From Verrucomicrobiales bacterium (GTDB lineage Bacteria > Verrucomicrobiota > Verrucomicrobiia > Limisphaerales > UBA1100), in the NCBI GenBank assembly GCA_005809105.1, contig SYLI01000063.1:1-36337 (forward strand): DNA of 36,337 nucleotides, in the 5' to 3' direction. The position numbers and the translations under genes are program-made. Position 1 is the first letter of the stretch, and the number at the start of each line of letters is the position of its first letter. Positions 1-36,337 of the stretch are shown piece after piece. The notes under the pieces are model-generated. The model was not told the origin of the DNA. It did no database searches and saw only the letters and a program-made list of their open reading frames with translations.

Positions 1-1
1 C

Positions 2-292
2 ACGCTAAACCAGGCCTTCGTGATCCTCGACGAGGCACAGAACACCACGGGCGAGCAAATGCTGATGTTTCTGACTCGGCTGGGTTACAACACGCGCGCG
101 GTGGTGACGGGAGACCCGACCCAAGTCGACCTTCCGCCTCAGAAACAGTCCGGGCTCATTGAGGCCATGCGGTTGCTCAAAGACATTGAAGGGCTGGCCT
201 TGGTCACGCTCAATCACAAGGACATTGTGCGCCACCCGCTTGTCCAGCGCATCATCAGGGCCTACGAAACTGACCGGCATGGGAGCAAATAG
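2..292 (+). CDS. phoH: PhoH family ATPase, C-terminal part (cut by window start)
   Basis: This is the last 96 codons of a PhoH-like P-loop ATPase; the beginning lies outside the window. The visible part has the Walker B segment [10 protein letters not shown], then [12 protein letters not shown] (sensor-like) and a conserved tail with [16 protein letters not shown] and AYE, all typical of the PhoH C-terminal half. PhoH is an RNA-associated ATPase of uncertain role that is often encoded beside ybeY, as here. The stop codon lies inside the start of ybeY (ATG at 279), so the two genes overlap by 14 bp and are probably co-transcribed. Family assignment is firm; the role in this organism is inferred. 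Confidence 0.93.
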
Positions 293-710
293 GCGCCTTT
301 GCGTGCGCAACCGGCAGCGCGCCGTGCCGGTGGACGGGCGCGCGTTGCGCCAACAGGCCTTGTGGGTTCTGCAGCATCAGTTGGAGTGGCCAACCTACGA
401 CATCGGCATTGAGCTCGTTTCCGCCCGTCGCATGGCGCAACTCAACCAGGCGCACCTGAATCACAAAGGCCCCACGGACATCCTCACCTTTGGATACGAT
501 GCAAGCAAGAGGCACGGCGATCTTTGCATCTGCCCTTGGGTGGCTCAAACGCAAGCCGGCCGGTTTGGCACCACCACCGCGCAGGAACTGGCGCGATATC
601 TGATCCACGGCCTGCTGCATCTGGCCGGATACGATGACCGGCACCCCCGATCACGGCGGCGCATGAAGCAGGTGGAGAACCGCTGGTTGCGGGAGCTTCG
701 CGCCCGATGA
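279..710 (+). CDS. ybeY: Endoribonuclease YbeY (rRNA maturation factor)
   Basis: A 143-residue UPF0054 protein. YbeY is a zinc-dependent single-strand endoribonuclease that acts in 16S rRNA 3'-end maturation and ribosome quality control. The signature region reads [11 protein letters not shown], with His110 and His114 in the first two metal positions. The third position, normally His, is Asp120; a His follows two residues later. PTDILTF around residue 65 is the other conserved block. The ATG at 279 is preferred over an in-frame upstream start at 159 because it gives the normal family length and only a short overlap with phoH. The TGA overlaps the recO ATG by 4 bp. Confidence 0.92.
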
Positions 711-1360
711 ACCCCTCCGAGGACATCACGACGCGCGGCATTGTCCTCAGAGTGCGCCCCCTGACCGAGAGCAGTCTCATCCTGCACTGGATCACTCCCG
801 ATTACGGGCGCATCGCCACGGTGGCCAAGGGTGCGCGCCGCCCCAAGTCGCCCTTCCGCGGCGTGCTGGATTTGTTTCATGAAGCCCAGATTGGCATCCG
901 CAAAAGCCGCCGATCCTCGTTGCACTTGTTGCGTGAGGCGGCTCTGGTGGATGGGCATACCACCCTGCGTCGGGAATGGTTGCACCTCCAGCAGGCCTCC
1001 TACGCCGCGGCGCTGATCGAGCAGTCCACCGAGGAAGAATCGCCATTGCATGAAGTCTACGCCTTGTATTCCGGATTCCTTGGGCACCTTTCCAACTCCC
1101 TCTCCGGGCCCAACGCCATGATGGCATTTGAGCTGCGATACCTCGATCGGGTGGGACTGCGCCCTCCACTGGACCGCGCCGGACTCTCACCGGGCACACA
1201 ACGCATCCTCGCCAGCTTGAGCACCAGCGCATGGGGCGAGCTTCACCGCCTCGAGCTGGCGCCAGCCGAGCACGCCGAGGCCAGAGGGTTTTTGGGTGAC
1301 TTTCTCTCCTTCCACTTGGGGCGCGTCCTCCCGAACCGGGCGTCGGCGCTGGGCGAATGA
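707..1360 (+). CDS. recO: DNA repair protein RecO
   Basis: A 217-residue RecO homologue, an accessory factor for RecF-pathway recombination that binds SSB and loads RecA. The N-terminal OB-fold is recognisable (GIVLRVRPLTESSLILHWITP, then GRIATVAKGARRPKS). The helical part carries FELRYLDRVGLRPPL. At the place where many RecO proteins have a four-cysteine zinc motif, this one reads LDRAGLSPGTQ and has no cysteine, and it is somewhat shorter than the usual 230-250 residues. It starts inside the ybeY stop and ends 10 bp before the convergent ispG gene. Confidence 0.85.
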   Translation: MNPSEDITTRGIVLRVRPLTESSLILHWITPDYGRIATVAKGARRPKSPFRGVLDLFHEAQIGIRKSRRSSLHLLREAALVDGHTTLRREWLHLQQASYAAALIEQSTEEESPLHEVYALYSGFLGHLSNSLSGPNAMMAFELRYLDRVGLRPPLDRAGLSPGTQRILASLSTSAWGELHRLELAPAEHAEARGFLGDFLSFHLGRVLPNRASALGE

Positions 1361-1370
1361 AGGGCAAACA

Positions 1371-3152
1371 CTACGCAGGGACGGATTGGGCCGGCTCTCG
1401 GTCCACCCACTTCCCGTGCTCGCGGATGAGGTCCACGAGGCGCTCCACAGCCTCCGCCTCGGGGATGTTGAACTTGATTGGCTGCTTGCCGACATAGAGA
1501 TTGATTTTCCCGGGTGCGCCACCCACGTAACCAAAATCCGCGTCGGCCATCTCGCCGGGCCCATTGACGATGCAGCCCATGATCGCAATTTTCACCCCCT
1601 TCAAGTGCTCGGTGCGCGCCTTGATGCTCGCCGTCACGGTCTGGAGGTTGAAGAGCGTGCGGCCGCAACTGGGGCAGGCCACGTAGTCGGTCTTGAAGCT
1701 GCGACATCCGGCTGCCTGCAGAATGTTGTAGGCCAGGCGGAGGGATTGGCCCGCACCGCTCTCACCCCGCACGAGAATTGCGTCTCCGATGCCATCGGCC
1801 AATAAAGCACCGAGGTTGACGGCCGCGCGCAAGAGGGCCGCTTCGGGCGACAGAGGAACCGGCTCGAAGCCCAGCGCGTCCTTGAGCAGAATGGGGTTAT
1901 TGCTTCCCAACCGCTTGAGCCTGGCCGCCAGCAGGCGAAAGGCCGTGATGGGGGGCAACCCCACGTCATCCTTCACCGTCACCAATTGCCTCTCGCATGA
2001 GATTGAGAAGTCCTCGCGCGGGTCCAGTTCGGCAATGTTCAAGTCTTCGTAGACCGCCTCGGGACGCACGTCATCCCCTGGCCGGATTCGCGGCGCCACC
2101 TTGTCAAACACGGCCCGCGGGACGACGACGCGCACGGGCACTTCGCCGCCACAGCGCGTCGCGCCGGCAAGTTCAATCTCCGGCGTGGCGCGGCGCTCGA
2201 ACGAATACGGATCGAAACTTGGTTCAAGCGGAGCCAACGCCTTCGAGTTGACCATCGCGGGCAACTGGCCCAGCAAGTCGTTGCAGACGGCGATTTCGCG
2301 CGGGCTATCCTCCGTGAGGCTGACACGGATGGTGTCACCCAACCCGTCGCAAAGAAGCGACCCAATGCCAATGGCGCTCTTGATACGGCCATCCTCGCCG
2401 TCGCCCGCCTCTGTGACACCCAAGTGCAGGGGATAATTCCAGTCGTCACCTTCCTGCGCCAATCGTGCCGCGAGCAGGCGATAGCAGGCGATCATCACCT
2501 TGGGGTTGCTCGACTTCATCGAAAACTTGAAGTTGTGAAACTCGTGCTTGCGGCAGATGCGGGCAAACTCCATGGCGCTCTCCACCATGCCGCGGGGCGA
2601 ATCGCCGTAACGGTTCATGATGCGGTCGGAGAGCGAGCCATGATTGGTGCCGATGCGAAGCGCACGCCCCAGCGCCTTGAGCTTTTGCACGAGCGGCGCG
2701 AACTTCTCAGAAATGCGGTACAACTCGGCAGCGTAGGCCTCGTCGGTGTACTCCTTGACGGCAAATTTCTTGGAGTCGGCGTAGTTGCCCGGATTGATGC
2801 GCACCATTTCCACCCAGTTTGCCGCCTCCATCGCGGCCTCCGGTTTGAAATGGATGTCCGCGACGATGGGAACCATGCAGCCACGGGCGCGCAATTCCGC
2901 GACGATGTGCTGCAGGTTTGCCGCGTCCCTCACCGTGGGTGCGGTGATGCGCACGATCTGGCATCCGACCGCCACCAGATCGAGCGTCTGCCGCACACAC
3001 TCACCTGTGTCCATCGTGTCGCAGGTGAGCATGGACTGCGTCACGATGGGCTGCGCACCACCCACGATGACGCCGCCCTGCGCGGGGTCGCCAACCCTCA
3101 CCTCGCGCGTCACGCGCTTCTCATGGCGCCAGGGTGAGCGGCAGTAGCGCAT
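1371..3152 (-). CDS. ispG: 4-hydroxy-3-methylbut-2-en-1-yl diphosphate synthase, long form
   Basis: IspG (GcpE) reduces the cyclic intermediate MEcPP to HMBPP, the penultimate step of the MEP isoprenoid pathway, using a 4Fe-4S cluster. The protein has 593 residues, much longer than the ~370-residue two-domain enzyme. This matches the three-domain form with an inserted middle domain known from plants, Chlamydiae and Bacteroidetes. The N-terminal TIM-barrel region contains VTQSMLTCDTMDT and RITAPTVRDAANL. The cluster ligands are Cys493 and Cys496 (CPSCGRTL) and Cys527 (MGCIVNGPGE). Its ATG directly abuts the rseP stop codon, so it is the last gene of the purA-uppS-cdsA-dxr-rseP-ispG run and shares that run with the other MEP gene dxr. 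Confidence 0.96.
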   Translation of the reverse strand: MRYCRSPWRHEKRVTREVRVGDPAQGGVIVGGAQPIVTQSMLTCDTMDTGECVRQTLDLVAVGCQIVRITAPTVRDAANLQHIVAELRARGCMVPIVADIHFKPEAAMEAANWVEMVRINPGNYADSKKFAVKEYTDEAYAAELYRISEKFAPLVQKLKALGRALRIGTNHGSLSDRIMNRYGDSPRGMVESAMEFARICRKHEFHNFKFSMKSSNPKVMIACYRLLAARLAQEGDDWNYPLHLGVTEAGDGEDGRIKSAIGIGSLLCDGLGDTIRVSLTEDSPREIAVCNDLLGQLPAMVNSKALAPLEPSFDPYSFERRATPEIELAGATRCGGEVPVRVVVPRAVFDKVAPRIRPGDDVRPEAVYEDLNIAELDPREDFSISCERQLVTVKDDVGLPPITAFRLLAARLKRLGSNNPILLKDALGFEPVPLSPEAALLRAAVNLGALLADGIGDAILVRGESGAGQSLRLAYNILQAAGCRSFKTDYVACPSCGRTLFNLQTVTASIKARTEHLKGVKIAIMGCIVNGPGEMADADFGYVGGAPGKINLYVGKQPIKFNIPEAEAVERLVDLIREHGKWVDREPAQSVPA

Positions 3153-4844
3153 CTATTTCGGAGGGGCTGGCGGCGGGCTGCTCTTCTCGATGGTGGTCTC
3201 CCGTTTGAAGAGGTCGCTAAAGAGGGACATGCGCTGCAGATCGAAGAAGGTCACATACACCATGAAGGAGAGCAGCAGGATGGCGAACGCGGTGGTGGCG
3301 TATTCCTGGATGCGCACGCTGACGGGCTTGTTGCGGATGCGCTCGATGAGCGAGAGAAGGATGTGTCCGCCATCGAGCACCGGCACGGGCAGCAGGTTCA
3401 AGACCGCGAGGTTGATGTTGAGCAGCACGAGAAAACTAAGCGCCAGTCGGAAATCGGTGTTCACAAAGATGGAGAGCATGCCCAGAATGCCCACCGGGCC
3501 GCTCAGGTCCTTGGCGCCCACTCCCGTCTCCTTGGAGCGAAAGAGTGCGCTCAAGGTGGTCAGCGTCTTGTCCCAGACGTCGCTGATTTGCGCCAGCGGC
3601 GTCGGGCCCGGTTTTGACAGCGAGTACTTGATGCGCGGTGCGGCAAATTCCAATCCCACCTCCTGTTCGAGCACCACGCCGATTTGCACGGCACCGGTGC
3701 CGGCATTCCTTTGCGGCGTGATGCGCACCGTCATGGGCTTGCCTGCCCGGGTGATGTCCAGCACCAGTTCCTTTCCGGGGTGTTGCTGCACGAGCGTGAT
3801 GAGGTGGCGGGTGCTGGTGAGGTGCTGGCCACCGGCGCGTAGAATCTGGTCGCCCGCCTGCAACCCCGCGACCATCGCCGGCGTTGGCACGGGCTCCTGC
3901 TCTTGCTTCAATCCCGTCCACATCCAGAACCGGCTCCAGGCGCCAAATCGCGGCACGGGAACCGCACCCACTTGAACGCCGGCGTTTTCCGGCGCGGTCG
4001 CTTGCAGCGACTTGGACTCGCCGTTCCGGCTGATGTTCAGAACCAACCCGGTTCCCGGCGCCGCAAAGAGCTGGTCCAGAAAATGAAACTGACTGTACGA
4101 AGGCACGCCGCCGACGCCGACCACGGTGTCGCCGGCGCGAAGCCCCGCAACCTCGAACACGCTCTTGGGCTTCACGGTTTGAATCTCAAGGGGCTCGCTG
4201 TCATCGAGCTTGAGCATCTTGAAGCGGCCGGCGGTGGATTCGGACTTCAACACGTGTGAGACGGTCTGATTGCCCTGCTGCAAGGTGACACGAATGTCGG
4301 CCGTCTTCTGATCCAACACACCCAGCACCACATCCTGCCATGTATTGACGGGCTTGCCCCCCACCGCGAGGATCCGGTTGCCCGGCTGGATGCCCGCCTG
4401 CTCCTCCGCCGATCCCTTTTCCACGTAACCAATCACCGGGTCGTTCACCGGCCGCGGCAGCCCCACCCGCCAGAGAACCACCGCAATCACCACGGCAAAC
4501 ACCACGTTCATCAGAGGGCCCGCCACGGCCACCAGAATTTTCGAAAAGGGCGTCACCGGTGGCAGCGGATCCACCGCTCCCTGGGCTGTGCCTTCGATGG
4601 CCTCGGAGGTGATCATCTGGGGCAGCTTGACGAAGCCGCCTGCGGGAATGGCGCGCACCGAATAGAGGATGCCGTCGACCTCCTTGCTCCAGAGGATGGG
4701 CCCAAAGCCGATGGCGAACTCCTCCACCTTCAGTCCGCGCCGCCGGGCCACCCAGTAGTGGCCGAATTCATGCACGAAGATGGCGGCGCCAAAGAGCAGC
4801 AACACCACGCCGCCCACGTAGAGGATGTTCAGTAGGCTTGTCAT
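3153..4844 (-). CDS. rseP: Site-2 (intramembrane) metalloprotease RseP with three PDZ-like domains
   Basis: A 563-residue M50 zinc protease of the inner membrane that cleaves membrane-bound substrates such as anti-sigma factors. HEFGH (residues 25-29) in the first membrane segment and LDGGH (490-494) in a late segment supply the metal site. Between them lie three PDZ-like units: about 136-200 (AGIQPGNRILAVGGKPV), 220-285 (AGLRAGDTVVGVGGVP) and 318-378 (AGLQAGDQILRAGGQHL). Enterobacterial RseP is about 450 residues with two PDZ domains, so the extra length is largely the third unit. The tail is proline-rich. It starts 47 bp after dxr and abuts ispG; the dxr-cdsA-uppS neighbourhood is a classic context for this protease. 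Confidence 0.95.
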   Translation of the reverse strand: MTSLLNILYVGGVVLLLFGAAIFVHEFGHYWVARRRGLKVEEFAIGFGPILWSKEVDGILYSVRAIPAGGFVKLPQMITSEAIEGTAQGAVDPLPPVTPFSKILVAVAGPLMNVVFAVVIAVVLWRVGLPRPVNDPVIGYVEKGSAEEQAGIQPGNRILAVGGKPVNTWQDVVLGVLDQKTADIRVTLQQGNQTVSHVLKSESTAGRFKMLKLDDSEPLEIQTVKPKSVFEVAGLRAGDTVVGVGGVPSYSQFHFLDQLFAAPGTGLVLNISRNGESKSLQATAPENAGVQVGAVPVPRFGAWSRFWMWTGLKQEQEPVPTPAMVAGLQAGDQILRAGGQHLTSTRHLITLVQQHPGKELVLDITRAGKPMTVRITPQRNAGTGAVQIGVVLEQEVGLEFAAPRIKYSLSKPGPTPLAQISDVWDKTLTTLSALFRSKETGVGAKDLSGPVGILGMLSIFVNTDFRLALSFLVLLNINLAVLNLLPVPVLDGGHILLSLIERIRNKPVSVRIQEYATTAFAILLLSFMVYVTFFDLQRMSLFSDLFKRETTIEKSSPPPAPPK

Positions 4845-4891
4845 TTGTCGTCGCTGGCAAAGAGGATAGTCACAGGCCCATCAGAAATCAA

Positions 4892-6043
4892 TCAGCCAGC
4901 CGCCACGAGGCCGCCAGCGAATTCCCTCGCCCACCGATCGGCATCGAGAATCTGTTCGAGTCCCGCCTCCAACATCACCTCGTGCGCCTCCATTGTTTCG
5001 CGCACCACTCGGGTGATGCCGGTGAATCCCGTGCGCCCTTTGCAGAAGCCTTCCACGGCGATTTCATTGGCGGCATTGAGAACCGCCGGCAGCGTGCCCC
5101 CCACCTCCCCTGCCCGGCGCGCCAGCAGCAGCGAAGGAAACCGTTCCGTGTCGGGTTCTTCGAAGGTGAGCGAGCCGATACGAGCCAGGTCGGTCTGCAC
5201 ACGGTCGCTGGGCACGCGATGGGGATAGGTGAATGCGTACTGGATGGGCAGGCACATGTCCGGCGTGGAAAGCTGCGCAAGAATGGAGCCGTCGATAAAT
5301 TCCACCATCGAGTGAACCACGCTCTGCGGATGCACCACCACGCCCACCCGCGCCATGTCGATTCCAAAGAGCCACCGCGCTTCGATCATCTCCAGTCCCT
5401 TGTTGAAGAGCGTCGCTGAATCGATGGTGATCTTGCGACCCATCTGCCATGAGGGGTGCTTGAGGGCCTGCTCCACGGTGATGGTCTCAAACGCGTCGCG
5501 CGGTGTGGTGCGGAAAGGGCCACCCGACGCCGTCAGCACCAGACGCCGCACCGAGTCGGCGGGCTTGCCATCCAGACACTGGAAGATGGCCGAATGCTCG
5601 CTGTCCACCGCCAGCACGCGCACGCCATGACGCCGGGCCTCGCTCATCACCATTTCGCCCGCCATCACCAGAATCTCCTTGGAGGCAAGGGCGATGTCTT
5701 TGCCCGCGCGTATGGCCGCAAGCGCCGGTTGCAGCCCGCCCGTGCCCACGATGGCGATCAGCACAAGATCGGCCTCTGGAAGCGTGGCCAGCCGAATCAG
5801 GCCCTCCGGGCCATGATACACGTCGACTGCGCGACCAAGCTCCCTTCGCAGTGCCACGGCATCGGCTGGATCGCCAATGGAGACGGCCACCGGCCCAAAC
5901 TGGCGCGCCTGCTCACGCAACAGCGAGACATTGCGTCCGGCAGCCAGTCCAACGATCTGAACCTGGTCGGGCAAATCCATCGCCACCTTGGCCGCGCTGG
6001 TGCCAATGGATCCCGTGCAGCCCAGAACCACCACGCGTTTCAT
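4892..6043 (-). CDS. dxr: 1-deoxy-D-xylulose-5-phosphate reductoisomerase
   Basis: Dxr (IspC) converts DXP to MEP with NADPH and a divalent metal, the first committed step of the MEP pathway. The 383-residue protein has the NADPH-binding start VVVLGCTGSIGTSAAKV, the ALASKEILVMAGE segment, the metal/substrate motif VDSEHSAIFQCL and the loop LTASGGPF. HPSWQMGRKITIDSATLFNKG and the all-alpha C-terminal domain follow. Length is normal. The ATG overlaps the cdsA stop by 4 bp, indicating translational coupling. With ispG in the same run, two MEP genes are co-located. Confidence 0.97.
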   Translation of the reverse strand: MKRVVVLGCTGSIGTSAAKVAMDLPDQVQIVGLAAGRNVSLLREQARQFGPVAVSIGDPADAVALRRELGRAVDVYHGPEGLIRLATLPEADLVLIAIVGTGGLQPALAAIRAGKDIALASKEILVMAGEMVMSEARRHGVRVLAVDSEHSAIFQCLDGKPADSVRRLVLTASGGPFRTTPRDAFETITVEQALKHPSWQMGRKITIDSATLFNKGLEMIEARWLFGIDMARVGVVVHPQSVVHSMVEFIDGSILAQLSTPDMCLPIQYAFTYPHRVPSDRVQTDLARIGSLTFEEPDTERFPSLLLARRAGEVGGTLPAVLNAANEIAVEGFCKGRTGFTGITRVVRETMEAHEVMLEAGLEQILDADRWAREFAGGLVAAG

Positions 6044-6936
6044 GGGCCATGCACGAACAAGCGCAGGTAGAGGTACATCAAGGGCGCGTTAAAGAGCAGG
6101 CTGTCGAGCAGGTCGAGAATGCCCCCGATGCCGGGGAACGAGCTGCCCGAGTCTTTCATGCCCGCCTCGCGCTTCAGCTTGGATTCCACCAAATCACCCA
6201 TCACCGCGCCCAGCCCCAGCAACGCCCCCAGCAACATCACGTGCAGGCGTGTCACCGGCTGGAAATGCGCTGGAGCGAGGGCCGTGACCAGCCACGCCGC
6301 GGTGATGGAGAACACGATGGCGCCCGCAAAACCTTCCCACGTCTTTCCGGGACTGATGGCCGGCACCATCTTGTGGCGTCCCCAAAGTGAACCCACCACG
6401 TACGCACCTGTGTCGCTCATCTTGGTGACCAGGATGAAGAGAAGCAGATACCACGGACCATCGGCGTTGTAGAACCGGATATGCTGGATGAACCCCAGCA
6501 TCAACCCCACATAGATGAGGCCGAGCACCGTGGCAGAGATGGAGCCTTCCCGGGGCGGATTTGAGAGATGAGCCAAAAATATCAGCAGCGTGCTCACCGC
6601 AACCCAGAGGACTTCGAACGCCAGCGCGTCGCCCGGCTTGTCCCTGTAGGCCGTGAAGTAAAAGACGCCCAGTGTCAGCAACAGCACGCAAGCCTGCCCC
6701 GGAGAACGGTAGGCATGGTGCCCCGCCCTAGACATGAGGGTGTAAAACTCGGACAGGCCCGAGTAGTTCAGCAAGATCATCAAGAGCAGAAAGACGCCTC
6801 CGGCCAGCCTTGGATCAGGATAGAAAAGCGCCGCGAGCAGCGCGCCCCATAGCAGGCTCGCGCTGGCGGCGCGTCGCAGGAACACCTGCCAGCGCGTCGG
6901 GCTTCCGGGGATCTCAGGTTGCTTGGTCTCCATCAA
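6040..6936 (-). CDS. cdsA: Phosphatidate cytidylyltransferase (CDP-diacylglycerol synthase)
   Basis: CdsA makes CDP-diacylglycerol from phosphatidate and CTP in the cytoplasmic membrane, the branch point for phospholipids. The 298-residue sequence is strongly hydrophobic with many membrane segments after a short polar N-terminus. The CDP-alcohol synthase signature is near the C-terminus: ESKLKREAGMKDSGSSFPG followed by IGGILDLLDS, where the usual HGG is IGG. An upstream acidic site appears as TKMSDTGAYVVG with GKTWEG. It overlaps uppS and dxr by 4 bp on either side, so coordinated expression with undecaprenyl and isoprenoid synthesis is likely. Confidence 0.94.
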   Translation of the reverse strand: MMETKQPEIPGSPTRWQVFLRRAASASLLWGALLAALFYPDPRLAGGVFLLLMILLNYSGLSEFYTLMSRAGHHAYRSPGQACVLLLTLGVFYFTAYRDKPGDALAFEVLWVAVSTLLIFLAHLSNPPREGSISATVLGLIYVGLMLGFIQHIRFYNADGPWYLLLFILVTKMSDTGAYVVGSLWGRHKMVPAISPGKTWEGFAGAIVFSITAAWLVTALAPAHFQPVTRLHVMLLGALLGLGAVMGDLVESKLKREAGMKDSGSSFPGIGGILDLLDSLLFNAPLMYLYLRLFVHGP

Positions 6937-7670
6937 ACGCCTCCAAAGCGCCGGTGGCGGCGGGCGTACTCCTCCAGCGCGGCGCGAAATTCCTTCGCCT
7001 TGAACTCCGGCCAGGCCACCGGGGTGACGAGCAGCTCGGCATAGGAAAGCTGCCAGAGCAGGAAGTTGCTCAGCCGCATCTCGCCGCTGGTCCGGATCAG
7101 GAGGTCGGGATCAGGCACGTGCCGGGTGTGCAGGTGGTGAGCGAAGGCCGCCTCGTCGATCTCGCCCGGCTCCATGGCACCTTCCCTGACCTTCTGCGCC
7201 AGCGCACGCGCCGCGTCCACGATCTCGGCCCGAGAACTGTAGCTCAGCGCGAGAATGAGGGTCATGCCCTGATTGTGAGCGAGCGCCGCGCGCGTCTTGT
7301 TGAGCTGATTACGAACGTCGTCGGGCAGCCGGTGAATCTGCCCGATGGCTTCGAGACGAACGTGGTTCTCGTTGAGAACAGGACACTCGCGTTTCAGGTA
7401 CACGGTGAGATAGCGCATGATGGTCGCCACCTCGTCCTGCGGCCGGTTCCAGTTCTCGGCGGAAAACGTGTAGAGGGTAAGGTACTTGACCCCCGCCTGC
7501 GCTGCGGCGCGGATGACCGCCCGGGCGGAATCGACGCCGCGCCGGTGGCCTTCCACGCGCGGCAGTCCCCGCGCCTTGGCCCATCGTCCGTTGCCATCCA
7601 GGATGATGGCGACATGCGTGGGCAGCTCGTCGCGCGCGACCGGGCTTAGCTGTGCAGCGGGCGCCGTCAT
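6933..7670 (-). CDS. uppS: Isoprenyl (undecaprenyl) diphosphate synthase
   Basis: A cis-prenyltransferase that condenses farnesyl diphosphate with isopentenyl diphosphate to give the undecaprenyl carrier for peptidoglycan and O-antigen. The motif HVAIILDGNGRWAKARGLP carries the catalytic Asp25, followed by GHRRG; later come LYTFSAENWNRP and the C-terminal DLLIRTSGEMRLSNFLLWQ. The ATG at 7670 gives 245 residues; an in-frame TTG three codons upstream (7679) is less likely. No Shine-Dalgarno sequence is obvious. The gene begins 10 bp after purA and overlaps cdsA by 4 bp. Confidence 0.96.
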   Translation of the reverse strand: MTAPAAQLSPVARDELPTHVAIILDGNGRWAKARGLPRVEGHRRGVDSARAVIRAAAQAGVKYLTLYTFSAENWNRPQDEVATIMRYLTVYLKRECPVLNENHVRLEAIGQIHRLPDDVRNQLNKTRAALAHNQGMTLILALSYSSRAEIVDAARALAQKVREGAMEPGEIDEAAFAHHLHTRHVPDPDLLIRTSGEMRLSNFLLWQLSYAELLVTPVAWPEFKAKEFRAALEEYARRHRRFGGV

Positions 7671-7680
7671 GGCACGCAAG

Positions 7681-8946
7681 TTAAGGAAGAATCGTTTGGT
7701 CGCGGGCCGGGCCGACTGAGACCATCGCCAAGTGCGCCCCCGAAAGTTGGGCGAGCGCCTTGAGGTAAGCGCGCGCGTTTCGCGGAAGATCGTTCCACCG
7801 GCGCGCCGTGCTGGTGTCCTTGCTCCATCCGGGAAAGACGCGGTAGACAGGCTTGCAGGCTGCGAGCTGATCGAGGTCGGCCGGCACGCGATCCAACCGG
7901 CGCCCCGCCAGCGCGTAGTGGGTGCACACCTTGATTTCAGAAAGCGTGTCCAGCCCGTCCAGATTGGTCACCGCAATCTCATCGATGCCATTGATGCGTG
8001 CCGCCTGGCGCGTCACGACCGCGTCAAACCATCCGCAACGCCGCGCGCGCCCCGTGGTGGCGCCAAATTCGCGGCCCATGCCGTGCAGCAGGTCGGCGAT
8101 GGTGGCGTCCTCGGTGGGCAATGGGCCGCCGCCCACGCGCGTCGTGTAGGCTTTCATGACGCCAATCACCTTGTCGATGCGGTTGGGCGGAACGCCCGAA
8201 CCGGTGCAGGCACCGCCCGCCGTGGTGTTGGAGGAGGTCACGTAAGGATACGTCCCATGGTCGATGTCCAGATAAGACCCTTGCGCGCCCTCAAAGAGCA
8301 TCTGCTTGCCCTCGTCCAACGCGTCATGCAGCAGCTGCACCGTGTCCACGATGAGCGGCCGAAGCCGGCGCGCGGCGCGACGGTATTCCGCCTCGATGGG
8401 CGCCAGCGAGACGGGCTTGCCACCCAGCGCGCGCAAGAGCCGGTTGCTGGCTCGCACCTGCTCGCGCAGACGCAAGGGCCAATCGCGGCGCAGGAGGTCC
8501 AACATGCGCAGGCCCGTGCGCGAAATCTTGTCGGCATAGGCCGGCCCGATGCCGCGCCGCGTGGTGCCGATGGATTGCTTTCCTTTGAGCTTCTCAGCGC
8601 ACGCGTCCAGTTCGCGATGGTAGGGCAGCACCATGTGCGCCTTTTCGCTGATACGCAGGTTGCCGTTGACGCGCACGCCCAGCCGCTCGAGATCCTGAAT
8701 TTCTCGCACCAGCGCCACGGGATCGACCACGACGCCATTGCCGATGACACACTGGGTTTTGCCGCGCAGGATGCCCGAGGGGATGAGGTGCAGCACGTAT
8801 TTCTGCGGGCCGACGAACACGGTGTGCCCCGCGTTGCTGCCACCCTGCGTGCGCACCACCACGTCCGCCCGCTCGGTCAGCACGTCGATGACCTTGCCCT
8901 TGCCTTCGTCGCCCAACTGGGCTCCCACGAGAATGATGTTGGCCAT
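7681..8946 (-). CDS. purA: Adenylosuccinate synthetase
   Basis: PurA joins IMP and aspartate with GTP to form adenylosuccinate, the first step of AMP synthesis from IMP. The 421-residue protein begins with the P-loop GAQLGDEGKGK and continues with RTQGGSNAGHTVFV, which holds the catalytic Asp and His. IGTTRRGIGPAY, the GAQGSYLDIDHGTYPYVTSSNT segment and GRARRCGWFD are all present. Length is normal. It is the first gene of the run that leads into uppS. Its upstream leader contains a promoter-like sequence and a terminator-like hairpin, listed separately, that could control entry into the operon. Confidence 0.97.
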   Translation of the reverse strand: MANIILVGAQLGDEGKGKVIDVLTERADVVVRTQGGSNAGHTVFVGPQKYVLHLIPSGILRGKTQCVIGNGVVVDPVALVREIQDLERLGVRVNGNLRISEKAHMVLPYHRELDACAEKLKGKQSIGTTRRGIGPAYADKISRTGLRMLDLLRRDWPLRLREQVRASNRLLRALGGKPVSLAPIEAEYRRAARRLRPLIVDTVQLLHDALDEGKQMLFEGAQGSYLDIDHGTYPYVTSSNTTAGGACTGSGVPPNRIDKVIGVMKAYTTRVGGGPLPTEDATIADLLHGMGREFGATTGRARRCGWFDAVVTRQAARINGIDEIAVTNLDGLDTLSEIKVCTHYALAGRRLDRVPADLDQLAACKPVYRVFPGWSKDTSTARRWNDLPRNARAYLKALAQLSGAHLAMVSVGPARDQTILP

Positions 8947-8973
8947 GGCGGCGTTCGCTTTCGTTCGACAATG

Positions 8974-8995
8974 AAAAACCCCGACAGTGTCGGGG
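8974..8995 (-). terminator. Intrinsic-terminator-like hairpin in the purA leader
   Basis: CCCCGACAGTGTCGGGG at 8979-8995 is a near-perfect palindrome. On the minus strand it forms an 8-bp stem and is followed at once by five T residues (8978-8974). It lies between the putative purA promoter and the purA ATG, ending 27 bases before the start codon. A terminator so close in front of a gene on the same strand suggests transcription attenuation. It overlaps by two bases a second inverted repeat, GGCAAAT (8994-9000) with ATTTGCC (9009-9015), that could form an alternative hairpin. No upstream minus-strand gene needs this terminator, since the neighbour is divergent. Confidence 0.55.
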
Positions 8996-9020
8996 CAAAT
9001 CGTCCTCTATTTGCCGCGAG

Positions 9021-9049
9021 AAACTAGGCAACGCGTCGGGCGGTGTCAA
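9021..9049 (-). promoter_or_regulatory. Putative sigma70-type promoter for purA
   Basis: Read on the minus strand, 9049-9044 is a perfect TTGACA, followed after 17 bp by TAGTTT at 9026-9021, a partial match to the -10 box (3 of 6). The expected start of transcription is about 9014, giving a leader of roughly 70 nt that holds the hairpin at 8979-8995. The assignment rests only on consensus match and position upstream of purA. Confidence 0.45.
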
Positions 9050-9093
9050 TCAAAACCCCTTCCCATCCCCCGCGCGTCGACTTAACTTCGCGC

Positions 9094-9894
9094 ATGGGTT
9101 CGCCGGCCGACTATCACATGCACACGCCGTTGTGCCGGCACGCCACAGGCGAACCCACCGAGTATGCCGCGCACGCGCTGGCCATCGGGCTCACAGAGAT
9201 CGGGTTCACCGATCACTCGCCCATGGCGCGCGACGACTTCGACGACTGGCGCATGCGCGACGACCAGCTCGATGAGTACGTCCAGAAGGTTCAAAAGGCC
9301 CGGTGCGATCACCCAAGTCTGACCATCCGGTTGGGCCTCGAAGTGGATTACCTGCCGGGACACGAGGACTGGATTGCCAGCCTCGCCGCGCGGCACCCGT
9401 GGGATTACTTCATCGGCTCCGTCCACTACGTCTCCGATTCATGGGCCGTGGACAATCCGCACAAACTCTCGGAGTGGAAGCATCGCGACGCGTGGGAGGT
9501 GTGGTCGGTGTATTTCGACCGGCTCACGCGTGCGGCCGACTCCGGTCTCTTCCAGATCATCGGTCACGCCGACCTGCCCAAGAAATTTGGCCACCGCCCT
9601 GCGCGCGACTGCACGCTGCTCTACGAACGATTCCTTGCCGCGTGCCAGCGCACCGGCACCGCCATCGAACTCAACACCGCCGGACTGCGTAAGGATTGCC
9701 GCGAGATTTATCCCTGCCCCGCCCTGCTTCAGGCCGCGTACCGCCTTGGTGTTCCCATCACCTTTGGATCTGATGCCCACGCCGTTGATGAAGTGGGGAT
9801 GAACCTGCCCGACGCGGTCGAACTGGCGCGTAGCGTGGGCTACGAGCAATGCCTGCGCCTCAATCAGCGGCAAGCTGAGATGATTGCGATCTAG
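9094..9894 (+). CDS. PHP-domain histidinol-phosphatase (HisK/HisJ type)
   Basis: A 266-residue PHP-superfamily metal-dependent phosphatase, most like the histidinol-phosphate phosphatase of histidine synthesis. Metal ligands are visible in order: DYHMHTPLC with His8 and His10, FTDHSP, LGLEVDYLPG (Glu), GSVHYV, GHADLPKKFG and GSDAH near the C-terminus. The ATG at 9094 puts the first HxH motif at the N-terminus as is usual; the longer frame from 9043 would run into the purA promoter. It is divergent from purA and no other his gene is in the window, so substrate specificity is inferred from family resemblance. Confidence 0.85.
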   Translation: MGSPADYHMHTPLCRHATGEPTEYAAHALAIGLTEIGFTDHSPMARDDFDDWRMRDDQLDEYVQKVQKARCDHPSLTIRLGLEVDYLPGHEDWIASLAARHPWDYFIGSVHYVSDSWAVDNPHKLSEWKHRDAWEVWSVYFDRLTRAADSGLFQIIGHADLPKKFGHRPARDCTLLYERFLAACQRTGTAIELNTAGLRKDCREIYPCPALLQAAYRLGVPITFGSDAHAVDEVGMNLPDAVELARSVGYEQCLRLNQRQAEMIAI

Positions 9895-9899
9895 TCGCC

Positions 9900-9939
9900 G
9901 CCTAACGCCCCCTAGCTCAGCTGCAACCAGTTGTTCGGC
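9900..9939 (-). repeat. attC-like inverted repeat, downstream boundary of the GIY-YIG ORF
   Basis: On the minus strand this stretch starts GCCGAAC and ends GTTAGGC. The latter fits the integron core-site consensus GTTRRRY exactly and is the inverse complement of the former at 6 of 7 positions. The inside contains the small palindrome CAACCAGTTG. It begins 6 bp after the stop of the GIY-YIG-like ORF, where a cassette recombination site would lie. At 40 bp it is shorter than classical attC sites (about 57 bp or more), so it may be degenerate or coincidental. Confidence 0.28.
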
Positions 9940-9945
9940 AGTTCT

Positions 9946-10620
9946 TCATTTCTGTCGCACTCCTCCCACGCGCTTGTAGCGCGGAAGAAATCCGACCTTG
10001 TTTCGGTGCTCTTCGAGCCATTCTCCTTCCCAACGCGCCTGTTCGCTCTGGTCCTCGACCGGTGAGTACTCAATTCGGTCAAAGACCCAGCCCGAACGCT
10101 CTGGGGTGGCCAGCCGCGATCGGATCAGGCCGCAGCCAACGTAGACCACCTCTTCCCTATCCAAGTACCGATAGATTCCAGCGACGTCACTGGGAATCTT
10201 GTCCTTGTCCTCTAACCGCACGGCGACCTCGAAGGAGGGACGGATCCAAATCGTCCAGATTCCGTCTGGCGCCTTGGTAGGTGAGTACTGGCGAGCTCTC
10301 GAAATCGTAACTTTCGAGGCGGCACGCAGCCATCGATTCTTTACCATGAGTGCCTGAACCTGGATGATCCGGGCTTCGCCCTTGCTTCCGCCATCCGTAG
10401 TCAGGGCGAAGGAGTCGCGGTCCGACACATTCGAGTGGAACTTGAATCCGACCTTGCGTCGATCGGCATCGACGAAGACCGTCGCTCGAAGAAAGTCGGC
10501 AAGACTGTTGGCACGAATGAAGTGTGCGTTGAAGGCGATCGCGCTCTTACGAAGGCTGACAAGCGACTTCCCATCGGGTGACTGCCCGTCTTCACGCAGA
10601 ACCTTGGTCCAGCCGGCCAT
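9946..10620 (-). CDS. Protein with C-terminal GIY-YIG nuclease-like domain
   Basis: A 224-residue protein that I do not recognise as a whole. The C-terminal ~80 residues resemble a GIY-YIG endonuclease core: GIY at 148-150, YVG at 160-162, arginines at 167/169 and a Glu-rich helix (residues 198-204), then PRYKRVGG. The N-terminal ~100 residues are soluble and unassigned, with KSAIAFNAHFIRANSL and RKVGFKF as the most distinctive stretches. A purine-rich ribosome-binding region lies just upstream of the ATG. The ORF stands alone between divergent native genes and is bounded by attC-like sequences, which suggests an acquired gene. The nuclease call is motif-based; there is no direct support for a specific target. 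Confidence 0.6.
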   Translation of the reverse strand: MAGWTKVLREDGQSPDGKSLVSLRKSAIAFNAHFIRANSLADFLRATVFVDADRRKVGFKFHSNVSDRDSFALTTDGGSKGEARIIQVQALMVKNRWLRAASKVTISRARQYSPTKAPDGIWTIWIRPSFEVAVRLEDKDKIPSDVAGIYRYLDREEVVYVGCGLIRSRLATPERSGWVFDRIEYSPVEDQSEQARWEGEWLEEHRNKVGFLPRYKRVGGVRQK

Positions 10621-10633
10621 GCGCTTCCCTTCT

Positions 10634-10684
10634 CCCTAACTTGTTACTAAACCGCAACTGTTGCGGCTTCATTGTTTGTTATGG
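10634..10684 (-). repeat. attC-like symmetric inverted repeat, upstream boundary of the GIY-YIG ORF
   Basis: A 51-bp symmetric structure. The outer arms CCCTAAC (10634-10640) and GTTATGG (10678-10684) are complementary at 6 of 7 positions. Each is separated by 11 bp from a perfect central stem CCGCAA (10652-10657) / TTGCGG (10661-10666) with a 3-nt tip. On the minus strand it ends GTTAGGG, one mismatch from GTTRRRY, 13 bp before the ORF start. The layout of outer R boxes and an inner stem recalls integron attC sites. The local sequence is also noticeably AT-richer than its surroundings. Confidence 0.3.
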
Positions 10685-10789
10685 TTTTAATAGCAAGGCT
10701 AACCACTGTCCAGCTATGACTTCCGAATACTTACCCCGGCCCGGCGCGACGGCCTCATCCCAGTTGTGGATGGTGCCGTATTCCTTGCG

Positions 10790-11140
10790 TCACTTGGCGT
10801 ACTTGGGCTGATAGAGCTGCACGGTAAAACCACCCGGCACGCGCATGAAGGTGACCAGCCCGTACCCGTGGTCCTGTGGTTCATGCAAGAACTCCACGCC
10901 GCGCCCCCTCAGCTCGACCATCGTGGCGTGGATGTCGTCGCAGTAAAATGAGACGTTGGCCGTGCCCGAGGGCGGGCTTTGGTCGTCGGTGGGGTGTACG
11001 CCCAGATCACCCTGGGGCACGTCAAAAATCATCCACCCCTCACCCACGTCCGTCCCAGGCAGCCGCAACTTTTCCTTGATGAACTGCCGCAGCGCGACCG
11101 CCTCCGAACTATAGAACATCCCATGCATCCCCCGGATCAT
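10790..11140 (-). CDS. VOC superfamily (glyoxalase/bleomycin-resistance fold) protein
   Basis: A 116-residue single-module vicinal-oxygen-chelate protein. MFYSSEAVALRQFIKEKLRLPG is the usual first helix region, followed by GWMIFDVPQGDLGVHP, SFYCDDIHATMVELRGRGVEFLHEPQDHGYGLVTFMRVPGG (in parts) and a final beta strand FTVQLYQP. Proteins of this size act as dimers in glyoxalases, dioxygenases, antibiotic-binding proteins and regulators; nothing here fixes the substrate. It lies 31 bp downstream of the small membrane ORF on the same strand and could be the last gene of the lpx run. Confidence 0.8.
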   Translation of the reverse strand: MIRGMHGMFYSSEAVALRQFIKEKLRLPGTDVGEGWMIFDVPQGDLGVHPTDDQSPPSGTANVSFYCDDIHATMVELRGRGVEFLHEPQDHGYGLVTFMRVPGGFTVQLYQPKYAK

Positions 11141-11171
11141 GCCGCACTTCCTTTCAACCGCGCCGAGCGGG

Positions 11172-11381
11172 TCATTTCAGGTTCCACTGTTGGTTTCGAT
11201 CCATCCAACGAATGGCCAACCCATACCAAAGCGCAGCAAGGACGAATCCGCCTCCCATCCAGAATTTCACGGCCAAGGACGCCGCCGCCACCCAGAGTGA
11301 AAGCCACATGAACGTCACGACCCACAAGCGCCTGCGCAATCCGTAAAGAGCCAGCTGTACAAACACCGGGCACTCTTTCAT
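11172..11381 (-). CDS. Small two-helix membrane protein downstream of lpxA
   Basis: A 69-residue protein starting MKECPVFVQLALYG. Two hydrophobic stretches (about residues 20-37 and 42-58) are separated by a short polar turn, and the C-terminus ends polar (MDRNQQWNLK). I do not recognise the family. A GTG at 11429, one base after the lpxA stop, would extend it to 85 residues; the ATG is preferred because hydrophobic and conserved-looking sequence begins after it, but no ribosome-binding site decides. The position right after lpxA hints at an envelope-related role, which is inference only. Confidence 0.5.
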   Translation of the reverse strand: MKECPVFVQLALYGLRRRLWVVTFMWLSLWVAAASLAVKFWMGGGFVLAALWYGLAIRWMDRNQQWNLK

Positions 11382-11430
11382 GCAGAAATCATAAGCTGCG
11401 TCTTCACACGCGCGCAAGCCGCGAACCACG

Positions 11431-12207
11431 TTACTTGCTGATGCCCCGTTCGCTGGCGCGAACGAAGGCGACGAGGTGCTGGACTTCCGGCAGGGGTTTC
11501 ACCGCCGCCTCAATCTGTGCGAGCGCGTTGGCAACCGTAAGCCCATCCCGGAAGAGGAGCTTGTAACACTGCTTGAGCGCGTCCTGCGCCTCGCCACCCA
11601 CGCCATTGCGCTCCAGCCCCACTTTGTTGAGTGTTCGCGTGGAGGCCGGATTGCCATCAGCCAGCATGAAGGGCGGCACATCCTGCACGACCTTTGAACA
11701 GCCGCCGATGATGGCCATTTTCCCAATCCGGCAAAACTGGTGAACGGCCGCCAACCCCCCGATGACCGCGTGGTCGGCAACGCTCACGTGACCGGCCAGC
11801 GTGGCCACATTGGACATGATGATGCCATCGCCCAGCGTGCAGTCGTGCGCAATGTGAGTGTAAGCCAGGAAATGATTGCGCGAACCGATGCGGGTGGTGG
11901 CCCCCTCCGCCGTCGCGCCATGCACTGTGCTGTACTCGCGAAAGGTGTTCTTATCGCCGATGTGCGTGGCGCACACGGCCCCGCTCCACTTGAGATCCTG
12001 CGTCTTGAGGCCAATGCAGGCGAAGGGGAAAAACTCGTTGCCATCGCCGACCGTCGTGTGGCCGTCCATCACCACGTGCGAATGCAGCCGGCAACCCCGG
12101 CCCAGCGTGACCTGATCGCCCAGCACGCAATAGGGCCCGATCTGGCAGTCCTCGCCCACCTGCGCGCCGCGCGGCACGACGGCCGTGGGGTGAATGACGC
12201 TGCTCAT
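11431..12207 (-). CDS. lpxA: UDP-N-acetylglucosamine acyltransferase
   Basis: LpxA transfers a 3-hydroxyacyl chain from ACP to UDP-GlcNAc, the first step of lipid A synthesis. The 258-residue protein shows the left-handed beta-helix hexad pattern from HPTAVVPRGAQVGEDC onward, with catalytic His121 in YTHIAHDC. HQFCRIGKMAIIGGCSKV aligns without gaps to the acyl-ruler segment. The residue equivalent to E. coli Gly173 is Gly169, which in the family goes with longer (C14-type) acyl chains; this is a prediction. The helical C-terminal domain is complete. Its ATG overlaps the lpxC-fabZ stop by 4 bp. Confidence 0.96.
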   Translation of the reverse strand: MSSVIHPTAVVPRGAQVGEDCQIGPYCVLGDQVTLGRGCRLHSHVVMDGHTTVGDGNEFFPFACIGLKTQDLKWSGAVCATHIGDKNTFREYSTVHGATAEGATTRIGSRNHFLAYTHIAHDCTLGDGIIMSNVATLAGHVSVADHAVIGGLAAVHQFCRIGKMAIIGGCSKVVQDVPPFMLADGNPASTRTLNKVGLERNGVGGEAQDALKQCYKLLFRDGLTVANALAQIEAAVKPLPEVQHLVAFVRASERGISK

Positions 12208-13571
12208 GGCTCGCCCGGAAGGAAGAGCATGAAGGTGACCACGGCCTCACTGACGGGATCCCCATTGACACTGCAGACACCCCGTGCCTTGCCCACCTTG
12301 CCGCGCACGCGCATCAACTCCACCTCGACCGTCAGCGTGTCGCCGGGATGGACGGGCTTGCGCCACTTCACTTCGTCGGCCGCCATGAAGTAGGCCAGCT
12401 TGCCGAAATTCTCGGCCTGCTTGAGCATGAGGATGCCCGCAACCTGCGCGATGGCCTCAAGCTGCAACACGCCGGGCAGGATCGGGTGCCCGGGAAAATG
12501 ACCCGCAAAGTACGGCTCGTTGATGCTGACCGACTTGGTGGCGGTGATCCGGTTGCCGTCGATGTGGGTGACGCGGTCCACCATCAGGATGGGCGGGCGA
12601 TGCGGCAGGATTTTCATCACCTGCACGACATCCAGCCCGGCGCCATCGCGCACCAGCGCCTCCGCTCCCGCCGCAGGCCTGGCATGGGGGGGAGGCGCAA
12701 AGGTCTGCGCGGCCTCGCGCGGCCGGCGCATCTGAGCCTGAATGCGGCGGACCAGCTCGCAATTGGCATCGTGACTGGGGCGCATGGCCACGATGTGAGC
12801 ATGGAGCGGCCGGCCCAGCAGTGAGAGGTCGCCCAAGAGATCAAGGATCTTGTGCCGGACAAATTCGTTGGGGTAACGCAGCGGTTCGGTGGTGAGGACG
12901 GCGTCGTCGCGAATCACCACCGCGCTCTCCAGACTGCCGCCGCGGATGAGCCCGTTTTTGTAGAGATGCTCGATCTCCTCAAAAAAACAAAACGTGCGCG
13001 CGCGCGCGAGTTCCGCGCGCCAGGTGTCGGGCGAGATTTCGACGCTGAAGTACTGCGTGTAACGCCCGGCCTGATCGGCGCTGGTGCAGGTAATTTTAAG
13101 ACGGTCACTTGGGAAAAGGGCAAAGTGAGTCTCGCCGTGCGAGAGTTCCAGCGGCGCGCCCAATGAATAGACTTCTCGCGGCTCGCTCTGCGGCGCAATC
13201 CCCGCCTCGTCGATGGCGCGGCTGAATGCCAGCGCGCTGCCATCGGCGATGGGAGGTTCGTTGGCGTCGAGCTCCACCACGGCGTTGTCCACGCCGCAAC
13301 CGGCCAGCGCGGCCAGCACGTGCTCGACGGTGTGGACGGTCGTGTTGCCCTTGGCCAGCGTGGTGGAGCGCTGGGTGTCTCCGACGTGATCCACCAAGGC
13401 CTCGATCTCCGGACGTCCCTCCAGATCCACACGCCGGAAGCGCACGCCCGTGCCTGCCGGAGCCGGCAGCAGGGTCATGCGAACCGGCCTGCCGCCGTGC
13501 AGGCCGACGCCCGAAAACTTCGCGGGTCCCCGGAGTGTCTGCTGGTTCAGCACGGCGGGATCTAACCGCAT
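12204..13571 (-). CDS. lpxC-fabZ: Bifunctional LpxC-FabZ fusion (deacetylase / hydroxyacyl-ACP dehydratase)
   Basis: One 455-residue protein with two enzymes. Residues 1-~290 are LpxC, the zinc deacetylase of the committed lipid A step: [11 protein letters not shown] with His84, [13 protein letters not shown] with His240 and Asp244, and RPSHDANCE with His267. After a proline/alanine-rich linker (~290-312), residues ~313-455 are FabZ, the dehydratase of fatty-acid elongation: [26 protein letters not shown] with His358, and LEAIAQ with Glu372. Both active sites look complete. The fusion is known from Bacteroidetes and some PVC bacteria. FabZ competes with LpxA for 3-hydroxyacyl-ACP, so one polypeptide next to lpxA ties lipid A and fatty-acid flux together. 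It starts 24 bp after pnp. Confidence 0.96.
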
Positions 13572-13595
13572 GCCACCGCCAAGGGCAAGCGCGCC

Positions 13596-15737
13596 CTACG
13601 GGTTGGCGGGCGCCTCAGACATTTCCTTTTCGCGATCGGCCATCGCCGCCTTGCGCGACAGGCGGATCTTGCCGCGCTCGTCCGCGCCCAGGCACTTCAC
13701 CCAGATTTCATCACCCATCTTGACGATGTCCTCCGTCCGCTTCACGCGGAAGTTGGCCAGCTCACTGATGTGGCAAAGGCCGTCCTGCCCGGGGAGGAAT
13801 TCGACGAAGCAGCCAAATTCCTTGATCGTGACCACCTTGCCGCGATAAATCTTGCCCACCTCCACCTCCGCGGTGATGCCCTGAATTGCGTCAACGGCCG
13901 CCTGCATTCCCTCGGCCGAAAGCGAGTAGATGTTCACCGTGCCGTCGTCCTCGATGTTAATCTCGCAGCCGGATTCCTCAACGATGCGCTTGATGTTCTT
14001 GCCGCCCGGCCCGATGACAGCACCGATCTTCTCGGGGTTGATCTTGAGCTGCTTGATGCGCGGCGCGTAGGGGCTCATCTCGGTGCGTGGCGCGCTGAGG
14101 CACGCGTTCATCGCGTCCAGAATTTGCAGCCGCGCCGTGTGGGCCGCCGCCAGTGCCTCGGCCATCACGGAGTGTGGCAGGCCCTTGAGCTTGAGATCGA
14201 GCTGGAAGCCCGTGATGCCCTTGGCCGTGCCGGCGATCTTGCAGTCCATGTCGCAGAAGGCGTCCTCCCAGCCGATGATGTCAGTCAAAAGCTGGTAGCG
14301 CCCCAACTTGCCGGCCGCGTCCATCTCGGTGCAGATGCCCACGCTGATGCCCGCCACGGCGTGTTCGAGCGGCACGCCTGCGTCCATCAACGCCAGGCTG
14401 CCCGCGCACACGCTCGCCATGGAGGTGGATCCGTTGGATTCCATGATCTCGCTGGTGAGACGCACCGCGTAGGGGTAGGTCGTCATCGGCAGCGTTTGAA
14501 CCAGCGACCGTTCCGCCAGCGCACCGTGTCCGATTTCGCGGCGGCCTGGGCCTGAGATGCGCCCGGTCTCGCCCACCGAGTAGTTCGGGAAGTTGTAATG
14601 GAGGAGGAACTTCTTGGAATCGGCGCCGCCCGTGTAGGCGTCGTAGCGCTGCGCATCATCCGTGGTGCCCAGGGTGGTCAGCACCAGGGCCTGGGTTTCA
14701 CCACGTGAGAAGAGCGCCGAACCATGCGCCCTGGGGATGACGCCCACCTCGCACTTGAGGGGCCGCACGACGTTCATCGCTCGCCCGTCAAGCCGCTTGC
14801 CGCTGTCCAGCACGAGTCCGTGCACCGCTTCCTTTTGGATGTGGTAAAACGCCTGATTCAAAATCTGCGCCGACACGGCCGCCTCGCCGAACTTGGTGAT
14901 GAGCTTCGTGCTGACATTCTCCTTGATGGCGTTGACCTTGCCTTCGCGGTCCAATTTGCCCACCGTCAGCAGCGCGGGCACGATGTCCGCCTTGGCCAGC
15001 TTTTCGGCCTCGGCCAGCACCTCGGCGGGAACCTCCAGAGTCTTGATGGAACGCTTGGGCTTGGCGGCCTGTGCGGCGAGCTGCTTCTGCGCAGCGATGA
15101 GCGGCTGGCAGCAGTCCTGCCCGAACCGCAAGGCGGCGTTAAAATCGGCCTCGCTGATTTCCTTGGCCGAGCCCTCGAACATGACCACGTCGTGGTCGTT
15201 GCCCACATAAATCAGATCCAGGTCGCTGGTGGCCTGTTCCTCGTGCGTGGGGTTGGCGACGAACTTGCCCCCCACCCGGCCCACGCGGACGGCACCCAAT
15301 GGCCCTGCCCACGGAATGTCACTGACCATCAGCGCGGCGGACGCGCCAAGGATGCTGAGGATATCAGCGTCGTTCTCGCCGTCGGCGCTCAGCAGCAGCG
15401 TCTGCACCTGAACTTCGTTGAACCAGCCCTTGGGGAAGAGCGGGCGGATGGGGCGATCGGTGAGGCGGCAGGTAAGGATTTCCTTTTCGCTCGGCCGGCC
15501 TTCGCGACGAAAATAGTTTCCTGGAATCTTGCCGGCGGCTGCGGAGCGCTCGCGATAGTCCACCGTCAAGGGAAAGAAGTCCTGCCCTTCCTTGGACTTG
15601 GTGGCAGCCACGGCCGCAACCAAGATGAGGGTGTCCCCGAGTTGAACTGTCACGGCGCCGTCAGCCTGATTGGCGAGTTTGCCGGTTTCGATGATGATCT
15701 GCTTGTCGCCCACTTGGGCCGTTACACGATGTACCAT
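13596..15737 (-). CDS. pnp: Polyribonucleotide nucleotidyltransferase (PNPase)
   Basis: PNPase degrades RNA from the 3' end by phosphorolysis as a trimer. The ATG at 15737 gives 713 residues, the usual size, and places [19 protein letters not shown] at the N-terminus; a GTG at 15776 would add 13 unconserved residues. Two RNase PH-like halves are recognisable ([20 protein letters not shown] in the first, [13 protein letters not shown] and [15 protein letters not shown] in the second). Then follow a KH domain ([16 protein letters not shown]) and an S1 domain ([21 protein letters not shown]). It follows rpsO after 172 bp, the conserved rpsO-pnp pairing. Confidence 0.97.
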
Positions 15738-15909
15738 GGTTTGATTTCTGCCGGCGGGAGGAACTTCAGTCGGCACCCATCAGACTGGATGCGGGTTGAA
15801 ATTTCCCCTACCGGCGATGCTTGTTGTTGTTTGCGTTAGGTTGGAGTGAAGCCGCAACCGGCCGCGTGCCGGGCTTGGCCAGACAGAAAAGCGACAGCCC
15901 TACGAGCGC

Positions 15910-16170
15910 TTAGCGCAAATCGAGCTGCTTTTTGAGGGAGATGCACCTGCCGGCATTTTCGTGCTGCAGATACTTCAGGAGTCGCTTGCGATGGCTGACC
16001 ATCTTGATCAACCCGCGCCGCGTGCTGTGATCCTTCACATTCGCCGTCAGGTGTTTTTCCAGATGCTTGATGCGAGAGGAAAGTAGGGCAACCTGCACCT
16101 CGGTGGATCCCGTATCGTGCTCGTGCCTCCGGACCAGCTTCATCGATTCCGCGTTTCTGCCTTCTTCCAT
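15910..16170 (-). CDS. rpsO: 30S ribosomal protein S15
   Basis: S15 binds the central domain of 16S rRNA early in 30S assembly. The 86-residue product contains the hallmark HDTGSTEVQVALL, HLTANVKDHSTRRGLIKMVSHRKRLLKYL and a basic tail. The ATG at 16170 is chosen because it leaves 18 residues before DTGSTE, as in E. coli S15; an alternative ATG at 16143 would remove the first helix. No Shine-Dalgarno sequence is visible. A promoter-like sequence just upstream would start transcription only about 8 nt before this ATG. Confidence 0.95.
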   Translation of the reverse strand: MEEGRNAESMKLVRRHEHDTGSTEVQVALLSSRIKHLEKHLTANVKDHSTRRGLIKMVSHRKRLLKYLQHENAGRCISLKKQLDLR

Positions 16171-16184
16171 TTTTTCAGCCGGTG

Positions 16185-16212
16185 AGAATAGCGGATAGGG
16201 GCACCTTGTAAA
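16185..16212 (-). promoter_or_regulatory. Putative promoter for rpsO-pnp
   Basis: On the minus strand, TTTACA (16212-16207, 5 of 6 to consensus -35) is followed after 16 bp by TATTCT (16190-16185, 4 of 6 to consensus -10). Transcription would start near 16178, leaving a very short leader before the rpsO ATG at 16170. The call is based on consensus match and position only. Confidence 0.4.
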
Positions 16213-16299
16213 GCAGAAGATTTTTGGCGGCGCCCAAAGCGCCCCGCCATCATTCCGTTTGACAGCCCCCGGCCCCCGTCCCATCATCCGCGCCCCCAA

Positions 16300-16374
<75 letters not shown>

Positions 16375-16496
16375 ATCCCATGTTTTTTTGGAGGCCGGTA
16401 GAGTCTGGGCAACGCTGAATAACTTTCTTTTGCCCCTCCGAAATCTCGCCGGTATCGTCCACCGCTAAGCGCCAGCCTTTAGCGCGGCGCGCCAAC

Positions 16497-17519
16497 ATGC
16501 TCAACAAGCTCAAGGGATTTTTTTCCAACGACATTGGCATCGACCTGGGCACCGCCAACACCCTCGTCTTCCTCAAAGATCAGGGGATCGTCCTGCGCGA
16601 GCCCTCGGTGGTGGCCGTGCAAACCAACACCAAGAACGTGTTGGCGGTGGGCATGGAAGCCAAGCGCATGATGGGCCGCACCCCGGGCAACATCACCGCC
16701 ATCCGGCCCATGAAGGAAGGCGTCATCGCCGACTTTGAGATCACCGAGGCGATGCTGCGTTTTTTCATTCAAAAGGTGCACCACCACAAGATTGTGCAGC
16801 CGCGCGTCGTGGTGGCTGTGCCTTCGGGCATCAACGAGGTTGAGCGCCGCGCCGTCATCGATTCCATCACTCATGCCGGCGCGCGCGAAGTCTATCTCAT
16901 CCAACAGCCCATGGCTGCGGCCATCGGTGCCGGCCTTCCTGTGGAGGAACCGGCCGGCAACATGGTGGTGGACATTGGAGGCGGCACCTGCCAGATCGCC
17001 ATCATCTCTCTTGCGGGCATTGTCGATCGCACCAGCCTGCGGGTGGGGGGCGACCAGTTTGACGAGACCATCATCCAACATCTGAAACGCGAACATAACC
17101 TTTTGATTGGCGAACGAACGGCCGAGGAGATCAAGTTGCGCATCGGGTCGGCCTCTCCGCTCGACGAGGAGCTGACCCATGAAGTGAAGGGTCGCGATCT
17201 TGCCGCGGGCCTCCCCAAGACGCTGACCATCACCTCGCAGGAAATCCGCGAGACGCTGCTCAAGCCGCTCTCCAGCATCCTGGATGCCACGCGGCGCTGC
17301 CTGGAACAATGCCCGCCGGAACTCTCCGGCGATCTGCATGATCGGGGCATCGTCATGGCGGGTGGCGGCGCGCTGCTGCGCGGAGTGGACCGGCTCATCT
17401 CCAAGGAGACGGGCCTGCCCGTCACCATCTGCGAGGAGCCGCTGCTTGCCGTCGCGATGGGCACTGGCCGCGCTCTGCAGGAAATTGACTTTCTGCGCAA
17501 GGTGGCCAGCCAGGGATAG
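16497..17519 (+). CDS. mreB: Rod shape-determining protein MreB (actin homologue)
   Basis: MreB polymerises under the membrane and guides the elongation machinery. The 340-residue protein opens with GIDLGTANTLVFLKDQGIVLREPSVVA (phosphate-1 loop), and shows the family blocks VAVPSGINEVERRAV, EPAGNMVVDIGGGTCQIAIISL and GIVMAGGGALLRG. A basic, hydrophobic N-terminus (MLNKLKGFFSND) could touch the membrane. The 122 bp between the tRNA and the ATG contain a small inverted repeat, CGCTAA (16463-16468) with TTAGCG (16479-16484), but no convincing promoter. First gene of the mreBCD-mrdA-rodA-rng run. Confidence 0.97.
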   Translation: MLNKLKGFFSNDIGIDLGTANTLVFLKDQGIVLREPSVVAVQTNTKNVLAVGMEAKRMMGRTPGNITAIRPMKEGVIADFEITEAMLRFFIQKVHHHKIVQPRVVVAVPSGINEVERRAVIDSITHAGAREVYLIQQPMAAAIGAGLPVEEPAGNMVVDIGGGTCQIAIISLAGIVDRTSLRVGGDQFDETIIQHLKREHNLLIGERTAEEIKLRIGSASPLDEELTHEVKGRDLAAGLPKTLTITSQEIRETLLKPLSSILDATRRCLEQCPPELSGDLHDRGIVMAGGGALLRGVDRLISKETGLPVTICEEPLLAVAMGTGRALQEIDFLRKVASQG

Positions 17520-17571
17520 CCGCCGCGCCTTTAAGCGCACGTTCGTTCGTCGGAGGGAGAAACCAAAGGCC

Positions 17572-18384
17572 ATGCGCCGCCGGTCATATCAGTTTGCCAC
17601 GGGCATCGTGCTGGGGCTTTCGCTAATTTTGCTCAACCTGCCCGCCCCCACGGCCGCCCGACTCAAGGCGGCCCTAGCGCACAGTTTCGCGCCGCTCTTT
17701 GGATTGCAGCGCGCCCTTGAGACTTTCAGTGGCGCAGCCGTGGACCGCACCCTGCCCCGTTCGGTTCTGCTGCGCGAAATCCAGGCGCTACAGCGCACTA
17801 ACGAGCTGCTGCGAATCCAAACCGACCAGCTTCGTGGGGCCGGCGCCGAGAACGTCCGCCTTCGCTCCCAGCTCCAGCTCAGTCAGCGCCCCAACCGTCC
17901 GCTGAAACTGGCGCGCGTCATCGCGCGCGATCCGCAAAACTGGTGGCGCGCCATCACGATTGATCTGGGAAGCCAGGACGGCCTGCGCCCAGACCAGCCC
18001 GTGTGGGTGGCCTCGGGATTGGTGGGCCGGGTGCGCCACGTCGCCAGCCGACAATCGCAGGTCTCCCTCGTGGGCGATCCCGCCTGCCGCGTTTCGGTAA
18101 AAATCCGCGAGACCGGTGAACACGGCATTCTCACGGCTGGCCCCTTCACGAGTTTTGATCCGAAGGTGGTTCATCTCAATCATCTCTCCGCAGACACCGA
18201 AGCGCTGCCCGAGCACACGGTGGTTACCAGCGGTCTGGGCGAAGTTTTCCCCGCAGACATTCCCGTCGGCACCCTGCTGGAGATTGATCGCCCCCCCGGC
18301 GCCCTGCAGGCCACCGCACGCGTCAGGCTCTTGGTGGACGTTTCGAAACTGGACGAAGTGTGGGTCATGAGTGCGCTGCCATGA
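17572..18384 (+). CDS. mreC: Rod shape-determining protein MreC
   Basis: A 270-residue membrane-anchored periplasmic scaffold of the elongasome that links MreB/MreD to PBP2. An N-terminal membrane segment (FATGIVLGLSLILLNLPAP, about residues 8-26) is followed by a coiled-coil region (~65-105, rich in Leu, Gln and Arg). Then comes the beta-barrel core, with VIARDPQNWWRAITIDLGSQDGL (in parts), GLVGRVRHVASRQSQVSLVGD and TSGLGEVFPADIPVG. The ATG at 17572 is preceded by GGAGGGAG about 12 bases upstream and starts just before the membrane segment. The stop overlaps mreD by 4 bp. Confidence 0.93.
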   Translation: MRRRSYQFATGIVLGLSLILLNLPAPTAARLKAALAHSFAPLFGLQRALETFSGAAVDRTLPRSVLLREIQALQRTNELLRIQTDQLRGAGAENVRLRSQLQLSQRPNRPLKLARVIARDPQNWWRAITIDLGSQDGLRPDQPVWVASGLVGRVRHVASRQSQVSLVGDPACRVSVKIRETGEHGILTAGPFTSFDPKVVHLNHLSADTEALPEHTVVTSGLGEVFPADIPVGTLLEIDRPPGALQATARVRLLVDVSKLDEVWVMSALP

Positions 18385-18938
18385 GCGTGTTCAACTTCCA
18401 TTCACTGGTGATCCTACTTGCCGCGCTCATCGGGGTGTTTTTGGAGTCGGCATGCACGCTGCCTCGGGATCTGCTCGGCGCGCCGGTTCATCCACTGCCC
18501 CCGCTCATCATCTACGCCGCGCTTCAGAGTAATCTCGCCACCCTGACCCTGCTGGCCATCCTGGGAGGGCTCTGGCAGAGCGCGCTCTCGGCCGACCCCG
18601 TGGGCATCTCCATGGCGCCCTTGTTTCTGGTCGGCATTTTGGTGGCGAGCTATCGCAAACACTTTGTGCGCCAGCAGTGGTTCGTGCATGCCATGCTGGG
18701 CGCGGCCGCCAGCGCGCTGGTGCCGGCGCTCGTATTGTTCATGCTCATCACGCTGGGCCATGAACCCGCACTCAACTGGTTCTCACTCTGGCAATGGCTG
18801 GTGGCCTCCGCCGGTGGTGGACTCATCACGCTGGCCATCTTTCCATTGCTGGACCGTGCGCGGCGCGCCCTCACCCACCCCATGGTCCAGGGGGGCTACC
18901 GCTTTTCCCACGAGCCGGCATCGGCCGACGAATCATGA
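18381..18938 (+). CDS. mreD: Rod shape-determining protein MreD
   Basis: A 185-residue integral membrane protein with about five or six hydrophobic segments spread over its whole length, starting MSVFNFHSLVILLAALIG. MreD sequences are poorly conserved, so the call rests on size, topology, the PPLIIYAALQSN and GLWQSALSADPVG region, and the position between mreC and mrdA. It overlaps both neighbours by 4 bp. MreD is thought to sit in the membrane complex that activates the PBP2-RodA synthase. Confidence 0.85.
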   Translation: MSVFNFHSLVILLAALIGVFLESACTLPRDLLGAPVHPLPPLIIYAALQSNLATLTLLAILGGLWQSALSADPVGISMAPLFLVGILVASYRKHFVRQQWFVHAMLGAAASALVPALVLFMLITLGHEPALNWFSLWQWLVASAGGGLITLAIFPLLDRARRALTHPMVQGGYRFSHEPASADES

Positions 18939-20839
18939 ACGTGCTGCACGACTCCGCGCCCAAGGAGCGCCGCCTGCCGCATCTCACGCTGGTCGTGTTG
19001 CTGGGCATGGGACTCTTGCTGGCCACTCTCTGGCATGTGCAGGTGGTCACTTCGCGCCGCTATGTGGAGAGCCAGAAAACCCAGTCGTTGAGGACGGTGC
19101 GCGTGCCGGCCGTCCGCGGGAGCATTCTGGACCGGCATGGCGCGGTGCTGGCGGAGGATCGCCCCGCCTACAACCTCAACGCCTATCTTGAGGAGTTGCG
19201 CCCCCACTTCCAGAAGGAGTGGCGCCGCCAGCGTCCCAAGCGCACCTTGAGTCGCGAGGAAAGCGAATCGCTCCAGGCGGCACTGCGCTTTCAGGTGATC
19301 AGCAACTTTGTCGCGCGCTCGCGCCTGCGCGCACCCCTGGCCATCACGTCGGCCGATCTCGAGAAGCACCTGCGCGAGCTGCGTGCGCTGCCGTTGGTGG
19401 TGGTGAAGGATCTGGATGCGAAGGCCGTGGCGCGATTCATGGAATTGAGCGATGTGATCCCCGGCTTTGAAATCGAGGCCACCCCCACGCGCCATTATCC
19501 CTCCATCGCCGCAGCGCATCTGGTGGGGCACCTGCGCCGAGATCACCCCGACGCCGACGAAGAGGAACCCTACCACTATCGCCTGCCCGATTTCGTGGGG
19601 CAGATCGGGCTTGAGGCCGCACGCGATGACGCGCTGCGCGGACGCCCGGGAACGCGCACGATGCTGGTGAACAATCTGGGCTACCGCCAGTCGGAGAACG
19701 TCGTGGTGCCCTCGCAGCCCGGGCACCACCTACGCCTGACGGTGGACCTGGCCGTTTCGGAAGTCGCCTACAAAGCCTTGCTTGATTTGGGAAGCCGCGC
19801 CGGCGCGGCGGTGGTGGTGGACGCCCGCAATGGCGACCTTCTCGCCATCACCTCCACGCCCGCCTTCAACCCCAACGAATTTGTGCCGCGGCTTGATCCG
19901 GCCCTTTGGGCACAATACCGAGATGCTCGCCCGACGCCTTTGCTCTACCGAGCCACTCAGGAACGCTATCCGCCCGGTTCCATCTTCAAGATCATCACCG
20001 GACTGGCCGCCTTGGAATCGGGCTTGGTGAAGACCAACCAGTTGCTGTACAATCCCGGGTATTATGAATTGGGCAGGCGAAAAATCCGCGATACCGCGCC
20101 GCCTGGGGACTACGATTTTTGCAAGGCGTTCAAGCACTCGAGCAACACCTACTTCATCCACTTCGGGCTTGAATGCGGCATCGAAAGGATTATCGAGATG
20201 GGCGACCAGTTTTTCCTTGGCCACCGCACGGGGCTGCTGCCCCGGCAGGAGGTGGCCGGTCAATTTCCAACCCGCGATGGGGTGCACCGCGATTGGTATG
20301 ATGGCGACACGGCCAATCTGGCCATCGGTCAGGGCCGGCTGAGCGTCACGCCGCTGCAGATGGCGTTGATGACCGCCACGGTGGCCAACGGTGGCACGCA
20401 TTACTGGCCCCGGCTGATTGAGCGCGTTGAACCCGCTGACTCCGCCGCCAGCGCCCAGACCGAGCGGATTCCCGCGGGACGGATTCGCGGGCGGCTCAAC
20501 GTGTCCCCGCAATCCCTCGCCGCCGTCCAGCACGCCATGTGGGCCGATGTCCATGAGGAGGGCGGGACGGGCCGTGCGGCGTTCATGGAGGGCTTCGCCA
20601 TCGGCGGCAAGACGGGCACGGCTGAAATCAAGGATGCCGACGGCAGCCGCGACAAGGTCACCTGGTTTGTTTCTTTCGGCCCGGTGGAGAGCCCGCGGTA
20701 CGCGGTGGTGGTGATGATCGAGGGCGGGGCCTCCGGCGGCAAAACCTGCGCGCCGATTGCCAAGAAAATCTATCAGGCACTCCGGGCGCGCGAGGGGGCG
20801 CCGCCGGCCCGGCGCACGGGGCCACTGGCGCGCAACTAA
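18935..20839 (+). CDS. mrdA: Penicillin-binding protein 2 (elongasome transpeptidase)
   Basis: A 634-residue class B PBP, the crosslinking enzyme of lateral wall growth. A single N-terminal membrane anchor (LTLVVLLGMGLLLATLW) precedes the pedestal domain, which has VRGSILDRHGAVLAEDRPAYN. The transpeptidase motifs are intact: SIFK with nucleophile Ser349, SSN at 402-404 and KTG at 559-561. Length matches E. coli PBP2 (633). It starts inside the mreD stop and ends 3 bp before rodA, its glycosyltransferase partner. Confidence 0.96.
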   Translation: MNVLHDSAPKERRLPHLTLVVLLGMGLLLATLWHVQVVTSRRYVESQKTQSLRTVRVPAVRGSILDRHGAVLAEDRPAYNLNAYLEELRPHFQKEWRRQRPKRTLSREESESLQAALRFQVISNFVARSRLRAPLAITSADLEKHLRELRALPLVVVKDLDAKAVARFMELSDVIPGFEIEATPTRHYPSIAAAHLVGHLRRDHPDADEEEPYHYRLPDFVGQIGLEAARDDALRGRPGTRTMLVNNLGYRQSENVVVPSQPGHHLRLTVDLAVSEVAYKALLDLGSRAGAAVVVDARNGDLLAITSTPAFNPNEFVPRLDPALWAQYRDARPTPLLYRATQERYPPGSIFKIITGLAALESGLVKTNQLLYNPGYYELGRRKIRDTAPPGDYDFCKAFKHSSNTYFIHFGLECGIERIIEMGDQFFLGHRTGLLPRQEVAGQFPTRDGVHRDWYDGDTANLAIGQGRLSVTPLQMALMTATVANGGTHYWPRLIERVEPADSAASAQTERIPAGRIRGRLNVSPQSLAAVQHAMWADVHEEGGTGRAAFMEGFAIGGKTGTAEIKDADGSRDKVTWFVSFGPVESPRYAVVVMIEGGASGGKTCAPIAKKIYQALRAREGAPPARRTGPLARN

Positions 20840-20842
20840 AGC

Positions 20843-22066
20843 ATGCTCGTCCTGCCCGCCATTCCCATCCGCGCCCGCCTCGACCGCGGGTTGCTGCTGG
20901 CTCTCTTGGGTCTCATGGCCATCGGTCTGGCCTTTGTGCTCAGCGCCACCCGCGCCAACGATCATTACGCGACGACCGAGCTTTTCCGGCAGCCCTTTTT
21001 CAAGCAGATCGTCTTCTACGGCGTCGGGTTTGCCGCGGCTGCGTTTGTCTGCACCCGCGACTACCTGCCTCTGGCGCGCTTCGCCTTTGTGGCCTACTGG
21101 GGGTCGGTCGCGCTTCTGGTGTTGGTGCTGGTACCCGGGCTGGGATCCATGCGCTTTGGCGCGCGGCGCTGGTTCGATCTGGGATTCGTCCAGTTTCAGC
21201 CCTCGGAATTGGCAAAGATTGCCTTTGTGATGGCCATGGCCCAATTTCTCAGCAGACCCCAAGAGGAACTGCGCCAGCCGGGCATTCTCCTCAAGGCATT
21301 GGGGATGGCGGCGCTGCCTTTTCTGTTGGTGCTGCTGGAGCCTGACTTGGGTTCCGCCCTCATGTTCATCCTCCCGGCACTGGCGATGCTGCACGCGGCG
21401 GGAACACCAGCCCGGTTTCTTAAACAGCTCTTGGGAGGCGCTGTGTGTGTCGTCGGAGCCGTACTAGTCTATGTGTTTTTCGTGCCACAAGCATGGAAGC
21501 CCATCGACCTTCCCGATTATCAGAAGCGGCGCCTCATGGTGTATTTTGGCGTGGACTATGCCACGCAGTATGCGCCGCCCAATGCCACGGCCGCCGACCT
21601 GCGGCGCATTCGCGCCATGCAGAGTCGCGACTCGTACAATGTGGCGCAGGCAATGATTTCCGTCGGGTCGGGTGGCCTGACGGGGAAAGGATGGTCGCAA
21701 GGCATCCAAAACTCGCAGGGCTATCTGCCCCGCGGCGTCGCCCACAACGACTTCATCTTCTCGGTGATTGCCGAGGAGAGCGGGTTTCTGGGCAGCGCGC
21801 TGGTCATCACCCTCTACACCGTCATCCTTCTCAGGGGAATTGGCATCGCGGGCCGCGCCCGCGACCGGCTGGGACGGCTGCTGGCGGTGGGGGTGGTGGC
21901 GTTGCTCTTTGGGCACGTCCTTGTGAACATCGGTATGAACATCCGGCTGGTGCCGGTGACCGGGGTGCCGCTTCCGCTCTTGAGTTATGGCGGCACTTCC
22001 GTCGTGTGCTCGCTGCTGGCCTTGGGCCTGCTGCAGAGCATCCAACTCCATCAACGATCCAACTAG
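20843..22066 (+). CDS. rodA: SEDS peptidoglycan glycosyltransferase RodA
   Basis: A 407-residue polytopic membrane protein that polymerises lipid II into glycan strands with PBP2. Around ten hydrophobic segments are visible. SEDS hallmarks include RRWFDLGFVQFQPSELAKIAFV, LEPDLGSALMF, GVAHNDFIFSVIAEESGFLG and the C-terminal GVPLPLLSYGGTSV. The cytoplasmic N-terminus is short. It begins 3 bp after mrdA and is followed by the RNase E/G gene after 11 bp. Confidence 0.96.
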   Translation: MLVLPAIPIRARLDRGLLLALLGLMAIGLAFVLSATRANDHYATTELFRQPFFKQIVFYGVGFAAAAFVCTRDYLPLARFAFVAYWGSVALLVLVLVPGLGSMRFGARRWFDLGFVQFQPSELAKIAFVMAMAQFLSRPQEELRQPGILLKALGMAALPFLLVLLEPDLGSALMFILPALAMLHAAGTPARFLKQLLGGAVCVVGAVLVYVFFVPQAWKPIDLPDYQKRRLMVYFGVDYATQYAPPNATAADLRRIRAMQSRDSYNVAQAMISVGSGGLTGKGWSQGIQNSQGYLPRGVAHNDFIFSVIAEESGFLGSALVITLYTVILLRGIGIAGRARDRLGRLLAVGVVALLFGHVLVNIGMNIRLVPVTGVPLPLLSYGGTSVVCSLLALGLLQSIQLHQRSN

Positions 22067-22077
22067 CTTCCCTCAAC

Positions 22078-24009
22078 ATGACTGAACATTCCTCCTCACG
22101 CCGTCGCAAGAGCCACCGGTTCCGTCCCACTGGCGGACTTCGCCGACCGCGCGACCCCCAGGCGGCCGCCGACGTGCCCAACCGCGATGAAATGGTGGGC
22201 GGCAAGTCGCTGGACGAGCCGGTGTACGAGCAGGCCAAGCACGAGAACACCATCGCGATGGCCGAGGCGCAGGCCTACGGCACCGAGCCCGATCCGGAGC
22301 CGGCGGATCTGATCGAGGACGCCCCCGCCGACGCGGAAACGACCACGGAGGCGGCCAAGCCGGCGGCACCCAAGACCATTCTCGACAAGATCCGGCAGGG
22401 CGCGAAGAAGGTCATTGGGAAAGTGGGCGCGCTCCTGCGCCAGCGCGAAAAGAGCGGCAAGATTCTTGTCATCAACGCCGAGTCGCTGGAAACGCGCGTG
22501 GCCACGCTGGAGCACGGGTCGCTTCAGGAGTTCACCGTTGAAAGAAAGAATCAGGAGCGCATTGTCGCCAGCATCTTCAAGGGCAAAGTGCGCAATCTGG
22601 AGAACCGCCTTGAGGCCGCGTTCGTGGACATTGGCATCGAGAAGAACGCCTTTCTGCATTACTGGGACATCACCCCCACCACGCTGGACAGCCGCTACGA
22701 GGTGGTGGAACGGAAGAACCGCCCCAAGGCAACCCCGCGCATTTCGCGCGCGGACATCCCCAAGGTGTATGGCGTGGGCAAGGACATCGTCATCCAGGTC
22801 ACCAAGGGGCCCATCGGCACCAAGGGCCCCCGCGTCACCACGCACCTGGCCATCCCCGGCCGTTTCATCGTCCTCTTGCCCAACACCGACCAGTGCGGCA
22901 TCTCAAAGAAGATCCAGAACCCCGAGGAGCGGCAGCGCCTACGCAAGATCATCCAGGATCTGGAGATTCCCGAGAACATGGGGATCATCATCCGCACCGC
23001 CGGCGAAGGCCAGCAGGTGCGCTACTTTGTCCGCGACCTGCACATGCTCCTCAAGGAATGGGAGCGGGTGCAGTCGGAGATCGAGACAGGCCCCTCTCCG
23101 GCCTGTGTCTTCCGCGACCCCGATCTGGTTGAGCGAACCGTGCGCGATTTTCTAACCGAGGACATCGAGGAAATCCTCATCGACGACTCCCGCGAGTTTG
23201 ATCGTGTGCGGCAGCTCGTGGACGCCTACTCCTCCAAACGCACCAGCGCGAAGATCAAGCTCTACCGCGAGCCCATGCACATCTTCGACCGCTACCACAT
23301 CAGCCGCCAGCTGGAGAGCACGCTGACGCGCAAGGTGCAGCTCAAGGGCGGCGGCTACATCTACATCGACGAGACCGAGGCCTTGATCGCGATTGACGTC
23401 AACAGCGGCAGCCACAAGGGCGGCAAGGATCAGGAGTCGACCATCCTCAAGGTGAACCTGGAGGCCGCGGAGGAAATCTGCCGGCAGCTGCGCCTGCGGA
23501 ACATCGGCGGCCTGATCGTCCTCGATTTCATCGACATGCGCTCTGGCCGCGACCGGCAGGATGTCTACAAGCGCATGAAGGACGGCCTGCGGCGCGACAA
23601 ATCCAAGACGCACATCCTGCCCATCTCGCAGCTGGGCCTCATGGAAATGACGCGCCAGCGCCAGTCGGAAAGTGTCCAGTCCTCGGCGTATGACGAATGC
23701 TCCTACTGCAAGGGGCGCTCGCGCATCAAGAGCCCGCTGACGATGAGCGTGGAGATCCAGCGAAAGCTCACGGAGATTCTCAAGAACCGCACCCGCGAAG
23801 ACCAGACGGATTTCCAGTTGCGCATCGTGGTCAACCCCACGGTGCTCGACCGGTTGCGGCGCGAGGATGAGAAGCACCTCAACGATCTGGAGAAACGCTA
23901 CTACGGGAAACTCTCCTTCCGCCCGGATCCGGAGTTTCACGCGGAGCAGTTCAAAATCTTCAACGCTGTCACCAACGCAGAACTGGCCAACGTCGGCGAA
24001 CGCGATTGA
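22078..24009 (+). CDS. rng: Ribonuclease E/G family endoribonuclease with N-terminal extension
   Basis: A 643-residue RNase E/G-type single-strand endoribonuclease for mRNA decay and rRNA processing. The catalytic core starts around residue 127 (KILVINAESLETRVATLEHG) with an S1-like part (VASIFKGKVRNLENRLEAAFVDIGIEKNAFLH, in parts). The metal-binding aspartates are Asp440 in IAIDVNSGS and Asp483 in IVLDFIDM. A zinc-link CxxC (Cys541, Cys544) follows. The first ~126 residues are extra: charged and low-complexity (1-100), then a basic amphipathic helix at about 101-122. There is no long C-terminal degradosome scaffold. The mre operon followed by rng is also seen in enterobacteria. Confidence 0.94.
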   Translation: MTEHSSSRRRKSHRFRPTGGLRRPRDPQAAADVPNRDEMVGGKSLDEPVYEQAKHENTIAMAEAQAYGTEPDPEPADLIEDAPADAETTTEAAKPAAPKTILDKIRQGAKKVIGKVGALLRQREKSGKILVINAESLETRVATLEHGSLQEFTVERKNQERIVASIFKGKVRNLENRLEAAFVDIGIEKNAFLHYWDITPTTLDSRYEVVERKNRPKATPRISRADIPKVYGVGKDIVIQVTKGPIGTKGPRVTTHLAIPGRFIVLLPNTDQCGISKKIQNPEERQRLRKIIQDLEIPENMGIIIRTAGEGQQVRYFVRDLHMLLKEWERVQSEIETGPSPACVFRDPDLVERTVRDFLTEDIEEILIDDSREFDRVRQLVDAYSSKRTSAKIKLYREPMHIFDRYHISRQLESTLTRKVQLKGGGYIYIDETEALIAIDVNSGSHKGGKDQESTILKVNLEAAEEICRQLRLRNIGGLIVLDFIDMRSGRDRQDVYKRMKDGLRRDKSKTHILPISQLGLMEMTRQRQSESVQSSAYDECSYCKGRSRIKSPLTMSVEIQRKLTEILKNRTREDQTDFQLRIVVNPTVLDRLRREDEKHLNDLEKRYYGKLSFRPDPEFHAEQFKIFNAVTNAELANVGERD

Positions 24010-24070
24010 CATCCCGCAGTGGGCACTCTTGCATGGGGCGTTCCTAGGGAAACGTCAACACGCTCGCTCC

Positions 24071-26374
24071 ATGAAACGCCTGCTCTTTGCACTCACACTG
24101 CTGCCCGCATGGGCGGCACTGGCCGCCGCGCCCCTGTTGCCCGGAGCCAAGCCGCTGGAATGGGAGGGCGACCTCTCCGCCAAGATGGTGAGGGGCATCA
24201 ACGCATTCCTGACGACGCAGACTGCGGAGGCGGCGGCACAGCGCGCAGGCCACTGGGCCCGCAACACCACCACGCCCGCGGCCTACAGCGCCTCGGTTGA
24301 ATCCAACCGCGCCCGACTCAAGATGCGGATTGGCGCGGTGGACGCGCGGCCGGCAGCGCCTGTGATGGAGCTGGTGCAGACCACCTCCGCGCCCGCCCTG
24401 CTTCATTCCGACAAGCGCCTCACCATCCACGCCGTGCGCTGGACCGCTTTTGGCGGCGTGCAGGGCGAAGGATTGCTGCTGCAGCCGGTGGCCACGCCTC
24501 CCCTGGCACGTGTGGTCGCGATTGCCGACGCGGACCAAACGCCCGAACAAATCGCCGGACTGGCCGGTGGGATCGCGCCCCAATCCCAGTTCGCGTTGCG
24601 ACTGGCTCAAGCAGGCTGTGTTGTACTCGTGCCCACCCTTGTCAACCGACAGGACACATGGTCTGGAACCGAGTCCATCGCACTGACCAACCAGCCGCAC
24701 CGCGAATGGATTTACCGTCAGGCCTTCCAGATGGGCCGCCATGTGATCGGTTACGAGGTTCAAAAGGTGCTCTCGGCGGTGGACTGGTTTGCGCAGGAGA
24801 ATCGTCAGACCCCCCTGCCCATTGGCGTTGCCGGCTATGGCGAGGGCGCTCTGCTGGCGCTTTACAGCGCGGCGTTGGACACGCGCATCCATTCCACTTT
24901 CTTGAGCGGCTACTTTGGCCCGCGCGAAAACCTGTGGGCCGAGCCCATTTATCGAAACGTGTTTGGGCTGCTTCCTGAGTTTGGCGATGCAGAGATTGCC
25001 AGCCTCATCGCGCCTCGAAATCTGGTGGTTGAGCAGGCGCCCGTGGCCCGCGTGGACGGCCCTCCTCCCACTCGCCCCGGACGCCGCGGCGGTGCCGCAC
25101 CGGGGGTCATCCAAACTCCGGTGACAGCCCAAGCTCGTGAAGAATTTGACCGCGCCCGGCGCTTTGCCGGTCCGCATGCCGCCCGCTGGCAGTTCGTGGA
25201 GAGCGAAGCCTTCGGCGGCGACCGGGCTCTATCCCACTTCGCGGGCGGCCTTTCGGCAGAAACCCGGCTGGAGAAGCCGCAAACGCCCGTGACGCCAGCG
25301 CGCATTCCCGACGCGGACGCGCGCCAAAAGCGTCAGGTGGATCAGATGGTTGAGCACACGCAACGCCTGCTTCGGTTTTCGGAGTCGGTGCGCGAGGGCA
25401 ACTTTTGGAAGGTCCTGCCCCCGGGAGCGGCTGACCAATGGACTGCACAATGCGAGCCGCATCGCCAACGTTTATGGAAGGAGGTCATCGGGCAGTTTCC
25501 GCCGGCTTCACTACCGGCGAACCCGCGCAGCCGTCAGATACTGGAAAGCACCAAGTGGATCGGTCATGAAGTGGTGCTGGATGTCTGGCCTGAAGTTTTC
25601 GCGTGGGGAATCCTCCTGGTGCCCAAGGATCTCAAGCAGGGCGAACGCCGGCCGGTGGTGGTGTGCCAGCACGGATTGGAAGGCGTTCCGATGGACACGG
25701 TGACGCGCGACCCCAAGGCTCAGGCATTCCAGTACTACAAGGGGTTTTCCGCCGAGCTTGCCGACCGTGGATTTATCGTGTTTGCGCCGCACAACCCCTA
25801 TCGCGGACAGGACGCGTTCCGCGTGCTCCAGCGCAAAGCCAACCCGCTGGGGCGGTCGCTCTTTTCCGTCATCACAGGCCAGCACAACCGCATCATTGAC
25901 TGGCTGGAGACCCTGCCCTTCGTGGACCAGAAGCGCATCGGATTCTACGGATTGTCCTACGGCGGAAAGACGGCGATGCGCGTGCCTGCGCTGGTGGGCC
26001 GCTATGCGCTGTCCATCTGCTCGGCCGACTTTAACGAGTGGATCAAAAAGAATGTCACGGTGGATGCGCGGCATAGCTACATGTTCACCGGCGAGTACGA
26101 GATGTTTGAGTACAACCTTGGCCACACATTTAACTACGCCGAGATGGGCGCGCTGATCGCGCCCCGGCCCTTCATGGTGGAGCGCGGCCACAACGATGGG
26201 GTGGCGCCTGATGAATGGGTGGCGCACGAGTACGCGAAGGTGCGCCGCATTTTTGCCTATCTGGGAATCGCAGACCGCACCGAGATTGAGTTCTTCAATG
26301 GGCCCCACACCATCAACGGTCAGGCCACCTATCGGTTCCTGCATCGACACCTGGACTGGCCCGAGCGGAAATGA
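24071..26374 (+). CDS. Secreted two-lobed alpha/beta-hydrolase (dienelactone hydrolase/esterase-like)
   Basis: A 767-residue exported protein with a clear signal peptide (MKRLLFALTLLPAWAALAAA). The C-terminal half is a complete alpha/beta-hydrolase: FYGLSYGGK with nucleophile Ser629, Asp709 in GHNDGVAP and His746 in NGPHTING. The N-terminal half looks like a second hydrolase lobe in which the nucleophile elbow reads GYGEG with Glu258 instead of Ser, so it is probably inactive. Acetyl-xylan esterase and peptidase-like families share this fold; the substrate is unknown. It starts 61 bp after rng and ends at a strong inverted repeat. Confidence 0.82.
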   Translation: MKRLLFALTLLPAWAALAAAPLLPGAKPLEWEGDLSAKMVRGINAFLTTQTAEAAAQRAGHWARNTTTPAAYSASVESNRARLKMRIGAVDARPAAPVMELVQTTSAPALLHSDKRLTIHAVRWTAFGGVQGEGLLLQPVATPPLARVVAIADADQTPEQIAGLAGGIAPQSQFALRLAQAGCVVLVPTLVNRQDTWSGTESIALTNQPHREWIYRQAFQMGRHVIGYEVQKVLSAVDWFAQENRQTPLPIGVAGYGEGALLALYSAALDTRIHSTFLSGYFGPRENLWAEPIYRNVFGLLPEFGDAEIASLIAPRNLVVEQAPVARVDGPPPTRPGRRGGAAPGVIQTPVTAQAREEFDRARRFAGPHAARWQFVESEAFGGDRALSHFAGGLSAETRLEKPQTPVTPARIPDADARQKRQVDQMVEHTQRLLRFSESVREGNFWKVLPPGAADQWTAQCEPHRQRLWKEVIGQFPPASLPANPRSRQILESTKWIGHEVVLDVWPEVFAWGILLVPKDLKQGERRPVVVCQHGLEGVPMDTVTRDPKAQAFQYYKGFSAELADRGFIVFAPHNPYRGQDAFRVLQRKANPLGRSLFSVITGQHNRIIDWLETLPFVDQKRIGFYGLSYGGKTAMRVPALVGRYALSICSADFNEWIKKNVTVDARHSYMFTGEYEMFEYNLGHTFNYAEMGALIAPRPFMVERGHNDGVAPDEWVAHEYAKVRRIFAYLGIADRTEIEFFNGPHTINGQATYRFLHRHLDWPERK

Positions 26375-26405
26375 CCGCGGCCGGCCCCGCGCGGCTCTGG
26401 AAGCA

Positions 26406-26442
26406 ACTTCACCTGCCGGCGAGGGGCGCCGACAGGTGAAGT
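26406..26442. terminator. Bidirectional terminator-like hairpin between convergent genes
   Basis: A long inverted repeat: ACTTCACCTG (26406-26415) pairs with CAGGTGAAGT (26433-26442). After one mismatch, CGGCG (26417-26421) pairs with CGCCG (26427-26431), leaving a 5-nt loop. It lies midway between the hydrolase (+) and the peroxidase gene (-), the usual place for a shared terminator. Neither side has a strong T-run, so termination efficiency is uncertain. Confidence 0.6.
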
Positions 26443-26472
26443 CAATTTCTACAGTAGCCTAGTTGGGGGAAT

Positions 26473-27012
26473 TTACTTTCGATCCAAAGCCGCTTCGATA
26501 GCCTTGACGACTTTGGGGGCGTCTGGCTCGGTCTCGGGCTCAAATCTCCCGATGACCTTGCCCTTCGCATCAACCAGAAATTTCTCGAAGTTCCACCGGA
26601 TCTTCTCCGGTCCGCCCGCCGCCTTGAGCGACTTGTAAAGCGCGCTTGCGCCCTCGCCGTTGACATCGATCTTGGCGTAGATCGGAAAGCTCACCTGATA
26701 CTTGGTGGCGCAGAAGGTCTTGATTTCGGCCGCGGTGCCGGGCTCCTGTTCGCCAAACTGATTGCAAGGAAAGGCGCAGACGCTGAAGCCCTGGGCGCCA
26801 TACTTTTTGTGGAGAGCCTGAAGGGCTTCATATTGCGCCGTGAGGCCGCACTGCGAGGCGACGTTGACGATGAGCAGCACCTTGCCCTTGTGGGCCTTGA
26901 GCGAGGCGGCCTTGCCGTCAATGTCCTTGAGGGGGATGTCGTAGATTGAATTCTCTGCCGCCCCCAAGCCTATCGCCATCCCCAGCAAAACAAGAAACGC
27001 GGCGCACCTCAT
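26473..27012 (-). CDS. Glutathione peroxidase family thiol peroxidase, exported
   Basis: A 179-residue GPx-fold peroxidase that reduces H2O2 or lipid hydroperoxides, in bacteria usually with thioredoxin rather than glutathione. A signal peptide is visible (MRCAAFLVLLGMAIGLGAAE), so it likely acts in the periplasm. Peroxidatic Cys55 lies in NVASQCGLT; AFPCNQFGEQEPG follows with Cys83 and the active-site Gln85, and WNFEKFLVD completes the tetrad. The ATG at 27012 is chosen because it begins the signal peptide. It is 13 bp downstream of the small conserved ORF on the same strand. Confidence 0.93.
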   Translation of the reverse strand: MRCAAFLVLLGMAIGLGAAENSIYDIPLKDIDGKAASLKAHKGKVLLIVNVASQCGLTAQYEALQALHKKYGAQGFSVCAFPCNQFGEQEPGTAAEIKTFCATKYQVSFPIYAKIDVNGEGASALYKSLKAAGGPEKIRWNFEKFLVDAKGKVIGRFEPETEPDAPKVVKAIEAALDRK

Positions 27013-27025
27013 GATACCCTGCCAG

Positions 27026-27301
27026 TTAGTTCTTTCCCCCGCCGTGGCATCGTTGAAGCCCCACCGAGTGGGCAATCTCGTCAAACTCATCGGCCGAAAC
27101 TTCCTCCAGCCGCTTGCCGCGCGCCGCAATCTTTTCAGAAATCTTGAGCGCCTTCTCCGTCATGGAATCGTGCGTCTCGGCCGAGCCACCCAGAAGCGCG
27201 AAATTCTCTCCCCGCGTGATGCGCTTGTGGCCGTCTCCATCAAGACCCACACCCACCATCAATGCCTTGGACGGTTTTCTCCCCTGTGGAACCAGCGACA
27301 T
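27026..27301 (-). CDS. Conserved small hypothetical protein
   Basis: A 91-residue soluble protein that I recognise only as a conserved hypothetical of planctomycete/verrucomicrobial type. Conserved-looking features are ALMVGVGLDGDGHKRITRGENF and the helix after GGSAETHDSM, which is followed by KRLEEVSADEFDEIAHSVG. No catalytic motif or membrane segment is evident. The ATG at 27301 is preferred to a TTG three codons upstream. It sits between an SDR gene and the peroxidase gene on the same strand, with only 13 bp to the latter, so co-expression with an oxidative-stress enzyme is plausible. Confidence 0.7.
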   Translation of the reverse strand: MSLVPQGRKPSKALMVGVGLDGDGHKRITRGENFALLGGSAETHDSMTEKALKISEKIAARGKRLEEVSADEFDEIAHSVGLQRCHGGGKN

Positions 27302-27380
27302 GAGGTGCAACCTAGCACAGCGGCATCACGGCAAACAAGCACAATGTAAATTTCAAGAGGCGCTCCGCATGAATGGCATA

Positions 27381-28079
27381 TCATGGAGCAGAAAGCTGCC
27401 GGCCATTGTCGCGTGGCCCAAGTCCCAGAAGAAATGGGACCGCACGCTCCGCCCACTCCCCGGCCGTGGGATAGGACTGCGCCGCGGCGCCAAAGCAGCT
27501 GCGCAACATGTCGGTGTTGATGATGCCCGGATTGAGCGGCACGGCAGCCATCCCCGCAGGGAGCTCCTGTGCCAGCGCAAGAGTCAGTCCTTCTACCGCC
27601 CATTTCGTCGCGCAATACGGGGCGACTTCCGGCGAGGTGGAGCGCCCCCATCCGGAGCTGAAGTTGACGATCACACCTGATTTGCGCCGCACCATCTCCG
27701 GTAGAAAATGGCGCAGCACATTCGCAACGCCTTTGATATTCACGTCCACCACCCGGTCAAACTCCCCTGCGGCGACTTTCCACAATGCCCCGTTGGGGTT
27801 GATGACTGCCGCGTTGTTCAACAGCAAATCCGGCGGGCCCCATTGTGCCCTCACGGCCGCCGCCCATTCCGCCACGCGAACCCCGTCACTCACATCGACA
27901 GCCTCAACTCTGTGAGGCTCACCCAAGGCACTCTGAACCTCGCAAGCCGCCACCGCGGTGCGGGCACAGCCGGCCACCATGTGTCCGCGGCGCGCAAATT
28001 CCACCGCCATCGCCCGGCCCAAACCGCGGGACACGCCCGTGATCACAATCACACGGCTGCTCCTCTTCTTGTCGATCAT
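27381..28079 (-). CDS. Short-chain dehydrogenase/reductase
   Basis: A 232-residue classical SDR, an NAD(P)-dependent oxidoreductase. TGVSRGLG (14-21) binds the cofactor; NNAA follows at 88-91. The catalytic residues are a Ser in NFSSGWG (141/142), Tyr155 and Lys159 in YCATK, and NPG occurs later. The Arg in the glycine-rich loop suggests NADPH use. It is divergent from the arsS-like gene with 59 bp between the start codons, so a shared regulatory region is possible. The substrate is unknown. The start at 28079 is chosen over an extension to 28166 because that extension would overlap the divergent gene. Confidence 0.9.
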   Translation of the reverse strand: MIDKKRSSRVIVITGVSRGLGRAMAVEFARRGHMVAGCARTAVAACEVQSALGEPHRVEAVDVSDGVRVAEWAAAVRAQWGPPDLLLNNAAVINPNGALWKVAAGEFDRVVDVNIKGVANVLRHFLPEMVRRKSGVIVNFSSGWGRSTSPEVAPYCATKWAVEGLTLALAQELPAGMAAVPLNPGIINTDMLRSCFGAAAQSYPTAGEWAERAVPFLLGLGPRDNGRQLSAP

Positions 28080-28138
28080 CCCCCCAAAGGTTAGAAGAAT
28101 CCCGTGCTGACGCAACGGCCCAACGGCTCCCTCTGTCG

Positions 28139-29089
28139 ATGACGACCTTTGGTGCGACACTGGCAAAGCACCAGCTGCGGTTGCACCGTGAGGAGCTGGT
28201 CACAGTGCAACTCAATCTCGGCCGCAAGTGCAATCAAGCCTGCCGCCATTGCCATGTGGACGCCGCACCCTGGCGGACAGAAATGATGGACTCAGAGGTC
28301 GTGGATCGCGTGGCGGATTGGATCCAACGCCATCGGCCAGCCGTGGTGGATCTCACGGGCGGCGCGCCGGAAATTCACCCAGACTTCCGTCGCCTTGTGC
28401 GGATCTCGCGTTCTGCCGGCGCGATGGTGATTGACCGCAACAATCTCACCATCATTGAGGAACCCGGCTTCGACTGGCTGCCTGAATTTCTGGCAGCCCA
28501 TCAGGTGGAGGTCATCGCCTCGCTGCCCTGTTACCAGCCAGAAAATGTGTCGCGCCAGCGTGGGCAGGGAGTTTTCGAAAAAAGCATCAGCGCCCTCAAG
28601 AAACTCAACGCGCAAGGCTATGGCTCACGCCTTGTGCTCAATCTCGTTTACAACCCCGTGGGCGCGACCCTTCCCGCGCCTCAGGCGGAACTGGAGAACG
28701 ACTACAAGGCGGCCCTGCTGCGCGACCACGGTGTCCGGTTCAACCGGCTCTACACGTTGACGAACCAACCCATCGCTCGGTTCGCAGAGGACCTCCGTCG
28801 GCAAGGCAAGGAGGAGGAATATCTGGCCCTCTTGCGCGAGTCATTCAACCCCACAACCGTCGCTGGGCTCATGTGCCGAAGCACCTTGAGCGTGAACTGG
28901 CTGGGCGAGCTGTTCGACTGCGATTTCAATCAAATGCTGGGCATGCAGATGGGAACCGGCACGGTGCGCCGGCTATGGGAGATATCGCCAAGCTCCGTGG
29001 CTGGATTGCCCGTGGCGACGGGTGAGCATTGCTTTGCCTGCACGGCTGGCCATGGCAGCAGCTGCACCGGAGCGTTGAGAGTGGAGTAA
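28139..29089 (+). CDS. arsS: ArsS-type radical SAM protein (arsenosugar biosynthesis family)
   Basis: A 316-residue radical SAM enzyme. The cluster motif CNQACRHC provides Cys31, Cys35 and Cys38, followed by HVDAAP and the typical LTGGAPE. The C-terminal cysteine-rich part has LMCRSTLS, LFDCDFNQMLG and CFACTAGHGSSCTGA, which match the radical SAM/Cys-rich (ArsS) family. Characterised members link the 5'-deoxyadenosyl group to methylated arsenic in arsenosugar synthesis. Some relatives are selenoproteins; this one has ordinary Cys codons. No arsM or other arsenic gene is in the window, so the in vivo substrate is uncertain. Confidence 0.87.
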   Translation: MTTFGATLAKHQLRLHREELVTVQLNLGRKCNQACRHCHVDAAPWRTEMMDSEVVDRVADWIQRHRPAVVDLTGGAPEIHPDFRRLVRISRSAGAMVIDRNNLTIIEEPGFDWLPEFLAAHQVEVIASLPCYQPENVSRQRGQGVFEKSISALKKLNAQGYGSRLVLNLVYNPVGATLPAPQAELENDYKAALLRDHGVRFNRLYTLTNQPIARFAEDLRRQGKEEEYLALLRESFNPTTVAGLMCRSTLSVNWLGELFDCDFNQMLGMQMGTGTVRRLWEISPSSVAGLPVATGEHCFACTAGHGSSCTGALRVE

Positions 29090-29304
29090 AGACCGACCAA
29101 AGAAAGGTTGAATAAACGCCCCTGCATGAGCCAGCCGTGTGGCAAAAAAAGATTGCCCGCAGCACACACCCTCACTAACCTCGCGATGTGCGTTCCCAAC
29201 GGCTTGCTTCGGCAACCGGTCGGCAGCTTGGGTCGTGGGGAGGCACACGGCCCCTGACAAGGCCTAGGAACGACACACGAAACCAAAACAACCCTCGAAG
29301 CAAC
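29090..29304. other. 215-bp intergenic region before the rhodanese gene
   Basis: No ORF, tRNA or strong hairpin is convincing here. There is a short stem GGCAA/TTGCC around an A-rich loop near 29142 and a GGGG/CCCC pair near 29235, both weak. The stretch next to the rhodanese ATG is A- and C-rich, resembling an unstructured leader. The promoter for the rhodanese gene is presumably inside, but I cannot place it with confidence. Confidence 0.4.
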
Positions 29305-29688
29305 ATGAAGAAACTCCTCGCACTGGGCGCAATCCTGATCTCCGGCACCGTTTTCGCTGGTGAATTCCCGGACATCAGCATTTCAGACCTCAAGAAAGCC
29401 ATTGCTGACAAGAAGGTCACCGTGATCGACGTGATGGGATCGGCCTCCTACAAGAAGGGCCATGTCCCCGGCGCGATCGACTTCGCCACCGCGAAGGCAA
29501 GCTTCGCCAAGTCGCTGCCGGCCGACAAGAATGCCTTGATCGTTGCCTACTGCGGTGGCCCGACCTGCAAGGCCTACCAGGCTGCCGCCAACGCCGCGGA
29601 GAAGCTTGGATATAAGAACATCAAGCACATGTCCGCGGGCATCTCTGGATGGCTGCAGGCCGGTGAGAAGACCGAAAAGAGCAACTAG
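29305..29688 (+). CDS. Periplasmic single-domain rhodanese
   Basis: A 127-residue exported rhodanese-like protein. The signal peptide MKKLLALGAILISGTVFA ends near residue 18. The domain includes VTVIDVMGSASYKKGHVPGA and the active-site loop YCGGPTCKA with Cys83, plus a second Cys88. The shape of the loop is typical of small periplasmic sulfurtransferases that handle sulfane sulfur; the real acceptor is unknown. It is a single-gene unit closed by a strong terminator. Its lysine-rich, simple composition suggests high expression, which is inference. Confidence 0.92.
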   Translation: MKKLLALGAILISGTVFAGEFPDISISDLKKAIADKKVTVIDVMGSASYKKGHVPGAIDFATAKASFAKSLPADKNALIVAYCGGPTCKAYQAAANAAEKLGYKNIKHMSAGISGWLQAGEKTEKSN

Positions 29689-29715
29689 CTCCTTAGGTTC
29701 CTGTAAGTTTGTAAG

Positions 29716-29744
29716 AACACCCCGCTTCGGCGGGGTGTTTTTTT
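29716..29744 (+). terminator. Rho-independent terminator of the rhodanese gene
   Basis: A perfect 10-bp stem, AACACCCCGC (29716-29725) with GCGGGGTGTT (29730-29739), closed by a TTCG tetraloop and followed by a run of T. It begins 27 bp after the rhodanese stop codon. This is the clearest intrinsic terminator in the window. Confidence 0.95.
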
Positions 29745-29829
29745 ATGGGCCAGTGGGAATCCGCCATCGCGATCCCTCACTCCTCCTCGATATTCCCCGC
29801 CGCCTCTGGTTTCCTTGCGCGTACTGGAA

Positions 29830-30515
29830 ATGAACATTGCCACCCATCACCCACTGTCCCGTCGCACGTTTCTTCGTGGCGCGGGAGTCGCCATGGCGCT
29901 TCCCTGGCTTGACGCCATGCGCCCGGCGTTTGGCGCGGCCGCATCCGGGGCGCCACCGCGGCGCATGGTTTGCATCGAAACCAACATGGGGATCCTTCCC
30001 CAATTCTTTTTCCCCAGAAAGGCCGGGGCGAGGACGTTGCCAGTCCGTACCTGGACCGGCACAAGTCGCACCGCGGCCAGATTTGAGTGTTGAGCGGCGT
30101 GGGTCATCCGGGCGTCACCGGCGGCGACGCGGCGGAGCGGTGCTTTCTCACCGGCACACCCCATCCCGAGCGCGGCGGATTCCGAAACGGGATTTCGCTC
30201 GACCAGTTTGCCGCCGAAGAGATTGGCAACCGTACGCGTTACCCCTCGCTGGTGCTGGCGGTGACCAATGAGAACTCGACTTTGAGCTACACGCGCAGCG
30301 GCTCCCCCATCCCCTCTGAAAAAAGCCCCCGGAAACTTTTTGAACGGATCTTCATCCATGGCAAGCCCTCGGAAATCGCCGCCAACGTCGTGGCACTGCA
30401 ACAGGGCCGGAGCCTGCTAGATATTGTCGGCGATCAGTCCCGGCGCCTGCATCGTTCGCTCTCGAAGGCGGATCAGTCGCGGCTCGACCAGTATTATTCG
30501 AGCGTGCACGGTCGC
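29830..30515 (+). pseudogene. DUF1552 protein, N-terminal remnant with frameshift and nonsense codon
   Basis: The start is intact: a twin-arginine signal ([22 protein letters not shown]) followed by [19 protein letters not shown], typical of DUF1552 proteins of Planctomycetes and Verrucomicrobia. Around 30030 the frame changes; in the next frame [17 protein letters not shown] continues the family pattern and then meets TGA at 30084-30086. The same frame resumes with [20 protein letters not shown] and runs to DQYYSSV near 30510, after which DUF1552 similarity ends abruptly and the C-terminal part is missing. Two separate lesions plus truncation make a functional product unlikely. Homology is by recognition of the family, not by alignment. 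Confidence 0.82.
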
Positions 30516-30639
30516 CACCCTCTCCATTCTCGTCCACAGTCCGGCTGGCCGATTCGGATCTGGCCGGCCACCTCGCGCGCCACTATGCCGACTGTCTTGG
30601 GCCAGTTGGGCCAGTCGCTGCTGAAATTTGATCCAGCGC

Positions 30640-32682
30640 AATCGGACGGGCCGGGCCTCACAGCCGTGCGCCGTCTCACCCGCGCAGAATATGAGAACAC
30701 CATCCGTGATCTCTTCGACATACCGGGCATCGCTCTGCAGGGCAACCTTCCGGCGGACGGCTCGGTGCATGGCTTTGACAAAAACAGCGAGGCACTCGAC
30801 CTCTCGCATGTGAACCTCGCCAAATATGTGGAAGCGGCCGAGCATACGCTGGAGCTGGCCACCGCGCCGCGCCCGATGCGCCGACGGTTCAAAAACGCCG
30901 AATCTCCCTTTGCAACAGCGGCGGCTTTGTGGCGCATGTGGTGCTCAATGGCGACGGCGTCCTATTGCGCAACAAGCAGCCGGATCCAGATTTTCCACCC
31001 TCCGGAGAGCAAGGCCATATTGACGAAGGCGCTCACGAACGAATGGGCTCATTCCAAAACGGCAGCTCCGTCGGCCTGTTTCGGCATGAAGATGAATCCT
31101 TGAGTCCCTACTTCATCGAGCACGTCACCCTCTATCCGGGGCGCTATCGGGTGCGGACGTCGCTCTGGGCGTTTCAGTGGGACAAGGGCAAGGTGCTTCC
31201 CGCTCGCGGCACCGAGGCGGCGCGGCTCTCAGTGGTGCAACTGACGGGCGATGGCCGCGGCGGCCAGCATCCCAGCACGGTGCTTGGCTACTACGACGCG
31301 CCCTCGCTCGAATCAAAGGAACACGAGCTCATCACCTGGCTCAATCACAACGAGCTGATTGGCTTTAACGTCGCCTCGCTCGCCCCAGTGGCCAACTACT
31401 CTCGCAAGGGACGCGCCATGGCTTTTACCGGCCCTGGCATCGCCTGCGACTGGCTCGACATCGAGGGGCCTTTGCACGAGTCCTGGCCGCCGACCGCGCA
31501 CAAGACTCTCTTTGGCAACCTTCCCATCGAGGAATTTAAATCCGAATTCCATGCCAATGCCACGGCCCCTACGCGCAAAAAGGTGCGCCAATTGGGCGCG
31601 GGCCGCAATCGCCCCGACCCCGAGCCGGGTCTCTGGAGTGTTCGCAGCACCAACGCTGTGGCCGATGCCGACAAGCTGCTGGGCGCCTTCCTTCCGAGGG
31701 CGTTTCGACGCCCCGTGGATGCCGCCATCCGGAAGCAGTACGTGGACAAAGTGGAATCCAGACTCAAAGCGGGAGACTGTTTTGAAACGGCGATGCGCTG
31801 GGCCTATCGCGCCGCGCTGTGCGCGCCGGATTTCCTCTACCATGTCGAGCCTCTCAAAGGGCTGGACGACTTCGCCTTGGCGAATCGCCTCTCCTACTTC
31901 CTTTGGAACTCGATGCCCGACGCGCGCCTGACCGAACTGGCCGCCACAGGCCGGCTGCGCACGCCCGCCGTGCTTCGCGCCGAGGTTGATCGCTTGCTCA
32001 AGGATCGGAAGTCGGACCGGTTTGTGGAGGACTTCCTGGGCCAATGGCTGAAGCTGCGCGCCATCGCGGCAAATGACCCCGATAAAAAACTCTATCCGGA
32101 GTTCAGTCCCTATCTTCAGGATTCCATGGTGGGCGAAACGCGCGCCTACTTTCGTGAGTTGCTCGAGAAAAACCTCGGCGCGGAATGCCTCATTTCGTCC
32201 GACTTCGCCATGCTCAATGAAAGGCTCGCGCGCGGCATTATGGCATTGGCGGCGTCGTGGGATCCGGATTCCGGCGCGTCCCGCTGCCGCCGGGTTGCCC
32301 ACGGGGCGGGTTCATCACGCAGGCCGCCATCTTGAAAATCACTGCGAACGGCACCACCACCTCCCCCGTGCCGCGTGGCGACATCGACCCCTTCATCGGC
32401 ATCAGCTTCAAACTTGGCCCCGCGGTAGGCACAAGCGGCGCGCTCCCGGACGGGCGTCGATTTAAAGGCGTGCGCGAGTTCCAAGCACTGGCGGCGGCAG
32501 ACTCCCCTCGCCTGCTCGCCAATCTGGCCCGCCAGCTGGCCGTTTACGCCACCGGCCGCGGGATGAACTTCCGCGACCGCACTGCACTCGCCGGTTGGGT
32601 TGCCCGCACGCAAGAACAGGGCGGCGGCATCCGCATCCTCTTCCACGAGCTCATCCAAGACCCCTTGTTCCACACGCGATGA
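30640..32682 (+). pseudogene. DUF1587/DUF1592/DUF1588/DUF1585 (planctomycete-cytochrome type) protein, decayed
   Basis: Three frames carry successive parts of one protein. The first (to ~30870) has the DUF1587 block VRRLTRAEYENTIRDLFDIPG. The second, resuming at about 30872 with DAPTVQKRRISLCNSGGFVAH, contains DUF1592 (FANRLSYFLWNSMPD-like: LANRLSYFLWNSMPD, then DFLGQWLKLRAI) and stops matching near 32228. The third starts with [22 protein letters not shown] and ends in DUF1585 ([19 protein letters not shown]). The N-terminal cytochrome c part (CxxCH) is absent, and the segment after SPVPRG appears deleted together with the usual haem-like CxxCH. The start coordinate is approximate, at the junction with the DUF1552 remnant. 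Confidence 0.82.
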
Positions 32683-33219
32683 ACCCCCTTCTGTGCCTTG
32701 TTGTTTTCTTCGCCTGCCTCGTAACGGTCCCATTGACTGCCGACGAGCACCGCCACCGTGTGTTTGGTCTCTTCGCCACGAATCGAGGACTTTCAAAAAC
32801 TCTTTTTGGGCTTCCCCGAGGTGAAGCTGATGCGCGTGGACTACGCCGTCTCCATAGCGGTGTTCGACTACGACGCCCCCAAGCTCGGTGGGGGCAAGCA
32901 GGAGAAGGCGCTGGAAAATCTGGACACCCGGATTCGCAATGCCTCGCGCGGCACATTCGGCATCAAGCCCCTGTCTACGACGCCGCGCGAGAAGCTCGAG
33001 CGAATTGAAATTGGTGTGCTTGGGTTTGACTGCAAGGCCTGCGCCTTTGCTGCCTGCGAGTCTGTGGCCCGGGTTGACGGGGTAGAATGGGCGTTCTCAA
33101 GTTTCAAGGAAGGGCTTGTCACAGCGTGGATTGACACTCAGCGAACCAACCGTGCTGCGTTAGAGGCTGCGCTCAAGCAGCGCAACGTGACCCTCAAGAG
33201 CGCAAAGAGCACGCCCTAG
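32679..33219 (+). pseudogene. Secreted HMA-like (heavy-metal-associated) protein, frameshifted
   Basis: A signal peptide starts at an ATG overlapping the preceding stop ([23 protein letters not shown]) and runs to HRVFGLF. At about 32770 the conserved continuation, SPRIEDFQKLFLGFPEVKL, is in the +1 frame and stays open to 33219. The second half has DYDAPKLGGGK, RNASRGTFGIKPLS and a second ferredoxin-like unit with DCKACAFAAC, recalling heavy-metal-associated domains. As written, no single frame contains both signal and mature parts. A single sequencing error could produce this, but the gene lies in a decayed block. Function unknown. Confidence 0.65.
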
Positions 33220-33237
33220 CACCCTTCCGAGAAATGC

Positions 33238-34488
33238 TCACCAGCCGGGCGGAAGTCCCTGCAGCGTTTCCTTGAGGATCTGACGCACCGCGGTTTTTTC
33301 GACGGCAGGCAGGTAGGCATACTCAGCGTCGGGCTGGGTTGTGTTTAACGCCTGGGACATCCGCTGAAAAACTCGCGCCTTCATTTCTGAAGGCAATCCC
33401 TGAAATGCGGCGCCATAGATCATGTAACTGCAGCGGTGTTTGAAGATGCGCGTGCGCAGGTCGAAATCCCTGAGGGAAGTTCCGGTGCTTGTGGCCCGGC
33501 GATCCTTAGCAAAATCTGCCTTGAGATCCGCATCGCCCGCCACACCGCCCGCAGGCAGCGCGACCTCATCGGCAAAAAGAATGTAACGAGTCAGCGATCG
33601 TGCCACACGGTCTAGGTCAGTTGCATGGGCTGCGCTGAGCTTGCCTGCGCCCGTGGCCAGATGATTGCGCGTGCGGTAGGTTGCCTCAATCGCCCGGTTG
33701 ACGAACCCTGCCTGATGCTCAAGCAGAAGATGCGCGAGAAGGTCGCTCTTGGCCACAGGATAGCGGGCAAAGGCGAATTGCTTCCCCGGTTCCACCGGAA
33801 TGCGGGTCAATCCCTGCGGCGACGATCGACCGATGAGGTTTCCCCAGTGATTGGTCAGGCTGCCCTGCCCCGTCAGGTACCAGCCACCAAAGCGTTCGTT
33901 CAAGGGGATTCCATGGCCCGTCTGCTCCTGTCGGAATGACTCAAGGCTGCCGCCGCTGGGGCCCGGTACGACCGATTTGATGAGCACTCCCGGTACGAAC
34001 TGGGTATCGGCGGCCGAATGGCAATTCATGCAGCGAGTGGATCGCTCCACGCGCGGTGCCGCGGCGGTGCGCGGGAAATCAAAGATATAAAAAATGCCGC
34101 CGAGATCAGGATCCAGTGACACAATCTCCACCTTGCCACCTGGGACATAACCCAGATAGATATCCTCGTTGAAATAAATGGCGCGCGGATTGGAGGGCGT
34201 GATGAGGCTCAGTTGCAGGCTGGTGGTGGAGAACACGAGCATCTGCGTGTGCGGAGAGATACGCAGGGCCTTGAGAACATCCAGAAGGTAGGCCTTCTCG
34301 CTCGAACGGTCGGGGGCAATCTGGCCGCCTTCCAATGCTGCACGCACCTTGCTGAAGCGATCCTGCAAGGGCCGCTGCCAGTATTGATGGGGCGGCTGAT
34401 CCAGCTCGTAGGACAAGGACAGCGGCTCGGCACCCATGACCACGCAAGCGGCCCATGCCAGTCCCACGAACAAAAGCGGCCGTACCAT
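33238..34488 (-). CDS. Exported single-haem c-type cytochrome-like protein
   Basis: A 416-residue protein with a signal peptide (MVRPLLFVGLAWAACVVMGAEP) and one haem c motif, CMNCH, with Cys153, Cys156 and His157. Around it are sequences seen in uncharacterised PVC cytochrome proteins: YFNEDIYLGYVPGG, EIVSLDPDLGGIFYIFD and RFGGWYLTGQGSLTNHWGN. The C-terminal half is largely helical (LLLEHQAGFVNRAIEATYRTRNH, in parts). The ATG at 34488 is chosen because it opens the signal peptide; the frame is open up to 34602. An electron-transfer or redox-enzyme role in the periplasm is inferred from the haem motif. It follows the DUF1080 gene by 88 bp. Confidence 0.8.
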   Translation of the reverse strand: MVRPLLFVGLAWAACVVMGAEPLSLSYELDQPPHQYWQRPLQDRFSKVRAALEGGQIAPDRSSEKAYLLDVLKALRISPHTQMLVFSTTSLQLSLITPSNPRAIYFNEDIYLGYVPGGKVEIVSLDPDLGGIFYIFDFPRTAAAPRVERSTRCMNCHSAADTQFVPGVLIKSVVPGPSGGSLESFRQEQTGHGIPLNERFGGWYLTGQGSLTNHWGNLIGRSSPQGLTRIPVEPGKQFAFARYPVAKSDLLAHLLLEHQAGFVNRAIEATYRTRNHLATGAGKLSAAHATDLDRVARSLTRYILFADEVALPAGGVAGDADLKADFAKDRRATSTGTSLRDFDLRTRIFKHRCSYMIYGAAFQGLPSEMKARVFQRMSQALNTTQPDAEYAYLPAVEKTAVRQILKETLQGLPPGW

Positions 34489-34576
34489 GCGCCGCGTTGG
34501 ACGGCCGACGTTCGTGGCCCCTTCAAGCGCCGCTGGGCTCGTTTGGTCCGAATGGCCCATCCCCACGCCGCACTCG

Positions 34577-35365
34577 CTAGAACCGGGTGTCTGGTTTTTC
34601 AATCACCGTCTCCTTGATCCAAATGTTGCGGTACCGGACATCATGGCCTTCGCACTGCAGCTTCAGGCCCTGCGGCGTGTCGGTGATTCCGCGTCCCCCA
34701 TCGTTGCCACCGTCCACTCCAGAATTCGCGCCACCCCACACCTGACCAATCGCGACGTTGTCATGCACCTTCTCCCCGTTGAAGTACATCGTCACCAGTG
34801 CCTTTTCCGCCCGCACGCCATCCTTGAATCGCGCGGCTCGAAAATGAATGTCGTAGGCATTCCACTTTCCCAACCCTGCAAACGCGTGGTAGGGCGAAGG
34901 GGTTTCATTAATCACCGCACCCATGCCGTGCTTGGTTTTGTCACCCTCCATGATCTGGATCTCGTAGCGATTCTGCAGATAGACCCCGCTGTTGCCCCTC
35001 GGCTTCATCACGCAGAACTCCACGTGCAAGCGAAAGTCCCGATACGCCTTCTTTGTAACAATGTCTGCCGTCCCGTACTTGCCTCCGGCCGCCACCGGAT
35101 CGTCGGTCTGCACACATTTTTTCGACCGGTCCACGGGGTCGTCCACAATCTTCCACTTGATGGGCAGCGAGGAGGCGAATCGCGGCCCCTGCCAATAAGT
35201 CCACTTGTCATCGAGCATGGCGCGCGTACCCTCCAGAATCAGTTCGGCGCCCTGCACCGGCTTGGCCCCCACACCGATGTGTGTGTCCTCTGCCCGTGTT
35301 TCCAAGCGGGCCAGGGATGTGGAGAGAAGTGATGCGACGATCAGTGCCGATGCGGTTTTCATCAT
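34577..35365 (-). CDS. DUF1080 (3-keto-disaccharide hydrolase-type) secreted protein
   Basis: A 262-residue exported protein with a signal peptide (MMKTASALIVASLLSTSLA). The DUF1080 concanavalin-like core shows KYGTADIVTKKAYRDFRLHVEF (in parts), GNSGVYLQNRYEIQIMEG, WNAYDIHFRAARF, VTMYFNGEKVHDN and the ending GLKLQCEGHDVRYRNIWIKE. These proteins are abundant in Planctomycetes and Verrucomicrobia and include hydrolases of 3-keto-glycosides; the exact substrate is not readable here. The ATG at 35365 starts the signal peptide. It is divergent from the DNA glycosylase gene. Confidence 0.9.
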   Translation of the reverse strand: MMKTASALIVASLLSTSLARLETRAEDTHIGVGAKPVQGAELILEGTRAMLDDKWTYWQGPRFASSLPIKWKIVDDPVDRSKKCVQTDDPVAAGGKYGTADIVTKKAYRDFRLHVEFCVMKPRGNSGVYLQNRYEIQIMEGDKTKHGMGAVINETPSPYHAFAGLGKWNAYDIHFRAARFKDGVRAEKALVTMYFNGEKVHDNVAIGQVWGGANSGVDGGNDGGRGITDTPQGLKLQCEGHDVRYRNIWIKETVIEKPDTRF

Positions 35366-35413
35366 GTGCTCGCTTTGAGCCCAGAGAATGACACAGACCT
35401 TTTCCGAAAGTAA

Positions 35414-36001
35414 ATGCGAACCCTTCGAAGGCTCAAGCACCCTGCGGCACCAAAACCCTTGCCGCGCGACTTTTATGAACGCGACTGCGCGGCGGTTGCG
35501 CGAGAGCTGTTGGGACATTGGCTCGTGCACCGCATAGGCCGGCAATCGCGTATCGGCCGCATTGTTGAAGTCGAAGCCTACCTGGGCCCGCATGACCGTG
35601 CTTCCCACTCACGTTTTGGTCGCACTGCACGCAACGCCGCCATGTTTGGCCCACCCGGCCATGCCTACGTGTACTTCATCTACGGCATGCACCACTGTTT
35701 CAATGTGGTCGCCGGGCCGGTGGGATCGGGTGCTGCGGTTCTGATCCGGGCGCTTGAACCCATTAGCGGCATCACGGGGTACACCAACGGCCCTGCCCTG
35801 CTCTGCCGCGCCATGAATATTGACCTGCGCGACAATGAATGCGACCTGTCAGGGCCTCGCCTGTGCATCACCAAGCCTGACTCACAATTGCCCACCACCA
35901 TCATCCGACGATCTCGCATCGGCGTAGGCTACTCTGGACTTTGGTCGCGCCGCCTCCTGCGGTTCTACTTGAAAGGGAACCCTTTCATTTCGCAGGCGTG
36001 A
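35414..36001 (+). CDS. DNA-3-methyladenine glycosylase (AAG/MPG family)
   Basis: A 195-residue base-excision repair enzyme that removes alkylated purines such as 3-methyladenine. Family blocks are LPRDFYERDCAAVARELLGHWLV, GRIVEVEAYLGPHDRASHS with the catalytic Glu, RNAAMFGPPGHAYVYFIYG, and MHHCFNVVAG followed by AVLIRALEP. GPALLCRAMNID and RIGVGYSG near the end complete the fold. Length is normal. It starts 48 bp from the divergent DUF1080 gene. Confidence 0.95.
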   Translation: MRTLRRLKHPAAPKPLPRDFYERDCAAVARELLGHWLVHRIGRQSRIGRIVEVEAYLGPHDRASHSRFGRTARNAAMFGPPGHAYVYFIYGMHHCFNVVAGPVGSGAAVLIRALEPISGITGYTNGPALLCRAMNIDLRDNECDLSGPRLCITKPDSQLPTTIIRRSRIGVGYSGLWSRRLLRFYLKGNPFISQA

Positions 36002-36091
36002 TCCGCAGTTTCCTCCGCGCCCATGGAGCGGTTGCGTTGAGCCCTTGACTACACGGTTGATTCTTTGCTTACCGCAATGCCATTCTTTTTC

Positions 36092-36337
36092 ATGGGTAAG
36101 GTTGATTGTCCGATGTGCGAAATGATCGACGTGCTGGAACACCCTGAGAAATGGGAATGCGTCATCTGCGGACACGAGTGGACACGCGCATCCGAACCCG
36201 AAGCGCCCGCCGGCCCGCGTGTCGTCAAGGATGCCCACGGCAACGTGCTCGTGGATGGCGATGTGGTCGTCTTGATCAAGGATTTGAAGCTGGGCGGATC
36301 GCAGGTACTCAAAATGGGATCCAAATCAAAACCCATC
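36092..36337 (+). CDS. phnA: PhnA/YjdM family protein, N-terminal part (cut by window end)
   Basis: The visible 82 residues have an N-terminal zinc ribbon (Cys6, Cys9, Cys23, Cys26 in CPMC and CVICGHEW). Then comes the PhnA core RVVKDAHGNVLVDGDVVVLIKDL, read in parts, and KLGGSQVLKMGSKSKPI. The C-terminal end lies outside the window. Despite the name, the family is not part of the C-P lyase complex, and its role is unclear. The ATG at 36092 places the first Cys pair as in known members; an in-frame ATG at 36077 is possible. No ribosome-binding site decides between them. Confidence 0.88.
   Translation, partial: MGKVDCPMCEMIDVLEHPEKWECVICGHEWTRASEPEAPAGPRVVKDAHGNVLVDGDVVVLIKDLKLGGSQVLKMGSKSKPI

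Follow-up and report, generated by a model that had tools for sequence, protein, structure and literature searches.

A conserved purA leader in which the 5′ end of the transcript may antagonize an intrinsic terminator

Why should a gene of purine synthesis be preceded, within a few tens of nucleotides of its promoter, by a hairpin that resembles an intrinsic terminator? The question is raised by the purA leader on the minus strand of contig SYLI01000063.1, of which 36,337 nucleotides, the whole stretch analyzed, are referred to here as the window. The full leader consists of TTGACA, a 17-bp spacer, TAGTTT, a GC-rich discriminator, GCAAATAGAGGACGATTTGCCCCGACACTGTCGGGGTTTTT and a further 27 nt before the purA ATG at 8946. 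The parts expected of an attenuator, a promoter followed by a GC-rich hairpin and a U-tract ahead of purA, are present both in the window and in its relatives. The original prediction had named the promoter, an inverted repeat read on the minus strand (GGCAAAT at 9015-9009 and ATTTGCC at 9000-8994), a hairpin followed by five T residues and a gap of 27 bases to the ATG, and had noted that the two stems share 8994-8995; these coordinates are accurate base for base, and the overlap exists as described. The features of the locus are as follows.

9044-9049, minus strand: −35 element TTGACA, read directly from the sequence
9021-9026, minus strand: −10 element TAGTTT, 17 bp after the −35 element; TAnnnT in relatives, with spacers of 17 or 18
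9015-9020, minus strand: discriminator CTCGCG, GC-rich (mean 73% GC, n = 131 leaders)
9014, minus strand: G predicted as the transcription start (+1), 7 nt downstream of the −10 element; pairing starts here and not at −1
9009-9014, minus strand: 5′ arm of helix S1, GCAAAT, RNA positions +1 to +6, from pairing tests across leaders
8995-9000, minus strand: 3′ arm of helix S1, ATTTGC, whose last C (8995) doubles as the first C of the terminator stem
8989-8995, minus strand: 5′ arm of the terminator stem, CCCCGAC, from the sequence and a terminator scan
8979-8985, minus strand: 3′ arm of the terminator stem, GTCGGGG, with the loop ACT at 8986-8988, from the sequence and the scan
8974-8978, minus strand: terminator U-tract TTTTT, from the sequence and the scan, kept in relatives
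8947-8973, minus strand: remaining 5′ untranslated region, read from the sequence
7681-8946, minus strand: purA, adenylosuccinate synthetase, the putative regulated gene, from its gene location
1371-7679, minus strand: uppS, cdsA, dxr, rseP and ispG behind purA (names from the original prediction, order and spacing from the list of open reading frames)

A terminator scan of the whole stretch recovered independently the stem-loop that had been described as terminator-like. It reported 4 such sites, compared with 4.6 expected from shuffled sequence. Under the stricter promoter rule of the same scan no promoter was called in the stretch, because TAGTTT fits TATAAT at just three of six positions. 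Taken in isolation, the window leader is not above chance, and it is conservation that supplies the evidence against chance.

Of 58 genomes, 57 yielded PurA, and the DNA upstream of the gene was read in about 50 of them. The same order of parts precedes purA in 44 of the first 50 loci read: TTGACA or TTGACT, 17 or 18 bp, TAnnnT or a similar sequence, 6 nt, G[CT]AAA[TG], and a terminator of the form CCCCG...CGGGG followed by a U-tract. Among additional leaders from relatives, TTGACA is matched at five or six positions in 92 of 93. Among the roughly 50 loci read, three (L032, L044 and L046) carry no leader of this kind upstream of purA and two (L018 and L050) have the terminator without a clear 5′ arm; L009, where the contig ends, was counted among the exceptions. 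One locus, L017, retains the layout with arm pairing that is no longer complete. In L017, L155, L190, L018 and L050 either the 5′ arm or the sequence complementary to it has decayed, with a promoter-like sequence or the terminator persisting, and these leaders possibly represent losses of control or assembly errors.

Two covariance models, R1 and R2, one for each of the leader types described below, were used to search 293 genomes of the order, which we take to be Limisphaerales. R1 has matches in 172 of these genomes, R2 in 146, and either model in about 194, a figure counted manually over both match lists. In a sample of 288 genomes from across the phylum, Verrucomicrobiota to judge from named relatives, the only strong match came from the genome of the window itself; the others were weak and none was convincing. 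The best matches outside the order (L122, behind a tRNA gene, L123 and L124) proved on reading to be ordinary terminators. Strong matches occur once per genome and are positioned before purA, those elsewhere in the genomes being weak, which indicates that the element is not a general leader. A purA start lies downstream of the element in 91 of 94 newly collected leaders, and a variant, GTAACT...AGTTAT, is found in DBTJ01000029.1 (L195) of Verrucomicrobia bacterium UBA1319. In L008, L022, L027 and similar leaders (genera g4 and g5 of one family) the U-tract nearly reaches the start codon (CGGGGC-TTTTTGTTTT-ATG, 10 nt), so that a Shine-Dalgarno sequence could not fit between terminator and ATG.

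The second conserved part is a helix, S1, formed by the first six bases of the predicted RNA. These bases, mostly GYAAAK, pair at either of two places near the terminator. In type A (46 leaders, including that of the window) the partner abuts the base of the terminator and ends on the first C of its C-run in 42 of 46 cases, so that S1 and the terminator typically overlap by one base pair. In type B (80 leaders) the partner lies in the terminator loop or the upper part of its 5′ arm, as in CCCCGA-AUUUAC-..UCGGGG. On a tree of PurA the leader switches between types A and B at least six times, with S1 pairing kept each time, and base +2 changes at least five times and base +6 at least six times.

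Several comparisons argue that this alternative pairing with the terminator region is conserved and real. Arms scored against their own partners reach 12.78, compared with 10.48 ± 0.19 for exchanged arms, and none of 20,000 swaps attains the observed value; the same result (0 of 20,000) was obtained for 91 leaders outside model building, both tests treating the leaders as independent of kinship. When the tested hexamer is moved along the RNA, z reaches its maximum of 12.3 at +1 to +6, and no signal is left from +4 on. Positions +1 to +5 are paired in 98-100% of leaders. The base at −1 pairs as expected from column composition (45% vs 38% in type B, 54% vs 54% in type A). As the original prediction had proposed, purA leaders of relatives were compared for covariation: S1 pairing is kept through compensatory changes at +2 and +6 of its arm, and the terminator is conserved. 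In the leaders used for the tree, the partner of T at +2 is A in 39 of 39 cases and that of C is G in 18 of 18. Rare arms often have matching partners, for example GTTTCC/GGAAC in L026, GTAACC/GGTTAC in L186 and, with a wobble included, GTAATT/GATTGC in L188. Counted on well supported branches of the PurA tree, the independent pairs number one, too few for a sign test. Pair-count controls are passed by type B and are not significant for type A alone.

The position of the helix bears directly on where transcription begins. Among the 126 leaders with a clear helix, 124 have G at the predicted +1 as the opening base of the arm, so that 9015 probably lies at −1 and the actual arm would be GCAAAT at 9014-9009. 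In L137, which has one extra discriminator base, the register was moved by one manually. A site 7 bp downstream of the −10 element is the preferred start of bacterial RNA polymerase (PMC5730371). The sharp edge of pairing at +1 is in effect an evolutionary map of the start site, and as such a prediction. The original prediction had placed the start inside the first arm of its alternative stem, at about 9014, and had counted this as a limitation; the position appears to be right, and what was taken for a drawback turned out to be the central feature of the leader. As a whole the earlier interpretation is supported in part: a possible attenuator is well supported by comparison of the leaders (the leader, the terminator and the competing stem are all conserved and specific to purA), control by purine level is a conjecture, and the boundary of the alternative stem probably shifts to 9014.

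The initial transcript is conserved beyond what pairing needs. G+1 does not vary in type B either, although a different pair could do its work there, and more than 90% of leaders retain A3-A5 despite the drift at +2 and +6. These constraints point to a role for the initial transcript itself. In type B leaders (for example L098, 1501-1561) the four bases that follow the arm, ACCG at +7 to +10, are unpaired in the S1 model and conserved at 0.95-1.35 bits; conservation falls to 0.08 bits at +11 and is also near zero at +15 and +16. This ACCG may be a determinant of initial transcription or a binding site.

How could such a helix influence the terminator? The distance from the predicted start to the end of the terminator is about 40-45 nt, the terminator ending near +45. 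In folding calculations stopped immediately ahead of the terminator's 3′ arm, S1 has a probability of 0.87 in type A and 0.92 in type B. At equilibrium with the finished terminator, type B gives 0.99 for the terminator and 0.00 for S1; in type A the two can coexist, at 0.69 for S1 and 0.91 for the terminator. For the window leader, the energy of S1 with a shortened hairpin (−13.9, 36 nt) hardly differs from that of the full terminator (−14.0, 38 nt). Exclusion at equilibrium is thus weak, which makes it necessary to assume a kinetic or steric effect. The stems do overlap only slightly, as the original prediction had listed among its limits; this is the rule among these leaders and the main mechanistic weakness. 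Two other foldings were set aside. A second pairing, of CCGAG (+8 to +12) with UUCGG of the terminator, would cross S1 through a connection that is too short, and it shows no covariation; a fold of the whole leader from 9018 gives a different long-range structure and includes untranscribed bases.

Taken together, these observations suggest that the purA leader is a promoter-proximal transcription attenuator antagonized by the 5′ end of its own RNA, a reading to which we assign a probability of roughly 60%. RNA polymerase would start at G9014 and reach the intrinsic terminator about 40-45 nt later. S1 would form ahead of synthesis of the 3′ arm of the terminator and impede closure of the hairpin, and a fraction of the polymerases would then continue into purA and the genes that follow. 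Opposition of S1 to termination would be kinetic. In type B, S1 would hold the terminator loop; in type A it would hold the C needed for the last base pair beside the U-tract, with the helix flush against it. It is possible that S1 aids termination instead of opposing it.

The nature of the signal can be proposed more tentatively than the opposition of S1 to termination. A start with GTP at +1 would produce the full arm, and a start at A+3, or slippage that adds A on A3-A5, would leave the full arm absent. In folding calculations an RNA starting at A+3 has its S1 probability reduced to about 0.1. Three extra A residues added by slippage leave 0.43 in type A and 0.57 in type B, so that pairing is only halved. 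High GTP together with low ATP would then favor purA. Since the PurA reaction spends GTP in making AMP, expression under GTP-high, ATP-low conditions would be a sensible response. Promoters of Bacillus that start with G respond to the GTP pool (PMC3084206), and slippage in Streptococcus mostly adds A (PMC4448216). A protein-free purine sensor of this kind, built into initiation (GTP at +1 vs ATP at +3, or slippage on AAA) and making purA follow the GTP/ATP ratio, is the sensor we prefer and a conceivable but rather uncertain refinement of the attenuator model.

Other explanations of the conserved helix were weighed against the 5′-end attenuator. The leader could be a riboswitch: in type B the 5′ helix would combine with the terminator into a pseudoknot-like fold, and binding of a purine-related metabolite to it would alter the ratio of read-through to termination. 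The strong conservation of the unpaired ACCG in type B fits such a fold, as does the distance of 0-2 nt between the 3′ arm of S1 and the 5′ arm of the terminator, at which coaxial stacking is possible. In type A, however, the partner lies outside the terminator and the loops are variable, and a shared pocket should not survive this. The leader is moreover only about 45 nt long and belongs to no Rfam family at gathering score. Covariance models of Rfam, used at gathering score and with E values up to 5, gave chance matches only for the leader, the best being an unrelated sRNA at 19.5 bits vs 49.5 required; a tRNA gene at 16300-16371 on the plus strand is the sole Rfam match of the window. We regard a riboswitch as unlikely.

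Slightly less probable again is a role in RNA stability, with S1 shielding the 5′ end from pyrophosphohydrolase and RNase E and the terminator just setting a low, constant level of purA. The helix buries exactly +1 to +6, the 5′ end included, as such protection would demand; any nearby sequence would serve this purpose, though, and the location of the partner, always at or inside the terminator, stays unexplained. Recognition of GYAAAK and its complement by a protein, either an RNA-binding antiterminator or a repressor on the DNA inverted repeat, is more doubtful still. Protein-controlled attenuators are common, and an inverted repeat across a start site could act as an operator. Arm-to-arm distance nevertheless differs strongly between types A and B and varies within each, which a DNA-binding dimer should not tolerate and on which ground a DNA operator was rejected; the arms themselves vary with compensation (GTTTCC, GTAACC, GCAAAG), so that no single recognition sequence is retained. 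Leader-peptide attenuation was also rejected, as no open reading frame is conserved and an ATG occurs within +1 to +48 in only 35 of 131 leaders, ATG starts alone being counted. Finally, an ordinary terminator with chance complementarity, or one insulating purA from upstream transcription, is hardly credible: the next upstream gene is divergent and terminator-like sites are no commoner than in shuffled sequence, but the hairpin keeps a constant spacing downstream of a conserved promoter and precedes the gene, and pairing of the 5′ end is conserved and compensated.

The proposed 5′-end attenuator has a close relative in principle. Few attenuators are known in which the extreme 5′ end of the RNA takes part; one is the CTP-sensitive pyrG attenuator, where an added run of G pairs with the 5′ arm of the terminator. 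Reiterative addition of G at the 5′ end of the Bacillus subtilis pyrG RNA reportedly prevents attenuation (PMC4448216). Like pyrG, the purA element combines a short leader, an intrinsic terminator, a gene of nucleotide biosynthesis and an RNA 5′ end complementary to the terminator region. It differs in that pyrG relies on an untemplated G-run at a GGG start, whereas the purA arm is encoded, begins with GC or GT and covaries with its target, which can be either the base or the loop of the terminator; purA is, in addition, a purine gene. The leaders have no G-run at the start, +2 being C or T in those with a helix, and the element was accordingly not filed as a member of the pyrG type. It shares the principle of pyrG and has no match in Rfam or in the papers searched.

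Comparison with other leaders of nucleotide genes is also informative. Escherichia coli codBA, upp, pyrBI and carAB use position 7 after the −10 element, as is predicted for the purA leader, and their start switching or slippage resembles the possible +3 start and the A-tract, possibly able to slip, of purA. Those systems control promoter escape or, in others, translation, and to our knowledge none uses its 5′ end as an antiterminator arm. Guanine/adenine, PRPP and ZTP riboswitches likewise control purine genes in cis with a terminator; they have defined conserved aptamers, whereas the purA leader matches none of these and its universal part is the 5′-end helix and the terminator. The main text of the motif surveys consulted mentions neither purA nor Verrucomicrobia. 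No report of a purA attenuator was found in the literature searched, which included few subscription papers and is therefore weak evidence.

The reach of the attenuator would depend on the genes behind purA. From their arrangement, uppS, cdsA, dxr, rseP and ispG are probably cotranscribed with it. After purA, uppS is found in 26 of 30 related loci (L001-L030; 6933-8946 in the window), and genes of isoprenoid and envelope synthesis may therefore come under the attenuator as well. A divergent gene of PHP type stands upstream of purA in 19 of the 30.

Dozens of families in a little-studied order have conserved the element, and about 200 natural variants show which of its bases matter; the compensatory variants make the mechanism directly testable on short synthetic templates. 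If the proposed mechanism is true, an encoded and evolving 5′-end antiterminator with two interchangeable geometries would represent a new type of nucleotide-sensing attenuator. For these bacteria the element is a candidate mechanism for controlling, without a protein, the AMP branch of purine synthesis and perhaps, through the downstream genes, of isoprenoid and envelope genes.
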